From Myxococcota bacterium (GTDB taxonomy: Bacteria; Myxococcota_A; Bradymonadia; UBA7976; UBA1532), in NCBI GenBank assembly GCA_963169045.1, contig CAUJDF010000044.1:62001-126000 (forward strand): a DNA stretch of 64,000 nt, written 5' to 3'. The translations under genes were made by a program, and so were the position numbers. Within the stretch, counting starts at the first letter, position 1. Each line of letters opens with the position of its first letter. Below are positions 1 through 64,000 of this stretch, piece by piece. Under the pieces are notes generated by a model. It saw only the letters and a program-made list of their open reading frames with translations, had not been told where the DNA came from and did no database searches.

Positions 1-1287
1 CTCGTTCTTCGGCACGTTCGGGTCGTTGCTGCGGCTGCGACCGTCGTAGCTGTACTCCATGTGGCACGCCGTGCATCCCGAGGATCGGAAGTCGGCGTAA
101 CGGTCGTTCTGGCCGGCGCTGTAGAGGTGGCAGTCGCCGCACGTGATCGCGAACTGCGTGCTCGTGAGCATGTCGAGGTTGCTGCCAGCGCGCACGCGGT
201 TCGGGCGCTCGGGATCTTCGGCGGCGTTGACCACGTCGTTCGCGAGGGCGGCGGCGCTGAGGCTGGCGTTCTGGCGGAACGGCCCGTCCCACTGTCCTCG
301 CTCGGGGAACTCCACAAGGTGGCCCATCTCGCCGATCTCACGCGTGTTCGGGTTGTAGGCCGGGTTGCTCACGTCGCGCGGCGCGTAGTCGCCGAGGCTG
401 TCGCCGTCCATGTGGCGGCCGCGGTGCTCGGGGATGGCGTTCTCGACGCCGGTGTGGAAGCGCGAGCCGGAGAAGAGGCCGACAGAGGTGGCGATGGGCG
501 TCCGCGGCACCCACTGGGCGTGCTGGTTGAAGTGGCAGCCCTCGGCGCCGCAGCCGCGGCCCTGCTCGACGACCCGCAGGTCGCCGGGGTTGACGAACTG
601 CAGGTAGTCGAGGTTCGTCCACTGTTTGTCGGGCTGGTCGGGCGACGTGTACTGCTCGGGCTCCAGCTTGTCGATGCCCGCCAGCGTGCGACGGTTGAAG
701 AAGGCCTTCGGGTTGAGGACCTGGTACTGCCGGTCGCCGATGCCCGGGGGCGGCGGCACGTGGCTGCCGAGCTTTCCCGCACCTTTCGGGTTGCCGCCGT
801 GGCAGCCGGTGCAGGGGATGTTCTCGGCGCCTTGGAAGGGGTGCGGGTTCGAGAGGCCGGGGCCCGAGTAGTCGTTGCGCTGACCGCCGTTGTGGCAGTT
901 CATGCACGTCTCGAGCTCCTGAACGGGCGGCGGCGGGCTGCCGCCATCGGCGTCGGGGCCCGGCACGCCGCCGTCGGGCGCGGCGTTGCACGTCGGATCC
1001 GGGTTGCAGTAGCCGGGGTCGCATTCACAACAGGCCAGCCGGTACTGGAAGTTCGTCTCGGTGCAGCGGTTCAGCGCCGTGCAGTCGTACGTCTCGCCGC
1101 GGTACTCCGCCGCGCGGCAGTCGACGGGGCCGCCACCGTCGGGGGTGGGGCCCGGCGTCCCCATGTCGCTGCCGGGCGCGGGGGTATCTCCGCCGAAGTC
1201 GACCTGGTCCTCCCCGCAGCCGATGGCCGTCGCCAGAACGGCGCACAGCGCGAGGACGTGGATGCGTCCGTGGTGCGACCCCGCCAT
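1..1287 (-). CDS. Multiheme c-type cytochrome lipoprotein (3' end outside window)
   Basis: An open frame of 429 codons runs from an ATG at 1287 to the window edge without a stop, so the C-terminus is missing. The N-terminus is a lipoprotein signal (basic HHGR, hydrophobic stretch, lipobox AIGC), followed by a Pro/Gly/Asp-rich linker and a cysteine-rich stretch. Five heme-attachment motifs are visible: CMNCH (892-906), CTGCH (799-813), the expanded CGAEGCH (532-552), CGDCH (127-141) and CTACH (61-75). This predicts an outer-membrane or periplasmic electron-transfer protein carrying at least five covalent hemes. A G-rich Shine-Dalgarno (GGGGAG) lies just upstream of the start. It is transcribed away from the signalling operon at 1526. 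The electron-transfer role follows from the motifs; the partner and substrate are unknown. Confidence 0.85.
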   Translation of the reverse strand, partial: MAGSHHGRIHVLALCAVLATAIGCGEDQVDFGGDTPAPGSDMGTPGPTPDGGGPVDCRAAEYRGETYDCTALNRCTETNFQYRLACCECDPGYCNPDPTCNAAPDGGVPGPDADGGSPPPPVQELETCMNCHNGGQRNDYSGPGLSNPHPFQGAENIPCTGCHGGNPKGAGKLGSHVPPPPGIGDRQYQVLNPKAFFNRRTLAGIDKLEPEQYTSPDQPDKQWTNLDYLQFVNPGDLRVVEQGRGCGAEGCHFNQHAQWVPRTPIATSVGLFSGSRFHTGVENAIPEHRGRHMDGDSLGDYAPRDVSNPAYNPNTREIGEMGHLVEFPERGQWDGPFRQNASLSAAALANDVVNAAEDPERPNRVRAGSNLDMLTSTQFAITCGDCHLYSAGQNDRYADFRSSGCTACHMEYSYDGRSRSNDPNVPKNE

Positions 1288-1488
1288 GTCGTCTCCCCCC
1301 CAGGCTCCGTCGGACGGCCGAGCGCCGTCTTCCGGTCAGAGTGCAATCGTCCGCCCTGGGAAGCAAGCACCAGACGTGCCAATGCGACAGATTCCGAAGG
1401 GCCGCGCATCGGCCGTTCAGCTGGGGTCGAGAGACCTGGGACGGTGAGGTCACAGTCGCCTGGCCCATCGCGACCGTGACCGCGGCGC

Positions 1489-1517
1489 GTGACTGGATGA
1501 CACCGGCGAGCTATAAG
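1489..1517 (+). promoter_or_regulatory. Candidate promoter for the 1526 operon, predicted leaderless
   Basis: A -35-like GTGACT (1489-1494) is separated by exactly 17 bp from a -10 TATAAG (1512-1517). The GTG start of the dual-receiver gene lies only 8 nt beyond the -10, so the transcript should begin at or within a few bases of the start codon. There is no convincing Shine-Dalgarno. The same layout recurs at 38788-38816, including an identical 12-mer across the -35 region. Confidence 0.5.
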
Positions 1518-1525
1518 GGCCGGCG

Positions 1526-2524
1526 GTGGGCAGGCAACTCTCCGCGCAGCTTCTGGTCGTCGACGACGACGGCCGCGTCCTCCGGGCGTGCGAAGAGCTG
1601 TTCTCGCCGGCCGGCTACGTCGTGCGGACGGCTCGCACGGCCGAGGACGCGCTCGACGAGCTGAAGCGGCGGCCGCCGTCCGCGCTGGTCACCGAGGTCG
1701 CGCTCCCGGGCATGGACGGCCTGACCCTCGTGCGCCGGGCGCGGCAGGGCGCGCCGTCGCTGGCCGTCATCGTGCTGACGGCCCATCCGTCCGCGCTCAC
1801 GGCCTCGCGGGCCCTGCGGCTCGGCGTCGACGACTACCTCATCAAGCACGCCGACTCGATGGGACATCTGCGTCGCGCGGTCCCGCGGGCTCTCCAGCGG
1901 CGCTCCCACCAGGCGGAGACCTCGCGTCTGCTCGCCGAGCTGGCCGATCTCAACGAAGAGTTCCTGCGCAGCATCGTCGCCCTCGAGAAGGCCAACCTCG
2001 AGCTCCAGGGCCGCCTGGCCCGGCCAGCGCCCGCAGACGACTTCCGCATCCTCGTCATCGACGACGACCTGAAGATCGTCGCGCTGGTGGAGGCGCTGCT
2101 CAACTCGCAGGCGGGGCTGCGGGTCACCGGCGTGACGAGCGGGGCGGAGGCGCGGGCGGAGCTCGACCGGCAGCGGTTCGACCTGGTCATGGTCGACAAG
2201 AACCTGGGGGACGCCGACGGGGTGGCGCTCATCGCCGACATCCATCGGCGCTTCCCGACGACGGCCGTGCTGCTGATGACCGCCTTCGCGACGCTCGAGT
2301 CGGCGATGGCCGCCATCCGTCATGGCGCGGTGGCGTACCTCGAGAAGCCGTTCGCCGATCTCGGCGCCGTGGTCGACCGCGTGCTCGACGTGAAGCGCAA
2401 GGTCGAAGAGGACCGCGAGCAGCGCGAGTACGTGCACTCGCTGAAGACGCGCCACAGCGACTTCCTCGCCCGCTACCGGCTGATCAAGACCAAGCTGCTG
2501 ACGCTGCAACGGGAGCCGCCGTGA
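1526..2524 (+). CDS. Dual-receiver response-regulator protein, first domain with Asp-to-Glu
   Basis: This 332-residue protein has two CheY-like receiver domains (about 9-125 and 173-290) joined by a helical, probably coiled-coil linker (about 128-166), and a basic helical tail. It has no DNA-binding or enzymatic output domain. In the first receiver the acidic pocket (D13-D15), Thr85 and Lys107 are present, but the phospho-acceptor aspartate is replaced by Glu57 (codon GAG, 1694-1696), so that domain cannot be phosphorylated in the usual way and may mimic the active state. The second receiver looks normal, with Asp224 and an EKPF lysine motif. The start is GTG. The stop overlaps the next gene by 4 bp (GTGA), so the AAA-TPR protein is probably its partner. 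A histidine kinase lies two genes further on. Confidence 0.88.
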   Translation: MGRQLSAQLLVVDDDGRVLRACEELFSPAGYVVRTARTAEDALDELKRRPPSALVTEVALPGMDGLTLVRRARQGAPSLAVIVLTAHPSALTASRALRLGVDDYLIKHADSMGHLRRAVPRALQRRSHQAETSRLLAELADLNEEFLRSIVALEKANLELQGRLARPAPADDFRILVIDDDLKIVALVEALLNSQAGLRVTGVTSGAEARAELDRQRFDLVMVDKNLGDADGVALIADIHRRFPTTAVLLMTAFATLESAMAAIRHGAVAYLEKPFADLGAVVDRVLDVKRKVEEDREQREYVHSLKTRHSDFLARYRLIKTKLLTLQREPP

Positions 2525-5301
2525 TCTGCGCGCACTGTCTTTACGACGACGCCGGCGGCCGCGGCCGTTGCGAGAGCTGCGGGCGTCCGACCGAGGGACC
2601 GACCGGCGCGGTCGAGCCGCCGCTGGTGGGCCGGGCGCGCGAGCTGGCTCGCCTCGACGAGCTCATGCAGCAGGTGATCAAGAACCACGTGCCGCGCATC
2701 GTCGCCGTCGCGGGCGAGCCGCGCTCGGGGCGAAGCCGCCTGCTCAAGCAGTTCCGACGCCGACACGACAACGACTTCAGCGATCTCGTCGCCATCCGCG
2801 GGTATCCGGTGCCCGGCGGGCGCGTCGCCGACCCCTTCGCGCCGTTCGGGAGGCTGCTGCGCAATGCTTTCCGCCTCGATGAGCGCGCGCCGGTCGAGGC
2901 GAGCCGGCAGGCGGTCCGGCAGCAGGTCGAGGCGCTCGGTCCGCCTTCGCTCCCCGACACGCTGCGCGCGCTCGGGCTGCTCATGGGCGTGCGGTTTCCG
3001 GAGCTCCGGGGGGCGAACGAAGGCGGCGGCCCCGAGGAGATGCGTCGGCAGGCCTCCGCCACGTGCGCCTGGTACCTGCGCCGCCGCGCGCAGGCCCGGC
3101 CGCTGCTCCTGCTGCTCGAGGGGCTCTCCGAAGCGACGGCGGAAGGGCGCGCTCTCCTCGACGCGCTGCGCGGACAGCTCAATCACGGACCGATCCTGAT
3201 GCTGTGCGAGGTCGGCCGCGGCGACATCGATCGCTTCGGCGACGCGGTGGTGGCCGTGGAGCCGCTGGCGCGCGAGGCCGTCGGCGAGCTCATGGCGCGG
3301 GTGGCAGGGCGCGGCTCGGCGCCGCCCGACAACCTGCTGGACGCCGCCGTCGCCGCGAGCCGCGGGCGCCCCGAGGACGTGGTCCATGTCGTGCGCACCC
3401 TCGAGCGCGAAGGGGTGCTCGCGCGGGGCGGGCACGGCTGGGGCGTCGATCCCGAGGCGCCGCTGTGCCTCGCGTTTGCGCTCACGCCCGAAGAGGGCGC
3501 GCGCCGACGGCTGGCGAGCCTGGCCGGCGACGACCGGGCGTGGCTGCGGCGGGCGGCGGTCGTCGGCACGGTGTTCTGGCGCGGCGCGCTGCTCCCGCTG
3601 GCCCGCATGGAGCAGGGGACGGGCGCATCGCTCGTCTCCTGGCTGGACCTGCCGCGGCCGTCCGACGTCGACGCGGCGCTCGAGCGGGCCGTGGCCGCGG
3701 GCGTGCTCCACCGCATGACCGACTCGGGCCTCGACGGCGACGTCGAGTACGCGTTCACCCGCCCCCGGGAGCAGGCGCTCCTCGCCGGCGAGCTCGAGCC
3801 GGACGACCGCGCCCGGATGCACGCGGTCGTCGCCCAGTGGCTCGAGTGGCGCACCGGGCCGGTCCGCGATCAGCATCTGCTCGCGATCGCCGAGCACTAC
3901 CGGCTGGGTCGCAACGACAAGCGGGCGGCCTTCTACTACATCCTGGCCGGCGACCGCGCGCGGCGGCGCTACGCCAACGACCTCGGCGTCGAGGCGTTCG
4001 AGCGCGCGCTCGACCTGCTGGACGAGCGCGACGCCCTGCCGCTGCTCGACGTCTTCCATGCCCTCGGGGCGCTCCACGCGCTGGCGGGCCGCCACGACCT
4101 GGCCGAGGCGTGCTTCGAGCGCATGCTCGCGTCCGCGTGGACGCTGGACCACAAGGCGAAGGCGGGCGCCGCGCTGAACCGACTGGGCCGGCTGCACCGC
4201 GATCGCGGCCAGTACGCCCGGGCGCGGGGCCTGATCGAGGCGGGCCGCGGCCTCTTCCTCGACGCCGACGACGGGCCCGGCGTCGCGGCGTCGGTCGACG
4301 ACCTCGGTCAGGTGCTGATGCGCACCGGTCCGCGCGATGAGGCGCGGCGCTGTTTCGAGGAGGCGCTCGCGTACCGACGCGCGGCGGAGGATGCGCGCAG
4401 CACCGCGGTTTCATTGACGAATCTGGCGATGCTGCGCCGGGATGAGGGCGACCTGGCGGGCGCGGAGGCGACCTTGCTCGAGGCGCAGGCGCTGCGGGCG
4501 CAGATCGGCGACACGACCGGTCTCGTCACGACGCTGCTCGAGATGGCCGAGGTGGCCGCGCGCTCCGGCGTCACGGAGACGGCGGCGGCCCACGCCGACG
4601 AGGCGCTCGTGCTGGCCCGTCGCACCGGCGATCGCGGGCAGACGGCACGCGCGGCGGCCCTCCTGGCGCTGCTGGCGGCGGAGCGCGGCGACGTCGAAGC
4701 GGCGAGGGCCCGCGCGGAGGAGGCTGGCGCGCTGGCCGACGCGCTCGGAGACGACGTGACCCGCCTGCGGGCGCTGCGGGCGCAGGCGGCGGTCGAGGCG
4801 GCGCGCGGCGCGAACGCCGCGGCCCTGACCGCGGCCGAGGACGCCACGCGGCTGGCGCGCCGGGTGGGCGACGGCGTCGAGCTGGGGCTCGCGTTGCGGC
4901 AGGCGGGCGAGCTCGCCGCGCGGCTCTCGGGCGTCAACCTCACGCGGGCGGCGGCCAGCGCGCGCCTGATCGAGCGGGCGGCGGCGAGCGCGGAGCACGC
5001 CGGCGACGGCGGCGACATCGATCGGCTGATCGAGGGCGCGCTGCTCGAGGCCGACGCTTCGGTGCCGCCGGAGGTGACGTCGCTCCCGGCGGAGGCGCGG
5101 GCGCGCCTCGACGCGGCCGTGGAGGCTTACGCGGACGCCGTCGGCGCGCTCGAGGCCGCCGACGAGGTCGTGGAGCGCGCCCGGACGCTGCGGGAGATGG
5201 CGCTCCTGGTCGCGGCGCGCGGCGAGCTCGCGCGGGCGGACGTCCTCGGCGACCGTGCGCGCGCCGTCGATGCCGAGCGGCGCGGACGGGTGCGCCCGTG
5301 A
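2521..5301 (+). CDS. Zinc-ribbon / AAA-like NTPase (degenerate) / TPR protein
   Basis: A 926-residue protein starting at the GTG that overlaps the previous stop. Residues 3-20 form a short zinc ribbon (C3-x2-C6-x10-C17-x2-C20). An AAA/STAND-type ATPase region follows (about 35-400), beginning with a VGRARE motif as in many predicted regulatory ATPases. The remainder (about 480-926) is alanine-rich TPR-like helical repeats. The P-loop reads GEPRSGRS: the invariant Walker A lysine is Arg71. The Walker B position reads LLLLLEGL and lacks the usual aspartate pair. ATP hydrolysis is therefore doubtful and a scaffold or sensor role more likely. It is a paralogue of the gene at 33212-35887, which keeps an intact P-loop; both share the LDVFH motif and the repeats after it. 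It overlaps cca by 4 bp downstream. Confidence 0.82.
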   Translation: MICAHCLYDDAGGRGRCESCGRPTEGPTGAVEPPLVGRARELARLDELMQQVIKNHVPRIVAVAGEPRSGRSRLLKQFRRRHDNDFSDLVAIRGYPVPGGRVADPFAPFGRLLRNAFRLDERAPVEASRQAVRQQVEALGPPSLPDTLRALGLLMGVRFPELRGANEGGGPEEMRRQASATCAWYLRRRAQARPLLLLLEGLSEATAEGRALLDALRGQLNHGPILMLCEVGRGDIDRFGDAVVAVEPLAREAVGELMARVAGRGSAPPDNLLDAAVAASRGRPEDVVHVVRTLEREGVLARGGHGWGVDPEAPLCLAFALTPEEGARRRLASLAGDDRAWLRRAAVVGTVFWRGALLPLARMEQGTGASLVSWLDLPRPSDVDAALERAVAAGVLHRMTDSGLDGDVEYAFTRPREQALLAGELEPDDRARMHAVVAQWLEWRTGPVRDQHLLAIAEHYRLGRNDKRAAFYYILAGDRARRRYANDLGVEAFERALDLLDERDALPLLDVFHALGALHALAGRHDLAEACFERMLASAWTLDHKAKAGAALNRLGRLHRDRGQYARARGLIEAGRGLFLDADDGPGVAASVDDLGQVLMRTGPRDEARRCFEEALAYRRAAEDARSTAVSLTNLAMLRRDEGDLAGAEATLLEAQALRAQIGDTTGLVTTLLEMAEVAARSGVTETAAAHADEALVLARRTGDRGQTARAAALLALLAAERGDVEAARARAEEAGALADALGDDVTRLRALRAQAAVEAARGANAAALTAAEDATRLARRVGDGVELGLALRQAGELAARLSGVNLTRAAASARLIERAAASAEHAGDGGDIDRLIEGALLEADASVPPEVTSLPAEARARLDAAVEAYADAVGALEAADEVVERARTLREMALLVAARGELARADVLGDRARAVDAERRGRVRP

Positions 5302-6530
5302 AGTTGGCGCCGCCGCCCGACGCGGTGCTCTCGGTGTTGCGCCGCCTGCACGCGGAGGGGCGGGCGGCGTGGTGCGTCGGCGGGTGCGTGCGCGACCGCC
5401 TGCTCGGCCGATCGGTGAACGACTGGGACGTCACCACCGACGCGCCGCCGGAGGAGGTGCTCCGCCTCTTCGCCAAGGCCATCCCCACCGGCCTGAAGCA
5501 CGGCACGGTCACGGTCGTCGTCGACGAAATGCCGATCGAAGTCACGACCTACCGCGTGGAGGTCGGATACAGCGACGGGCGCCGCCCCGACGAGGTGCGC
5601 TTCACCGACGAGCTCGAAGAGGACCTCGCGCGGCGCGACTTCACGATGAACGCGATCGCCTGGGATCCGGAGCGCGACCGCATCGTCGACCCCTTCGGTG
5701 GCCTGCACGACGTGAAGGCGGGCATCCTGCGCGCCGTGGGGGCCGCGATCGAGCGTTTCTCCGAGGACGGGCTGCGGCCGCTGCGCGCCGTGCGCTTCGC
5801 CTCGGTGCTGGGCCTGACCATCGACGCGGAGACCTGGGCCGCGATCCCGGCGACCCTCGAGACGTTCCGTCGCGTGAGCGCCGAGCGCATCCGCGTCGAG
5901 CTGGCGAAGCTCCTCGGCGGGCCGCGGCCGCGTCTTGGCATGGAGCTGCTCGACGCCTCCGGTCTGCTGGCGGCGTTCCTGCCCGAGGTCGCGGCGGTGG
6001 AGGAGGGGGAGCGCGCGCGGATCTGGGCGGGGCTCGACCGCCTGCGCCGGCCCTCGTCGCGCCGGGCCGCGCCGTTCTGGCCGCTCGGGGCCGAGGCCGC
6101 CGACGCGGCCCTGCGCCGGCTGCGCTTCTCGACCCACGAGATCCGCGACGCGGTGCACGCGCTCGGGTTCCGCGAGCAGCAGGCCGCCGACCTGACGAGA
6201 GACGCCGACGTCCGCCGGTTCGTCGCCGCGGTGGGCGTCGCGGCCCTCGACGACGTGCTCGAGCTGCACGCCGCTTACGGCGATGCGCAGACCTGGGCGG
6301 CGCTGGCCGCCCGCATCGACGCCCTCGACGCGCGGCGCGGCCCGCTCGCGCCGCGCGACCTGCCGCTGACCGGTCGCGAGGTGATGCTGGCGCTCGGGAT
6401 CCCGCCGTCGCGCCGGGTCGGTCGCATCCTCGACGCCCTGCTCGAGCGCGTCTGGCAGGATCCGGATGCTTGCGTCCATGACCGCCTGCTGGCGATGCTT
6501 CCCGAGGTCGCCAGCGAGGTGGGCGAATGA
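5298..6530 (+). CDS. cca: CCA tRNA nucleotidyltransferase / poly(A) polymerase family
   Basis: This 410-residue protein belongs to the class II tRNA nucleotidyltransferase family, which adds or repairs the 3' CCA of tRNAs. The nucleotidyltransferase core is clear: a GGCVRD motif, the catalytic DWD pair shortly after, and RRDFTMNA near residue 115, followed by the RNA-binding helical domain (RPLRAVRFA). No HD phosphohydrolase motif is seen. The GTG start overlaps the previous stop (GTGA) and the gene ends in an ATGA overlap with the histidine kinase, so it is translationally coupled into a signalling operon. The sequence alone does not tell CCA-adding, A-adding or polyadenylating activity apart. 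The one tRNA gene in this window already encodes its CCA. Confidence 0.9.
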   Translation: MKLAPPPDAVLSVLRRLHAEGRAAWCVGGCVRDRLLGRSVNDWDVTTDAPPEEVLRLFAKAIPTGLKHGTVTVVVDEMPIEVTTYRVEVGYSDGRRPDEVRFTDELEEDLARRDFTMNAIAWDPERDRIVDPFGGLHDVKAGILRAVGAAIERFSEDGLRPLRAVRFASVLGLTIDAETWAAIPATLETFRRVSAERIRVELAKLLGGPRPRLGMELLDASGLLAAFLPEVAAVEEGERARIWAGLDRLRRPSSRRAAPFWPLGAEAADAALRRLRFSTHEIRDAVHALGFREQQAADLTRDADVRRFVAAVGVAALDDVLELHAAYGDAQTWAALAARIDALDARRGPLAPRDLPLTGREVMLALGIPPSRRVGRILDALLERVWQDPDACVHDRLLAMLPEVASEVGE

Positions 6531-7717
6531 ACATCCTGCACATCGAAGACCGCCGCGAGAACCGCCTGCTCGTCCGTAAGCTGCTGGAATCGCAGGGATT
6601 TACGGTGAACGAGGCGGTGGACGGGCTCGCGGGCATCGAGATGGCGGAGCGCACGCGGCCCGACCTCATCCTGCTCGACATCAACATCCCCGCGCTCGAC
6701 GGCTACGAGGTCGTGACGAAGCTCAAGGGCGACGCGCGGCTCAGCGACACGCCCGTCGTCGCCATCACCGCCGAGGGCGACCGCAGCCGGGCCCTGGCCC
6801 TCGGGTTCGACGGCTTCATCGTCAAGCCGATCCAGATCACCACCTTCGCCGACGAGATCCGGGCGTTCCTCGGCGGCAAGCGGGAGACGATCGACGACTC
6901 CGAGCGTGCCGGCCACCTCGCCGATCACAGCCGCCGCACGGTGGACCGGCTCGAGGCGAAGGTACGCGAGCTGACCAAGGCGAACGAGCGGCTGCGCGAG
7001 GTGGACCGCCTCAAGATGGAGGTCCTGCGCAACGTCAGCCACGAGCTGTCGACGCCGCTGACGCCGCTCGTCGGCTACGTGAAGATGCTGGCCGGCGGCG
7101 AGATCGGTCCGGTGACGGCGGGGCAGCAGCGCGTGCTCGAGCGCATGGGGGCGTCGCTGGGCCGCCTGAAGGAGCTCATCGACAACCTGCTCAACGTCAC
7201 CCGCTTCGCGACGGGAAGCGTCCAGCTCGAGACGTCCGTGTGCGACGTGGGCGCGGTGGTCGACGGCGCGGTGGCGGCGCTCGTCGAGCGGGCCACGCGG
7301 CGCGCCATCCGCATCGAAGTGGGGCGTCCGCCGGAGAGTGAGCCGCTGATCGGCGACCCCGTGCGGCTCGGCGACGCGCTGCGCCAGATCCTCGACAACG
7401 CCGTGAAGTTCAGCCCCGACGCCGGCCGGGTCCGCGTCGAGGTCCGCACGCTGGTGGAGGGCGACGCCGATCGGCGGCTCGTCGAGGTGGCGGTCACCGA
7501 TGAAGGCCCCGGCATCCCGCCTGACGAGCGCGACCGCGTGATCGAGCCCTTCTACCAGATCGACGGCAGCGTCACGCGCGCCTACGGGGGCGCCGGCCTG
7601 GGGCTCGCCGTGGCCGACCGCACGGCGCGGCTCCACCAGGGTCGGCTGGTCATCATGGGCGGGCCCGACGGCGGCGCGCGGGTGGCGCTGCGGATTCCGC
7701 TGCGGCCCCATGAGTAG
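6527..7717 (+). CDS. Receiver-histidine kinase
   Basis: This 396-residue soluble hybrid kinase has an N-terminal receiver (about 1-120; phospho-acceptor Asp51 in LLLDINIP, lysine in IVKP), a coiled-coil linker, a HisKA dimerisation domain with the H-box NVSHELSTPL (His172) and a HATPase_c domain (N-box DNAVKF, G1 DEGPGIPP, G2 GGAGLGLA). No membrane segments or PAS domain are visible, so it is cytoplasmic. The receiver sits before the kinase, suggesting that another kinase feeds into it. The ATG overlaps the cca stop (ATGA). The probable phosphate target within the operon is the intact second receiver of the protein at 1526-2524, but that is inference from position. Confidence 0.93.
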   Translation: MNILHIEDRRENRLLVRKLLESQGFTVNEAVDGLAGIEMAERTRPDLILLDINIPALDGYEVVTKLKGDARLSDTPVVAITAEGDRSRALALGFDGFIVKPIQITTFADEIRAFLGGKRETIDDSERAGHLADHSRRTVDRLEAKVRELTKANERLREVDRLKMEVLRNVSHELSTPLTPLVGYVKMLAGGEIGPVTAGQQRVLERMGASLGRLKELIDNLLNVTRFATGSVQLETSVCDVGAVVDGAVAALVERATRRAIRIEVGRPPESEPLIGDPVRLGDALRQILDNAVKFSPDAGRVRVEVRTLVEGDADRRLVEVAVTDEGPGIPPDERDRVIEPFYQIDGSVTRAYGGAGLGLAVADRTARLHQGRLVIMGGPDGGARVALRIPLRPHE

Positions 7718-7726
7718 CGGCGCGCG

Positions 7727-7755
7727 TTGAATGCCTGGCGGGGCGCCTGTAAACT
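7727..7755 (+). promoter_or_regulatory. Candidate promoter before the cysteine desulfurase gene
   Basis: TTGAAT (7727-7732) and TAAACT (7750-7755) are separated by exactly 17 bp. The ATG of the desulfurase gene is 10 nt past the -10 with no Shine-Dalgarno in between, so a leaderless or near-leaderless transcript is predicted. This would give the desulfurase-mnmA-rnc run its own promoter separate from the signalling operon. Confidence 0.45.
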
Positions 7756-7765
7756 GCCCGGCCCG

Positions 7766-8875
7766 ATGGAGGCCTACCTCGACCACAACGCCACCGCGCC
7801 GTGCCTGCCCGCCGCCGCGAGGGCCGCCGCCGATTGGCTGCTGGGCCCGCCCGGCAATCCGAGCAGCGCGCACGCCGCGGGCCGCCGCGCCCGCGCCGCC
7901 ATCGAGCAGGCGCGCGGCCAGGTGGCCGCCGCCCTCGGCGCGCGTCCGGGCGAGGTGGTGTTCACCAGCGGCGCCACCGAAGCGCTGCACCTCGCGGTGG
8001 CCGGACTCGTGCCCCCGGGGGGCCACGTCGTCGCCAGCGCCGTGGAGCACCCGGCCCTCTTCGGCGCCTGCCGCGTCGCGGGCGCCGAGGTGACCCGCGT
8101 CCCCGTCGACGCCCTGGGCCGCCTCGATCCCGCCGCCTTCCGGGCGGCCCTTCGCCCCGAGACCGCGCTCGTCGCGGTCATGGCCGCCCAGAACGAGATC
8201 GGCAACCTCTACCCGGTGCGCGCCGTCGCCGAGGCCGTCGGCCCGGTGCCCGTGCTCAGCGACGCCGCCCAGGCCTTCGGCAAGGTCGCCCTCGAGCCGG
8301 GCCCCGCGCTCGTCGTCGTGTCGGGCCACAAGGTGGGCGCGCCCGCCGGCGTCGGGGCGCTGTGGGTGGCGCCGGGCCTCGACCTCGCGCCGTTCGTCGC
8401 CGGCGGTCCCCAGGAGCGTGGGCGTCGCGGCGGCACCGAGAACACCGCCGGCATCGTCGCCTTTGGCGTCGCCGCCACCGCGCTCCCCGAGCGGCTCGCG
8501 TCCATGCCGCGCGTCGAGGCGCTGCGCGACGGCCTCGAGGCGGCCCTGCGCGCCCGCGTCCCCGGCCTGCGCGTTCACGGCGATCCCGCGGCGCGCCTGC
8601 CAAATACCCTGTCGTTTCGCTGTGTTGGCGTCGACGGCGACCTGCTGCTCGCCGCGCTCGACCTCGAGGGCGTCCGTCTCTCGAGCGGCTCGGCCTGCTC
8701 GTCCGGCTCGCTCGCCCCCTCGTCGGTGCTGCGCGCGCTGGGGCTCGACGACGACGCGGCGAGGGCTGGCGTCCGCGTCTCGCTCGGTCCGGAGACCACC
8801 GAGGCCGAAGTCGAGCGCCTCATCGATCTGCTGCCCGCGATCGTCGCGCGGGCCCACCTCTCGGGAGCTGCCTGA
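7766..8875 (+). CDS. Cysteine desulfurase (NifS/IscS class V aminotransferase)
   Basis: A 369-residue PLP enzyme that takes sulfur from cysteine as an enzyme persulfide and hands it to acceptors such as tRNA thiolases or Fe-S scaffolds. The start is the ATG giving MEAYLDHNAT, the usual family N-terminus. The PLP-binding lysine is Lys189 in SGHKVGAP. The sulfur-carrying cysteine is Cys311 in the SSGSACSSGS loop, which fits the IscS/NifS group rather than the SufS group. RGGTENTAG is the typical substrate-binding segment. The stop overlaps the mnmA ATG by one base. Adjacency to the tRNA 2-thiouridylase gene suggests it supplies sulfur for tRNA thiolation. No Fe-S scaffold genes are nearby. Confidence 0.92.
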   Translation: MEAYLDHNATAPCLPAAARAAADWLLGPPGNPSSAHAAGRRARAAIEQARGQVAAALGARPGEVVFTSGATEALHLAVAGLVPPGGHVVASAVEHPALFGACRVAGAEVTRVPVDALGRLDPAAFRAALRPETALVAVMAAQNEIGNLYPVRAVAEAVGPVPVLSDAAQAFGKVALEPGPALVVVSGHKVGAPAGVGALWVAPGLDLAPFVAGGPQERGRRGGTENTAGIVAFGVAATALPERLASMPRVEALRDGLEAALRARVPGLRVHGDPAARLPNTLSFRCVGVDGDLLLAALDLEGVRLSSGSACSSGSLAPSSVLRALGLDDDAARAGVRVSLGPETTEAEVERLIDLLPAIVARAHLSGAA

Positions 8876-9969
8876 TGCGGGTCGTCGTGGCCATGAGCGG
8901 CGGCGTCGACTCCTCGGTCGCCGCCGCGTTGATGCACGAGGCGGGGCACGAGGTCGTCGGCCTCTCGATGCGGCTGCGCGACGCGACGCCCGACGAACAG
9001 CGCGCCGCAGGCGGCGGCTCCTGCTGCTCGCCCGACGACCTGCGCGACGCGCGCGCCGTTTGTGACCGCCTCGGCGTCGCGCACTACGTCGTCGACTACC
9101 GCGACGCCTTCCGCAAGGCCGTGATCGAGCCCTTCGCCCGCGCATACCTCGAGGGCCGCACGCCGAACCCGTGCGTCCTCTGCAACGACCACCTGAAGTT
9201 CGCCGCGCTGCTGACGCGCGCTCGCGCGCTCGGCGCCGACGCGCTCGTCACCGGCCACTACGCGCGGGTCCACGATCGCGGCGACGGCACCTTCGAGCTC
9301 CGCAAGGCGCGCGACGGCCGCAAGGACCAGTCCTACTTCCTCTTCGGCATCGAGCAGAAGGCGCTGGCGCGCATCTGGTTCCCGCTCGGCGAGATGGAGA
9401 AGGACGACGTGCGCGAGCACGCCCGGCGCCTCGGCCTGCCCGTCTGGGACAAGCACGACAGTGAGGACATCTGCTTCGTGCCCGACGGCGACTACGCGCG
9501 CGTCGTCGAGGCGGTCGTCGGCCCCGAGGCCGTCCCGAAGCCGGGGCCCATCGTCGACGTGGCGGGGCAGGTCCTGGGCACGCACGACGGCGTCCATCAC
9601 TTCACGGTCGGGCAGCGCAAGGGCCTCGGGGTCTCGTCGCCCGCCGGCGAACGCCTGTACGTGCTCGACGTGGACGGCCCCCGCGGCACCGTCACCGTCG
9701 GACGCGTCGACCGCCTGCTGGCCGCCGGCCTGGTGGCGAACCGCACCCACTGGATCGACGGCGCGCCGCCCCCCGCGGACGAGGTCGTCGAAGCGCGCAT
9801 CCGCTACCGGCACCAGGGCGCACCGGCGCGTGTCCGCGTCGAGGGCGACCAGCTGCGCGTCGACTTCGTCGAGCCGCAGCGCGCGGTCACGCCGGGGCAG
9901 GCCGTCGTCCTCTACCGCGGCGAGCAGGTGCTCGGCGGCGGCTGGATCGAGGCTCCGACCGGTGGCTGA
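8875..9969 (+). CDS. mnmA: tRNA-specific 2-thiouridylase MnmA
   Basis: This 364-residue enzyme adds sulfur to uridine-34 of tRNA-Lys, tRNA-Glu and tRNA-Gln, activating the base with ATP. The N-terminal PP-loop SGGVDSSV is intact, as are the two catalytic cysteines: one in VLCN (near residue 100) and one in DICFVPDG (near residue 200). The GHYARV segment and the C-terminal beta-barrel beginning near HHFTVGQRKGLG are also typical. The ATG shares a base with the preceding stop. The sulfur donor is probably the desulfurase encoded just upstream; no TusBCDE relay genes are seen. The 3' end overlaps rnc by 8 bp. Confidence 0.96.
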   Translation: MRVVVAMSGGVDSSVAAALMHEAGHEVVGLSMRLRDATPDEQRAAGGGSCCSPDDLRDARAVCDRLGVAHYVVDYRDAFRKAVIEPFARAYLEGRTPNPCVLCNDHLKFAALLTRARALGADALVTGHYARVHDRGDGTFELRKARDGRKDQSYFLFGIEQKALARIWFPLGEMEKDDVREHARRLGLPVWDKHDSEDICFVPDGDYARVVEAVVGPEAVPKPGPIVDVAGQVLGTHDGVHHFTVGQRKGLGVSSPAGERLYVLDVDGPRGTVTVGRVDRLLAAGLVANRTHWIDGAPPPADEVVEARIRYRHQGAPARVRVEGDQLRVDFVEPQRAVTPGQAVVLYRGEQVLGGGWIEAPTGG

Positions 9970-10693
9970 GGGCAAGACCCCGTCGAAGGCGGAGCTCGAG
10001 CTGCAAGCGCTCGCGGTCACGCTCGGCTATCCGGCGGGCGAGACGGGCCGCCTCCCCGCCGCCCTCACGCACAAGTCCTTCGCCAACGAGGCGGAGCCAC
10101 CCGAGGACCACAACGAGCGGCTCGAATTCCTCGGCGACGCCGTCGTGGGCCTCCTGGTGGGCCACGGCCTCATGGAGGCCCACCCTGACGCGCCCGAAGG
10201 CCAGCTGAGTCGCCTGCGCGCCGGCATCGTCAACGCCCGCAGCCTGGCCGAGACGGCCCGGGAGATGGGCCTGGGACGCCTCCTGCGGCTCGGGCGTGGC
10301 GAAGAGCTCACTGGCGGCCGCGACAAGGACAACCTCCTCGCCGACGCCTGCGAGGCCCTCATCGGGGCCGTCTACCTCGATCTGGGCCTGGACGCCGCGT
10401 CGCGCACGGTCGGCCGCCTCCTCGGCGAGCGCATCGCCCGCGCCGAGACGGATATCGCCGACCGCGATTTCAAGACGGCGCTGCAGGAGCTCGTCCAGGC
10501 GCGCTACCAGACGACGCCGACCTACCGGCTCGTCGGCGAGAAGGGGCCCGACCACGACAAGGAGTTCACGGTCGAGCTGAGCGTCGGCGGGGAGCTGCTG
10601 GCGGTCGGCGTGGGCCGCTCGAAGAAGCAGGCGGAGCGCGCCGCGGCGCGAGAGGCGATGCGGCGCCTGACGGCCTCGCCCCCGGAGGAGTGA
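9962..10693 (+). CDS. rnc: Ribonuclease III
   Basis: A 243-residue double-strand-specific endoribonuclease that processes rRNA and regulatory RNAs. The RNase III signature NERLEFLGDAVV is present with its catalytic acidic residues, as is the second metal-ligand segment ADACEALIGAVYLD. A double-stranded RNA-binding domain follows from about residue 175 (DFKTALQELVQ to KKQAERAAA). The GTG start lies 8 bp inside mnmA, so the two are probably co-translated. It ends at base 10693, directly abutting the stop of the converging DUF507 gene with no spacer, so the two transcripts must overlap at their 3' ends. Confidence 0.96.
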   Translation: MAEGKTPSKAELELQALAVTLGYPAGETGRLPAALTHKSFANEAEPPEDHNERLEFLGDAVVGLLVGHGLMEAHPDAPEGQLSRLRAGIVNARSLAETAREMGLGRLLRLGRGEELTGGRDKDNLLADACEALIGAVYLDLGLDAASRTVGRLLGERIARAETDIADRDFKTALQELVQARYQTTPTYRLVGEKGPDHDKEFTVELSVGGELLAVGVGRSKKQAERAAAREAMRRLTASPPEE

Positions 10694-11218
10694 CTATTCC
10701 TTGCCGCCGCTGCGGATGCGGCGCAGGCGCTCCATGGTCTGCTGGTAGCGAATCTCCCAGTCCTGCGTGCCCTCTTCGAGGTTCTTCAGGTGCTTGCGCA
10801 CCTCCTCGTCGAGGGGATCCGCGTCGCTCATGTGCTTCTTGAGCACGGGCGCGATGGCCGCGCGCAGCTCGCGGTCCTCGGCGTAGACCTCTTCGACGTG
10901 GCCGGTGTGCAGGAGCGTCTCGATGATCTGGTTGGACAGGTAGGAGACGGCGTCCTCGTAGATGCCGAACTTCCGCCGCTCCGCCAGCTGCCGCTTGATC
11001 TTCTGGTGGGCGCTGTAGTCGAGCCCGCGCTCGACGGCGAGGTCCTTCGCCTCGTCGGTGAGGGAGCGATCGGCGCGCACGTACTCCTTGAGCACGGACT
11101 CCACGTCGAGCTCGACCTCCTTGACCTGGGCGGCGTCGACCTCGATCAGCTCACGCTCGATCAGCGTGCGCACCATCTCTTGGACGATCGTGGAGATCTT
11201 GCTCGGGTACAGGCGCAT
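10694..11218 (-). CDS. DUF507 family protein
   Basis: A 174-residue, charged, helical protein matching the DUF507 family, whose role is unknown: short N-terminus MRLYPSKI, then two homologous helical halves rich in Glu and Lys. There is no signal peptide or membrane segment, so it is predicted to be cytoplasmic. A strong Shine-Dalgarno (GGAGG) lies 6 nt before the ATG. A weak candidate -10 (GATAAA) lies about 40 bases upstream. The gene is separate from the lipid kinase behind it by about 145 bases and its stop abuts that of rnc. The family assignment is by recognition of the overall pattern; no function should be inferred. Confidence 0.8.
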   Translation of the reverse strand: MRLYPSKISTIVQEMVRTLIERELIEVDAAQVKEVELDVESVLKEYVRADRSLTDEAKDLAVERGLDYSAHQKIKRQLAERRKFGIYEDAVSYLSNQIIETLLHTGHVEEVYAEDRELRAAIAPVLKKHMSDADPLDEEVRKHLKNLEEGTQDWEIRYQQTMERLRRIRSGGKE

Positions 11219-11363
11219 CGAAAACCTCCGGGCGGGCTTGGGCGGCCCTCTTTATCACGCCGCCCACCGAGGAACAACCGCGCCGCGCGGCGTTCGTCTG
11301 CCGTTGCCGGGGGCAGCGCAGCGACCGACGGACGGGAGCCAGCTGCGCCGAAGGCGGGGAGGC

Positions 11364-12410
11364 TCAATCGAAGCGAACGCACTCGATCGGCTGGTCGTCG
11401 ATGCCCACGGAGAGGGTGGTGCGGTGGCCCGCGGCGTCGCCGGCCACCTGGAAGGGCGCCGGGTGGTCGAACTCGAGACGGCAGCCCGAGAGCTGCAGGT
11501 CGCAGATGCGCGGGTGCTTCATCGTGCCGCGCCACGCGTCGCGCAGGTGGCGCACGGCGGCGACGGGGTGCATGTCGAGCACGCGAAGGTGGAACAGTCC
11601 CGGCGTCTTGTCGGCGAAGGGCATGATCCGGAACTTGAAGCCGTAGAACGGCGTCGTCCCCATGCACGCCATCTGCGCCCAGCCGTCGTAGACCACCGCG
11701 CCCGGCGCAAAGCGCTCGATGACACGGCCCTCCTGGTCGAGGCGGAAGCCGATGCCCCCCGTGTTGACGATGCGGACCTTCCAGCGCGGGCGCCGCAGCA
11801 CGAGCTCGGGCACCGACCAGCCGACGCCGGCCAGCAGGTAGCCGAACACGGTCTTGAAGACCGCGCGCGTGGCGCCGAAGCGCTCGGAGGCCGTCTTCAG
11901 CCGGTCGTAGTTGTTGAGGATGAAGGCGTCCCAACCGAAGCCGGCGAAGGTCGTCCGCCGGCCATCCTCGAGGCGGAGCAGGTGGACGGCGCGCGAGGGG
12001 GCGTGCGCCATGTCGCGCAGATCGTCGCGGTAGTCGCGCGCGCCGAGGAAGTCGGCGACCGCGTTCCCGGTGCCGAGCTTGAGCACCCCGATGCGCGGCC
12101 GCGGACCGCCGCCGCTCGCGTCGATGGCGCTGCAGATCATGTCGATCGTATTGGCGACCGTGCCGTCGCCGCCGCCGGTCACGACCGTGTGGTAGCCCTG
12201 GTCCGCGATACGACGGATGGCGAACTTCGCCTGCTCGAGGTCCTCGGTGAAGAAGACGTCCGCGTCGGGGGCGGCGCGGAGCACCTCGCGCCGCACCTTC
12301 TCGGTCACGCGCTTGGCGTTGGCGTTGAGCACCACGGCCGTCCGCCGGGCGGGCGCGGGCTGCGCCGCCTCGACGAGGGTGAGGTCCGGTGATCGCTGCG
12401 GGGTCGCCAT
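11364..12410 (-). CDS. Diacylglycerol kinase / sphingosine kinase-like lipid kinase
   Basis: A 348-residue protein of the DAGK_cat family (YegS/LCB5-like), ATP-dependent kinases of lipid hydroxyl groups. The nucleotide-binding motif VVTGGGDGTVANTI sits near residue 95, followed by the GVLKLGTGNAVAD segment. The C-terminal half carries the family's beta-sandwich, including GFGWDAFI and the VAGD-like segment near the end. The chosen ATG (12410) has an AAGGAG Shine-Dalgarno 8-9 nt upstream; extending further upstream would add an unconvincing Arg-rich tail. There are no membrane segments. The substrate is unknown. It is transcribed away from the lpxB cluster, which also deals with lipids. Confidence 0.88.
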   Translation of the reverse strand: MATPQRSPDLTLVEAAQPAPARRTAVVLNANAKRVTEKVRREVLRAAPDADVFFTEDLEQAKFAIRRIADQGYHTVVTGGGDGTVANTIDMICSAIDASGGGPRPRIGVLKLGTGNAVADFLGARDYRDDLRDMAHAPSRAVHLLRLEDGRRTTFAGFGWDAFILNNYDRLKTASERFGATRAVFKTVFGYLLAGVGWSVPELVLRRPRWKVRIVNTGGIGFRLDQEGRVIERFAPGAVVYDGWAQMACMGTTPFYGFKFRIMPFADKTPGLFHLRVLDMHPVAAVRHLRDAWRGTMKHPRICDLQLSGCRLEFDHPAPFQVAGDAAGHRTTLSVGIDDQPIECVRFD

Positions 12411-12580
12411 GCTGCGGCTCCTTGATGCCACTCGAGTCCCTGGGTCGCGGCGGACACTGAGCAAATTCGATGCCATCACTCCGAGGTCCGCGCCGCCTCG
12501 CTTCCCACGGGCGAGTGCGAAGGCAGTTACGCACCGGGCGCGGCGGGGGTGCGTCGCGCGCGTGGCACCCGCGGCCGCCG

Positions 12581-12608
12581 TTGACGCGCCGACGCCGGAG
12601 CGTGTATC
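12581..12608 (+). promoter_or_regulatory. Candidate promoter of the lpxB cluster
   Basis: TTGACG (12581-12586) followed after 16 bp by TGTATC (12603-12608). The first gene starts about 30 bp downstream after a GGAGG-like Shine-Dalgarno. The rest of the divergent gap 12411-12638 shows nothing else I can name. Confidence 0.35.
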
Positions 12609-12638
12609 GGGACGGTCTTCTCACGGAGGCGGACCGGG

Positions 12639-13448
12639 ATGCGGGAGGTGGCGGTCGTCGGCGCCGGACGCTGGGGCGCGTTGCACGCGCGCAAGCTCGC
12701 CGCGCTCCCCGAGGTGCGCGTGGCGGCGGTCGTCGACCGCTGCCTCGCGCGCGCCACGTCGGTGGCGTCGACGTGCCCCGGCGCGCTCGCGGTGGCTTCC
12801 GTCGACGCGCTCCCGTCCACCATCGAGGCTGCGACGGTGGCCGTCGCTCTCGACGCGCTCGCGCCGGTGGCCGCGGCGCTGCTCGAGCGCGGCCTGCATG
12901 TGCTCGTCGAGAAGCCCGCCGCGCCCGACGCCGCCACGGCCGAGGCCCTCGTCGCGCTTTCGCGGCAGAGGCAACGGCTCCTCGCCGTCGGCTTCGTGGA
13001 GCGCTTCAACGAGGCGCTGCCGCCGTGCCGCGGGCGGCGCCTCGTCGCGCGGCGTCTGGGTCCGCCGCGCCCTGCCGCCGCGCCGCTCCACCTCGACTGG
13101 TTGATCCACGACCTGGACCTCGCGCGGCACCTGCTCGGGCCGGGCCTCGCGCTGCTCGACAGCCGGGTGGGGGAGGACGAGGTGCATGTCCGCCTCGGCG
13201 GGTCCGACGGCCGCCAGGCGTCGTTGCGGGCGTCGCGGCGCGCGCCCGCGACCTCGCGGCGGCTCCGCCTCGACGGTGCTCGGGCCGACCTCGTCCGCGG
13301 CGCCGTCGACCCGCTCGCCGCGGAGCTCGCCGCCTTCGTGCGTGCGCTCGGCGGCGGTGATCCCGGGCCGCTGGCCTTCGGCGAGGACGCCGTCGCGGCG
13401 CTTCGCCTCGCCGACGCGCTCACCGCGCGGGCGCGCGCGGCCGCCTGA
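12639..13448 (+). CDS. Gfo/Idh/MocA family oxidoreductase
   Basis: This 269-residue protein has an N-terminal Rossmann fold (VVGAGRWGALHARKL, residues 5-19) and the family EKP motif (LVEKPAAPD near residue 88), with a short substrate domain containing the HDLDLARHLLG segment. It is shorter than most family members (330-350 residues). Such enzymes use NAD(P) to oxidise or reduce sugars and related compounds. It lies 3 bp before lpxB, and family members are often found inside lipid A gene clusters, so a role in making a modified UDP-sugar for lipid A is reasonable but unproven. The ATG follows a purine-rich site. Confidence 0.85.
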   Translation: MREVAVVGAGRWGALHARKLAALPEVRVAAVVDRCLARATSVASTCPGALAVASVDALPSTIEAATVAVALDALAPVAAALLERGLHVLVEKPAAPDAATAEALVALSRQRQRLLAVGFVERFNEALPPCRGRRLVARRLGPPRPAAAPLHLDWLIHDLDLARHLLGPGLALLDSRVGEDEVHVRLGGSDGRQASLRASRRAPATSRRLRLDGARADLVRGAVDPLAAELAAFVRALGGGDPGPLAFGEDAVAALRLADALTARARAAA

Positions 13449-13451
13449 GCG

Positions 13452-14513
13452 ATGGCCCCGCGGCTCCTCTGCGTCGCGGGCGAGGCGTCGGGCGACCGGC
13501 TCCTGGCCGCGGTGCTCGCCGCGCTGCGAGCGCGCGTCGACGTCGACGCCGTGGGGCTCGGCGGCGACGCCTCGGCGGCGGCGGGTCTGAGGCTGCTCGC
13601 CGGCGCGCGCGCCGTCGCCGCGGGCGGCCTCGTCGAGGCGGCGGCGCACCTGCCGGCGGTCGTGGGTGCGTACCGGCGGTTGCGGTCCGCGCTCGACGGC
13701 TCCAGCGCGGCGCTGCTCGTCGACTTTCCCGAGGTGAATCGAAGGCTTCTGGAACGCTCGCGCGCGCCGGTGGCGTGGTTGGCGCCCCCCCAGGCGTGGG
13801 CCTGGCGGCCCTGGCGGGCCCGCGCGGTCGCCCGGGCGGCGTGGGTCGGGTGCCTGTTGCCGTTCGAGGCGGCCTGGTACCGGGCGCACGGTGTGGCCGC
13901 GGAGTGGGTGGGTCACCCACTGGCCGAGGCGTCCGCGCCGCCGCCCGCCGCCGAGCCGTGCGTGGCGCTGCTGCCGGGGAGCCGCGACGGGACGGTGCGC
14001 CGCCTGCTGCCGGTGATGCTGGCCGCGGCGATCCGCGCGCACCGGCGTCGGCCTCGGCTGCGGTTCACCCTCGCGGTGGCCTCCACCGTGGATCGGCTGG
14101 CGGTCAGGCGGGCGGTCGTCGCCTCGGATCTGCCCATCGCGCTGCGCGACGACGCACCCGCCGCGCTCGCCGAGGCGACGGTGGCCATGGCGGGCGCGGG
14201 CACGGCGACGCTCGAGGCGACGCTCGCGGGCCGCCCGGTCGTCGCGCTGGCGCGGCTGCACCCGGCCTCCGCCGCCGTCGCGCGCCGCCTCGTCCGCGTC
14301 GATCACGTCGCGCTGCCGAACCTCGTCCTCGGGCGGCAGGCCTTCCCGGAGCGGGTCCAGGACGCGTGCACCCCGGAGGGCGTCGCCGAGGCGCTCGAGA
14401 TCGTCCTGGCGGACCCCGGCCGATTCTCCCCCGATCTCGCGGAGTTGCACGCGCGTATGCACCAGCCGGGCTTCGCGGCGCGCGCGGCCTCCCGGATCGC
14501 CGCGCTCCTGTGA
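13452..14513 (+). CDS. lpxB: Lipid-A-disaccharide synthase
   Basis: A 353-residue GT19-family enzyme that joins UDP-2,3-diacylglucosamine to lipid X to form the lipid A disaccharide at the inner membrane. The N-terminus has the typical CVAGEASGD motif, then VDFPEVN, the APPQAWAW segment and GHPLAE, followed by LLPGSRDGTVRRLLP and the donor-site GAGTATLEA. Length is slightly below the usual 380. The other lipid A genes (lpxA, lpxD, fabZ, lpxI or lpxH) are not in this window. The stop overlaps the GTG of the next gene (GTGA). Its presence indicates a lipopolysaccharide-bearing outer membrane. Confidence 0.95.
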   Translation: MAPRLLCVAGEASGDRLLAAVLAALRARVDVDAVGLGGDASAAAGLRLLAGARAVAAGGLVEAAAHLPAVVGAYRRLRSALDGSSAALLVDFPEVNRRLLERSRAPVAWLAPPQAWAWRPWRARAVARAAWVGCLLPFEAAWYRAHGVAAEWVGHPLAEASAPPPAAEPCVALLPGSRDGTVRRLLPVMLAAAIRAHRRRPRLRFTLAVASTVDRLAVRRAVVASDLPIALRDDAPAALAEATVAMAGAGTATLEATLAGRPVVALARLHPASAAVARRLVRVDHVALPNLVLGRQAFPERVQDACTPEGVAEALEIVLADPGRFSPDLAELHARMHQPGFAARAASRIAALL

Positions 14514-14941
14514 CGGCGGACTGGATCGACGCCTGGGGCCTGCCCGGCCTGGGCCTCGCCGCCTTCCTTGCGGCGACGATCCTGCCCTTCTCCTCCGAGG
14601 TGGCGGTCTACGGCGCGCTCGCGGCAGGCTGGCCGCCGTGGGCCGTGCTCGCGTGGGCCTCCGCGGGGAACTGCGCCGGCGCCTCGTCGACATACGCGCT
14701 CGGGCGCCTCTTCGCGCCGCGGGCGCTCCGCCGCCTCGTGGCGTCGCCCACGGGCCGCCGCGCGCTCGCCGCCGCCCGCCGGTGGGGCCCATGGACGCTG
14801 CTCGGCGCCTGGCTGCCCGTCGTCGGCGATCCGCTCCTCCTCGTGGCGGGCCTGCTGCGCTTCCCGTGGCCGGCGGTGGTCGTGCTCGGCCTGGGCCTGC
14901 GGGTGGCGCGGTACGCCGTCCTCGTCCTGGCCGCGTCCTGA
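14510..14941 (+). CDS. Small YqaA/DedA-like (VTT domain) membrane protein
   Basis: A 143-residue, strongly hydrophobic protein beginning at the GTG that overlaps the lpxB stop. It has about four membrane segments (starting near residues 12, 40, 95 and 118) and resembles the YqaA branch of the SNARE-associated/VTT family. Features include a re-entrant-type stretch near PFSSEVAVYG, GNCAGASSTYALGR in the middle, and GDPLLLVAGLLRFPW before the last segment. Members of the wider DedA family have been linked to lipid-carrier recycling, and this location between lpxB and a polyprenyl-phosphate sugar synthase fits lipid handling, but that is inference. Confidence 0.75.
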   Translation: MTADWIDAWGLPGLGLAAFLAATILPFSSEVAVYGALAAGWPPWAVLAWASAGNCAGASSTYALGRLFAPRALRRLVASPTGRRALAAARRWGPWTLLGAWLPVVGDPLLLVAGLLRFPWPAVVVLGLGLRVARYAVLVLAAS

Positions 14942-14977
14942 ATGCTAGGATGCGCGGCCTCATCCGCAGGGAAGTGC

Positions 14978-15691
14978 ATGCAGCCCGACGCGCCGGTCTT
15001 GATCGTCGTGCCGACCTACAACGAGCGGGAGAACCTGCCGCGCCTGCTCGATCGCATCCACCACGTCCTGCCCGCGGCCCACGTGCTCGTCGTCGACGAC
15101 GGCTCGCCCGATGGCACCGGCGACCTCGCCGACGCCCGGGCCGCCGCCGACGCGCGCGTCCACGTGATGCATCGCCAGGGCAAGCTGGGCCTGGGCACCG
15201 CGTACATCGCCGGGTTCAAGTGGGCGCTCGCCCGCGACTACGAGTACGTCTTCGAAATGGACGCCGACTTCAGCCACGATCCCGAGGCCCTGCCGCGCTT
15301 CCTCGAAGCCGCGCGCGACGCCGACGTCGTGCTCGGCAGCCGCTGGGCGCCCGGCGGCGGCGTCGTCGGCTGGCCGCTGAAGCGCAAGCTGATGAGCAGG
15401 GGCGGCAGCATCTACGCGCGCACCGTCCTCGGCATCGACGTCCGCGACGTCACCGGCGGCTTCAAGTGCTTCCGGCGGCGCGTCCTCGAGGCCCTGGACC
15501 TCGACGCCGTCGCCGCGGTCGGCTACGGCTTCCAGATCGAGCTCACGTATCGCGCGGCGCAGAAGGCCTTCCGCATCAAGGAGATCCCGATCACCTTCGC
15601 CGACCGCGTCGCCGGCCAGTCGAAGATGTCGGCGGGCATCTTCGCCGAGGCGCTGACGCTGGTGTGGAAGCTGCGGCTCGGCCTGCGCTGA
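14978..15691 (+). CDS. Polyprenyl (dolichol)-phosphate sugar synthase, GT2
   Basis: This 237-residue GT-A glycosyltransferase is of the DPM1 type, which transfers a sugar (often mannose) from a nucleotide sugar to a polyprenyl-phosphate carrier. Motifs are VVPTYNERENLPRL at the N-terminus, VVDDGSPDGTGDLA, the metal-binding DADFSHDPEALPRF, and VTGGFKCFRR. There is no C-terminal membrane domain, so it is a soluble or peripheral form. The ATG at 14978 was chosen because AGGGAAG lies just upstream and the conserved core begins right after it; an upstream ATG at 14942 would add 12 unusual residues. The next gene is a GT39-type transferase that could use its product. Confidence 0.9.
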   Translation: MQPDAPVLIVVPTYNERENLPRLLDRIHHVLPAAHVLVVDDGSPDGTGDLADARAAADARVHVMHRQGKLGLGTAYIAGFKWALARDYEYVFEMDADFSHDPEALPRFLEAARDADVVLGSRWAPGGGVVGWPLKRKLMSRGGSIYARTVLGIDVRDVTGGFKCFRRRVLEALDLDAVAAVGYGFQIELTYRAAQKAFRIKEIPITFADRVAGQSKMSAGIFAEALTLVWKLRLGLR

Positions 15692-16944
15692 CCGCATTCG
15701 CGGCGGCGTGGGCGCTGGCGATCGCCGTCGGGATCGCCCTGCCGCTCGTCGCCGACGAGGCCTACTACCTCGCCTGGTCGCGCGACCTCGCCGCCGGCTA
15801 CCTCGACCATCCGCCGGGCATCGCGTGGTGGATCGCCGCCGGCGGCGGCTCGCCGCGCCTGCCCGGACTGCTGCTGGTACCGCTCGCGTGGCTGCTGCTC
15901 GCCGACGCGGCGCGTCGGTTCGGCGCGCCCGGCTGGCGGTGGCTCCCGGCGCTCGCCGCCTGGACGCCGCTGGGCCTCGCCGCGGCAGCGCTCGCGACAC
16001 CCGACACGCCGCTGCTCGTCGCGTGGTGCGGGACGCTGTGGGCCGTGGCGGCGCGGCGTCCCTGGCTGGCGGGCGTCGCCTTCGGCGCGTGTCTGTGGGC
16101 GAAGTCGACGGCGCTGGTGGCGCTGCCGGGCCTCCTGTGGGCGCTGGGTCGGGACGCGCCCCGCGCGCTGCTGGCGGCCGCGGCGGTGTACGCGCCCCAC
16201 GTCGCGTGGTCGCTCGAGCACGCGGGCCTGCCCTGGACATTCCAGGCCGGTCACCGCCGGGCGACGGGCTTTCACCTGCCGGAGGCGATCGCGGGCCAGC
16301 TGGCCGTCGTCACGCCCGGCCTGTTTGCGTTGGCCGTCGTCGCGTGGCGGCGCCCGGCCGACGACCTCGACCGGCGCCTCCGGGCGCTCAGCATGCCGAT
16401 TGTGCTGGTGTGGATGACGGCGTCGTGCCTCACCCGGGTCGAGGCCAACTGGCCGGCGCTCGCGTGGCCGGCGGCGGCGGTGATGCTGGTCCGGCGGCCG
16501 CTGCCGCGGTGGGCGCTGGTGACGAGCGGCGGCCTCACGCTGGCGGGCGGCCTGTTTCTGGCGCTCGTGGCGCCGCGCCTCGGGCTCGATGTCGGGCCGC
16601 CCCGCGACGGGGACGCGCTACGGGCCTGCATCGGCACGGCGACGTCGCTACCCCCGGTCGCCGCGCGCTACCAGGAGAAGGCCTTGCTGGACGTGGGCGG
16701 GCCCTCCGTCGCGTACCGGCGCGCCGAGGGCCACCGCATCAGCCAGTACGACCACACCGGCGCTCCGGCGCCGCCCCCCTGCGACTTCGTGTATCTCGCG
16801 TCGCCGTCAGCCCTGGGAGACGGTTGCACGGGAATCGTGCAAGTCCAACGGATCTGCGGAAGAGAAGCGACGATGTGCAGATGCCGGGAGGTGGCATCGG
16901 GGCGGAAATCGGGTTTATCCTCCGGCCTCAGGCGACCACCCTGA
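15664..16944 (+). CDS. GT39 / ArnT-like membrane glycosyltransferase
   Basis: A polytopic GT-C enzyme of about 426 residues. The catalytic first loop carries the typical DEAYYLAWSRDLAAGYLDHP signature just after the first membrane helix, as in ArnT/PMT-type enzymes that take sugar from a polyprenyl-phosphate donor. Further loops include ATPDTPLLVAW and AGHRRATGFHLPE, and about nine to ten membrane segments follow. The start is uncertain: the GTG at 15664 overlaps the previous gene by 28 bp and has a GAGG upstream, whereas a CTG at 15688 would overlap by only 4. Together with the upstream synthase and lpxB, lipid A or polysaccharide decoration is the likely job. The acceptor is not known. Confidence 0.82.
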   Translation: MEAAARPALTAFAAAWALAIAVGIALPLVADEAYYLAWSRDLAAGYLDHPPGIAWWIAAGGGSPRLPGLLLVPLAWLLLADAARRFGAPGWRWLPALAAWTPLGLAAAALATPDTPLLVAWCGTLWAVAARRPWLAGVAFGACLWAKSTALVALPGLLWALGRDAPRALLAAAAVYAPHVAWSLEHAGLPWTFQAGHRRATGFHLPEAIAGQLAVVTPGLFALAVVAWRRPADDLDRRLRALSMPIVLVWMTASCLTRVEANWPALAWPAAAVMLVRRPLPRWALVTSGGLTLAGGLFLALVAPRLGLDVGPPRDGDALRACIGTATSLPPVAARYQEKALLDVGGPSVAYRRAEGHRISQYDHTGAPAPPPCDFVYLASPSALGDGCTGIVQVQRICGREATMCRCREVASGRKSGLSSGLRRPP

Positions 16945-16956
16945 ACGGAGCCTGCC

Positions 16957-18507
<1,551 letters not shown>

Positions 18508-18545
18508 AAACGAAAAAGCCCCCGGCTCGTGAGAACCGGGGGCTT
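18508..18545 (-). terminator. Rho-independent terminator of tRNA-Leu
   Basis: A 10-bp perfect stem (18516-18525 with 18536-18545) closes a 10-nt loop. Read on the minus strand it is followed by TTTTTCGTTTTC, a good U-tract. It starts right at the tRNA 3' CCA. On the plus strand there is no U-tract, so it is not an efficient intrinsic terminator for the Hsp70 gene. Confidence 0.8.
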
Positions 18546-18631
18546 GGTGCGGAAGGGGGGAGTCGAACCCCCACGCCCGTGAAGGCACTGGAACCTGAAT
18601 CCAGCGCGTCTGCCAATTCCGCCACTTCCGC
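18545..18631 (-). tRNA. tRNA-Leu (anticodon CAG)
   Basis: The minus strand folds into a class II tRNA of 87 nt including an encoded CCA. The acceptor stem is GCGGAAG paired with CTTCCGC, the T-arm has GGTTCGACTCC, and a long variable arm is present, as expected for leucine. The anticodon loop TTCAGGT gives anticodon CAG (18595-18597), reading CUG, the leading leucine codon in GC-rich genomes. It has its own promoter (18647-18675) and terminator, so it is a monocistronic unit inserted between two plus-strand genes. Confidence 0.96.
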
Positions 18632-18646
18632 GTGCGGGTGACGGGC

Positions 18647-18675
18647 TTTATAGGGCAGGCCCTCGGGGGAGTCAA
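18647..18675 (-). promoter_or_regulatory. Sigma-70-type promoter of tRNA-Leu
   Basis: On the minus strand TTGACT (18675-18670) and TATAAA (18652-18647) are 17 bp apart, and the mature tRNA 5' end is about 15 bp past the -10. This is the best housekeeping promoter in the window. The C-run after TTGACT is also seen at the candidate promoters at 40099 and 46839. Confidence 0.75.
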
Positions 18676-18690
18676 CAGGAAACCTACGGC

Positions 18691-19056
18691 GTGAAACGCG
18701 TGCTGATCATCGAGGACGACCGGTTCAACCGCCGCCTCTATCGCGAGCTGCTCGAAGAGGAGGGGATCTCCGTGGAGCTCGCGGCGAGCGCCGACGAGGG
18801 CCTGCGGTCGGCTCAGGCGTCGCCGCCGGACCTCATCGTCATGGACATCGAGATGCCGGGCATGGACGGACTGACCGCGACGCGGCGCCTCAAGACCGAC
18901 GCGACGACCGCCGGCGTTCCGGTGGTGATCATCAGCGCGCACGCCCTGCACGAGCACGAGACGCGGGCGCTCGAGGTCGGGGGGGACTGCTTCTTGCGAA
19001 AGCCGCTGCGCTTTCCAGAGTTCCAGCAGACGATCCGGCGGCTGATCGCACGCTAG
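18691..19056 (+). CDS. Single-domain response regulator (CheY-like)
   Basis: This 121-residue stand-alone receiver has all conserved residues: acidic pair in IIEDD (residues 6-10), phospho-acceptor Asp in VMDIEMPGMDG (near residue 53), the Ser/Thr switch in VIISAH, and the lysine in LRKPL. There is no output domain, so it works by protein-protein contact or phosphotransfer. The start is GTG with AGGA about 12 nt upstream. No kinase gene is adjacent; the nearest is at 6527-7717. It is isolated between the tRNA-Leu promoter and a palindromic repeat that begins 2 bp after its stop. Confidence 0.93.
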   Translation: MKRVLIIEDDRFNRRLYRELLEEEGISVELAASADEGLRSAQASPPDLIVMDIEMPGMDGLTATRRLKTDATTAGVPVVIISAHALHEHETRALEVGGDCFLRKPLRFPEFQQTIRRLIAR

Positions 19057-19057
19057 C

Positions 19058-19205
19058 GGGGTGCCCCCGAAGTTCCGCACGCTTCGTCGCGGCCCTCGGC
19101 CCCCAGGTCTGCGTTGGACCTCCTCCGCGTAGGCCAAGGCGACGCGTTCGTCGGCCCGCCTTGCCCTGAGGGCCGATGGCTCGCGCCTCGGGCGCGCGAA
19201 CTTCG
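19058..19205. repeat. Quasi-palindromic intergenic repeat, copy 1
   Basis: This ~148-bp element fills the gap between two converging genes. It shares with copy 2 (32012-32160) a central core (19116-19163 versus 32061-32109; two substitutions and one 1-bp indel) and outer arms. Its left arm (19058-19090) is identical for 33 bp to the reverse complement of copy 2's right arm (32128-32160). Within the copy the arms pair imperfectly, for example GAAGTTC at 19069-19075 with GAACTTC at 19198-19204, and the core has an inner AAGGCG/CGCCTT stem. No ORF within it is credible. It could be a REP/MITE-like element or a shared bidirectional terminator. Confidence 0.85.
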
Positions 19206-19208
19206 CTG

Positions 19209-20996
19209 TCAGACCTTTAGCGAGCGGCGGCGACGCCGCCGCACGACCAGCGCCACCGCGCCGAGCAGCCAGCCGCCGCCCGCGCCGCCGACGGCGCTGC
19301 AGCCGCCGTCTTCGCCCTCGCGCCTCACGACGACGCCGCCGCCGCCCGCGTCCTGGCCGAGGCGACCGCCGCCGCCCGCGTCCTCGGACAACGGGAAGCC
19401 GAGGTCGGCGAGCGGCGAGCCCGCGTCCTCGCCGGGGCGATCGATCGCCGCGTCGCCACGGGGCGCGCCCGCGTCGCGCTCGGGAGTGACCATCGCGTCT
19501 CGTTCGGGCGCCGCGCCCGCGTCGGACGCGTCGGCCACGCAGGCGAGCTGGCTCACGCGCCCGATCCGGACCCGACCGCACCTCATCGCGGCGGGGCAGT
19601 CGCGATCGTCGCGGCAGACGTCGGTACACGCGCCGGACTCGAGGCAGTAACCGGCGCGGCAATCGCCGGCCCCCCGGCACGGCGCGCCGGCCACGCCGCC
19701 ATCGACCGGCGCGCAGATGCTGCGGGAGAGATCGCCGTCGACCACGAAAGTGCAGGTGAGGTCACCCGCGCAGTCGCTCGCGCGGCCGCAGGCTGTCTCC
19801 GCGACCGCGCAGATCGCGACGTCGCCGGGGAGGCCCGGAATGCGAGTGGGTTCGCAGGGATAGCTGCCGCAGTCGCCGTCGTCGTCGCAGGCGCGCGAGC
19901 AGCGGCCGCCGAGGCAGAGCGCGCCCTCGCATTGCTCGGGGTCGTCGCAGGGATCACCCACCGCACGCCCGCCCGTCGCCTCGATGCAGATTCGGAACGT
20001 GCGGTTCTCGACGGGATGGCGCGTCGGGACGCACACGTCGCCGGCGGCGCAGTCGCCGACGTCGTCCTCGCAGGTGCGCACGTTGACGCAGAGGCCGTAG
20101 CCCGGTCCGCCGTCGACGCCCGCCTGGGGCAGGCACGTCCAGTCGACGGGACAGTCGGCGTCGCCGCGGCACACGCTCGAGCACAGGTTGTCGTTGAGGC
20201 AGAGGCCGTTGCGGCAGCCGTTGTCGCACACGCCGGCCTCGACGTCGCAGCGCTGGCCGGCGCGGCCGCGGCCGAGCGTCGGACCGCAGCGCGGCTCGAC
20301 GGTGTCATCGCTGCTCGCGCCGAGGATGCAGACCTCGCCGCCGCCGCAGTCGGCGTCGCGCGCGCAGACGCCGCCGCGATTGGCGGGGTACATCGCGCAG
20401 ATGGCGTCGGTCTCGTCGCGGCTCAGCGTGCGGCGAACGCGCTCGATGATGCTCGGGAACATGACCGCATCTTCGAAGCGCGAGTGGTCGAGGCCCAGCA
20501 GATGCCCGATCTCGTGGAGGGCGACCGTCTCGATGTCGGCCCGGTCGCTGTCGTCGCGATCGGACCAATCGAAGGTCACGCCGTTGAAGGTGATGTCGGA
20601 CTCGGTGATCACGCCCGTGCAATAGACGCCGACGTGCGACGTGAAGGCGAGCGTCGTATCGGGATCGACCTCGCGCGGCAGCCGCCGCTCCTCGAAGCGG
20701 ATGACGTTGTGGCCATCCATGGCGGGCGTGTTGGCGTCGACGCCGTTCACCTCGGGCTCGAAGCGCAGGGTCGAGCAGGGGCGCTCCCACGTGGTGAAGG
20801 CGCGGTCGATGGCGGCGCGCACGCGGGCGATCGGGAGGCCCGAGTAACCGGCGGAGTGAACGTGGTAGCGCACGACGGCGCCCGACGTGAAGCGCAGCGG
20901 CGGGTCGCTCGCCGCGTCGCCGGCGCGGATCTGGACCCAGCCGGCGAGGGGGAGCACGCAGAGGAGGAGCAGGCCGCGGCGGATGCTGGGGGTCAT
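19209..20996 (-). CDS. Secreted matrixin-like zinc metalloprotease with MYXO-CTERM-like tail
   Basis: A protein of about 595 residues. It has a signal peptide (residues 1-27) and a matrixin/metzincin catalytic domain with the zinc site HEIGHLLGLDH (near residue 160) and a downstream Met-turn-like VMFPS. A long cysteine-rich region follows, with repeated CxxxxDCxxG-type units (about 210-470), then an Asp/Ala/Pro-rich linker and a C-terminal tail of GGCS, a hydrophobic helix and an RRRRRR run. That tail matches the MYXO-CTERM type, a sorting signal known from Myxococcota whose invariant cysteine precedes the membrane segment. Predicted to be surface-displayed or released. An in-frame ATG at 21017 is an alternative start; neither has a strong Shine-Dalgarno. 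Confidence 0.85.
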   Translation of the reverse strand: MTPSIRRGLLLLCVLPLAGWVQIRAGDAASDPPLRFTSGAVVRYHVHSAGYSGLPIARVRAAIDRAFTTWERPCSTLRFEPEVNGVDANTPAMDGHNVIRFEERRLPREVDPDTTLAFTSHVGVYCTGVITESDITFNGVTFDWSDRDDSDRADIETVALHEIGHLLGLDHSRFEDAVMFPSIIERVRRTLSRDETDAICAMYPANRGGVCARDADCGGGEVCILGASSDDTVEPRCGPTLGRGRAGQRCDVEAGVCDNGCRNGLCLNDNLCSSVCRGDADCPVDWTCLPQAGVDGGPGYGLCVNVRTCEDDVGDCAAGDVCVPTRHPVENRTFRICIEATGGRAVGDPCDDPEQCEGALCLGGRCSRACDDDGDCGSYPCEPTRIPGLPGDVAICAVAETACGRASDCAGDLTCTFVVDGDLSRSICAPVDGGVAGAPCRGAGDCRAGYCLESGACTDVCRDDRDCPAAMRCGRVRIGRVSQLACVADASDAGAAPERDAMVTPERDAGAPRGDAAIDRPGEDAGSPLADLGFPLSEDAGGGGRLGQDAGGGGVVVRREGEDGGCSAVGGAGGGWLLGAVALVVRRRRRRSLKV

Positions 20997-21063
20997 CGAG
21001 GGCGCACCGTAGACCATCGCGGGGCGACGTCTCAAGCGTCGGTGCGCTCCCCGCGCCCATTTG

Positions 21064-21093
21064 TTGACACCCCGGGCGCGGTGCTTCGATACT
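21064..21093 (+). promoter_or_regulatory. Candidate sigma-70 promoter for the giant TPR operon
   Basis: A perfect TTGACA (21064-21069), 18 bp, then GATACT (21088-21093). The first TPR gene starts about 37 nt past the -10. It points away from the divergent matrixin gene. Confidence 0.6.
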
Positions 21094-21130
21094 CGTTGTA
21101 AATCTCCACACACGCTGAGTTTTCCCTCTC

Positions 21131-24100
21131 ATGGCCACGGACGGTCGCGGGGACGGTGACGCGGGGGCGGAGACCGCGCGACGGCCTGAGCGCCGGGCGG
21201 CGGTGACCGCGGAGCCCCGTCCGGCGACGGCCGCCGACGATTGGCCGGACGACGACTCCGCGACGCTGAAGTCGTGGGGACAGTTGACCGCGCTCGACGT
21301 GACCGCCCTCCGCCCGCGCCGGGATCCCGCCGAAGAGGGGCTACGCACCGGCGGCCTCCTCGGCGTCGACTCCGGCCTCCTGAACCTGCTCGACGACGAC
21401 CACGCCCTGTCCGAGGCCGATCTGCCGACGCAGCGGCCGGAGGACGGCCCCGCGGAGGCCGCGCCCCAAGCCACGCCGGTGGAGGCCACGGCGACCCCGG
21501 CCGCGCCCTCGGCGCCGTCGCCGCTCCTCGCCGACGACGACCCGCTGCCTCCGCTCGTCGACACGTGGACGGCCGACGAGCCGTCGCCGGAGCCGATGAG
21601 CCGCGGCGCCTCCGCCACCCTCGCGCCGCTGGCCCCGCCGGCGCGCGTCCACGAGCTCGATCCCTTCGCTGCGCCCGTCGGCGCCGGCCTGCCGGACGAG
21701 CTCGACGGCATCGACGATCCCTTCGACAGCGTCGCGCCGCTCAACGGTCCCGGCCTCGGCGAGGCCTGGCGCTCCGGGACGCGTCCGACGCGCTCGATGG
21801 CGCCGGTCGCAGCGCCACCGCCAGCGGCGCCCGAGGGCGACGAGGCCCCCTGGCTGGCGCCGACGCCCGAAGAGGTGGCCGCCGCCCGCGCGCTGCTGGC
21901 CGAGCGTTCGCACGCGCGGCGCGCCCGCCTCGCGGAGGCCGCCGTCGACGCCGAGCTGCTCGTCGTCGAGGAGATCCTCCATGACGGCGAGGACCGACGC
22001 GTCGTGCGCGTCGAGTTCCCCTCGCTCGACGACCTCGACGTCGAGGAGATCGCGGAGACGCCTCCGGACGAGGCGCCGGTCGACGCGCTCTCCGAGGAGG
22101 CGTCCGACGGCATTCACGTCTTCGCCGCCGAGTCCCCGCCGCCGATCCCCGCGTCGCCCCTCGACCGCCTCAGCCGCGAACCGGTCGACCTGCGCGAGGA
22201 GCGCCCGTCCCCTCCACCGCTGCCGGTGGCGCCGCCGCCCGCCTCGCCCGCGAGGGTCGAGGCGTCCGAGCCGGCGCCCGTGGAGGCGCTCCGGCCGTCG
22301 TGGGAGGGCAGCGCGCGCGAAGAGCCGCCGTCGCTCGACGCCGAGGCGCTCGAGCGACGCGGCGTGCCGTTCCTCGGCGCCATCCCCGCGTTCGCGCCGG
22401 TGCGCAACGTGCGCACCTTCCCCGTCGGATCCCCGGTGGCGCTCGAGCCCTCGTCCGCCGGCGGTCCGCCGGTGGTGCCGGACCTCGTCGTGCCTGCGTC
22501 CGCCGGTCCGCAGGTCCGCGCGCTGATCGAACGGCTCGCCGCCGAGATCGACGCCGAGAGCGACCGGGGGCGCCTCGCGCTGCTGCTCCACGGGTTCGGG
22601 CGCCTCGCGGCGGACCTGCCCGACGGCGCCGGCGCGGCGCTGACGGCGTTTCTCGCCGCCGACGGCAACGATTCGGGCTTCCAGCTCAACCGCTGGGCCC
22701 TGGACGACGCGCTCCTCGACGCCGGGCGCACCGACGAGCTGATGGCTCGGCTGAACAGGACGGGAGGCGCGCCGCGGGCGGAGAGCGACGGCCTGCTGCG
22801 TGCGGCGCACCTGGCCGCCACCCGACTCGGGGACGGCGCCGGCGCGCTGGCCCACCTTGAGCGCGCCGCCGCGCTCGATCCGGACGCGCTCGCGCCGCTG
22901 CTCGCGCGCGTCCTCCTGTTGCTGAGCCAGCTCGATTGGGACGGCGCCTTGCCGGCGGTCGAGGCGGCGATTGCGGCGGGCGAGGGCGCCACCCTGACCG
23001 GCACGCTCATGCTCGAGGCGGTGCGCCTGCGCGAGGAGCTGGGCGCGACGCCGGCGGAGCTCCACGCGCTGCACGAAGACGCGCTGGAGCGGGTCGGCGG
23101 CGCGCCGGCGCTGCTGGCGTCGCTCGAGCACCACGTGGCGGCCCACGGCGGCCTCGAGCTGCTGCTGGCGGGCCTCCGCGCGCGCGCCGACGCCGTCGGC
23201 GACCAGCTGCGGGACGGGCGCGTCCCCGAGGACGAAGCACGCCGCGAGATGGGCGAGGTGCTGTTCAAGGCGGCCTGGGCGCTCGAGCGCCTCGGCCGCC
23301 GCACGGAGGCCCTGCGCGAGTACCAGAGCGCGCTGCAGGCGCTGCCGAGCGACCCGTACGTGCTCTACCGCACCGCCGAGCTGGCGCGCCGCCTGGGCCG
23401 CGCCGACGAGCAGCGCGCCGCCCTCGAGCGAGTCGCCTCGCTCGCGCGGGACCCGGCCGAAGCGGCCAACGCCCTGTACCAGATGGGCCTCATCGCGCAG
23501 AAGGTCCTCGCCGACGAGACGCTGGCGACGGCGGACTTCGAGCGCGCGGTGGCCGCGCTGCCCACCTTCACGCCGGCGCTGGCCGCCCTCGGCCGCCAGT
23601 CGATCCGCCAGGGCCGCTGGCACGACGTCCTGCGGCGTTTCACCGGCGAGATCGCCCAGCTCGAGGAGGCGTTGGCGTCCGACGCCGCGCCCGAGGTGCG
23701 GGCGCGCACGATCCGCGGCCTCCTGGCGCGTTACTTCCGCGCCGCGCGCGTGCTCGAAGAGCGCCTCGACGAGCCCGAGGCGGCGACGGCGTATCACAAG
23801 CGCGCGCTGGCGCTCGCGCCCGATTTCCTGCCGTCCTTCTTCGAGCTCGAGCGCCTCTACCAGGCGGCGGGGCGGTGGCGCGAGCTCGTCGCGCTCGACC
23901 TCGGCCTGGTCGACCGCCTCGAGGGCGGGCCCCTCGACACCGTCCCGTTCCTGTTGCGGGCGGCCGACCTGCTGCGCGGGCGGCTCCGTGACGACCGGAA
24001 CGCAGGGCGCGTCTACGCGCGCGCCCTGGCACGGCGCCCGGACGATCAGGGCGCGCTCGAGGGCGCCAGCGACGTGTTCGCGCGGCTCGGGCACCGCGCC

Positions 24101-27043
24101 GCGCAGGTCGAGGTGGACGCCCGGTGGGCGCGAACGCTGACGGCGCCGGAGGACGATCGCCTCGCGACGTCGCTGCTCGTCCGCGCCGCCGAGCTGCAGG
24201 AGCTGGACGGCGATCCGCTGGCGGCCGCCGCGGAGGCCGCGCCCCTGTTCCGCGAGGCGCTGGCCCGGCGCCCCGGGGATCCCGCGGCCTTCGACGGCCT
24301 GCTGCGCACGAGCGCGCGCCTCGGCCGGGTGAGCGAGCTCTCGCGGCAGGCGCGCGATCCGGCGACCGCCGACGCACTGCCGGCGCTGTCCGTCCTCCTG
24401 GCCGCCGAAGCGCTCGTCGCGGCGGAGCAGTTCGCGGCGGCGGCCGACGTGCTCCGCCAATGGCGCGACCGGCTGGCCACCGAGCGGTCGGCGCTGCCGG
24501 TGGCCGCCGAGGAGGCGGCGGACCGCGCCGCGCTGACGCTGCTGGCGCTGGCCTACGAGCGCGCGGAAGCCTGGCGTCCGTTGGCCGACACACTCGAGGA
24601 GGTCGCCGGCCGGACGCGCGAGTCGCCGACCCGCGCTGCGCTCCTCGTGCGCATCGGCGAGCTCTGGGAGCACCGGCTCGACCAACCCGAGCTCGCCGAG
24701 GACGCCTTCCAGCGGGCGCTGGCGGCGGACCCCGGCGCGACCGGCGCCCGCGAGGGCCGCGACCGGCTCGCCGCCCGCCGAGGGGTGCCCGCGGAGCCGC
24801 TCGTGGTCGACCTGCCGGCCGCCGTCGTCGGGACCGACCTGGCCGACGATCCGCGGACCGCGTTCGAGGCGCGCCCCGATCGCCGGGACCGCTTCGAAGC
24901 GTGGATGGCGCGGCTGACGGGCCCCGGCCACGAGGCCGAGCGCCTGCAGGCGTTACAGACGCGCCTGCCGCACGCCGCAGACGATGACGACCGTCTGGAG
25001 CTGCTGGCGGCCATCCTGGGCCAGACGGAGGCGCTCGGCGACGCGGCCGCGACCCGGGCGGCGGCCGAGGCGTTGATCGAGGCGGATCCGACGTCAGTGG
25101 CGGCGGCGCTCGCGCTGCGGCGACTGGCCGACACGGACGACGCGCGCCTCGCCGCGGGCGAGCGGCTCGCGAGCCTGCTGCAGGCGCCCTCCCGTGCCGC
25201 GGGGACGTGGCGCGCGCTCGCCGACGAGGCAGAGCGGGCGGGCGCAGGTCCGGAGCGCGTGCGGGCGCTGCTCGAGCAGGCCGTGGCGCTCGATCCGGCC
25301 GACGAAGCGGCGGGCGCGGCGCTCGAGGCGCGACTGCGCGCGTCGGGCGACTGGCCGGACCTCCTCGAGCTGTTCGACCGTCGCATCGTCGCGGCGGGGG
25401 CGCCCGAGGTCCTTCGGCGCTTGCAGCTGGGCAAGGCGAGCTTGCTGGCCGGCCCGCTGGCCGACGCCGCGGCGGCGCTGGCGTGTTGCGAGGCGGTGCT
25501 CGAGCTGATGCCCGACGACGCGGAGGCGGCGCTCCTGGCAGCCGACCTCGCGCAGTCGCTGGGCGAGACGCGGCGCGCCCTGGCCGTGCTCGAGGGCGCC
25601 GCGGGCACGGCCGATCCGGCGGCGGCGGCGGAGATCGCGATTCGCCGCGCGGACCTGCTCTTCGCGGCGGGCGACGGCGCCGCTGCGCGTTCGCTGCTCG
25701 AGCCGGTGGCCGCGCGCGATCCCGATCGGCGCGACGTGCTCGAGCGCCTGGCGGAGCTGCGCGCGGTGGAGCGCGACTGGACGGGCGTCGTCGCGGCGTT
25801 GCGGCGCCTGCTGCAGAGCGATCCCGACGACGACGCGCGCGCCGAGCGCGCGATCGCCATCGGCGAGATCCTGTCGCGCGCCCACGGCGAGCACCGTCTG
25901 GCCGCGGGATGGTTCAAGCGCGCCGTCGAGCTCGCGCCCGCGCGCACGCCGGCGGTGTGGCGCCTCCTCGAAGAGGCGGAGCGCGCGCCCGACGGCAGCG
26001 TCTCCGCCGAGCACCTGGCGGACGCGGTCGATCGCGCCATCCTGGCCACGCGCTCGCGAATCGACGAAAACCCGTTCGAAATCGAGACGTTGCAGGAGCT
26101 CGCCCGCCTGGTGCGCGCCCGCGGTGACGCCGACGCCTGGTACGTCGCCTGCGGGGCGCTGGTGTACCTCAACGCCGCCGGCCCCGCCGAGACGGCCTAT
26201 TTCCGCGACCGCAGCGGACGCGTCGCCGTCGACTTCGCCGCGCCGCTCGACGCCGAACGGAGGCGCCGCCTGTTGTGGGACGAAGGTGAGGTCGGCCTCG
26301 CGCCCGCGCTGTTCGCCCCCTTTGCGCTGGTGCTGACCGAGCTGTTGGCCGAGCGCATGCCCCCTGGGGCGACGCGCCTCTCGGGCCGCAGCTACGCGCG
26401 ATGGCAGTCCGACTTCCGCCAGCTCGCGGCGGGCCTCGACATGGGCGAGGTCGAGGCGTGGCAGATCGGCCCCAAGAACGGCCACCTGCGCGGCCGCTAC
26501 CTGCCGCGGCCCGCCATCGAGGCGTCGACGGAGCTGCTCGAACAGGCGGTCGACGCGCGGCAGGCGTTCCGGCTGGGGCGGCTGCTCGAGCAGCTGCGCG
26601 ACGGGCGGCTCCTCCTCGTCCAGCGCACCGAGAGGATCGCCCGGGCGGTCGCCGTCATGGGTGGCGAGGTCGCGCCGGAGATCGTCGGCGACGTCCGAGA
26701 AGGCACCGGCGACGCGCTCCTGGATGCCCGGCTCGTCGACCGCGCGCGACGCCTGCCGCGACGGGTGCGCCTCATGCTCGAGACGTTGCCGCCGGGCGCG
26801 CTGGCGGCAGCCGACTTCGCCGCCTACGCCGCCGCGATCTCGGCGTCGTCCGACCGGGCCGGTCTCCTCGCGTGCGGCGACCTCGGCGCGGCGCTCGACG
26901 AGCTCGCCGGGCGCGCCACGGATGCATCGACGCGCGTCGAGCGCCTGCGCGCCGCGCCGGCAGCGGGCCGGCTGCTCGCCTTCGCCCTCGGCCCGGCGTA
27001 CCTGGAGCTCCGGCGCGCCCTCGGCCTGGCGGTGTCGCGATGA
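21131..27043 (+). CDS. Giant TPR-repeat protein A (1970 residues)
   Basis: The product has no signal peptide and no membrane segments, so it is predicted to be cytoplasmic. Residues 1-450 are low-complexity, rich in Pro, Ala, Asp and Glu. Residues about 460-1650 are a long array of TPR-like helical hairpins, with recurring ALDPDA / LERAA / LARRLGR patterns. From about 1680 a non-TPR domain follows (QAFRLGRLLEQLRDGRLLLVQRT), resembling the end of protein B. No enzymatic motif was seen. TPR arrays bind other proteins, so a large scaffold is the obvious guess, partner unknown. Its ATG has no clear Shine-Dalgarno; the stop overlaps the start of gene B (ATGA), so the two products are likely made together. 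Confidence 0.85.
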   Translation: MATDGRGDGDAGAETARRPERRAAVTAEPRPATAADDWPDDDSATLKSWGQLTALDVTALRPRRDPAEEGLRTGGLLGVDSGLLNLLDDDHALSEADLPTQRPEDGPAEAAPQATPVEATATPAAPSAPSPLLADDDPLPPLVDTWTADEPSPEPMSRGASATLAPLAPPARVHELDPFAAPVGAGLPDELDGIDDPFDSVAPLNGPGLGEAWRSGTRPTRSMAPVAAPPPAAPEGDEAPWLAPTPEEVAAARALLAERSHARRARLAEAAVDAELLVVEEILHDGEDRRVVRVEFPSLDDLDVEEIAETPPDEAPVDALSEEASDGIHVFAAESPPPIPASPLDRLSREPVDLREERPSPPPLPVAPPPASPARVEASEPAPVEALRPSWEGSAREEPPSLDAEALERRGVPFLGAIPAFAPVRNVRTFPVGSPVALEPSSAGGPPVVPDLVVPASAGPQVRALIERLAAEIDAESDRGRLALLLHGFGRLAADLPDGAGAALTAFLAADGNDSGFQLNRWALDDALLDAGRTDELMARLNRTGGAPRAESDGLLRAAHLAATRLGDGAGALAHLERAAALDPDALAPLLARVLLLLSQLDWDGALPAVEAAIAAGEGATLTGTLMLEAVRLREELGATPAELHALHEDALERVGGAPALLASLEHHVAAHGGLELLLAGLRARADAVGDQLRDGRVPEDEARREMGEVLFKAAWALERLGRRTEALREYQSALQALPSDPYVLYRTAELARRLGRADEQRAALERVASLARDPAEAANALYQMGLIAQKVLADETLATADFERAVAALPTFTPALAALGRQSIRQGRWHDVLRRFTGEIAQLEEALASDAAPEVRARTIRGLLARYFRAARVLEERLDEPEAATAYHKRALALAPDFLPSFFELERLYQAAGRWRELVALDLGLVDRLEGGPLDTVPFLLRAADLLRGRLRDDRNAGRVYARALARRPDDQGALEGASDVFARLGHRAAQVEVDARWARTLTAPEDDRLATSLLVRAAELQELDGDPLAAAAEAAPLFREALARRPGDPAAFDGLLRTSARLGRVSELSRQARDPATADALPALSVLLAAEALVAAEQFAAAADVLRQWRDRLATERSALPVAAEEAADRAALTLLALAYERAEAWRPLADTLEEVAGRTRESPTRAALLVRIGELWEHRLDQPELAEDAFQRALAADPGATGAREGRDRLAARRGVPAEPLVVDLPAAVVGTDLADDPRTAFEARPDRRDRFEAWMARLTGPGHEAERLQALQTRLPHAADDDDRLELLAAILGQTEALGDAAATRAAAEALIEADPTSVAAALALRRLADTDDARLAAGERLASLLQAPSRAAGTWRALADEAERAGAGPERVRALLEQAVALDPADEAAGAALEARLRASGDWPDLLELFDRRIVAAGAPEVLRRLQLGKASLLAGPLADAAAALACCEAVLELMPDDAEAALLAADLAQSLGETRRALAVLEGAAGTADPAAAAEIAIRRADLLFAAGDGAAARSLLEPVAARDPDRRDVLERLAELRAVERDWTGVVAALRRLLQSDPDDDARAERAIAIGEILSRAHGEHRLAAGWFKRAVELAPARTPAVWRLLEEAERAPDGSVSAEHLADAVDRAILATRSRIDENPFEIETLQELARLVRARGDADAWYVACGALVYLNAAGPAETAYFRDRSGRVAVDFAAPLDAERRRRLLWDEGEVGLAPALFAPFALVLTELLAERMPPGATRLSGRSYARWQSDFRQLAAGLDMGEVEAWQIGPKNGHLRGRYLPRPAIEASTELLEQAVDARQAFRLGRLLEQLRDGRLLLVQRTERIARAVAVMGGEVAPEIVGDVREGTGDALLDARLVDRARRLPRRVRLMLETLPPGALAAADFAAYAAAISASSDRAGLLACGDLGAALDELAGRATDASTRVERLRAAPAAGRLLAFALGPAYLELRRALGLAVSR

Positions 27044-30000
27044 ACCTGGCGTCCGTCTCCTGGCGCGAACGCGTCGCGCTCTTGCGCGACGAGGCGGCGC
27101 ACACCCCGGTGGCGCGGCGCGCGGCGCTTCATCTGGCCGAGGTCGGCCGCATCTGGCTCGACCACCTCGGCGTCGCCGACGAGGCGGAGCGTGCCTTCGA
27201 GGAGGCGCTCGCCCGCGATCCGCAGGCGAGCGGCCCGCTGCGGGCCCTCACGCGGCTCGCGGAGGCCCGCGGGGACTGGGACCGCGTCCGCGATCTGCTC
27301 GCCCGGCAGCTGGAGGCGGCCTCGTCGGCGGCGGATCGCTTCGCGCTGCTGGTTCGCCTCGCCGGCGTGCTGCAGGACCAACTCGGCGACGACGAGGGGG
27401 CGCGGCTCGTCCTGCGGGACGCCATGGCGCTCGATCCGGACGACGCCGAGGTGCGCGCCCGTCTCGAGCGGGCCACCCCGGCGGACGACGTCGCCGCGCG
27501 GCTCGACCTGCTGAGCCACCGCCTGCAGCACGCCACGGGTCCGCTCGCGCGCGCCGAGGTGCTGACGCAGATGGCGGCGGTCGCCGAGGGCGATCCGGAG
27601 CGCGAGGCTGAAGCGGCGGCGCATCACCGCCGCGCGCTCGAGGCGCACCCCGGACACGCGCCGGCGTTGCGCGGCCTCGGGCGGCTGTACGTCCGCGACG
27701 GCCGCTGGGAAGACCTCGTCGCCATGCTCGCCGAGGCGGCGCCGCACGTCACGGACGACGCGCTGCGTGGACGCCTGGTCTACACGGCCGCCGTCGTCCA
27801 GGTGGCGCGCCTCGAGGCCCCGGAGCGCGCACGTCCGCTGCTCGGTCAGGCAGCGCTGTTGTTGAGCGACGATGCCGCCGCGCTGCGGGAGCTGGCGGCC
27901 GACTACGAGCAGCTCGGCATGTGGGGGCCGGCGAACGCCTTGCTCGAGCGGCTGGCGGAGCGCTCCGACGACTGGACGGCCGCGGGGGCGTGGTATCGCG
28001 CCGGCCTGAACGCCGAGACGGGGTTGGGCCGCCCCGACCAGGCCTTCGCGGCGTGGCGCCGGGCGCTCGAGGTCGATCCGACGTTCGTGCCCGCGCTGGC
28101 AGCCCTGCGACGACACGCGTGGAGCCACGACGACTTCGAAGGTGCCGACGCCGCGAGCGAGGCCCTCGCCGGCCTCGCGCCCGACGCCGAGACGCGCGCG
28201 GCGCTGCTGACGCACCGGGCGCGCGCAGCGGAGGCGCGGGGGGGGGAGCCCGAGGCCCGTTGGTGGGAGGCGTTGCAGGTCCACCTCGAGACGCCCCCCG
28301 GCGAGCCCGCCGGCGTCCCGCCCCCGCTCCGGGCATTGGTCCTGCGCCTCGCCGAGCGGGGAGACCCCCAGGCGGCGGCCACCTTGCTCGAGCGCTGGCT
28401 CGAGCGGCCGCTGACGGCCAGGGCGCGCAGTTGGGTGGTGGGCCACCTCGCCGACCTGTACGAGCACGAGCTCGGGCGGGCCGACCAGGCGCTGGGCCTC
28501 CACCGAACGTGGTCGACGCTGGCGCGCGACGACGCGCGGCCGCTCCACGCCATGGCCGGCCTGCTGGCTGCCGCGGGCGACGACACGGCGCTCGCGGACG
28601 TCCTCGAGCGGGCCGCCGACGTGGAGCCCGATCCGCCGCGGCGGCTCGCGCTGCTCGATCGAGTGGCGGCGTTGCACGAAGCGCGGGGGAAGCCCGAGGC
28701 GGCCGAAGCGGCATGGCGGCGCATGATCGAGGCGGCGCCCGGCGACCTCCGCGCGCTCCACGGCCTCGGCCGCCTGCTCTACCACCACGGACGCTGGAGC
28801 GACCTCGCCGACCTCCTCCGCGGCGAGCTCGCCTCGCTGGCGCCCGACGATCCGCGGCGGGCGGGCCTGCTCGGGCGCCTCGCCGAGCTCTGCGAGTTTC
28901 ACCTCGAGCGGCCGGAAGAGGCGGCCGCGGCCTACGAGGCGGTGCTCGAGCTCAAGCCGCAGGCGCCCGACGCCCTTGCAGGCCTCGAGCGACTGTACGG
29001 CGCGCGCGATCGCTGGCAGGACCTCGCCCGGACGCTGCGGCGCCGCGCCGACCGCCTCCAGGATCCGCGGGACCGCGCCGCGGTGCTCTTCCGACTCGCC
29101 GAGATCGAGCACGAGCAGTTGGGGCGGCTCGAGGAGTCCGTCGACCTCTACGACACGGCGCTGCAGCTGGCGCCCGGCCTGCTCCCGGCCACGTGGGCTC
29201 TCGAGCGGCTCGCGATCGCGCGGGGCGAGCGCGATCGCCTGCTCGTCCTCTACCGCACGCTGCTGCCGCGCCTCGAGTCGCGGGGACAGCGCGCCGTGGT
29301 CGCGCACAAGCTGGCGGCGTTGCTCACGCCACTCGAGGCGAGACAGCTCTGGGAGGAGATCCTCGACGACGCCCCCGACGACGCGTGGGCTGCGTGGGCG
29401 CTCGCGCGCGACGCCGCCGAGCGCGGTGACCGCGCCGCGCTCGCCGCCCGCCTGGCGACGCTGGCGCAGCACGTGGGGGAGCGGCACGACGCGGTCGCGC
29501 TCTGGCGCGAGGCGGCCGAGGCCGCCGAAGACGCCGGTCTCACGGTGGAGGAGCGCATCGCGCTGTGGGAGCGTGTGCTGCCGCTCGATCCGGTCGCCCC
29601 GCGGCCCTGGGAGGCCCTGCTGCGCGCTTACCGCGAGCTTGGCGACCCCGCCGCGCTCTCCTCGTTCCTCACGCGGCTCGCGCGTGCCAGCGACGACGAT
29701 CGGGCCCGCTCCGTGGCGTGGTGGGCAGCCGGCCACCTCGAGGAGGCCGCCGGCGACGTCGACCGGGCCACGGCGCTCTACGAAGAGGCGCACGCAGCGT
29801 GCGCCGACGATCCGGTTCCGGCATGGCGCCTGCTCGAGCTCGCGCGCGCCCGTCTGGTCGACGACACGCCCGCGGCGCGCACCGTCTACGCGGCGCGCCT
29901 CGAGGAAGCGGCGCGCAGGCAGCGTGGCGGCCGCGCCGCCGCCCGTTGGCTGAACGACGCCGGTGACGTCTGGCTCCTCGAGCCCGCCGGCCCGGACCGG

Positions 30001-31986
30001 GCGCTGGCGTGCTTCCTCGAAGGCGTGCGCCGCGACCCGCTGGCGGACGACTGCGCCGCCAAGGCCGAGGCGCTGCTGCGCGACGGCAGCCGCTGGGGCG
30101 AGCTCGAGGCGCTGCTGCAAGGGCGGCTGCGGCGGCTCGAAGGTCATCCCGGGCGCGCGGACCTCGCGCGCCGGTTGGCGGCGCTGCAGTCGGGCATCCT
30201 GGGAGACCGCGAGGCGGCGCGGGCGACCCTGCGCACGCTCGTCGAGCTCCAACCCGGCGACGTCGACGCCCGGCTCCGCCTCGGCGAGCTCGCCGCGGAG
30301 GACGGCCTGACCGACGAGGCGGCGAGGCACTTCGAGCGGGCCGCCGCGGCGACGACGGACGAGGCGCTGCTGGCCCGGCTGCTCACGCGGCTGGGACGCC
30401 TGCGAGCGCACGCGTTGGGTGATGTGCCCGGGGCGATCGCGGATCTCCGGCGGGCGGTCGGGCTGCTCGATCCCGAGGCGCGCGCGCTCGAGGCGCTGGC
30501 GGAGGTCTACCTGCTCGGCGGCGATGCGGAAGCGTCGCTGCGCGCCTGGCGTCAGCTCGAGCGCATCGTCGACGATCCCGCGCGCTCGGACGCGGCGCGC
30601 GCCGGGCAGGCGCGGGCGCTCGCCGCGCTGGGACGCGCCGCGCCCGCGCCGAGCGCCCCGATCCCGGCGCCGGAGCCCGTCGAGGAAGTCCCCGCACCCA
30701 TTGAAGAATTGCCCGAGGAGCCTCCGCCGCGCCGGACGGCCGCCTGGTCGCCGCCGATCGCGCTCCCCGAGGCGACGGCCGACGTCGACGAGGCGCCGGC
30801 GATGGCACCCGAGTCGGTCGTGCGCCCGCTCGCGGTCACGATGCCGGTCCCGGTGGTGCCTGTACCGCCGTCGCCGGCTGAAGAGCAGCGGTCGTCCACC
30901 GCGACCGAGGTGGGCATGCCCGCCGTGCGCCTCGGTCGGGTGGCGGTGGGCCCGGCGGCGCCTTCGTCCGGCGGCGACGACGCGGCGCGACGGGCGCGGG
31001 CGCGCATCGAGGAGAGCCCGCTCGACGCCGGGGCCTGGGAAGCACTGGGCGAGGCGACCGCGCTCGCCGGCGACGCGGCCGGCGCCGCCTGGCTCGCCGG
31101 CGTCCATGATTGGCTGGCGGGTCACGTCGCGCCGGGCGCGCCCGTCGAAGCGCCCGGTGCGGTCCCCGAATCGCTGCGCCGACCGCTCCTGCCGGTGACG
31201 GTACCCGCGCCGGTGCTGGGCCTCCTGCGCGCGGTCGCCGAAGCCGTCGGTCCGGCCTTCGCCGCGGAGCCCGCGGGCAGGGGCGCCGACGAGGCGATCC
31301 CCGACGACGACCCGCTGGTGACGACCGCCGCGCGTCTGGGCCGAGCGCTCGCAGCGCCCCCGGTCACCATCCGCCGCAACCCGGCGCGTCCCTACACCGT
31401 CGCGGTGGAGCCCGGCGCCGGCCCGACCGGCGCGTCCATCGCGCTCGGATCGGCCATCCTCGCCGGCGGCGATCCGTCCGGATGCAGCTTCCTGATGGCG
31501 CGCTGTCTGGTGCCGCTCGCCGAGGGCACGCTCGTCGCGCGGCGCCTCACGGACCGTGAGTTCGGCGCCTTCCTGGGCGCGCTGCTGACGCTGCTCGGCG
31601 CGGAGCATCCGGTGCGGCCCCGCGACCGCGCGACCTTCGAGCGCATGATGGCGCGGCTCGAGCCGCTGCTGCCGCTCGAGCGGCGCATGGGCCTCAGCGG
31701 CCTCGCTCGCGCTGCCGCCGAGGGGCTGCCGGCGTTCCCCGCCGCCGCGATCCGCATCGGCCTCGAGACCTACGCGGCGCGCCTGGCGCTGGCCCTGTCC
31801 GACGGCTTCGGCGGCGCGTTCGAGATGCTGCGCCTGCTCGACTTCGACGACCGTTCGCGCGGGGCGCTGGACGCGAACGACGTCGCGCAGTTCGTCGCCG
31901 ACAGCGATCTCGCCCGCGACCTGCTCGTCTTCGCGGCGTCGCCGGCGTGCCTCGCCATTCGCAGCTGGCTCGCCACTTCGGCCTGA
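27040..31986 (+). CDS. Giant TPR-repeat protein B (1648 residues)
   Basis: It starts at the ATG overlapping the stop of gene A. TPR-like repeats begin at once (about 10-1190), followed by a Pro/Glu-rich low-complexity linker (about 1200-1310) and a C-terminal domain (about 1330-1648) containing GASIALGSAILAGG and SFLMARCLVPLAEGTL, which align in pattern with the end of protein A. The two genes therefore look like an ancient tandem pair in which the low-complexity segment sits at the N-terminus in A and before the C-terminal domain in B. No signal peptide, membrane helix or catalytic motif was found. It is predicted to be a cytoplasmic scaffold acting with A. Repeat copy 2 follows its stop. 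Confidence 0.85.
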   Translation: MNLASVSWRERVALLRDEAAHTPVARRAALHLAEVGRIWLDHLGVADEAERAFEEALARDPQASGPLRALTRLAEARGDWDRVRDLLARQLEAASSAADRFALLVRLAGVLQDQLGDDEGARLVLRDAMALDPDDAEVRARLERATPADDVAARLDLLSHRLQHATGPLARAEVLTQMAAVAEGDPEREAEAAAHHRRALEAHPGHAPALRGLGRLYVRDGRWEDLVAMLAEAAPHVTDDALRGRLVYTAAVVQVARLEAPERARPLLGQAALLLSDDAAALRELAADYEQLGMWGPANALLERLAERSDDWTAAGAWYRAGLNAETGLGRPDQAFAAWRRALEVDPTFVPALAALRRHAWSHDDFEGADAASEALAGLAPDAETRAALLTHRARAAEARGGEPEARWWEALQVHLETPPGEPAGVPPPLRALVLRLAERGDPQAAATLLERWLERPLTARARSWVVGHLADLYEHELGRADQALGLHRTWSTLARDDARPLHAMAGLLAAAGDDTALADVLERAADVEPDPPRRLALLDRVAALHEARGKPEAAEAAWRRMIEAAPGDLRALHGLGRLLYHHGRWSDLADLLRGELASLAPDDPRRAGLLGRLAELCEFHLERPEEAAAAYEAVLELKPQAPDALAGLERLYGARDRWQDLARTLRRRADRLQDPRDRAAVLFRLAEIEHEQLGRLEESVDLYDTALQLAPGLLPATWALERLAIARGERDRLLVLYRTLLPRLESRGQRAVVAHKLAALLTPLEARQLWEEILDDAPDDAWAAWALARDAAERGDRAALAARLATLAQHVGERHDAVALWREAAEAAEDAGLTVEERIALWERVLPLDPVAPRPWEALLRAYRELGDPAALSSFLTRLARASDDDRARSVAWWAAGHLEEAAGDVDRATALYEEAHAACADDPVPAWRLLELARARLVDDTPAARTVYAARLEEAARRQRGGRAAARWLNDAGDVWLLEPAGPDRALACFLEGVRRDPLADDCAAKAEALLRDGSRWGELEALLQGRLRRLEGHPGRADLARRLAALQSGILGDREAARATLRTLVELQPGDVDARLRLGELAAEDGLTDEAARHFERAAAATTDEALLARLLTRLGRLRAHALGDVPGAIADLRRAVGLLDPEARALEALAEVYLLGGDAEASLRAWRQLERIVDDPARSDAARAGQARALAALGRAAPAPSAPIPAPEPVEEVPAPIEELPEEPPPRRTAAWSPPIALPEATADVDEAPAMAPESVVRPLAVTMPVPVVPVPPSPAEEQRSSTATEVGMPAVRLGRVAVGPAAPSSGGDDAARRARARIEESPLDAGAWEALGEATALAGDAAGAAWLAGVHDWLAGHVAPGAPVEAPGAVPESLRRPLLPVTVPAPVLGLLRAVAEAVGPAFAAEPAGRGADEAIPDDDPLVTTAARLGRALAAPPVTIRRNPARPYTVAVEPGAGPTGASIALGSAILAGGDPSGCSFLMARCLVPLAEGTLVARRLTDREFGAFLGALLTLLGAEHPVRPRDRATFERMMARLEPLLPLERRMGLSGLARAAAEGLPAFPAAAIRIGLETYAARLALALSDGFGGAFEMLRLLDFDDRSRGALDANDVAQFVADSDLARDLLVFAASPACLAIRSWLATSA

Positions 31987-32011
31987 GCGCTGGAGGCGAG
32001 TGGGTCGGTCC

Positions 32012-32160
32012 CCAAGACTCGCTCGCGTCGTCGCGGCCCTCGGCTCCCCGGGCTGGGTGTGGAACCTCCTCCGCGAAGGACAAGGCGACGCGTTCGTCGG
32101 CCCGCCTTGGCCGGTGGGCCGATGGCCGCGACGAAGCGTGCGGAACTTCGGGGGCACCCC
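32012..32160. repeat. Quasi-palindromic intergenic repeat, copy 2
   Basis: Second copy of the element at 19058-19205, in the same orientation, again between converging genes (stops at 31986 and 32167). The left arm contains TCGTCGCGGCC (near 32030) and the right arm its complement GGCCGCGACGA (near 32130), so the copy can form a long imperfect hairpin. The central 49 bp (32061-32109) is nearly identical to copy 1. The left boundary is approximate because that arm is more diverged. Confidence 0.85.
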
Positions 32161-32166
32161 ACAAGA

Positions 32167-33231
32167 CTAGAGCCGGATGCGATGCCCGCCCTCCGCGGGC
32201 TCGCGTCGCCGCGACCGGGCCCAGAGCACCGCGACGAGGACGCACGCCAACGCCGGCAGCTCGATCGGCACCCGGAAGCGGTGCACCTTCTCCCGTGGGA
32301 CGGGATCGGGGCGGATGGCGGCACGCGCCTCCGAGCGCACGAACTGCAAGATGCCGGCGCCCGGCGGCCGCTCGAGACGGAACGCCGTCAGCGTGCCGTC
32401 GCGACGGAAGGCCCAGGGCACGCCGGCGCGGCCGCCCAGGCGGTTGACGTCGCGCCCCGAGAGCGTGTCGGCGAAGTAGGGCTCGGGCGGGCTCTCCGCC
32501 GCCAGGGACACCGCCCACTCGGTCAGCACCGCCACCTCGACCGGGGGCAGGTCCACCCCTCCGCTCCCCGTCACGGCGAACGGGGGCATGCCCGCGGCGA
32601 AGACCGGCGCCTCGGCCGCGTGGGTCAGCGCCAGGACCGGGCCCCGCAGCGAGGGCGGGGGGGCGGCGCTCTTCGGCGGCTGGACGACGACGCCCGTCAC
32701 GGACCAGCCCTTCGCCCGCAAGTCGGCGAGCCAGGCCGCCTGCGCCGGCGCCAGCGTGAAGCCGTTGGCGAGGATCCAGTCGTGGACCGGCTCCGGCGCC
32801 GAGCCCAGAAGAACGGCCTCCCCGCGGGCCGGGGGGACGCGGCCCGGCGACTCGTCGCCCTCGCTCGGCGGGTCGCCCACCTCACGGACCAGCAGGCCCC
32901 CGATCCAGGAGTGGAACTCGAGGTCCAGCGTGCGGATGGTCTTCGCCGACGGGTGGAGGAAGTCGTCGACGGCCTCCTGTAGACGCTCGGGCACGATCTG
33001 GACGCGGGCCGCCTCGGGTGTGGCGAGCAGCAGGCCGAAGGGCGCCGTCGTGCCGTCGAACGTGTGCTGGACGACCACCGTCTGCTGGCTGGTCAGCGGA
33101 TCGAAGACGATCAGCGCCTCTTCGCTCCGCAGTCGGGCCGGCTGGCCGGGCGAAGGCGCCACCACCGCCGCCCGCGCCGAGAGGGACAGCAGCAGCGCCA
33201 GGAGGATGGGACTACAGCGCGGCGAGGACAC
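32167..33231 (-). CDS. DUF2330-type secreted, C-terminally anchored protein
   Basis: A 354-residue protein starting at a GTG (33231) that lies 20 bp inside the end of the AAA-TPR gene. It has a signal peptide (about 1-20, ending SARA), an extracytoplasmic body beginning with the EEALIVFDPLT segment typical of DUF2330 proteins, and near the C-terminus one membrane helix (PALACVLVAVLWA) followed by an Arg-rich cytoplasmic end. It is predicted to be periplasmic or surface-exposed and membrane anchored. DUF2330 has no assigned biochemical function. Its overlap with the upstream regulator gene suggests co-expression. Confidence 0.78.
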   Translation of the reverse strand: MSSPRCSPILLALLLSLSARAAVVAPSPGQPARLRSEEALIVFDPLTSQQTVVVQHTFDGTTAPFGLLLATPEAARVQIVPERLQEAVDDFLHPSAKTIRTLDLEFHSWIGGLLVREVGDPPSEGDESPGRVPPARGEAVLLGSAPEPVHDWILANGFTLAPAQAAWLADLRAKGWSVTGVVVQPPKSAAPPPSLRGPVLALTHAAEAPVFAAGMPPFAVTGSGGVDLPPVEVAVLTEWAVSLAAESPPEPYFADTLSGRDVNRLGGRAGVPWAFRRDGTLTAFRLERPPGAGILQFVRSEARAAIRPDPVPREKVHRFRVPIELPALACVLVAVLWARSRRREPAEGGHRIRL

Positions 33232-35887
33232 GCTCCGTGCGCTCGAGGCCGTCGCGCATGTCGAGACGGACGAAGACCTCCCGCGCCCGCTCGAGCTCCT
33301 GCCGCGCCTCGCCCTCGCGACCGAGCTCCGCGAGGAAGGCGCCGTGGGCCAACAGCGCGCGGCCGAGCTCGGCCTCGAGACCGACCGCCGCCAACTCCTT
33401 GATCGCGTTGGCGAAGTGGAGACCCGCCGCCTGGGTGCGCGCCTCACGGTTCGTCTCGTCGTCGTACAGCGTACGCGAGAAGACCTCGCCCAGGTTGCGC
33501 TCGGCGAGCCCGGCGAGGCCGCGCGCGCCCACGTCCCTCGCCACCTCGAGCGCACGTTCGCTGCACTCGAGCGCGCGGGGGTAGTTGCCGAGCCTCAGGT
33601 AGACGCAGCCCTGGTTGCGCAGCGCGTCGGACAGCGAGCGCCGGTCGCCGACGTCTTCGAGGATCTCGATCGCGCGGCCCAGCAGGTCGCGCGCCTGCTC
33701 GACGCGACCGAGCGTGAGGGACACCTCGCCCATGTTGTTCTGCAGGATGCCCTGCAGGTTGCGCTCGCCGAGCTGCCGGGAGATCTCGAGGGCTTCCGAC
33801 CAGAGCTGCAGCGCCTGCTCATGGTCGCCACGCTGGTAGCAGACGACCGCCGAGCTCGTGAGCACGTCGGCGACGCCTCGCTGATCGGCGCCCTTGCGCG
33901 CGAGCCCCAGCGCCTCGCCCAGCAGCGTCTCGGCCTGCCGGAAGTCGCCGCGCTCGACGTGGACGTTCGCCAGATGGTGCAGCGAAAGGGCGATCGAGCG
34001 ATTGTCCTCGAGGTAGCGACGCAGCCGCAGCCCCTCTTCGAAGCGCTCGCGGGCGAGCTCGAGCTCGCCCCGCATGAAGTGCACGCGCCCGATGTCGTCG
34101 GCGCACATGGCGATGCCGCGCACATCCTCGACCTTGCGGAACAGCGCCAGCGCGTTCTTGAGGTGCTCGAGCGCCATCTCGTACTCGCCGAGCGCGCGGT
34201 ACGACTGCCCCATCTTGTTGTAGGCCAGGCCACCCTGACGCAGGTCGTCCAGCAGCCAGGCCAGCCGCAGCATCTCCTGGAAGTGGGCGAGGGCCTCGGC
34301 GTGGTCGCCCAGCACCATCCGGATCTTGCCGAGCTTGTGGAAGACGTCGAGGCGGGCCGCGCCATCGTCGTCGCTGAGGCACTCGAGCGCTCTGCGGTAG
34401 AGCGCGTCGGCCTTCGCATTGACGTGGTGCTCGAACGCCTGGTCCGCGGCGGTCACGTAGTAGCCGGCGGCCTTGCGCGGCAGGTGCCCGCGCTCCCAGT
34501 GCAGCGCGATCTGCTCGGCGAGCCCTTCGCCGCTGCCCTCGGCGGAGCGCGACTCCAGCCACTGGGCGACGAGGCGGTGATAGCGGGCGCGGCGCGGACC
34601 CTCGATGCCCTCGTACAGCACCTCGCGCTCGAGCGTGTGCTTGAAGGCATACTCGCGCGAGTTCGCGAAGGCGGAGCGCGCGTTGCGCACGAGGATGTGC
34701 TTGCGGCGGAGCTCCTCGAGCACGCCGCCGAGCTCCTGCGCCCGCCGCGGGCCGTTCCAGAAGCGGTCGGCCTCGTCCCAGGCGTGTCCCTCGTCGACGC
34801 GCCGCAGCACGTCCACGCAGCCCGACCAGAACACGTCGCCGGCGACCGCCGCCTTCTCGAGCACGCGCTTCTCGAGCGCGCCGAGCTTACCCAGCTTGCT
34901 ACGTACGACGTCACGCAGCGTGCCGGGGATACGCGTGTCGCCGAGCCGGTCGACGTGCACCACCCAGCGGTCGCTCTCGGTGCCGATGGCGCCCCGCTCG
35001 ATCTGTAGCTGCACGATCTGCTCGAGGGACAGCGGGTTGCCCATCGCCTTGTCGCAGGCGAGCTTGACGAAGTCCTCGGGGATGTCGCTGGCCGCCTGGA
35101 GCAGCGACTGCAGGATCTGCCGGCAGTCGCGGTCGGAAAGCGCAGGAATTTCAATCACTTCACCGGCAGCGCGGAGCCCCTCGAAGAAGAAGCGCTGCCG
35201 GTCGTTGAAGGCGTTGCGGGCCGCGCCGACGAAGAACAGCGGCGCGTCGCCGACGCCGTTCGCCAGCTTCAGCAGGAGCGCCAGCGACTCCTCGGACGCC
35301 AGATGCAGGTTGTCGATGCAGACGGTGAGGGGAGCGCGCAGCGCGTCGATGCGCAGCACCTCTTTGAAAAGCTCGACCGCCCGCTCCTCGATGCGGCGGG
35401 GATCGGCATCCACCCGCAGGATGTGTTTGGAGCGCGGGTAGCGCAGCCCGACGAGGTGTCCGATGAAGTGCGCGGCCTCCTCGCCGAGGGCCTCGTCCCC
35501 GAGCACGTGTGCCAGGCCCTGCCGGATGCGCTCGCGCGCGACGTCCGGGGCGTCGTCCCGCTGCACGTGGAAGCGCTCGCGGAGGAGTCGTTGGTAGAGG
35601 CTGTACGGCGGTCCGCCGTCGGGCAGGCACGCCACCGAGAGCACGACCACCTTGTCGACGTGCTCCTCGATCGTGTCGGCGAACTCCGCCATGAGGCGCG
35701 ACTTGCCGATGCCGGGCGGGCCGAGCAGCAGGAGCGAGCGCCGCTTGCCCGCTTCGATGACGCTGCGCTGCGCCTCGCGGAGCCGATGCAGCTCCTTGGC
35801 GCGGCCGACGAACTGCGTCGCCTGACCGTAGAAGCTCCACTGCTGGGCCGGCCCGTCGAAGCTGGCCGTCGCCGACGTGCCCGTCAT
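33212..35887 (-). CDS. AAA/STAND ATPase with TPR repeats (intact P-loop)
   Basis: This 891-residue protein starts at the ATG at 35887, preceded by GGGAG 9 nt upstream; a longer reading to 35992 overlaps the upstream gene and is rejected. After a short N-terminus come a VGRAKE motif (27-32), Walker A GPPGIGKS (56-63) and a Walker B-like LTVCIDNLHL (near residue 150), then a helical domain and about eight TPR units (around 490-890) of the Tgl/LGN-like type. There is no DNA-binding domain. It is paralogous to the protein at 2521-5301, which lacks the P-loop lysine. It is a predicted signalling ATPase of the MalT/AfsR/NB-ARC style. Both neighbours overlap it and encode exported proteins. Confidence 0.87.
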   Translation of the reverse strand: MTGTSATASFDGPAQQWSFYGQATQFVGRAKELHRLREAQRSVIEAGKRRSLLLLGPPGIGKSRLMAEFADTIEEHVDKVVVLSVACLPDGGPPYSLYQRLLRERFHVQRDDAPDVARERIRQGLAHVLGDEALGEEAAHFIGHLVGLRYPRSKHILRVDADPRRIEERAVELFKEVLRIDALRAPLTVCIDNLHLASEESLALLLKLANGVGDAPLFFVGAARNAFNDRQRFFFEGLRAAGEVIEIPALSDRDCRQILQSLLQAASDIPEDFVKLACDKAMGNPLSLEQIVQLQIERGAIGTESDRWVVHVDRLGDTRIPGTLRDVVRSKLGKLGALEKRVLEKAAVAGDVFWSGCVDVLRRVDEGHAWDEADRFWNGPRRAQELGGVLEELRRKHILVRNARSAFANSREYAFKHTLEREVLYEGIEGPRRARYHRLVAQWLESRSAEGSGEGLAEQIALHWERGHLPRKAAGYYVTAADQAFEHHVNAKADALYRRALECLSDDDGAARLDVFHKLGKIRMVLGDHAEALAHFQEMLRLAWLLDDLRQGGLAYNKMGQSYRALGEYEMALEHLKNALALFRKVEDVRGIAMCADDIGRVHFMRGELELARERFEEGLRLRRYLEDNRSIALSLHHLANVHVERGDFRQAETLLGEALGLARKGADQRGVADVLTSSAVVCYQRGDHEQALQLWSEALEISRQLGERNLQGILQNNMGEVSLTLGRVEQARDLLGRAIEILEDVGDRRSLSDALRNQGCVYLRLGNYPRALECSERALEVARDVGARGLAGLAERNLGEVFSRTLYDDETNREARTQAAGLHFANAIKELAAVGLEAELGRALLAHGAFLAELGREGEARQELERAREVFVRLDMRDGLERTERVLAAL

Positions 35888-36099
35888 GGCCGTGTGCTCC
35901 CGTCGCTCGCCGCCCGCAGGTCCTGATTGCGCTGCCGATCGCGGTCGTACACCGCCCGCTCCGCGCGCCACTCGGCGCTCAGCACTGCCCACTCGCGCCA
36001 GAGCTCCGAGCGCTCCGACCGCTGGGCCCTTCCGGACGCCGGCGCCAGCGAAGTCAACGCCACGGTGAGCGCGAACCGACGGAGGAAGGTGTGAGTCAT
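35884..36099 (-). CDS. Small secreted protein of unknown function
   Basis: A 71-residue product beginning at the ATG at 36099, with GAGG 5 nt upstream. Residues 1-26 form a signal peptide (basic FLRRF, hydrophobic stretch, cleavage near SGRAQ). The mature part of about 45 residues is highly charged and probably helical (SELWREWAVLSAEWRAERAV). The stop overlaps the start of the AAA-TPR gene (ATGA), which supports it being a real, translated gene despite its size. No family is recognised. It is the first gene of a three-gene overlapping unit. Confidence 0.65.
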   Translation of the reverse strand: MTHTFLRRFALTVALTSLAPASGRAQRSERSELWREWAVLSAEWRAERAVYDRDRQRNQDLRAASDGSTRP

Positions 36100-36138
36100 C
36101 ACAGCCTCGGAGCCTTCGGAAGGCTCGAAGGAGGCGAC

Positions 36139-36167
36139 ACGCTAGTTGCGAGCCCGGACGGTGTCAA
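36139..36167 (-). promoter_or_regulatory. Candidate promoter for the small protein / AAA-TPR / DUF2330 operon
   Basis: On the minus strand a perfect TTGACA (36167-36162), 17 bp, then TAGCGT (36144-36139). The first start codon is about 40 nt downstream. Confidence 0.55.
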
Positions 36168-36186
36168 GAGAGCCAGTGGGGGCGAC

Positions 36187-36217
36187 TTGCGCCGCCACCG
36201 ATCGTGTGGTCTATATT
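36187..36217 (+). promoter_or_regulatory. Candidate promoter for the 36246 gene
   Basis: A good -10 TATATT (36212-36217) preceded by TTGCGC (36187-36192) at a long 19-bp spacing. A GGAGGGAA Shine-Dalgarno follows before the ATG. It lies back to back with the promoter at 36139-36167. Confidence 0.45.
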
Positions 36218-36245
36218 GCACGCGAATCGCCGGAGGGAACCGCCC

Positions 36246-37319
36246 ATGCGCTCCGCGTCTTCGCTCCTCGCCCTCATCGTCGCGCTGGCCGCGGGCCCCG
36301 CCCTCGCCGCGAAGCCGGTCAAGATCGCCCCATCGCCGCCGGCCGCCGAGGCCGCGCCGGCGCCCACCGACGATGGCAAGCCGAGGCCCAAGACGGGCAT
36401 CTCCGCCATCCTCGGCACGCTCGACTGGGGCGCCAGCCACGCCGACGTGCTCGTCCAGATCCGCGCGCGCATCGACGAGCGCTACAACAAGCTGCTCGAG
36501 GAGGTGCGCGATCCGCTCGAGATCGACCGCGCGCTCCGGCGCAAGGCGACAGAGTTCGCGGGCATCGAGAAGACCTACCTGCGCTTCAGTGGCACCCGCA
36601 CCGGCTACGAGTCCTCGCTCATCGCCCAGGACTTCGTCACCGACAGCGAGGAGTCGGTCCTCCGCGTCGACGATCGCGATGCGCAGAAGTACTACTTCTT
36701 CAAGAGCGACCGACTGTGGAAGGTGGTGGTCGCCTACAACACCAGCATCAGCAAGTCGGTGCCCTTTGCCGAGTTCGTCCGCCAAGTCCAGCAGAAGTAC
36801 GACACGCCCGCCGCCGTCGAGCACGACACCGCACCCGGCGGCGCGAAGGCGATCCGCACGGCCATCTGGCGTGACGAGCTGACCGAGCTGGCCATCGAGG
36901 ACCGCACCGAGTTCTACGGCTCGTTCGTGATGAAGTTCCTCGACCGGAACGTCGGGGTCGCGCTCGAGGCCGAGCGCGCCGACAAGCGGTCCCAGGCGCG
37001 CATGGCGCCCTCCGACGATCCGCTCGTGAGCTCGTCGCTCGCCGAGATCACCGCCGGCGGAGACGACCTCCGCGACGACGGCGACGACTCGGTCGTCGAC
37101 CGTCTCACCGGGGTGACGCACGACGTCGATCTCTCGCGCGGCCGGCCCGAGTACGACATGCCCGACCGGGGACCCGTCGCCAGCCCGACCTATCCCGACG
37201 CGCCGGCGGCCTCCAAGAAGGGCAAGAAGGGCAAGAAGGCCGACAAGGCGGCGTCCGGCAAGGGCGGGACGAAGCCGGCCGAGGCGTCCAAGCCCGCGGA
37301 ACCCTTCATCATCTACTGA
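36246..37319 (+). CDS. Secreted protein of unknown function with Lys-rich tail
   Basis: This 357-residue protein starts at the ATG after a GGAGGGAA Shine-Dalgarno. Residues 1-21 are a signal peptide (MRSASSLLALIVALAAGPALA). The middle (about 50-240) is a soluble globular region with mixed helices, including a coiled-coil-like ARIDERYNKLLEEVRD segment and a YYFFKSDRLWKVVVAYNT strand pair. The C-terminus is disordered, with Asp-rich then Lys-rich stretches (KKGKKGKKADK). No known family was recognised. It may be co-transcribed with the lipoprotein gene 24 bp downstream. Predicted location is the periplasm. Confidence 0.75.
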   Translation: MRSASSLLALIVALAAGPALAAKPVKIAPSPPAAEAAPAPTDDGKPRPKTGISAILGTLDWGASHADVLVQIRARIDERYNKLLEEVRDPLEIDRALRRKATEFAGIEKTYLRFSGTRTGYESSLIAQDFVTDSEESVLRVDDRDAQKYYFFKSDRLWKVVVAYNTSISKSVPFAEFVRQVQQKYDTPAAVEHDTAPGGAKAIRTAIWRDELTELAIEDRTEFYGSFVMKFLDRNVGVALEAERADKRSQARMAPSDDPLVSSSLAEITAGGDDLRDDGDDSVVDRLTGVTHDVDLSRGRPEYDMPDRGPVASPTYPDAPAASKKGKKGKKADKAASGKGGTKPAEASKPAEPFIIY

Positions 37320-37343
37320 TCTTCTCTGCATTCGAGGACGAGC

Positions 37344-38681
37344 GTGTCGAACGAGAGGAAGAGTCCGCGCCTCCGGGGCCGGTCCGCCACCTGGTCACTG
37401 CTCGCCGCGCTCGCGCTCGGCGCCTGCGGTGAAGAGTCCACCGCGCCCGAGCCGCCCGAGCTCGAGCTGCCCGACGATCCCGATCCCACGTACGGCGAGG
37501 GCCGGTGGGCAGTGTCCCAGCGCGGCGTCGCCATCGACGAGGAGGACGACCCGGTCATCCAGCGAGGGCCCGGTGGCGGCGGCGGCATCGGCACCGAGCG
37601 CATCCAGGCCCAGTTCGGCCTGCTCGTCCTCAATCGTCCATACATCGACAACCGCTTCGCCGAGTGCACCGATGCCGGCGAGGCGGCCGACAAGCGACCG
37701 TTCGCGCGCTCCGGAGACATCGTCGACGTGCTCGCGGCGAAGGGGCTGAACTTCGACGCCGTCGCGGTGAACGTCGACCTCCTGTCTCCGTCCCGCACGA
37801 CGCTGATCTACCAGTGTTTTCAGCGCGGCAACGCGCTGCCGCGCTTCGGCACGCCCGAGCACCGCGAGTCGGTCAAGCAGGCGTTCGCCGAGCTCGCGCG
37901 GCTGCCCAAGCTGAAGTACGTGACCGTCGGCCTCGATCTCAACCGCTACTACCACCTGCGGCTCGAGGGCGGTGCGTCGCTGACCAATGACTATGCGAAC
38001 CTCGTGACGCTCTATCGCGAGGTGTACGCCGCCATCAAAGAGGCCAATCCCAACGTGAAGGTGGGCCCCGGCATCTCGTGGCCGACGTTCCGCGGGACGA
38101 CGGTTCGAGAGATTGCGAACGAGTACGGCCTCTCGCCCGAGGCCGACACGCTCGAGGCGGTCCATCGCGCCTACCTGCGCACGGTGGAGCCTTTGCTCGT
38201 CGAAGGCAGCGGCGCGCAGCGCAAGCCGACCGCCGACTTCCTCGGCGTCACGGTGGTGCCGTCGCCCGCCGAGTCGCCCTATGGGGGCAACCCCGCGCCC
38301 GAGGCCGAGGACGACCGCCAGCGCGTGTTCGACTTCTACCGGCACCTGCCATTGGTGTCGGGCGGCCTGCCGGTGGCGTTTCCGCAGCTCGACTGGCCGA
38401 TCCGCTCCGACGGCCTCGCCGTCCAGAAGAAGGCATTCCTCGAGTTGTTCCAGCAGGCGACGAGCCACGTCGACGTCGAATTCGTGGCGTGGCGGCGCCT
38501 CTCCGATCTGACGCGCACCGAGGGCTCGAACAAGTGCACCGCCTACACCGGCGGGCCGATCGAGCAGCTCCGCCACCCCGAGGATTACTGCTACGCGGGG
38601 CTCATCAACGAGAGCGGCGCGGTCCGCGACGTGCTCGACGTGCTCACCACCGACCCCTCGGCGACCCCGGCGGCCGAATGA
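37344..38681 (+). CDS. Lipoprotein of unknown function, possibly TIM-barrel-like
   Basis: A 445-residue lipoprotein beginning at a GTG with GAGGA upstream. The signal ends in the lipobox LGAC (Cys near residue 28), followed by an acidic Pro/Glu linker. The body has alternating strands and helices with segments reminiscent of glycoside-hydrolase-type TIM barrels (YVTVGLDLNRYYHLR, then ANPNVKVGPGISWPTF, and FPQLDWPIRSDG near the end), but I cannot assign a family and no catalytic pair is certain. It is predicted to be anchored to the inner or outer membrane on the periplasmic side. A short hairpin follows its stop. Confidence 0.7.
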   Translation: MSNERKSPRLRGRSATWSLLAALALGACGEESTAPEPPELELPDDPDPTYGEGRWAVSQRGVAIDEEDDPVIQRGPGGGGGIGTERIQAQFGLLVLNRPYIDNRFAECTDAGEAADKRPFARSGDIVDVLAAKGLNFDAVAVNVDLLSPSRTTLIYQCFQRGNALPRFGTPEHRESVKQAFAELARLPKLKYVTVGLDLNRYYHLRLEGGASLTNDYANLVTLYREVYAAIKEANPNVKVGPGISWPTFRGTTVREIANEYGLSPEADTLEAVHRAYLRTVEPLLVEGSGAQRKPTADFLGVTVVPSPAESPYGGNPAPEAEDDRQRVFDFYRHLPLVSGGLPVAFPQLDWPIRSDGLAVQKKAFLELFQQATSHVDVEFVAWRRLSDLTRTEGSNKCTAYTGGPIEQLRHPEDYCYAGLINESGAVRDVLDVLTTDPSATPAAE

Positions 38682-38686
38682 GGCGT

Positions 38687-38710
38687 TTTTCCACGGTCCG
38701 CTGTGGAAAA
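38687..38710 (+). other. Short hairpin after the 37344 gene
   Basis: An 8-bp perfect inverted repeat, TTTTCCAC (38687-38694) and GTGGAAAA (38703-38710), with an 8-nt loop, 5 bp after the stop codon. There is no U-tract after it, so it is at best a weak terminator or an mRNA 3'-end stabilising structure. Confidence 0.4.
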
Positions 38711-38787
38711 CCTGTCGCCCGCCCCCCGCAACCCTCCAAGAACACTAACGAATACCCTTCATGCTCGAATCTCGGGCAACGCGGCGC

Positions 38788-38816
38788 GTGACGCCCTCGT
38801 CCTGTCGCGCTATAAG
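38788..38816 (+). promoter_or_regulatory. Candidate leaderless promoter of the LolC/E-like gene
   Basis: GTGACG (38788-38793), 17 bp, TATAAG (38811-38816), then only 8 nt to the GTG start. Upstream, the 12-mer GCGGCGCGTGAC (38781-38792) is identical to 1482-1493, in the same register to the -10 and start codon as at the 1526 operon. Confidence 0.55.
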
Positions 38817-38824
38817 GCGCGCCC

Positions 38825-40072
38825 GTGCGCTATGAACTTCAGATCGCCCTCCGCCACCTCAAGGCCAAGAGGTCCCATTCGCTGTCGGTGGTGACCTGGC
38901 TGGCGGTGTTCGGCGTCGCGCTGGGCGTGGCGGCGCTGGTCGGTGGGTTCTCGCTCACCAGCGGCTTCGAGCAGGCCTTCCGCGAGAAGGTGCTGGGCAT
39001 CACCGCCCACGTCTTCGTCCGGGAGTACGGGCTGCACTTCGACGAGTACCGCAAGGTGCAGGCGGGCATCGCCGCGGTCGACGGCGTGAAGGCCAGCGCG
39101 CCGATGACCTTCAGCGAGGCGATGGTGAGCGGGCGCGACGGAACGGTCGGCGCCATCGTGAAAGGCATCGTGCCCGGCAAGGTGGGCCAGGTGCTGGCCC
39201 TGGCCGACTATCTCGTCGCGGGCCAGCTCGACGACCTCGACCGGCGGGATCCGGACGGACTCGAGGGGGTGGTGCTCGGCAGCGAGCTGGCGCGCCGCCT
39301 CGGCGCCCAGGTGGGCGACGTCGTGACGATGCTGTCGCCGCTCCGCAATCGAGCGCCCGACGAGTGGAGCGCCCAGCAGCGAACGCCGACCTCCGGCTAC
39401 TTCCGGGTGCGCGGCATCTTCAGCGCCGGCTTCCACGAGTACGACTCGCGGCTCGCCTACCTCGACCTGCCGGTCGCGCAGCGCTTTTTCGGGCTCGGCG
39501 ACTCGGTCACCGGCATCGAGGTGGCGGTGACCGACCCGCTCCAGGCAAACGTGATCGCCGAGCGCATCAAGAAGACCATCGGCGACGACGACTTCTCGGT
39601 GCTGGACTGGCGCCGGCAGAACCGCAATCTGTTCGCCAGCCTGACCTATCAGCGGCTCGCCATCCTCGTCGTGCTGTCGGTGACCGTCGTGCTCGCGTCG
39701 TGCATCGTCGCGTGCATCCTCGTGATGCTCGTGCTCGAGCGGACGCGCGACATCGCCATTCTGAAGGCGATGGGCGCCCGCGACTTCAGCATCTTGAGGG
39801 TCTTCGTGGTCGAGGGCATGGCCATCGGCGTGCTGGGCACCCTCATCGGCCTGCCGGTGGCCTACGGGCTGTTCCAGGGGCTGCTCTCCCACGGGGTCGC
39901 GCTGGATCCGAAGGTGTACGGGATCGCACGCCTCCCCGTGGTGTTCGACCCGAACGACTATCTATTCGCGGCGATCGGGGCGCTGGTCATCGTGTTCGTG
40001 GCCACGCTGTTCCCCTCCTATCGCGGCGCACGGCTGGACCCCGTCGACGGGTTGCGCGAGACGCACGGCTGA
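38825..40072 (+). CDS. LolC/LolE-like ABC transporter permease (lipoprotein release)
   Basis: A 415-residue permease of the FtsX/MacB fold. It has an N-terminal membrane helix after MRYELQIALRHLKAKR, a long periplasmic domain (about 45-270), then three C-terminal membrane helices (near 280, 330 and 375) with the cytoplasmic coupling motif ERTRDIAILKAMGA. It ends in DPVDGLRETHG. In Lol systems such a protein pulls mature lipoproteins out of the inner membrane with the ATPase LolD. Neither lolD nor a second permease is next to it, so it may act as a homodimer (LolF-like) or have its ATPase encoded elsewhere. The GTG start is predicted to be leaderless. The many lipoprotein genes nearby fit this role. 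Confidence 0.88.
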   Translation: MRYELQIALRHLKAKRSHSLSVVTWLAVFGVALGVAALVGGFSLTSGFEQAFREKVLGITAHVFVREYGLHFDEYRKVQAGIAAVDGVKASAPMTFSEAMVSGRDGTVGAIVKGIVPGKVGQVLALADYLVAGQLDDLDRRDPDGLEGVVLGSELARRLGAQVGDVVTMLSPLRNRAPDEWSAQQRTPTSGYFRVRGIFSAGFHEYDSRLAYLDLPVAQRFFGLGDSVTGIEVAVTDPLQANVIAERIKKTIGDDDFSVLDWRRQNRNLFASLTYQRLAILVVLSVTVVLASCIVACILVMLVLERTRDIAILKAMGARDFSILRVFVVEGMAIGVLGTLIGLPVAYGLFQGLLSHGVALDPKVYGIARLPVVFDPNDYLFAAIGALVIVFVATLFPSYRGARLDPVDGLRETHG

Positions 40073-40098
40073 CCCGCGGCGGGGCACCGGGCGCGGCG

Positions 40099-40127
40099 TT
40101 GACTCCCCCCGGACCCTATGCTACTCC
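40099..40127 (+). promoter_or_regulatory. Candidate promoter before the TPR lipoprotein gene
   Basis: TTGACT (40099-40104) followed by a C-run, then after 17 bp TACTCC (40122-40127) preceded by GC. The ATG is 7 nt further on with no Shine-Dalgarno, so the transcript may be leaderless. The same TTGACY plus C-run plus GCTAC arrangement, at the same spacing, occurs on the minus strand at 46839-46811. Confidence 0.4.
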
Positions 40128-40134
40128 GGCGCCG

Positions 40135-40935
40135 ATGCAACGCATGACCGAGGTCGTCGGTGCGCTCGTCATCGCCCTCGTCGTCGGGGCGTGCGGCGGC
40201 GGTCAGGCCGAGCTGAAGAAGCGTCGCGAGCAGTCCGACTACCACTACAAGCTGGCGTACGGGCACTACTTCGATCAGCAGAACCCGAACGGCGACGCGG
40301 CCCTGCAGGAGGTCCTCCTCGCCCTCGAGCTCGACCCTGACAACGCCGACGCGCGCTTTCTCGCCGGCATCATCTTCATGGGTCGCTCGCAACACCTCGA
40401 CGCCATCGAGCAGTTCAAGGTGGCCATCGCCGTCCGGCCCGACTTCCACTTCGCGATGAACAACCTGGGGACGACCTATCTCGCGCTCGAGCGGTGGGAC
40501 GACGCGATCGCCATCTTCGAGAAGCTCGTCCTCGACCGGAAGTACGCGACGCCGGGCACTGCGCAGAACAACCTCGGCTGGGCGTACCACCAGAAGGGTG
40601 ACGTCGAGAGGGCGCAGAAGCACTACGAGCAGGCGCTGAGCCTCTCGCCGAACCTGTGCCCGCCCTACAACAATCTCGCGATGATCTACATCGACCGCGG
40701 CTCGTTCGAGAGCGCCGCCAAGGTGCTCGAACGCGGGCTCAAGAAGTGCCCGACCTACGCGGAGCTCTACTACCACCTGGGGCGCGTTGAGGCGCGGCGG
40801 GCGAACGTCGACGTCGCGCGCGAGCGCTTCCAGCGTTGCCGCGAGCTCTCCGGCGACTCACCGCTCGCGGAGCGCTGCGAGAGCCACCTCAGCGCGCTGG
40901 GACCTCCGAGCGCCCCATCGGAAGGCGAACCATGA
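40135..40935 (+). CDS. TPR lipoprotein, Tgl/PilW (PilF)-like
   Basis: A 266-residue lipoprotein with lipobox VGAC (Cys near residue 20) and about five to six TPR units from residue 33 to 245 (for example LDPDNADARFLAGIIFMG and LSPNLCPPYNNLAMIYIDRG). This size and layout match outer-membrane pilotins such as Tgl of Myxococcus and PilF/PilW, which help assemble the type IV pilus secretin PilQ; no other pilus gene is in the window, so this is a family-level guess. Two starts are possible (40135 or 40144). The stop overlaps the ATG of the RodZ-like gene, so the two are coupled. Confidence 0.8.
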   Translation: MQRMTEVVGALVIALVVGACGGGQAELKKRREQSDYHYKLAYGHYFDQQNPNGDAALQEVLLALELDPDNADARFLAGIIFMGRSQHLDAIEQFKVAIAVRPDFHFAMNNLGTTYLALERWDDAIAIFEKLVLDRKYATPGTAQNNLGWAYHQKGDVERAQKHYEQALSLSPNLCPPYNNLAMIYIDRGSFESAAKVLERGLKKCPTYAELYYHLGRVEARRANVDVARERFQRCRELSGDSPLAERCESHLSALGPPSAPSEGEP

Positions 40936-41432
40936 GCGACGTGCCCAAGAGCCCCGGCACCGCCCTCGCCGCCGCCCGCATCCGGCGCGGCCTCTCGCTC
41001 GACGAGATCGCGCGGGCCACGCGTATCCAGCGTCATGTGCTCGAGGCGATCGAAGCCGACGACTTCGCCGCGCTGCCGGCGATGGTCTACGTGCGGGGGT
41101 TCATTCGACTCTATGCGCAGGCGCTGAAGCTCGATACGAAGGCGACGCTCGCGCTCCTCGAGGCGCGGCTCGACGAGCGCACGGCCGCCGAAGAGGCGGC
41201 GCAGTCCGACGCGGAAGCGCGGCTGCGCTCGGAGCGCTGGATGCGCGCCCGCGTGCGCCTGACCTACGCCGCGGCGGTGCTGTTCTTGGGAGCGGTGGCG
41301 GCGGCCGCGCTCCTCTCGCTCTCGCCGCAGCCCCTCGAGGCGCGGCACCTGCGCGGCCCCGATGCCCGGGTCGAGGCCTCTGACGCCGCATCGACCCCGC
41401 CGCTCGACGACGCGGCCGCCGCTGCCGACTGA
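40932..41432 (+). CDS. RodZ-like helix-turn-helix membrane protein
   Basis: This 166-residue protein has an N-terminal HTH_25 domain (about 8-75: LAAARIRRGLSLDEIARATR, then YVRGFIRLYAQAL), a charged linker, a single membrane helix (about 113-133) and a short disordered Ala/Pro tail. RodZ uses this layout to link MreB filaments to the cell-wall machinery in rod-shaped cells. The periplasmic part is much shorter than in classical RodZ, so a reduced or different function is possible. It starts at an ATG overlapping the previous stop and is followed directly by recO with no gap. Confidence 0.82.
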   Translation: MSDVPKSPGTALAAARIRRGLSLDEIARATRIQRHVLEAIEADDFAALPAMVYVRGFIRLYAQALKLDTKATLALLEARLDERTAAEEAAQSDAEARLRSERWMRARVRLTYAAAVLFLGAVAAAALLSLSPQPLEARHLRGPDARVEASDAASTPPLDDAAAAAD

Positions 41433-42152
41433 GTGGCGGGACCAAACCTCCGCACCGATGCCTTCGTACTGCGCACGCGGCCCCTGCGAGACCACGACCT
41501 GATCGTCGAGCTGTTGGGCCGGGACACTGGTCGCCTGTCGACGGTGGCGCGCGGAGCGCGCAGCAGCCGACGCCGGTTCGGCGGCGCGCTCGAGATCGGC
41601 ACCCGCGTCGACGCGCAGATCGCACGCCGGCCGGGCCGCGATCTGCACTCGCTCGAGGCCTGTGACGTACGCGCGCCGCTGCGGGCCATTCGCGGCGATC
41701 TCGATCGCATCCAGCACCTCTCCTATGCGCTCGAGCTCGTGCTGCTCTCGTTTGCGCCCGAGGCCCCCGATCCCGAGGGCTATACGCTGATCGAGGCGTA
41801 CGTCGACAGCCTCGAGAGCGCGCCGGCCAGCCACGAGGCGCTTGCGCTGTGGGAGCTGCTGCTGCTCCGGCACCTCGGGTATGGGCTCACCATCGGGCGC
41901 TGTCCCGTGAGCGACACGGCGCCCGACGCGCTCAGCCTCGAGGCCGGCGGCGCCGTCAACCGCGTGGCGGGGGGGGTCGGCGATGCGGTGCCCGTCTCGA
42001 CGGCGGCGCTGCGTGTCATCGCGGCCATCGAGCGCGGACACGCAGGGGCGCGCTTCGATCCCGAACAGCGCCGTGAGGTGCGGCAAGCGTTCGCCGCGCT
42101 GTGGGGCCGGATCACGGGCCACGCGCCCCGAAGCGCCCGCTTCCTCGTTTGA
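41433..42152 (+). CDS. recO: DNA repair protein RecO
   Basis: This 239-residue RecO-family protein would work with RecR to load RecA onto SSB-coated single strands in gap repair. The N-terminal OB fold starts RTDAFVLRTRPLRDHDLIVELL and has RGARSSRRRFGGALE. The C-terminal helical domain includes the LRHLGYGLTIGRCP segment. The four-cysteine zinc motif found in many RecO proteins is not present; only one cysteine remains in that region, as in some Gram-negative members. The GTG follows immediately after the preceding stop. A separate SD-led gene comes next. Confidence 0.9.
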   Translation: MAGPNLRTDAFVLRTRPLRDHDLIVELLGRDTGRLSTVARGARSSRRRFGGALEIGTRVDAQIARRPGRDLHSLEACDVRAPLRAIRGDLDRIQHLSYALELVLLSFAPEAPDPEGYTLIEAYVDSLESAPASHEALALWELLLLRHLGYGLTIGRCPVSDTAPDALSLEAGGAVNRVAGGVGDAVPVSTAALRVIAAIERGHAGARFDPEQRREVRQAFAALWGRITGHAPRSARFLV

Positions 42153-42176
42153 TCCGGCGAGCCGGCGAAGTATGCT
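42149..42176 (+). promoter_or_regulatory. Candidate promoter of the cyclophilin gene
   Basis: TTGATC (42149-42154, overlapping the recO stop), 16 bp, TATGCT (42171-42176). A GGGAGG Shine-Dalgarno and ATG follow about 30 nt later, so this transcript would have a normal leader. Confidence 0.4.
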
Positions 42177-42205
42177 GCGGGCGTTCCCTGACGATGGGAG
42201 GGTCC

Positions 42206-42847
42206 ATGCGAATCACGGGACTGACTCTGACGCTGTCTCTCGCCGCTGCCTCGATCGCCCAGGCGGCCGATCCGGCGCCTGCCAAGAAGGCGCTCGACTC
42301 CGATCTCGCCGCCGCCACCGCGGGCGTGGGCGGGAAGGGGGACGACCTGCTGGCGGTGTTCCGCACGACGATGGGCGACCTGACGTGCCGACTGTTCCAC
42401 GACAAGGCGCCAAAGACGGTGGCCAACTTCGTGGGCCTCGCGACCGGCAACGGAACGCCGGCGCACCCGGTGCCGGGCAAGAAGCCGTTCTACGACGGCA
42501 CGGTCTTCCACCGCGTGATCCCGGAGTTCATGATCCAGGCCGGTGACCCGAAGGGGAACGGCACGGGTGATCCGGGGTACACGATCAAGGACGAGTTCCA
42601 CGCCGACCTGCGCCACGACAAGCCGGGCATCCTCAGCATGGCCAATCGCGGCCCCGACACCGGCGGCAGCCAGTTCTTCATCACCGAGAAGCCCACCCAG
42701 TGGCTCGACCGGAAGCACGCGGTCTTCGGCGAGTGCAAGCCGATCGACGTCGTCCGCAAGATCGCGCGCGTGCCGGTCGACCCGCCGAACCGCCCGCGCG
42801 AGGACGTGAAGATCAACAAGCTCGAGATCGTGTGGGGCAAGTACTGA
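42206..42847 (+). CDS. Periplasmic peptidyl-prolyl cis-trans isomerase (cyclophilin)
   Basis: This 213-residue cyclophilin has a signal peptide (about 1-20, ending AQA) and should act on proteins folding in the periplasm. The catalytic core is complete: FHRVIPEFMIQAGD contains the active-site Arg and the F-M-Q cluster, followed by GPDTGGSQFFIT. The start ATG has GGGAGG 5 nt upstream. It stands alone between recO and an unrelated large gene. Confidence 0.94.
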   Translation: MRITGLTLTLSLAAASIAQAADPAPAKKALDSDLAAATAGVGGKGDDLLAVFRTTMGDLTCRLFHDKAPKTVANFVGLATGNGTPAHPVPGKKPFYDGTVFHRVIPEFMIQAGDPKGNGTGDPGYTIKDEFHADLRHDKPGILSMANRGPDTGGSQFFITEKPTQWLDRKHAVFGECKPIDVVRKIARVPVDPPNRPREDVKINKLEIVWGKY

Positions 42848-42864
42848 CGGCCCTCGGCCCCATG

Positions 42865-42893
42865 TTGCGGCGCGCTCCGACCCCACGTAGCAT
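42865..42893 (+). promoter_or_regulatory. Candidate promoter of the 42903 gene, predicted leaderless
   Basis: TTGCGG (42865-42870), 17 bp, TAGCAT (42888-42893), and the ATG is 9 nt further with no Shine-Dalgarno between. Confidence 0.4.
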
Positions 42894-42902
42894 CCAGCCA
42901 TC

Positions 42903-45344
42903 ATGTCGTCTTACGCCGCGCCGTCCGCAGAGGCGACCGCAGAAGCTGGAGCCTTCTTCGGGGCGCTCGAAGCGCAGCGCCTCGCCGTGCTGCGGGCGGT
43001 TGGTGACCTCCCACAGCGCGACGCGCTCGCGGCGTTCGTCTTCGAAGCGCTGACCCACGCTGCCGGCACAGCCGAGGGCCTGACGGTCGACGCGGCGCAG
43101 GCTCTGGCCAGCCCGCTCGGCATCGACCCCGTCAACGACCGCCTGCCCGGAGGACTGCGCCCCGACGAGGCGGAGCGCGTCTCCCTCCTCGACGTCCTGC
43201 TCGGAGCGGAGCGCCCCCCGGCCGCCATCGAGGTGGTCAACGCGCTGTTCACGCTGGGGTACGCGGCGCGGCTCGAGCCCCTGGACGCGGTCGAGCGTCG
43301 CACGATGACGCTGCGTGTCGTCGCGATGTTGCCGGGCGTCGAGCGCCAGGGTCCGTTCGTGCTGACTGACTACGTCGACTCGGTCTGCGGCGAAGAGGAC
43401 GCCCTGCGTTTCTGGCAGATCTACGTCGACCGGGTCGCGGCCGAGATCAGCCGGCGAGCCCCCGGCGAGCCGCGCTCCGCCGCCGAGCCGTGGCTCTTCT
43501 CACGCCTCTTGCGCCTGCACGAGCAAGGCCCGACGCCGCCGCCCAGCGCCGCCTTCCTGGCGCTGACGCGGCACGTCAACCGCGTGCTCCAGACCCACCG
43601 CTATCGATGGCGCTTCATCCGGCACCTCGTCGAGGGCTGCGAGGACGCGCGGATGCTGCACTACCTGTGCACGGCACCCGCCGTCGCCCAGGATCCGGAA
43701 GTGCTGCCGGTCTTTCTGACGCGCGGCAACGACAAATTGGTCTCGTGCGCGCTCTTCACCCTCTACGTCTACCCCGATGACGAGACGCCGGTAGAAGCGG
43801 CGCTGAACCACCTGCGGTCGCGCCCGCTGCCAGAGGTGGCGGCCCGGCTGGTCGACCTGTACGCCCAGCTCCACCTGCCCCGGCATCCGGGGTCGGCCCT
43901 CCTGCGCCTCGCCCGTGGGGTTCGGCAGCTCGTGGCCGCCCGGCTGTCCGAGGGGCCGGTCGACGCGTTGCTCCAGGCGGTGGCCAACGACGCGCGGTCC
44001 CTCCGGCAATGCCTGCTGCTGACCGACGCGGTCGAGGCCGCCGAAGCCGTCGACCGTCCGCGCTCCGAGCAGCTGCTCGAGCGGGTCGTCACCACGTTCT
44101 TCAAGGCGTTCACCCCCTCGGGCATCGAGCATCCGCTGAGCGACGAGGTGTGGCGCGGCGGCGTGCGCCAGGCGCTGTGCCGCTTGATCGCGCTCGAGCC
44201 GGACGAGGTGCTGGGCCGCCTCGACGCCTTCGGCCGCAGCCTGGGCGACGAGGCGCGGCGCTGGTACCCCGACGACGACGAGGCCTCTCGGGCGGCCCGA
44301 ACGCGCCTCGGAAGCCGCTTCCTGGGCCTCTTCGCCGACACCCTGCTCGGCGTCTGCCGCACCATGTTCGCCGCCGGAGATGACGCCGGCCGGGAGCACG
44401 CGCTGAGCTGCTATCGGCTGCTCGTGCAGGTCTTCCGGCCGCACGCGGGCCTCGTCTGGGGGACGGGCTGGTTCGGCGCCATCGAGTATGTGCTGCCGAC
44501 GTTCTTCCCCGACCTGATGGCCACGACGGAGGACGGCGGGCCGGACGACCGCATCACGGAGGCGGCGGCGCTCGTCGCCCGCGTCGAGCACGAGCTCTGG
44601 CCGCCGCCGCCCAGTCTCCTCCGACTCGCGACGCCGCCGCCGGCCACCGCCGTACCTGCGGCGCCGGCGAGCGCGCCGCGGCCCGTCGAGCCTGCGCTGA
44701 TGCGGCGGCGACCCACCCGCGAACGCCCGCTGGGCGCCGAGGCCGTCCCGGCGGGGCGCTCCACGCGCCCCGTGTCGGTGCTGCTGCGCGCCTGGCTGGG
44801 CATCGACGTCGTCGGCGACGGTCTGCGTCGCCTCGGCGCCCTCTTCGGCCGGCGACGTACCGGTCGCGTGACCCTGACGGATCGCGAAGTGATCGTCGAG
44901 GTGGAGACGTCGTGGCTCGGCCGGGCACGCCGGGACGCCGAGGCCCGCGCGCTCACCGATCTCCGGGGCGTCCACGTGCGCCAGCCGGCGCGGGCGTTCC
45001 ACCTCGCGTTCGGCATCGCCGTCCTGGCGGTCGGCGGCGTCGCCGGCGGACACCTCGTGCTCGGGGGCCTCCGCGACGGAGACACGCGCGCCGCGCTGCT
45101 CGGCGGCGCGCTCGTCGCGCTGGCGATCGCCATCGACGCTGCGATGTTCCGCCTGTTCCTGCGTCACCGTTCGGCGCTCGTGCTCGAGCTGTGGTGGGGC
45201 GCGAGCCCGCTGCGTCAGCGCTTGCTGGTCGACGCCGCGGAGGCCGCGCCGCTGCTCGACGCGTTCATGACCGCCGATGCGGAACGTCGTGAGCTTGAGC
45301 AGCTCGCCCACTGGGTGGGCAGCGACGAGGCCTGGGAGCAGTAA
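42903..45344 (+). CDS. Large protein of unknown function with two C-terminal membrane helices
   Basis: An 813-residue protein with no recognised family. Residues about 1-560 are helical and soluble (HEAT/TPR-like in appearance but without clear repeats). A Pro/Ala-rich linker follows (about 565-620), then a segment with a short beta-rich stretch (GRVTLTDREVIVEVETSWLG), two membrane helices (about 700-720 and 728-752) and a final short cytoplasmic domain. There is no signal peptide, so the large N-terminal region should face the cytoplasm. It ends 22 bp before the stop of the converging gene at 45367. Confidence 0.75.
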   Translation: MSSYAAPSAEATAEAGAFFGALEAQRLAVLRAVGDLPQRDALAAFVFEALTHAAGTAEGLTVDAAQALASPLGIDPVNDRLPGGLRPDEAERVSLLDVLLGAERPPAAIEVVNALFTLGYAARLEPLDAVERRTMTLRVVAMLPGVERQGPFVLTDYVDSVCGEEDALRFWQIYVDRVAAEISRRAPGEPRSAAEPWLFSRLLRLHEQGPTPPPSAAFLALTRHVNRVLQTHRYRWRFIRHLVEGCEDARMLHYLCTAPAVAQDPEVLPVFLTRGNDKLVSCALFTLYVYPDDETPVEAALNHLRSRPLPEVAARLVDLYAQLHLPRHPGSALLRLARGVRQLVAARLSEGPVDALLQAVANDARSLRQCLLLTDAVEAAEAVDRPRSEQLLERVVTTFFKAFTPSGIEHPLSDEVWRGGVRQALCRLIALEPDEVLGRLDAFGRSLGDEARRWYPDDDEASRAARTRLGSRFLGLFADTLLGVCRTMFAAGDDAGREHALSCYRLLVQVFRPHAGLVWGTGWFGAIEYVLPTFFPDLMATTEDGGPDDRITEAAALVARVEHELWPPPPSLLRLATPPPATAVPAAPASAPRPVEPALMRRRPTRERPLGAEAVPAGRSTRPVSVLLRAWLGIDVVGDGLRRLGALFGRRRTGRVTLTDREVIVEVETSWLGRARRDAEARALTDLRGVHVRQPARAFHLAFGIAVLAVGGVAGGHLVLGGLRDGDTRAALLGGALVALAIAIDAAMFRLFLRHRSALVLELWWGASPLRQRLLVDAAEAAPLLDAFMTADAERRELEQLAHWVGSDEAWEQ

Positions 45345-45366
45345 GGGGCGGGGGACTGCGGGTGGG

Positions 45367-46746
45367 TCAGAAGCTCCAGACCTTCGGGCGGTTGGCCTCG
45401 GTCTGGATGGCCTCGCGGAGCCCGGACTCCATGGAGCGGAACTCGGCGGTCAGGCGCCGCAGCTCCTCGACGCGGCGCTTGTAGTTCTTCAGCGCGTTGC
45501 CGGTGCCGCCGGAGAAGAGCTCCTCTTTCGGCATGACGAGCACGCTCTGGAGGGGAACCTCCTGCTCCTTGCCCTGCCGCGACGCGATCGGGAGCACGTT
45601 CGTGTCCCCGGCCTCGTTGAGGTGGGGCTTGCCGACGACCGCGACGATGCGGCCCGTGGGCGGCCGGTAGTCGAGCGGCTTCGTCTTCGGATCGACCGGT
45701 TCGAAGAGCACGGCGAAGTAGTCGTGGCTCTCGAAGCTCTGACCCTTGTCCAGCGCTTCGAGCTCGGCCTTGTCGCGGTCGAGCGTGATGCGCCGGTGCT
45801 CGCGCACCAGGTAGAAGAGCGCGTTGAGATCGGTGACGGCCTTGCCGATCACCCGCATGAAGTCTTCGGACAGCGGGACGCGACCGCCCAGGATGGCGCC
45901 GACGTCGACCGGGCCCAGCAGATCGGGCGTCGGCAGCGCCTCGACGCTGTCCCACGCCACCGCGTTCGGGTTCATGCGCTCGATCGTGGGCACGATGGCG
46001 TCGAACTTCTCGAGCAACGGCAGCATCTGGTCGCGGACGATCATCGCCCGGTCGATCTGCGCGTTGATGAGCTGGCGCTGGATCTTGCCGTTGCCGATGT
46101 ACGTGCCGAGGCCGACGCCGACGATGAGCATGAAGGCGGCGAGCGCGATGATGACCTTCTTGCTCTTGCCGCGCACGCCCTCGACGGAGGCGATGAAGTC
46201 CTTGTCCTCGGCCGTGAACTCGACCGGCAGCGGCGCCCGACCGGGGCCCGCGGGCTCGTCCGGGAACACGCCCATCTGCAGCGGATGGTCGAGCGAGGGC
46301 TCGGCGGGCGGCGCGGGGGCCTGCTGCTGCGGCGGCGGCTGCTGAGGCGGCGCCGGCGCCCGCGGCGGAGGCGCTGGCGTCGGCTCGGGCTTCTTGAAGA
46401 GGTCGGAGGCCGACCCCAGCGCGAACGGGCTGAACCCCGTCCCGGTGGCCGTCGGCGACGGCGACGGCGACGGCGACGGAGCAGGCGGACGGACGTCGAC
46501 GCTCGGACGCGGCGCCGGCGGTGCGGGGCTCGGCGGGGGCGGCGCCGACGCTTCTTCCCGCTGCGCCTCGCCCGCAGGCAGGCGGACGACCTGGGTGTCC
46601 ATCCCGATCTCGGCGTCGGTCTCGGCCGTGACCTCGGCGACCCCGCCGTCGGCGGGCTTGGCGCCGACGTTCTTGTTCAGCATCCCCAGGCGTGCCTTGA
46701 GGTCGCTGATGTTGCGCATCCCGGGCTTGTTGTCGCCGGTGCTCAA
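45367..46746 (-). CDS. Proline-rich single-pass membrane protein of unknown function
   Basis: The start is set by a perfect GGAGGAA Shine-Dalgarno 7 nt before a TTG at 46746, giving 459 residues; the next in-frame ATG is nine codons later. Residues about 1-180 are disordered, rich in Pro, Ala and Gln, with an SPSPSPSPT run encoded by a GGCGAC-type microrepeat (46455-46478). One membrane helix follows (about 195-215, IIALAAFMLIVGVGLGTYIG). The rest is an extracytoplasmic helical domain, partly coiled coil, with a central strand region (FAVLFEPVDP). The topology (disordered cytoplasmic arm, periplasmic domain) recalls energy-coupling or motility envelope proteins, but no family match is claimed. 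Confidence 0.78.
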   Translation of the reverse strand: MSTGDNKPGMRNISDLKARLGMLNKNVGAKPADGGVAEVTAETDAEIGMDTQVVRLPAGEAQREEASAPPPPSPAPPAPRPSVDVRPPAPSPSPSPSPTATGTGFSPFALGSASDLFKKPEPTPAPPPRAPAPPQQPPPQQQAPAPPAEPSLDHPLQMGVFPDEPAGPGRAPLPVEFTAEDKDFIASVEGVRGKSKKVIIALAAFMLIVGVGLGTYIGNGKIQRQLINAQIDRAMIVRDQMLPLLEKFDAIVPTIERMNPNAVAWDSVEALPTPDLLGPVDVGAILGGRVPLSEDFMRVIGKAVTDLNALFYLVREHRRITLDRDKAELEALDKGQSFESHDYFAVLFEPVDPKTKPLDYRPPTGRIVAVVGKPHLNEAGDTNVLPIASRQGKEQEVPLQSVLVMPKEELFSGGTGNALKNYKRRVEELRRLTAEFRSMESGLREAIQTEANRPKVWSF

Positions 46747-46810
46747 AGAATTCCTCCGTCGAGTCCGGTGGCGTCGAGCCGGTAGGCAGAAGCCGACGCA
46801 CGGCAGGGCG

Positions 46811-46839
46811 AACGTAGCCTTGGTATGTGGGGGGGTCAA
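46811..46839 (-). promoter_or_regulatory. Candidate promoter of the proline-rich membrane protein gene
   Basis: On the minus strand TTGACC (46839-46834) with a C-run, then after 17 bp TACGTT (46816-46811) preceded by GC. It has the same layout as the site at 40099-40127. A leader of about 55 nt with a strong Shine-Dalgarno follows. Confidence 0.4.
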
Positions 46840-46881
46840 GGACTTCATCAGGCAGGTCGCGGGGATCCGTCCGCATGCCCC

Positions 46882-46911
46882 TTGCCCCGGCCGACTTGCT
46901 GCCGCTAGTGT
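46882..46911 (+). promoter_or_regulatory. Candidate promoter of the PKD/CARDB/PPC lipoprotein gene
   Basis: TTGCCC (46882-46887), 18 bp, TAGTGT (46906-46911), about 95 nt ahead of the ATG at 47006, which has AGGGG upstream. The rest of the gap 46747-47005 shows only the opposing promoter. Confidence 0.35.
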
Positions 46912-47005
46912 GGCAGGCTCTCGCCGGGCCCTCCCGCCGCCGGCCGACGCCATCGCCGGGGCCGGTCCGGCGGCTCGAACGATCCATCGCGTTCCAGGGG
47001 CATTC

Positions 47006-50000
47006 ATGAGGGCCAGGGAGCATCTCGGGGCGGGTCTTGCGGGCCGCGCGCTCGTCTTCGCGGCGGCGATCGTCGCCCTGGGCATCGCCGGCTGCGGCGA
47101 CGACGGCGCCGGCGGCGGGGGCGGTTTCGACGTCTCCATCACGCCCGACCGGACGGCCGGCAACGCGCCGATGCCGGTGGCCTTCACCGCGGCCCATCGG
47201 GGACCGTTGGGCCATACCTTCGAATTCGCATGGGATTTCGGGGACGCGGCCACGAGCGACGAGCAGGCGCCGTCCCACCGTTTCGCCGCGCCCGGCACCT
47301 ACACGGTTCGGCTGGTCGTCACCGACGCCGACGAGGGTGGCACCGGCGAGGCGACGGTCGACATCACCGTGTCCGATCCGGCCGACCTTCAGGTCCGCGA
47401 CGTGGGCGCGACGCCCCGTCGCACGCGCGCCGGCGGCAACGTCACGGTCGCGTGGGGCTTGCGCAACGAAGGCGCCACCGTGATCGGCACCTGGGAGCAG
47501 CTCGTCTTCCTCTCGCCGACGGCGGACTTCGACCCGACGACCGCGGTGGAGGTGGCGCGCCTCGCGCGCACCAACGACGCCGCCGGCACCGAGGCCGGGC
47601 AGGAGCTCGACGTCACGCTGCCCGCGGATCTCGCCTCGGGTGACTGGTTCCTCGGCATCCTCGCCGATCCCGACGAGCGGGTGGGCGACCGCGACCGCGA
47701 CAACAACGTGGCGTTCGCCGCGGCCCCGCTCCAGATTCGCAATCCGACCGAGGAGGGGCCGGACCTCGCGCCCTGCGGCGTCGGGATCCCCGCCTTCGAC
47801 CAGCTCGGCGACGGCGCCGCGCCGACGGCGGAGCTCGGTGACCAGCTCGACGTGACCGTCTGCGTCACCAACACCGGCAACAAGCCCGTCGCGAGCTTCG
47901 GCTACGCGCTGTACCTGAGCCGCGACGAGGTGGTGGACGAGGGCGACGCGCCCGTCGGGCTCCGGGGCGGCATCGCGCTCGGCGCCGGCGACCGCGAGAC
48001 CTTCGCGGACCTCATCGACCTGGCGACCGATCTCGCGCCGGGCGACTGGCGCCTGCTCGTGCGGCTCGACCCGGAGGACGCGGTCGGCGAGAAGCTCGAG
48101 GACAACAACGAGCGCGGTTGGCCAGGCACGTTCACGCTGGCCCCCCCTGGCGAGGTCGAGGGCGTCGACCTGGTCGTCTCGCGGTTCGCCGTCGCCGATG
48201 CGCCCGAGCGGCTCTTCTGGGGGCAGTCCCTGGCGGCGGAGCTCGTCATCACGAACCGCGGCGACGCTGGCGTCGAGCGCTTCTTCGTCGCGCAGGTGAT
48301 GGCCGAACCGATCGACGGCCGCGCACCCGTCCAGGTGGCTTCGGCCAACGTGCCGCGCATCGACGCGCGCGCCGAAACGCCGATCTCGGTCCCCATCCGC
48401 ATCACCCGGCGCGTCCCCGAAGGCGACTATCGCCTCGTGGCGGTCGTCGACCCGACGAATGGCGTCGGCGACGTCAACCCGGGCAACAACCGGCGCGTGC
48501 TCCAGCAGGTCCTGCGGCTTGGCGGCGAGCCGAACGTCGACGCGGCGGTGCGGCAGGTCACGTTCTCGCCCGGGACGGTGGACGCGGGAGACCCGCTCAC
48601 GGTGGACGCCGTGATCGTCAACAACGGCGCCGACACCACCGGTGCCCTCGAGGGCGTCGTCTACCTGAGCCCCTCGGCCGCCATCGGGCCCGACAGCGTC
48701 GTCGTCGACCGCTTCGACGTCGAGAGTCTCGACGGCGGCGAGACGCGGCCCATCGAACGCGAGGTGACGGTGCCCGTCGACCTCGACCAACAGGTCGGCG
48801 CGTGGTTCGTCGGCGTCCTGCTCGACCCCGAGGATCGGCTGAGCGGCGAGTTGGACGAGGCCAACAACGTCGCCTTCGCGGACGGTTCGCTCGTCGTCGA
48901 GGGCGCGATGGGCGGCTGCGCCGAGGACGCGCAGTTCGAGGACAACGACGTGGCCGCCCGCGCCAGCGCGGTGGCCGCCGGCGAGTACTCCGGCCTCGGC
49001 CTCTGCGACGACGCGGACTGGTTTCGGATCGACGTGCCCGCCGGGCAGGTGCTCGAGGCGAGCATCGCCTGGGCGGCCGCCGAAGGATCGCTGATGCTCG
49101 CCCTCGCCGACGGCGACGGCGACGTGCTGCGGGAGGGTGAGGGCCCGGCCGGCACGGCGCGCGTGTTCACCGAGGCCGCGGGCGAGGAGCGCACGCGCCT
49201 GCTACGCGTCACGGGCGCCGGCGCACGCCTGGCCTACGACCTCGAGGTCGCCTTGAGCCCCGCCGACGATCGCCCCGACCTCCGCGCCCGCGCCGTGACG
49301 CCGGTCCCGGCCGTCGTGCGTCCCGGCGCTCCGATCGCGCTGGGCTTCGAGGTCGCGAACACCGGCGGCGGCGACGCCCCGGCGACGCGCGCCGCGGTCC
49401 ACCTCGTCGCCGGCGAGGTCTTCGACGCGGGCGCGCCGCTGCTGGGCCACGTCGACGTGCCCGCGGTCGCGGCAGGCGCGACCGTGGCAGTCCAGGGGAT
49501 GGTGACGGTGCCGGAGGGCACCGCGGACGGCCGCTACCGCCTCTTCGTGTCCGCCGACGCCGACGCTGCCGTGGAGGAGCCGGACGACGAGAACAACCGC
49601 GCCTCGGCCGCCCTGCGCGTCGACGCGGTCCAGGCCTGCGAGGCGGACGCCCTCGAGCCGAACCGCAGCCCGCTCGGGGGCGGCGGCGCACCGGCCAGCG
49701 CGCCTGTCCCGCCGGGCGTGCACGCGAACCTGACGACCTGCCGCGAGGACGACGATTGGTACGCCGTCGAGCTGAACGCCGCCGAGCGGCTCGACGTCTC
49801 GGTCACCTTCACCGCCGCCGACGGCGACCTCGACCTCGAGCTCTATGATGCCGACGGCCTGACGGTCATCGATCGGAGCGCCGGCCTGCAGAACGCGGAG
49901 GCCGTCCAGCTGCTGCGCGCGCCGGCGGCGGGCCGCTATTTCGTGCGTGTCTTCCTCGCGGCGGGTGCCGCCAGCGTCTCCAACACGTACGCGATGACCG

Positions 50001-51061
50001 TCACCGTCGCGCCCGCCGACCAGTGCGCCGACGACCGGTTCGAGCCCAACGGCGACGCCGGCGCGGCCACGCTGCTGCCCGACGGCATGCACGCGCTCAC
50101 GCTCTGCCCCGGCGACGAGGACTGGTTCCGCTTCAACATCCCGGCGGGCAACACCGTCAGTTTCCAGCTCGCCGGCGGCGCGGCGGGGGTGCGGCTGGCG
50201 CTCTTCGCCCCGGACGGCGAGCTCATCGAGGAAGACGGCCGGCGGATCGTGCACGAGGCGACGTCGAGCGGCTTCCACCGCCTGCGCGTCTCGGTCGGCG
50301 CCGCCGCCGAGCCGGTCGCGTACCAGCTCACGGTGGCGGGCGTGAGCGGGGTCGACCTCGAGATGGTCGCGGTCCGGCTCGCGCCGGCGGAGGCCGCCGC
50401 CGGCGGCGACGTGCGTGCCACCGTCGACATGCGCAACGCCCGCGCCGACGGGGCCGACGGGGTGGTCGTGCGCTTCTGGCTCTCCGCAGACGACCGGCCG
50501 TCCGCCGACGACGTCGTGCTCGCGGAGCACCGCGTCGCCCGGATCGAGGGCGGCGCCGAGCTCGCGCTCCGCCAGCGGCTGACGATCCCCGCGGACGCGC
50601 CGGCGGGCCAGCGCTTCATCGTCGCCGACCTCGACCCCGACCGCCGCCTGCCGGACCTGCGTCCCGGGAACAATCGCGGGGCGGCGGCGATCGCGATCGT
50701 GCCCGCCTGCGTCGACGACGACCCGCGCGACAACGAGGGCCCGCGCACGGCGACCCCCCTCGAGGCAGCCGACGGTGCGCACGACGGCGGCGTGATCTGC
50801 GCTTTCACCGAGGACTGGTACGCGCTGCCGGTCGACGCCGCGGGCCGCGTGACGGTGCGGCTGACGTTCGACGCGGCGGCGGGCGACCTCGACTTGTTCG
50901 TCTACGGCGAGGACGGCGAGTCGCTTCTCGGCGAGAGCCGCACCGAGGGCGCGCCCGAGTCCGTGACGGTCGACGTGGAGGTCGCCGGGACGGTACTGGT
51001 CCGCGTCGACGGCTTCCTCGAAGCCGAAGGCGATTACCGACTCGAGTGGGTGCTCCCTTGA
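47006..51061 (+). CDS. Large PKD / CARDB / PPC-domain lipoprotein
   Basis: This 1351-residue secreted lipoprotein has lipobox GIAGC (Cys near residue 30) and a Gly-rich spacer, then one PKD domain (about 38-115; FAWDFGD). About six CARDB-type adhesion modules follow (starting near 118, 250, 385, 510, 755 and 1115; each with an N-N-R/V-A motif such as NPGNNRR). Interleaved with them are four PPC-like modules marked by D-W-F/Y (ADWFRIDVPAG near 668, DDWYAVEL near 915, EDWFRFNIPAG near 1040, EDWYALPVD near 1268). No peptidase or other catalytic domain is present, so it is a long surface or periplasmic binding rod. The TTGA overlap couples it to the next gene. Confidence 0.86.
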   Translation: MRAREHLGAGLAGRALVFAAAIVALGIAGCGDDGAGGGGGFDVSITPDRTAGNAPMPVAFTAAHRGPLGHTFEFAWDFGDAATSDEQAPSHRFAAPGTYTVRLVVTDADEGGTGEATVDITVSDPADLQVRDVGATPRRTRAGGNVTVAWGLRNEGATVIGTWEQLVFLSPTADFDPTTAVEVARLARTNDAAGTEAGQELDVTLPADLASGDWFLGILADPDERVGDRDRDNNVAFAAAPLQIRNPTEEGPDLAPCGVGIPAFDQLGDGAAPTAELGDQLDVTVCVTNTGNKPVASFGYALYLSRDEVVDEGDAPVGLRGGIALGAGDRETFADLIDLATDLAPGDWRLLVRLDPEDAVGEKLEDNNERGWPGTFTLAPPGEVEGVDLVVSRFAVADAPERLFWGQSLAAELVITNRGDAGVERFFVAQVMAEPIDGRAPVQVASANVPRIDARAETPISVPIRITRRVPEGDYRLVAVVDPTNGVGDVNPGNNRRVLQQVLRLGGEPNVDAAVRQVTFSPGTVDAGDPLTVDAVIVNNGADTTGALEGVVYLSPSAAIGPDSVVVDRFDVESLDGGETRPIEREVTVPVDLDQQVGAWFVGVLLDPEDRLSGELDEANNVAFADGSLVVEGAMGGCAEDAQFEDNDVAARASAVAAGEYSGLGLCDDADWFRIDVPAGQVLEASIAWAAAEGSLMLALADGDGDVLREGEGPAGTARVFTEAAGEERTRLLRVTGAGARLAYDLEVALSPADDRPDLRARAVTPVPAVVRPGAPIALGFEVANTGGGDAPATRAAVHLVAGEVFDAGAPLLGHVDVPAVAAGATVAVQGMVTVPEGTADGRYRLFVSADADAAVEEPDDENNRASAALRVDAVQACEADALEPNRSPLGGGGAPASAPVPPGVHANLTTCREDDDWYAVELNAAERLDVSVTFTAADGDLDLELYDADGLTVIDRSAGLQNAEAVQLLRAPAAGRYFVRVFLAAGAASVSNTYAMTVTVAPADQCADDRFEPNGDAGAATLLPDGMHALTLCPGDEDWFRFNIPAGNTVSFQLAGGAAGVRLALFAPDGELIEEDGRRIVHEATSSGFHRLRVSVGAAAEPVAYQLTVAGVSGVDLEMVAVRLAPAEAAAGGDVRATVDMRNARADGADGVVVRFWLSADDRPSADDVVLAEHRVARIEGGAELALRQRLTIPADAPAGQRFIVADLDPDRRLPDLRPGNNRGAAAIAIVPACVDDDPRDNEGPRTATPLEAADGAHDGGVICAFTEDWYALPVDAAGRVTVRLTFDAAAGDLDLFVYGEDGESLLGESRTEGAPESVTVDVEVAGTVLVRVDGFLEAEGDYRLEWVLP

Positions 51062-51999
51062 CCGAGCTGCGCATCGCGCACTTCTCCGACACGCACGTCC
51101 TCGCCTGGAAGGGCGTCGGCGCGGCGCGTTTCCTCAACAAGCGCTTCACGGGCGCAGTGAACCTCGCGCTCAACCGCGCCAAGAACTACCGCGTCGAGAT
51201 CTTCGAGAAGCTGCTGGCGGCGGTGACCGCGCTCGCGCCCGACCACGTCGTGTGCACGGGCGATCTGGTGAACCTGGCGCTCGAGCCGGAGTTCGCGCGC
51301 GTCAGGGAGCTCCTCGCCGAGCGCTTCGCGCCCGGCGCGCTGACCCTCGTGCCCGGCAATCACGACTACTACGCGCGCGACTCGGTGAAGCTCGGGCTGT
51401 TCGAGCGCTTCTTCGGCGACTGGCAGCCGCGCGACGTGGCCGAGGGGACGGGCACCTATCCCGTCGTGCGTCTGATCGACGGCGCAGCGCTGATCGGGTT
51501 GAGCACGGCCATCCCGACGCCGGTCTTCATGGCGACCGGCGCGGTGGGGGCCGAGCAGATGGCGGCGCTGGTGCGCGTGATGGCGCGCCCGGAGCTCGCC
51601 AACCGCTTCCGCGTGCTGATGCTGCACCACCCGCTGCTGCCCGACGCCACGCGGCCGCTGGACCGCATGCGGCGCCTCGTGGATGCCGAAAAGCTCATCG
51701 AGGCGTTGTGGCGGTGCGGCCGGGAGGGGCCGGACCTCATCCTACACGGACACAACCACGCGTTCGTGCGCCAGGAGCTGCCGGGCACCCGGGTCCCCAT
51801 CGTCCAGGTCGCCAGCGGGAGCCGCTACGGACGCGAGCATCGCGCGGAGTTCAACGTGTACGTGGTCCGGGACCGCAAACTGGCGGCCATCGAGCGACAT
51901 CGCTTCGATCCCGACGCCGACAAGTTCGTCGCCAGCGACGAGACGGGCGCGCCCCTCAAGGTCGTCCGACCCAAGGCGGTGGCCGAGGCCGCCTCGTGA
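51058..51999 (+). CDS. Metallophosphoesterase
   Basis: A 313-residue calcineurin-like phosphoesterase with all metal-ligand motifs: SDTH (residues 10-13), CTGD, PGNHDYY, the LHHPLLP histidines and the GHNH pair near the C-terminus. Family members hydrolyse phosphomonoesters or diesters, for example cyclic nucleotides, phospholipids or UDP-diacylglucosamine; the substrate here cannot be told. The size and VRIDG-less core do not match LpxH closely. There is no signal peptide, so it is cytoplasmic. The start is a TTG overlapping the previous stop (TTGA); the conserved core begins five codons later, so no other start fits. Confidence 0.9.
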   Translation: MTELRIAHFSDTHVLAWKGVGAARFLNKRFTGAVNLALNRAKNYRVEIFEKLLAAVTALAPDHVVCTGDLVNLALEPEFARVRELLAERFAPGALTLVPGNHDYYARDSVKLGLFERFFGDWQPRDVAEGTGTYPVVRLIDGAALIGLSTAIPTPVFMATGAVGAEQMAALVRVMARPELANRFRVLMLHHPLLPDATRPLDRMRRLVDAEKLIEALWRCGREGPDLILHGHNHAFVRQELPGTRVPIVQVASGSRYGREHRAEFNVYVVRDRKLAAIERHRFDPDADKFVASDETGAPLKVVRPKAVAEAAS

Positions 52000-52313
52000 G
52001 GACACGCCTTCGCAAGCCGCTCGCCCTCGCCGCGCTCGCCTTCGCCCTGCTCCTCGCCTGGAAGACCTGGAACGGCGGCGGTCGCACCGTCGACGTCGTC
52101 TACGACGCGCCCCCCGGCGACCTGGAGGTGACGCTCCTCGACGCGCAGAGCCGCCCGATCCGCAAGGTGTTCTTCGCCGCCGGGGCCGAGCGCCGCCACA
52201 GCGCGCGGCTGCCTGCCGGGGCGCTCACCGCGAGGTTGGACGTCGACGGCCGCCACATCGAACGCGACTTCAGCATCGGCGAGCATGAGGTCGTGGAGAT
52301 CCGCGCCCGGTAG
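51996..52313 (+). CDS. Small single-pass membrane or secreted protein
   Basis: A 105-residue product starting at a GTG that overlaps the phosphoesterase stop (GTGA). There is a basic N-terminus (RTRLRKP), one hydrophobic helix (about 9-22) that may be an uncleaved anchor, and a small periplasmic beta-rich domain of about 75 residues (DVVYDAPPGDLEVTLLDA). No family is recognised. The three-gene overlap with the PKD/CARDB/PPC lipoprotein and the phosphoesterase suggests a shared envelope-related purpose. Confidence 0.75.
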   Translation: MRTRLRKPLALAALAFALLLAWKTWNGGGRTVDVVYDAPPGDLEVTLLDAQSRPIRKVFFAAGAERRHSARLPAGALTARLDVDGRHIERDFSIGEHEVVEIRAR

Positions 52314-52324
52314 GCGCGGTGACG

Positions 52325-54169
52325 TCACGGCTCCGGCGGCGGCGGGCGGCAGATGTCGCCGGTCGGCGTCGGCAGGAAGATCTCCGCCGTTCGCGACGCG
52401 CCGGTCTCGTTGTTCGCGTCGCGAAACAATCCGCCCGCGATCAGGAGCGTCCCGTCGTCCAGGGCCTCGACGACGTGGCCCAGGCGCGGCACGGAGAGGT
52501 CCCAGTCGGCGGGAGCGAAGGTGCCGGCGCTCGGCCCCTCGGCGTCGCGGTACAAGACGGCCTGATCGCCGGCGAAGATGGCGGTCGGCGTCCCCGGCTC
52601 GAGCGGATTGCGGCGAAGGACCGCCCAGCCTCCGGTGACGAGCACCCGCTCGCCGACGGCGGTCGCGCTCGGGAAGCCGCGCTTCAGGGCCGGACGGACG
52701 GTGTCGGGCACCTCCGCGGGACGGACGACGGCCCGATCGCCCTCGGGTGGGACCTCGACGACGAACGCGTTCGGGCGGCAGTCGGTCCCCCCCAGATCCG
52801 GGTTGTTGAGCACGCGACCATCGCCGACGGCCACCCCGCCGACGATCAGCACGCGCGCGGTGCCTGCGCGGGGCGGCAGCGCGACGGCGGCGTGCCACGC
52901 GGTGGGCCACCAGCTGCGGCAGCCCGCGGCGAGGTTGCCGCAGGCGGGCGGCGCCTCGTCGGCCTCGAGGCCGAGGGAGCGCACGGACGGCCCGACGCCG
53001 CCCGCGAGGTCGACGAGGGCCGCCGGTTGGGCGCCGCAGGTCGCGACGTCGCCGCCCCAGACCAGGAAGCGCCCGCCGCCGAGGGCCGTCACGGTGGCGC
53101 CGACGCGCGGGCGGTCCAGCGCGAGCTGCCGCAACGTCGTGCCCGTGAGGACCTCGACGGCGTCGCTCGGCGCGCCGTCGCAGGAGTCGGGGCAATCCAC
53201 CGCGCGCCCGGCGCAGCGTGGGTTGCAGGCGCCCCCGGCGCTGGATCGAAGCCCGCCGGCGATGATCACCGTCCCGGTGTCCGGGTCGCGCGCCACCGCG
53301 GGGAGGACGCGGCCCTCGATCGCTCCCGTCACCGGCGCGAATGCGCGGCCACCAAAGAACTCCGCCGCCGGTTCGGAGACTTGTGCGCCGACGGCCCGGA
53401 TCGGTCCGTAGGCGAAGTCGCCCCAGGCCAGCGCCGGCGCGCCGCCGACGACGAGCACGCCGTCGCCGATCGGGACGGCGCGTGCGCCGACACGCGGCGC
53501 GAGCATCGCGCGCGGGCCCGGAGCGGCGCTCCGGTCGGTGCCGGGCAGGAACAGCGTGTCGGCCGGGTCGTAGACGTCCCACGCCTCGGGCCCGGCGTCC
53601 GCGGAGAGGACGTCGTCGCCCACCGCGCCCGCCCCGCCGGCGACGAGCAGGCGACCGTCGGGGAGGGGGGCCGCCGCGGCGAAGGCCCGCGGCCGTCCCA
53701 TCGTCGCGTAGCGGTCGAACGAGACGCCGCGGCCCGTCCCCGCGCACGACGGACGTCCGACGACGTGCAGCCGCAGAGGCACGTTGGTCTTTCCGTCCTC
53801 CTCGACGGTGAATGGCGCCGAGCGCGTCGCCAGGCGCACCTCCGCACCGACGCAGGCGTACAGCGAGAGGCGCAGCCCCTCGCCCGCCGGGACCCCGGGC
53901 AGCACCAGCGAGTCCTCTTCGAGGGCGTCGTCCTCGAGTCGCTGGTCGAGCACCGTCGTGCCGTCGGCGCCGCTGATGCGGACGACGACGGCGTCGATCT
54001 CCGCGGGCAGCCCGGTCATGGGGGGGCGATCGCAGTCTTCGGAGGCGAGCGGCGCGACGACCCATCGGGACGGCGGCGAGACGGAGACGGGATCGGCGGC
54101 GCACCCCGCCGCGAGCAACGCGGCGAGCGCACGAAGGCCCGCCGCCCGTTGGCTGATTGACACCCTCAC
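52325..54169 (-). CDS. Kelch-like beta-propeller lipoprotein
   Basis: A 614-residue lipoprotein starting at a GTG at 54169 (a second in-frame GTG is two codons later). The lipobox is LAAGC (Cys near residue 22). A small beta-domain (about 35-145) precedes repeated Kelch/galactose-oxidase-like units, each with a double-glycine strand followed by a hydrophobic stretch (LLVAGGAG, LVVGGAP, VIIAGGL, FLVWGGD, VLIVGGV, VLVTGGWA, LLIAGGLF), predicting a propeller of about seven blades. A cysteine-rich loop (around 310-330) may be disulfide-bonded. No catalytic residues are evident; it is probably a surface binding protein. It shares an upstream region with the thiolase operon, transcribed the opposite way. 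Confidence 0.82.
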   Translation of the reverse strand: MRVSISQRAAGLRALAALLAAGCAADPVSVSPPSRWVVAPLASEDCDRPPMTGLPAEIDAVVVRISGADGTTVLDQRLEDDALEEDSLVLPGVPAGEGLRLSLYACVGAEVRLATRSAPFTVEEDGKTNVPLRLHVVGRPSCAGTGRGVSFDRYATMGRPRAFAAAAPLPDGRLLVAGGAGAVGDDVLSADAGPEAWDVYDPADTLFLPGTDRSAAPGPRAMLAPRVGARAVPIGDGVLVVGGAPALAWGDFAYGPIRAVGAQVSEPAAEFFGGRAFAPVTGAIEGRVLPAVARDPDTGTVIIAGGLRSSAGGACNPRCAGRAVDCPDSCDGAPSDAVEVLTGTTLRQLALDRPRVGATVTALGGGRFLVWGGDVATCGAQPAALVDLAGGVGPSVRSLGLEADEAPPACGNLAAGCRSWWPTAWHAAVALPPRAGTARVLIVGGVAVGDGRVLNNPDLGGTDCRPNAFVVEVPPEGDRAVVRPAEVPDTVRPALKRGFPSATAVGERVLVTGGWAVLRRNPLEPGTPTAIFAGDQAVLYRDAEGPSAGTFAPADWDLSVPRLGHVVEALDDGTLLIAGGLFRDANNETGASRTAEIFLPTPTGDICRPPPPEP

Positions 54170-54184
54170 CCGATGTTTGATAGC
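54157..54184 (+). promoter_or_regulatory. Candidate promoter of the acyl-CoA catabolic operon
   Basis: A perfect TTGACA (54157-54162), 16 bp, GATAGC (54179-54184), about 30 nt before the thiolase ATG. The -35 lies over the first codons of the divergent Kelch gene, so activity of one may affect the other. No inverted-repeat operator was found. Confidence 0.5.
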
Positions 54185-54214
54185 AGCGACCCGACGGTCC
54201 TGCGAGGAGATTTC

Positions 54215-55390
54215 ATGCGAGACGTGGTCATCGTCGGGGCGGCGCGTACGCCCATCGGCAGCTTCGGCGGCGCCCTGGCCTCGGTCCCCGCGCCGAGGCT
54301 CGGCGCCACCGCCATCCGCGCCGCGCTACAGCGCGCCGGCGTCGCGCCCGATCGCGTCGACGAGGTCATCATGGGCTGCGTCCTGCCGGCCGGCCTGGGT
54401 CAGGCCCCGGCACGGCAGGCGGCGCTCTTCGCCGACATCCCGCGCGGAACGCCGTGCACGACCATCAACAAGGTGTGCGGCTCCGGTCTCAAGTCGGTGA
54501 TGCTCGCGACGCAGGCCATCCGCTGCGGCGACGCCGAGGTCATCGTCGCCGGCGGGATGGAGAACATGTCGCAGGCGCCGTACCTGCTGCAGGGCGCCCG
54601 CGACGGTTACCGCATGGGCCACCAGCAGGTCGTCGACTCGATGATCAAGGACGGCCTGTGGGACGTATACAACGACTTCCACATGGGCAACGCCGCCGAG
54701 ATCTGCGCCCGCGAGTGCAATCTCGACCGCGCCGCCCAGGACGCCTTCGCGAAGGCGAGCTACGAGCGCGCGATCGCCTCGGTGAGGAACGGCACCTTCC
54801 GCGACGAAATCGCCGTCGTCGAGGTGGCGCAGCGCAAGGGACCGGCCCTCGTCGTCGACAGCGACGAAGAGCCCGGGCGCGGCAAGCCCGAGAAGTTCCC
54901 GGAGCTCAAGCCGGCCTTCGACAAGAGCGGCACCGTCACCGCCGCCAACGCCAGCAGCATCAACGACGGCGCCGCCGCCCTCGTCGTGACGAGCGACGAG
55001 TTCGCGAAGGCGAACGGCCTTGCGGTGCTCGCCCGCATCACCGGCTACAGCCAGCACGCCCAGGCCCCGGAGTGGTTCACGACGGCTCCGGCCTACGCCA
55101 TTCAGAAGGTCCTGAAGAAGCTCGACCTGACGCCGGGCGACATCGACTTGTACGAGATCAATGAGGCCTTCTCGGTCGTGTCCCTGGCGGTGAACCAGAT
55201 CGCCGCGCTCCCCGCCGACCGGGTGAACGTCGACGGCGGATCGGTCGCGCTCGGCCACCCGATCGGCGCCAGCGGCGCGCGCATCCTGACGACGCTGCTC
55301 TACGCGATGAAGCGGCGCGAGGCGAAGCGGGGCCTGGCGAGCCTGTGCATCGGCGGTGGCGAGGCGGTCGCCCTCGTCGTGGAGCGCTGA
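54215..55390 (+). CDS. Acetyl-CoA acetyltransferase (thiolase)
   Basis: A 391-residue thiolase that joins two acetyl-CoA to acetoacetyl-CoA or cleaves acetoacetyl-/3-ketoacyl-CoA. The active-site cysteine is in INKVCGSGLKS (near residue 88), the histidine in ALGHPIGASGAR and the second cysteine in LCIGGGEAVA near the end. Its length suits the biosynthetic/acetoacetyl type. The start ATG has GAGGAGA upstream; an earlier ATG at 54173 lies within the promoter region. It is first gene of an eight-gene run with very short gaps or overlaps that processes acyl-CoAs, where it would split acetoacetyl-CoA from leucine breakdown. Confidence 0.94.
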   Translation: MRDVVIVGAARTPIGSFGGALASVPAPRLGATAIRAALQRAGVAPDRVDEVIMGCVLPAGLGQAPARQAALFADIPRGTPCTTINKVCGSGLKSVMLATQAIRCGDAEVIVAGGMENMSQAPYLLQGARDGYRMGHQQVVDSMIKDGLWDVYNDFHMGNAAEICARECNLDRAAQDAFAKASYERAIASVRNGTFRDEIAVVEVAQRKGPALVVDSDEEPGRGKPEKFPELKPAFDKSGTVTAANASSINDGAAALVVTSDEFAKANGLAVLARITGYSQHAQAPEWFTTAPAYAIQKVLKKLDLTPGDIDLYEINEAFSVVSLAVNQIAALPADRVNVDGGSVALGHPIGASGARILTTLLYAMKRREAKRGLASLCIGGGEAVALVVER

Positions 55391-55392
55391 CG

Positions 55393-56247
55393 ATGGCGAC
55401 CCACGTAATCGGCGTCGTCGGCGCCGGCCAGATGGGGGCGGGCATCGCGCAGGTGGCGGCGCAGGCGGGCATCGAAGCCATCCTCGTCGACGTCGACCTG
55501 GCGCGGGCCGAAGCCGGCCGCAAGGGCATCGACAAGCGCCTCGCGCGCAGCGTCGAGAAGGGCAAGATGACCGCCGAGGAGCGCGACGCCGTCCTCGGGC
55601 GCATCCGCGCCGCGGGCGCGATCGCGGCCCTGGCGTCGGCCGACTTCGTGGTCGAGGCGGTCAGCGAGGACGAGAAGCTCAAGGCGCGCATTCTCACCGA
55701 CCTCGACAAGACGTGCAGGCCCGACGTCATCCTCGCGACGAACACGTCATCGATCCCGATCACTCGCCTCGGCGCCCTGACGAGCCGCCCGGATCGCGTC
55801 ATCGGGATGCACTTCATGAACCCGGTGCCGGTGATGGAGCTCGTCGAGGTCATTCGCGGGCTGGCGACGAGCGACGAGACGCACCACGCGACGGTCGAGC
55901 TCGCCCGGCGGATGGGCAAGAAGACGGTCGTCGCACGCGACATGCCCGGCTTCATCGTCAACCGCGTCCTGATGCCCATGATCAACGAGGCCGTCGTCGC
56001 GCTGTACGAGGGCATCGGCTCGGTCGAGGACATCGACGTCGCCATGAAGCTGGGCACGAACCAGCCCATGGGGCCGCTGACGCTGGCCGACTTCATCGGC
56101 CTCGACACGTGCCTCGCCATCATGGAGGTCCTGCACCACGGCACGGGCGACACCAAGTACCGGCCGTGCGCGTTGCTGCGGCAATACGTGGAGGCGGGCT
56201 GGCTGGGGCGCAAGACGGGCCGCGGCTTCTACAAGTACGAGGGCTGA
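55393..56247 (+). CDS. 3-hydroxybutyryl-CoA dehydrogenase
   Basis: A 284-residue NAD(P)-dependent enzyme interconverting 3-hydroxybutyryl-CoA and acetoacetyl-CoA. The Rossmann motif is GAGQMGAGIAQVAAQ (residues 10-24), the catalytic histidine lies in GMHFMNPVPVMELVE (near residue 139), and NRVLMPMINEA and KTGRGFYKY are typical of the HBD family. It is spaced 2 bp from the thiolase stop and 3 bp from the next gene. It would act on the C4 intermediate made by the adjacent hydratase. Confidence 0.94.
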   Translation: MATHVIGVVGAGQMGAGIAQVAAQAGIEAILVDVDLARAEAGRKGIDKRLARSVEKGKMTAEERDAVLGRIRAAGAIAALASADFVVEAVSEDEKLKARILTDLDKTCRPDVILATNTSSIPITRLGALTSRPDRVIGMHFMNPVPVMELVEVIRGLATSDETHHATVELARRMGKKTVVARDMPGFIVNRVLMPMINEAVVALYEGIGSVEDIDVAMKLGTNQPMGPLTLADFIGLDTCLAIMEVLHHGTGDTKYRPCALLRQYVEAGWLGRKTGRGFYKYEG

Positions 56248-56250
56248 CCG

Positions 56251-57033
56251 ATGCAGGAGCAGGCGGTCCTCGTCGAGATCCAGGGCGGCATCGGCCGCGT
56301 CACGATCAACCGGCCGAAGGCGCTCAACGCGCTGAACACCGCGACGCTGCGCGCGCTGCGCGGGGCCATCGACGACCTGGCCGCGAACGAGGAGCTGCGC
56401 TGCGTGGTCCTCACGGGCGCGGGCGACAAGTCGTTCGTCGCCGGCGCCGACATCGCGGAGATGGCGTCGATGCGGCCCCAGGCGGCGCGCCGGTTCGCGG
56501 CGCTGGGGCACGAGACCTTCGACGCCCTCGAGGCGCTGCCGGTCCCGGTCATCGCCGCGGTGAATGGCTACTGCCTCGGCGGCGGCTGCGAGCTCGCGCT
56601 CGCGTGCGACATGGTCTTCGCCCACGAGAAGGCACGCTTCGGCCAGCCCGAGGTCGATCTGGGCCTGATCCCCGGCTTCGGCGGCACGCAGCGCCTGGCG
56701 CGGCGGGTGGGCGCCATGCGGGCGACGGAGCTGGTGCTCACCGGACGACACGTCCTGGCGGCGGAGGCGAAGGCGATCGGCCTGTGCCTCGACGTGTTCG
56801 CCGTCGACGACCTGCTGCCGCGCGCGCTGGACGTGGCGACCACCATCGCCGCCAAGGGGCCGGTCGCGGTGCGCCTGGCGAAGCGCGTCATGCGCGCGGG
56901 GCTCGACGCGCCGCTCGTCTCCGGGAACGCGCTCGAGCGCGAGGCCTTCGCGGCGCTGTTCGACGCCGAGGACGCGCGCGAGGGCATGGCGGCGTTCGTC
57001 GAGAAGCGCAAGCCCGCCTTCCGCAACGCCTGA
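56251..57033 (+). CDS. Enoyl-CoA hydratase (crotonase family)
   Basis: A 260-residue crotonase. The oxyanion and catalytic regions are intact, with both glutamates: GGGCELALACD and FGQPEVDLGLIPGFGGTQRL. The AGADIAEM loop is also typical. It hydrates trans-2-enoyl-CoAs to 3-hydroxyacyl-CoAs, most likely crotonyl-CoA given the dehydrogenase and thiolase immediately upstream. The 18 bp between it and the mutase subunit contain a GAAGG-like ribosome site. Confidence 0.93.
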   Translation: MQEQAVLVEIQGGIGRVTINRPKALNALNTATLRALRGAIDDLAANEELRCVVLTGAGDKSFVAGADIAEMASMRPQAARRFAALGHETFDALEALPVPVIAAVNGYCLGGGCELALACDMVFAHEKARFGQPEVDLGLIPGFGGTQRLARRVGAMRATELVLTGRHVLAAEAKAIGLCLDVFAVDDLLPRALDVATTIAAKGPVAVRLAKRVMRAGLDAPLVSGNALEREAFAALFDAEDAREGMAAFVEKRKPAFRNA

Positions 57034-57051
57034 TCGAAGGGTCGAGGTTCC

Positions 57052-57447
57052 ATGGCCGACCGCCGCATCCGCGTGCTCATCGCCAAGCCCGGCCTCGACG
57101 GCCACGACCGCGGCGCCAAGGTCGTCGCCCGCGCGCTGCGGGACGCCGGCATGGAGGTCATCTACACCGGCCTCCATCAGACGCCCGACATGATCGCCGA
57201 CGCAGCGGTCCAGGAGGACGTCGACTTCGTCGGCCTGTCCATCCTCTCCGGAGCGCACGGCACGCTCTTCCCCGCGGTCGTGCAGAAGCTCCGCGAACGC
57301 GACGCCGGCGACATCGTCGTCTTCGGCGGCGGCATCATCCCCGAGGGCGACATCCCGGCGCTCGAGGCGGCGGGCGTGGCCCGCATCTTCACCCCCGGTG
57401 CCCGGATCGAGGCGATCGTGCAGTGGGTCCGCGAGCGGGCGGCGTAA
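57052..57447 (+). CDS. Methylmalonyl-CoA mutase small (B12-binding) subunit
   Basis: This 131-residue stand-alone cobalamin-binding domain has the B12 histidine motif [14 protein letters not shown] (His near residue 19), the SILSGAHGT loop and GGGIIPEGD. It must pair with a separate catalytic large subunit to isomerise methylmalonyl-CoA and succinyl-CoA (or a related acyl-CoA). No large subunit is in the window. The MeaB-like GTPase five genes downstream (60662), which protects and reactivates such mutases, supports the assignment. Related isobutyryl-CoA or ethylmalonyl-CoA mutase subunits look similar, so the exact substrate is not fixed. Confidence 0.9.
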
Positions 57448-57448
57448 C

Positions 57449-58384
57449 GTGCTCGATCGCCTCCCGCAGCGCGTGCAGGTGTACGAGGTGGGGCCCCGAG
57501 ACGGGCTGCAGAACGAGCCCGGGTTCATCCCCACCGAGGACAAGGTCCGGCTCGTTCGCGCCCTGATCGATGCCGGGTTGCCGCGCGTCGAGATCACGAG
57601 CTTCGTCAACCCGCGCTGGATCCCTGCGCTCGCCGACGCCGACCACGTCGCCGCCGCCCTCGAGGCGTACGAGGGGCCGGCCATCCTGACGGCGCTCGTC
57701 CCCAACGAGCGCGGCCTCGACCGCGCGCTCGATCACGGCATGCGCGAGGTCGCCGTCTTCATGTCGGCGAGCGAGAGCCACAACCAGCGCAACATCAACA
57801 AGACGCGCGCGGAGACCTACGACGCGTTCGCGCCCGTCTTCGCGCGCTGCGCCGCCGTCGGCGTCGCGGTCCGCGCCTACGTCAGCGTCGTCTGGGGGTG
57901 CCCCTACGAGGGCGAGGTCGCGGCGGCCGAGGTGCTCGAGGTCACCCGGCGACTCATCGAGCTCGGCGCGTACCAGATCAGCCTGGGCGACACGATCGGC
58001 GTCGGCAACCCCGCACAGACGCGGCGGATCCTCGACGCGGTGCTCAACGAGGTCCCCGTCGAGCGCGTGGCCCTGCACATGCACGACACGCGCGGCGCGG
58101 CGCTGGCCAACTGCCTCGTCGGGCTCGAGATGGGCGTCACGACTTTCGACGCCAGCCTCGGCGGGCTCGGTGGCTGTCCGTACGCGCCCGGCGCCAGCGG
58201 CAATCTCGCCACCGAGGACCTCGTGAACATGTTGCACGGCATGGGCATCGAGACGGGCGTCGATCTCGACCGGCTCGTGGACGCCGCCCTCCTGGTCGAG
58301 CAGCTCGTCGGGCGCCCGCTGACCGGCCGCGCTCTCAAGGCCCTCGTCGCCGCGCGCCAGACGCGCAGGAGAAGCAGCGAATGA
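57449..58384 (+). CDS. Hydroxymethylglutaryl-CoA lyase
   Basis: This 311-residue TIM-barrel enzyme cleaves HMG-CoA to acetyl-CoA and acetoacetate, the last step of leucine degradation. The N-terminal signature GPRDGLQNE (near residue 12) and the catalytic-cysteine segment GLGGCPYAPGASGNLATEDLV region near residue 235 are fully conserved, as is HMHDTRG. The start is GTG directly after the previous stop. Its stop overlaps the ATG of the hydratase (ATGA). Together with the next two genes it outlines 3-methylcrotonyl-CoA to HMG-CoA to acetoacetate. Confidence 0.93.
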   Translation: MLDRLPQRVQVYEVGPRDGLQNEPGFIPTEDKVRLVRALIDAGLPRVEITSFVNPRWIPALADADHVAAALEAYEGPAILTALVPNERGLDRALDHGMREVAVFMSASESHNQRNINKTRAETYDAFAPVFARCAAVGVAVRAYVSVVWGCPYEGEVAAAEVLEVTRRLIELGAYQISLGDTIGVGNPAQTRRILDAVLNEVPVERVALHMHDTRGAALANCLVGLEMGVTTFDASLGGLGGCPYAPGASGNLATEDLVNMLHGMGIETGVDLDRLVDAALLVEQLVGRPLTGRALKALVAARQTRRRSSE

Positions 58385-59148
58385 CGGCAGTCCTCGTCGA
58401 CGACCGCGGCCCGCTCTGGGTCGTCCGCCTGAACGCGCCCGACCGCCGCAACGCCCTCGGGCGCGCGGTGGTCGAGGGCCTCCTCGACGCCGCCGGTCGC
58501 GTGGCCCGCGAGAAGGCCGTGCGCGCGGTGGTGCTCTGTGGCGAGGGCCCGAACTTCTGCGCCGGCGCCGACCTCAAGGAGCGTCAGGGCATGGACCAGG
58601 CCCAGGTGCGCGAGTTCGTCGGCCTCCTCAACCGCACGTTCCGGGCGGTCGAGAGCTCGCCGAAGGTCTGGATCGCCGCCATCCACGGTCCGTGCCTCGG
58701 CGGCGGCCTCGAGCTGGCGCTGTGCGCGGACCTGCGTGTCGCCCGCCGCGACGCCGTCGTGGGCCTGCCCGAGGTGCGCCTCGGCATCCTGCCCGGCGCC
58801 GGCGGCACCCAGCGCCTGCCGCGCCTCGTCGGCGTCGCCCGCGCCAAGGAGATGATCCTCACCGGGTCGCGCTACCCCGCCGACGAGGCGCTGCGCCTGG
58901 GCGTGGTGAACCGCGTTGCGGACAACCATGAAGCGGCGGCGCTGGCGCTCGCCGACGAGGTCTGCCAGGGCGCCCCCATCAGCCTCACCCAGGCCAAGCG
59001 GGCGGTGAATGACGGCTGGGACCTGCCGCTCGAGGCCGGCCTGGTGCTCGAGCGCGCCTGCTACGACGTGATCATCCCCACCCAGGACCGGCTCGAGGGC
59101 CTGCGGGCCTTCGCCGAAAAACGGCCGCCCCAGTACAAGGGAGAGTAG
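58381..59148 (+). CDS. Enoyl-CoA hydratase, probably methylglutaconyl-CoA hydratase
   Basis: This 255-residue second crotonase has both active-site glutamates ([13 protein letters not shown] and [19 protein letters not shown]) and the CAGADLKER loop. It starts at an ATG overlapping the lyase stop. Sitting between HMG-CoA lyase and an acyl-CoA carboxylase subunit, it is most simply the 3-methylglutaconyl-CoA hydratase of leucine breakdown; this is inferred from position, as the sequence alone says only enoyl-CoA hydratase. Confidence 0.88.
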
Positions 59149-60678
59149 GTGAGCACCCACCACGACCGGCAGATCCACGAGGTCACCGAGCGCGTCCGCA
59201 AGGGCGGCGCGCCGAAGTACCACGAGCAGAACGCGGCGGCCGGAAAGCTCTTCGCCCGCGAGCGCCTCGCCCGCCTCCTCGACGCCGACAGCTTCGTCGA
59301 GGACGGCCTGCTCGCCAACTGTCGCGCCGGGGACCTGCCGGCCGACGGCGTCGTCACCGGCCTCGGCCGCATCGACGGGCGACCCGTCGCGATCATGGCC
59401 AACGACTCGACGATCAAGGCCGGGTCGTGGGGCGCGCGCACGGTCGAGAAGATCGTGCGAATTCAAGAAGTTGCGAGGAAGCGCCGCTGCCCGCTGATCT
59501 ACCTCGTCGACTCGGCGGGCGCCCGCATCACCGACCAGGTGGAGATGTTTCCCGGGCGGCGCGGCGCCGGCCGCATCTTCTTCAACGAGGTGAAGCTCTC
59601 GGGCGTGGTGCCCCAGGTGTGCCTGCTCTTCGGGCCGTCGGCAGCGGGGGGCGCCTACATCCCGGCCTTCTGCGACGTCGTGGTCATGGTCGACAAGAAC
59701 GCGAGCATGTATCTCGGCAGCCCGCGCATGGCGGAGATGGTCATCGGCGAGAAGGTGACCCTCGAGGAGATGGGCGGCGCACGCATGCACACCGAGGTGT
59801 CGGGGTGCGGTGACGTGCTCGTGAAGAACGAGGAGGAGGCGCTCGACTGGTGCCGCCGCTACCTCGCCTACTTCCCGTCGAACTGCACGCAGGCGCCGCC
59901 CCGCGCCGAGGCGCGCGGGGCCTCCGGCGCGAGCATCGAGCAGATCGTCCCCGACCAGCAGAACAAGCCCTTCGACATGATGGGCGTCATCGAGGCGCTC
60001 ATCGACGACGGCTCGTGGCTCGAGGTCAAGAAGCGCTGGGCGAAGGAGCTGCTGACGGGCCTCGCGCGCATCGACGGGCACCCGGTGGGCATCATCGCCA
60101 ACCAGCCCAAGCAGAAGGGCGGCGTGCTGTTCGTCGACAGCGCCGACAAGGCCGCGCGCTTCATCACGCTCTGCGACGCGTTCAACATTCCGCTGCTGTA
60201 CCTGGCCGACGTGCCGGGGTTCATGATCGGCAGCAAGGTGGAGCGCGAGGGCATCATCCGCCATGGCGCCAAGATGATCAGCGCCGTGAGCGAGGCCACG
60301 GTGCCCCGGATCAGCGTCGTCATCCGCAAGGCCTACGGCGCCGGTCTTTACGCGATGTGCGGGCCCGGCTTCGAGCCGGACTGCACGTTGGCGCTGCCCA
60401 AGGCGATGATCGCGGTCATGGGGCCCGAGGCGGCGGTCAACGCCGTGTACTTCAACAAGATCCAGGCCTTGCCCGAGGCGGAGCGGCCGGCCTACGTCGA
60501 GCGGCTGCGCGCCGAGTACGCCGAGGACGTCGACCTGCTCAAGCTGGCCAGCGAGCTGGTGATCGACGGCATCGTGCCGGGCGACGAGCTGCGCATGGAG
60601 CTCGTGCGCCGCTTCGCATTCTACCGCGAGGGCTACGAGCTGCCCGAGGGGCGCAAGCACGGTGTCGTCCCCGTCTGA
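59149..60678 (+). CDS. Acyl-CoA carboxylase beta (carboxyltransferase) subunit
   Basis: This 509-residue carboxyltransferase moves the carboxyl group from biotin to an acyl-CoA. Two crotonase-like halves are visible: the CoA-site LVDSAGARITDQ and SAAGGAYIPAF in the first, and DVPGFMIGSKVEREGIIRHGAKM with the ISVVIRKAYGAG biotin site in the second. Wording such as NDSTIKAGSW resembles methylcrotonyl-CoA-type (YngE-like) subunits, which fits the lyase and hydratase beside it, while the mutase and MeaB fit propionyl-CoA. The biotin carboxylase and biotin-carrier subunit is not in the window. The GTG start directly follows the previous stop. Confidence 0.9.
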   Translation: MSTHHDRQIHEVTERVRKGGAPKYHEQNAAAGKLFARERLARLLDADSFVEDGLLANCRAGDLPADGVVTGLGRIDGRPVAIMANDSTIKAGSWGARTVEKIVRIQEVARKRRCPLIYLVDSAGARITDQVEMFPGRRGAGRIFFNEVKLSGVVPQVCLLFGPSAAGGAYIPAFCDVVVMVDKNASMYLGSPRMAEMVIGEKVTLEEMGGARMHTEVSGCGDVLVKNEEEALDWCRRYLAYFPSNCTQAPPRAEARGASGASIEQIVPDQQNKPFDMMGVIEALIDDGSWLEVKKRWAKELLTGLARIDGHPVGIIANQPKQKGGVLFVDSADKAARFITLCDAFNIPLLYLADVPGFMIGSKVEREGIIRHGAKMISAVSEATVPRISVVIRKAYGAGLYAMCGPGFEPDCTLALPKAMIAVMGPEAAVNAVYFNKIQALPEAERPAYVERLRAEYAEDVDLLKLASELVIDGIVPGDELRMELVRRFAFYREGYELPEGRKHGVVPV

Positions 60679-61627
60679 CCCCACCCTCGACGAGCGGGTG
60701 GCGAAGGTGCTCGCGGGGGACGTCCGCGCGGCGGCTCGCCTCATGCGCGATCTCGACGACGAGCGGCCCGAGGCCTTCGAAGCGCTGAAGCGGCTGTACC
60801 CGCACACGGGCAAGGCGGCGGTGAGCGGCGTCACCGGGCTGCCGGGCGCCGGCAAGAGCACGCTCGTCGACCAGCTCGTGACGCGCCACCGGGCGCGCGG
60901 GCGCACGGTGGCGATCGTCGCCGTCGATCCGACGAGCCCCTTCAGCGGCGGGGCCATTCTCGGCGATCGCATCCGCATGCAACGCCACGCGGGCGATCCG
61001 GGCGTGTTCATCCGCAGCCTGGCGACGCGCGGTGCGCTCGGCGGCGTCTCGCGCAGCACGCGCGACGTCGTCGCGGTCTTCGACGCCATGGGCTTCGACG
61101 AGGTGATCATCGAGACGGTGGGCGTCGGTCAGGACGAGGTCGACATCTGTCGCACCGCCCACACGACGGTGGTGGTCACCGCGCCGGGCCTCGGCGATGG
61201 CATCCAAGCGCAGAAGGCGGGGCTCCTCGAGGTCGCCGACGTCTTCGTCGTCAACAAGGCCGACCGGCCCGACGCCGACCGCGCCAAGGCGCACCTCGAA
61301 GCGATGCTCGAGCTCGACGCGCCCGCCGGCGATCGCTGGCGCCCGCCCGTGCTCGCGACGGATGCGACGACGGGCGAGGGGGTGGACGCGCTGGCCGACG
61401 CCATCGAGGCCCACCGCGCCCAGATGCGCGCGAGCGGGGAGTGGGCCCGGCGCGAGCGGGCGCGGCAGCGGGCGGAGCTGACGGAGCGCGTGCTGTACCT
61501 GCTGCGCCGGCGGGCGGAGGTGGCCCTCGAGCGCACCGGCGGGGTGCCGGCCCTGCTCGACGCCCTCGAGCGCCGCGAGACGGACCCGTACACGGCGGCC
61601 GCGTCGCTGCTCGACGCGCTCGACTGA
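60662..61627 (+). CDS. meaB: MeaB-type G3E GTPase (methylmalonyl-CoA mutase chaperone)
   Basis: This 321-residue GTPase of the MeaB/ArgK branch has P-loop GLPGAGKST (near residue 57), the DPTSPFSGGAILGDRIRM switch segment, ETVGVGQDEVD and NKAD for guanine specificity, and a C-terminal dimerisation helix. MeaB controls loading and protection of adenosylcobalamin in methylmalonyl-CoA mutase. The GTG start lies 17 bp inside the carboxylase gene, the largest overlap in the operon, so translation is probably coupled. It is the last gene of the run. Confidence 0.94.
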   Translation: MSSPSDPTLDERVAKVLAGDVRAAARLMRDLDDERPEAFEALKRLYPHTGKAAVSGVTGLPGAGKSTLVDQLVTRHRARGRTVAIVAVDPTSPFSGGAILGDRIRMQRHAGDPGVFIRSLATRGALGGVSRSTRDVVAVFDAMGFDEVIIETVGVGQDEVDICRTAHTTVVVTAPGLGDGIQAQKAGLLEVADVFVVNKADRPDADRAKAHLEAMLELDAPAGDRWRPPVLATDATTGEGVDALADAIEAHRAQMRASGEWARRERARQRAELTERVLYLLRRRAEVALERTGGVPALLDALERRETDPYTAAASLLDALD

Positions 61628-61634
61628 ACGGGAT

Positions 61635-62408
61635 TCAGCCCTTCAGATCGGCCTTCGCCCGCTGCCAGCGCCGCTCGAGCTCCTCGTCGGGCAGGTCGTG
61701 CAGGTCGGGGTGACCCTCGTCGCGCGCCACCCGCTCGAGCCGCCGGAAGCGCTGCTCGAACCGGCGGGCGGTGCCGCGCAGCGCCGCCTCCGGATCGACG
61801 TCGAGCTTGCGGCTCAGGTTCACGACGGTGAACAGCAGGTCGCCGAGCTCCGCCTCGATGGCGGCCCTGTCGCCGCACCCGACCGCCTCACGCAGCTCCG
61901 CCGTCTCTTCGTCGAGCTTGCCGAACACGTCCTCCGGCGCGCGCCAGTCGAAGCCCGCGCCGGCCGCCTTCTCGCCGAGGCGCCGCGCCCGAAGGAGCGC
62001 CGGCATGGCCAGCGGCACGCCGTCGAGCGCGCTCTCGCGGCCCTCCCGACGTTTGAGCTCGTGCCAGCGACGCTGCGTGCCGTCGGCCTCGGCGGCGTCG
62101 CCAAAGACGTGCGGGTGGCGCCGAACGAGCTTGTCGGTGATGGCGTCGGCCACGCCGGCGACGTCGAAGGCGCCGGCCTCCTCGCGCAGGCGCGCCTGAA
62201 ACACGATCTGCATGAGCAGATCGCCGAGCTCGACGCGGTGATCCTCGGGCGTCCCCGCGTCGATGGCCTCGAGCACCTCGTACGTCTCTTCGACGAGGTA
62301 CGGGCGCATCGACTCGAGCGTCTGCGCCCGGTCCCAGGGGCACCCGTCGGGGCCCCGCAGCCGCGCGATCACGGCGACGAGACGTTCGAACGCTTCTCCG
62401 GCCAGCAT
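61635..62408 (-). CDS. mazG: Nucleoside triphosphate pyrophosphohydrolase MazG
   Basis: A 257-residue protein with two tandem MazG domains: the first begins LRGPDGCPWDRAQT and has EETYEVLEAID and ELGDLL; the second has DEETAELREAV and ELGDLLFTVVN. These helical all-alpha NTP pyrophosphatases cleave (d)NTPs to NMP and PPi, cleaning the nucleotide pool; in some bacteria they affect ppGpp. GGGAG lies 6 nt before the ATG. A GATAAG lies 10 nt upstream of the start and could be a -10. It converges with meaB, leaving a 7-bp gap, and is divergent from the TSP3 gene. Confidence 0.94.
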   Translation of the reverse strand: MLAGEAFERLVAVIARLRGPDGCPWDRAQTLESMRPYLVEETYEVLEAIDAGTPEDHRVELGDLLMQIVFQARLREEAGAFDVAGVADAITDKLVRRHPHVFGDAAEADGTQRRWHELKRREGRESALDGVPLAMPALLRARRLGEKAAGAGFDWRAPEDVFGKLDEETAELREAVGCGDRAAIEAELGDLLFTVVNLSRKLDVDPEAALRGTARRFEQRFRRLERVARDEGHPDLHDLPDEELERRWQRAKADLKG

Positions 62409-62545
62409 CGCGTGCTCCCTTATCCGGCGTGAGTTTTCGACCCGCAGCCTCGTTCCTCGGGCCTTTTCGTCAAGCGGTTTCTTTGCTTGCGGGCCGTTTC
62501 GGTTGAATCATCGGGCCTGCCATCCATCCGGCGGAGACACGATCC

Positions 62546-64000
62546 GTGAGGCGTCTCGTCCTGCTGTCGCTGCTCCTGCTCGGCCCCGCCGTCGCGCGCA
62601 GCCAGGGGGTCGAAGCGGATACGGACGGAGGCGGCACCTCCGACGTCCAGGAGGTCCGCGACGGCACCGACCCCGCCGATCCGCGCGATGACTTCGACGC
62701 GGATCCCGACGCCGACGGGCTGAGCACGCGCGACGAACGACGCATCGGCACGAACCCGATCGACCCCGACACCGACGTCGACGGGCTGAGCGACGGCCTC
62801 GAGGCGAACAACGCCACCAGTCCGCTGCGCGCCGACACCGACGCCGACGGCCTGCTCGACGGCGACGAGGACGCCGACCGCGACGGCATGCGCGACCCGG
62901 GGGAGACCGATCCGACACGCCGCGACACCGACGGCGGCGGCACGCCCGACGGCCGTGAGCGCACCGACGGCACCGACCCGCTCGCCGCCCGCGACGATCT
63001 CGACGCAGATCCCGACGGGGACGGCTTCACGTCTCGCGTCGAGCGGATGCACGGCCTCGACCCGTTCGACGCCGACAGCGACGACGACGGTGTCCCGGAT
63101 GGCGACGACCCCGGCGCCCTTCTCGACGGCGACGGGGACGGGCTCGTCGGCGCCCTCGACCCCGACGGCGACGACGACGGCCTGCCCGACGGCCTCGAGC
63201 TCGGCGTCAGCCAGCCCGGCCCCGACACCGACCGCGGCGCGGGCCGCTTCCGCGCCGATGCCGATCCGTTCACACGCACGGATCCGACGCGGGCCGACAC
63301 CGACGGCGGCGGCACGCACGACGGCGCCGAGGACGTGGACGCCAACGGCGCCGTGGACCTCGGCGAGACGGATCCCCGCGACGGCAGCGACGACGGCCGC
63401 CCGACGGACACGGACGGCGACGGCCTGACCGACCTCGTCGAGATGGCGCTGGGCCTCGACCCGCGCGACGCCGACAGCGACGACGACGGTCTGTCCGACG
63501 GCGCCGAGCCCAACTACAACGTCGACCACGACCTCGACGGGCGCGTGAACGCGCTCGACCCCGACTCCGACCAGGACGGCCTGCCCGACGGGCTCGAGTC
63601 GGGCATCACGCGGGCCGGTCCCGGAACCGATGCGGCTGCCGGACACTTCTTCCCCGACGCCGATCCCGCCACGCGCACGAGCCCGCTGTTGTCCGACACG
63701 GACCACGGCGGCCTCTCCGACGGCGTCGAGGACCGAGACCGCAACGGCCGCCTCGATCCCGGCGAGCTGGACCCCACCGATCCGACCGACGACCTCGCGC
63801 CCGACCTGGACGGCGACGGCCTCCCCGACGCCGTCGAGGAGTGGGCCGGCACGCGCCGCGACGACCGGGACTCCGACGACGACGGCCTGGAGGACGGCGC
63901 GGACGGCATCGGCGACGCGGACGGCGACGGGGTGGTGGACGCGCTCGACATCGACGCCGACGACGATGGCCTCGGCGACGGCACCGAGGCCGGCGTGGGC
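62546..64000 (+). CDS. Secreted thrombospondin type-3-repeat protein (3' end outside window)
   Basis: An open frame of 485 codons from a GTG (62546, GGAG about 8 nt upstream) to the window end without a stop. Residues 1-20 are a signal peptide (RRLVLLSLLLLGPAVARSQG). The rest is built of Asp-rich calcium-binding TSP3-type units, D-x-D-x-D-G-x-x-D-x-x-E, at least 20 of them, with interspersed GTNP/DPTDP-like spacers and recurring DTDGGGTxDG caps. The protein is extremely acidic. Such repeats form calcium-stabilised rods in surface or matrix proteins; in Myxococcota they often precede a MYXO-CTERM tail, which would be beyond the window here. Confidence 0.85.
   Translation, partial: MRRLVLLSLLLLGPAVARSQGVEADTDGGGTSDVQEVRDGTDPADPRDDFDADPDADGLSTRDERRIGTNPIDPDTDVDGLSDGLEANNATSPLRADTDADGLLDGDEDADRDGMRDPGETDPTRRDTDGGGTPDGRERTDGTDPLAARDDLDADPDGDGFTSRVERMHGLDPFDADSDDDGVPDGDDPGALLDGDGDGLVGALDPDGDDDGLPDGLELGVSQPGPDTDRGAGRFRADADPFTRTDPTRADTDGGGTHDGAEDVDANGAVDLGETDPRDGSDDGRPTDTDGDGLTDLVEMALGLDPRDADSDDDGLSDGAEPNYNVDHDLDGRVNALDPDSDQDGLPDGLESGITRAGPGTDAAAGHFFPDADPATRTSPLLSDTDHGGLSDGVEDRDRNGRLDPGELDPTDPTDDLAPDLDGDGLPDAVEEWAGTRRDDRDSDDDGLEDGADGIGDADGDGVVDALDIDADDDGLGDGTEAGVG

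Follow-up and report, generated by a model that had tools for sequence, protein, structure and literature searches.

A strand-specific hairpin core shared across bacterial phyla by probable IS630-type miniature elements

What is the long palindromic repeat that separates two convergent genes in this Myxococcota genome, and is any part of it more than the remains of a transposon? The window (the whole 64,000-nucleotide stretch of DNA analysed) contains two copies. Copy 1 is located between a response-regulator gene (ORF 18691-19056, Pfam Response_reg, E = 1.3e-28) and a convergent matrixin gene (ORF 19209-21017, minus strand, Pfam Peptidase_M10, E = 1.8e-17). It is an imperfect palindrome of about 160 bp with CTAG-like flanks, terminal inverted repeats of about 20 bp, two complementary arms and a central hairpin of about 66 nt. 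Copy 2 (G000:C44:93999-94165 in the contig numbering of the window's genome) is 83% identical to copy 1 and, its mosaic right arm apart, is built in the same way.

19053-19220, no strand: copy 1 with both CTAG-like flanks (CTAG 19053-19056, TTAG 19217-19220); ends from intragenomic alignment
19054-19056, plus strand: TAG stop codon of the response-regulator gene (ORF 18691-19056), part of the CTAG flank
19057-19110, plus strand: left arm of copy 1, starting with the terminal inverted repeat (C/T)GGGGTGCCCCCGAAGTTC; terminal-repeat pattern search and alignments
19103-19171, minus strand: core hairpin of copy 1, AAGGCG-NNN-CGACGA-[hairpin]-GAGGAG-N'N'N'-CAACGC; covariance model R1 and structure counts
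19160-19216, plus strand: right arm of copy 1, terminating in the variant terminal repeat ...CTTCGCTGTCAGACC; alignment
19209-19211, minus strand: TGA stop codon of the matrixin gene (19209-21017, minus), inside the right arm of copy 1
31997-32165, no strand: copy 2 with flanks CGAG and CAAG, a mosaic whose right arm is inverted left-arm sequence of type A
32047-32117, minus strand: degenerate core hairpin of copy 2; match to covariance model R1, E = 0.0015

A tRNA-Leu(CAG) gene is found just upstream of the response regulator (18545-18631, minus strand).

Copies of the element in the window and its genome

Both copies are non-coding and share the same orientation, in agreement with the original prediction, and an element is present at both sites it named, with true limits (19053-19220 and 31997-32165) slightly wider than those it gave. 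The complementarity it had noticed between the start of copy 1 and the end of copy 2 was recovered as a 98% match of the first 45 bases with the reverse complement of 32116-32160 and is explained by the inverted left-arm sequence forming the right arm of copy 2. The central parts, described as nearly identical, are 88% identical over 110 bases, and the proposed self-complementarity is supported by folding of each strand, which beats shuffled sequences (z = -2.2 and -2.5). A whole-genome search returned 13 other full-length relatives at 86-99% identity besides copy 2, together with about ten shorter ones. Neither of the outcomes that would have refuted the prediction, a genome with two copies only or a translated protein, was encountered.

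Overall, the 9-Mb genome contains about 25 copies, 15 of them near full length and the others mostly deletion derivatives (BLAST and terminal-repeat pattern search), and the covariance model detects 17 cores. The short forms (42-75 bp) end at the microhomologies CCTCGG, CCGA and GTCGG and, to judge from these junctions, look like products of slippage deletion. Four core-less derivatives of about 66 bp (L019, L020, L021, L027) have a common junction at the CCTCGG microhomology, reflecting either repeated slippage or the spread of one derivative. The idea that transposition of core-less 66-bp forms proves the core dispensable was dropped because a junction at this microhomology could recur by slippage.

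Relation to IS630 and target sites

The element-end pattern also matched an intact 1.2-kb IS630 in Pseudomonas sp. 10-1B whose ORF encodes an IS630 transposase (NF033545, E = 4.7e-81). With the common terminal repeat set aside, arm A is similar to the right end of this insertion sequence (p = 0.0005 for the inner part) and arm B to its left end (p = 0.019); the reverse pairing was not seen. At the level of sequence, and for one Pseudomonas genome, this demonstrates that the arms correspond to the two ends of an IS630. The original prediction had proposed a check for a transposase with matching ends; the match is the Pseudomonas IS630, and none was found in the draft assemblies of the window's genome or of G004-G006. 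The window's genome yielded a single IS630 (L066/L067, G000:C51:15986), which was rejected as a partner, its ORF being flanked by repeats unrelated to the element. Autonomous copies in this genome were also rejected, as all terminal-repeat matches are either known full or deleted copies or weak three-mismatch matches at control level.

CTAG is the commonest flank, found at 37 of 67 elements on one side and 35 of 67 on the other. Identical flanks exceed the number in shuffles (29 v 20.7, p = 0.0014), also in the subset with CTAG on neither side (5 of 19 v 1.7, p = 0.017). Many flanks are nevertheless unequal, which leaves the length of the target duplication unsettled. According to the available text of PMC2170065, IS630 elements target TA and duplicate 2 bp on insertion, and the title of a paper cited there (Tenzen & Ohtsubo 1991) names a preference for TA in CTAG.

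The window's genus is represented by one genome. Genomes of a sister genus (G005, G006) carry elements that are about 70% identical over their full length, along with two more types of arm that also surround this core and have CTAG flanks. For two of these sister-genus arm types the insertion adds a net 162 bp, or 54 codons, and three G005 copies are in frame within long ORFs, with sense and frame constant. One of them forms an in-frame 54-codon insertion in a cas3 gene (L071, G005:C70, 1758-1927; Cas3_HD, E = 2.7e-33), where it is flanked by CTGG/CTGG and the inserted segment is missing from all five homologues compared. Insertion into a gene with the predicted reading frame kept is thus demonstrated in sequence; there are no data on Cas3 activity. 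An empty homologous site is established for this gene and not for the window copies. The same in-frame peptide is seen in two other long ORFs (L069, L076). A coding role of the element was rejected, since there is no conserved protein and the net length of the copies in the window's genome (164) breaks the frame.

The IS630 ends of the arms in one Pseudomonas genome and the cas3 insertion absent from five homologues place the family, as far as sequence evidence goes, in an IS630-type MITE superfamily. Where the original prediction offered a genome-wide REP, MITE or attenuator-like element not tied to either gene, MITE is the option that the evidence supports. REP in the RAYT sense is rejected because the window's genome is without a Y1/HUH transposase of the RAYT family (PF01797, 0 matches).

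Distribution, structure and strand asymmetry of the core

Beyond what the original prediction envisaged, the same hairpin core is present across phyla on elements with unrelated ends and has a strand-specific structure. We scanned GTDB with the core pattern GCGTTGNNNCTCCTCN{12,24}TCGTCGNNNCGCCT and matched at least 117 stretches, placed by their record titles in Pseudomonadota, Planctomycetota, Nitrospirota (Nitrospirae), Omnitrophota, Gemmatimonadota (Gemmatimonadetes), Acidobacteriota, Binatota (Binatia) and others, also including Eisenbacteria, Krumholzibacteriia, Thermoanaerobaculia and Myxococcales. Many of the sources are metagenome bins and several are isolates. Most matched elements are 158-169 bp palindromes with CTAG flanks, while the remaining ones are about 100-120 bp with unrelated ends, for example GGACTTACGCAAAA in Burkholderiales. 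One Binatota chromosome contains 41 cores. No match to the core pattern was found in IMG/VR, four subtype queries found none among plasmids, and one unannotated phage record matched; plasmid or viral carriage was rejected on these two negatives and the single phage record. No element was found in E. coli.

Among the Burkholderiales core elements of about 100 bp (L109, L129, L166, L180), three (L129, L166, L180) end in GGACTTACGCAAAA and two of these are flanked by TA, representing another transposon end family. Six betaproteobacterial elements (L122, L146, L148, L169, L196, L214) combine the core with a left-end hairpin CTCACC..GGTGAG and a right end like TCAACTGCCGAATCTAGG, lack matching terminal repeats and are possibly derivatives of ssDNA transposons.

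In the minus sense, the core consensus is GGC-AAG-GCG-NNN-CGACGA-[hairpin]-GAGGAG-N'N'N'-CAA-CGC-N-GCC. Much of its apparent invariance is caused by the search pattern, which leaves NNN, the outer helix and the hairpin free, and it is these free positions that covary strongly. NNN and N'N'N' pair in 188 cases against 121 ± 6, and the core covariation score is 0.374 against 0.121 ± 0.013 in shuffles, reached by 0 of 500. The covariation supports a paired structure. In copies found by the model and not by the pattern, the fixed positions vary, mostly in lower-scoring copies. Covariance model R1 matches copy 1 at E = 2.5e-12 (G000:C44:81103-81171, minus); the 46 training rows of the model, mostly from other phyla, include copy 1. 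Copy 2 was absent from the training set and is still matched at E = 0.0015. A common class, CTC/TCG, has NNN = CGA opposite GAG, giving a third tandem G.A step instead of Watson-Crick pairs, and the tandem steps of this class can be read as G.A on the minus strand only. The window element is without a match in Rfam 15, be it at the gathering score or even at E <= 5, and ten loci of other lineages are without one too; a known structured RNA was rejected on these grounds.

The arms outside the core also carry a strand signal. Their mismatches are G.U on the minus strand in 215 cases and on the plus strand in 78 (p = 6e-16; G.U against A.C by strand), the minus bias counted by genome is 39 v 8, and inner and outer arm parts are alike in this respect. 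Elements outside class I, the class whose arms match IS630 ends, show the same bias (91 v 22). The minus strand also folds better in 59 of 59 elements, by a mean of -17.5 kcal/mol. The core contributes to this energy difference, a less independent measure than the G.U count. As a double-stranded signal predicts a 1:1 ratio, the asymmetry reflects selection on a folded single strand of one sense. This selection on a minus-sense structure, in RNA or less likely in ssDNA, holds for many phyla and for different transposon ends; what the structure does is unproven. The bias has all but vanished from copies of the window's genome (22 v 25; -2.3 kcal/mol), and these copies therefore look like relaxed, ageing members.

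Possible roles of the core and comparison with known repeats

On balance, we lean towards copy 1 being an old IS630-type MITE whose apex hairpin has been selected as a one-sense single strand and acts as RNA, an action that is inferred without expression data. The MITE features themselves are directly demonstrated and comprise a repeated palindrome of about 160 bp, terminal repeats, CTAG-like flanks, a cross-phylum family and an in-frame insertion absent from homologues. Movement is inferred to occur in trans, with an IS630 transposase cutting the element out and pasting it in at the TA of CTAG, a target that TAG stop codons would often supply. A minus-sense transcript of the element would form a long rod, its apex made up of an AAG loop, a CAA bulge and tandem G.A steps, two or three in number. 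Recognition of the apex by a widely conserved host factor is a guess, as is the likeliest outcome, in which a read-through transcript would be protected or processed and insertions would become tolerable. Minus-sense read-through RNA would predict an orientation bias relative to genes. In the broad cross-phylum set, orientation is unbiased in tandem contexts (23 v 23), weakening the read-through version and leaving ssDNA open; the corresponding figure for the Binatota chromosome is 13 v 5. Evidence and doubt are evenly poised for the wider proposal that the core represents a new class of single-strand structure (RNA or ssDNA), recognized by a conserved bacterial factor and crossing phyla on unrelated transposon ends, with arms swapped and core fixed.

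MITEs are usually seen as transposon ends with meaningless filler between them, whereas in this family it is the filler that is retained and the ends that vary. The persistence of this filler as a strand-specific structure in very distantly related bacteria implies that many phyla share a cellular partner for it. The covariance model could help to annotate a large group of repeats that still lack an explanation, and the small hairpin is directly testable in Pseudomonas.

An unlikely alternative, though one with some support, is that the minus-strand hairpin acts as ssDNA, exposed for example on the lagging strand, and serves as an enzyme substrate or signal as in IS200/IS605, REPIN and integron attC systems, with no RNA role. 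A strand-specific structure without consistent orientation to genes fits, and some core elements (Paucibacter, Pelomonas, Sideroxyarcus) have the left-end hairpin CTCACC..GGTGAG and no matching terminal repeats. However, class I arms match the ends of IS630, a double-strand cut-and-paste system, the window's genome has no Y1 transposase, and G.T pairs stabilize ssDNA hairpins less than G.U pairs stabilize RNA.

Improbable to a greater degree is an ordinary MITE whose palindrome is just a pair of IS ends with filler between them and whose core is passed on without serving a function. In favor of this reading, MITEs of the IS630 type exist, IS ends make up the arms in one genome and the strand signal is nearly lost in the window's genome. 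Yet neutral filler would neither retain covarying pairs while the arms become unalignable nor give a phylum-wide G.U strand asymmetry, and the G.U asymmetry, covariation and minus-strand folding largely refute this explanation.

All 25 copies classified by context in the window's genome are at gene 3' ends (16 convergent, 9 tandem, 0 divergent), with a convergent excess over the 44 gene gaps of the window (6 convergent, 31 tandem, 7 divergent; Fisher p = 3e-5; gene calls by a simple codon-usage script). This excess and the strong folding of both strands would suit a REP/BIME-like 3'-end element kept by the host as a bidirectional terminator or mRNA stabilizer, but we find this very hard to sustain, as insertion into CTAG at TAG stops would account for much of the preference, the broad set lacks it (7 convergent, 14 divergent), some G005 copies are in frame inside genes and no T-run is seen in the element. 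A terminator at 3' ends as a general role is unsupported outside the window's genome.

The favored reading, a MITE with a selected one-sense hairpin, can be set against known repeats. IS630/Tc1-mariner-derived MITEs include RUP of pneumococcus and Nezha of cyanobacteria. Like these, the present element is 100-200 bp long, has terminal repeats, an apparent TA/CTAG target and ends in common with an IS630 (in one genome), and contains no gene; unlike them, it has a cross-phylum core of about 66 nt, common to elements with unrelated ends, and a strand-specific structure. Rickettsia palindromic elements, which differ in sequence, size and target, likewise have some copies in frame inside protein genes, but in-frame copies are a minority in the present family. 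REP/REPIN sequences (RAYTs; CGTC-tagged REPs), as covered in the accessible text of PMC3733652, are also palindromic, abundant, often 3' of genes and sometimes within them; in contrast, the present element has terminal inverted repeats, CTAG flanks and IS630 ends and, at 160 bp, exceeds their 20-40 bp. ERIC, NEMIS and other transcribed MITEs have transcripts that can fold into long hairpins (accessible text of PMC3733652, and general knowledge); they are confined to few lineages and are without such a core, whereas the present core is cross-phylum. The R6 repeat of Pseudomonas fluorescens Pf0-1 (177 bp, 34-bp inverted repeats, 50 intergenic copies) is described in the available portion of its report only as a repeat of one strain, with no core, mobilizer or cross-phylum link mentioned there (Silby et al. 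2009, PMC2718517). It possibly belongs to the same superfamily; the sequences were not compared. The open-access literature, as far as its available text goes, yielded MITE and REP reviews and Pf0-1 R6 and no description of the shared core, which is not proof of novelty.

Variants of the core were also observed. In a Binatota subfamily (L306-L325), CGACAACGA/GAGGCGGAG replaces CGACGACGA/GAGGAGGAG, a change from G.A to A.C in which the non-canonical step is altered on both its sides. Hairpins at four loci (L298, L300, L237, L264:657-723) have the outer motif AAGGCG..CAACGC with a different inner module, GACGCAG..CAAGTC in L298 and L300, and a second core type may exist.
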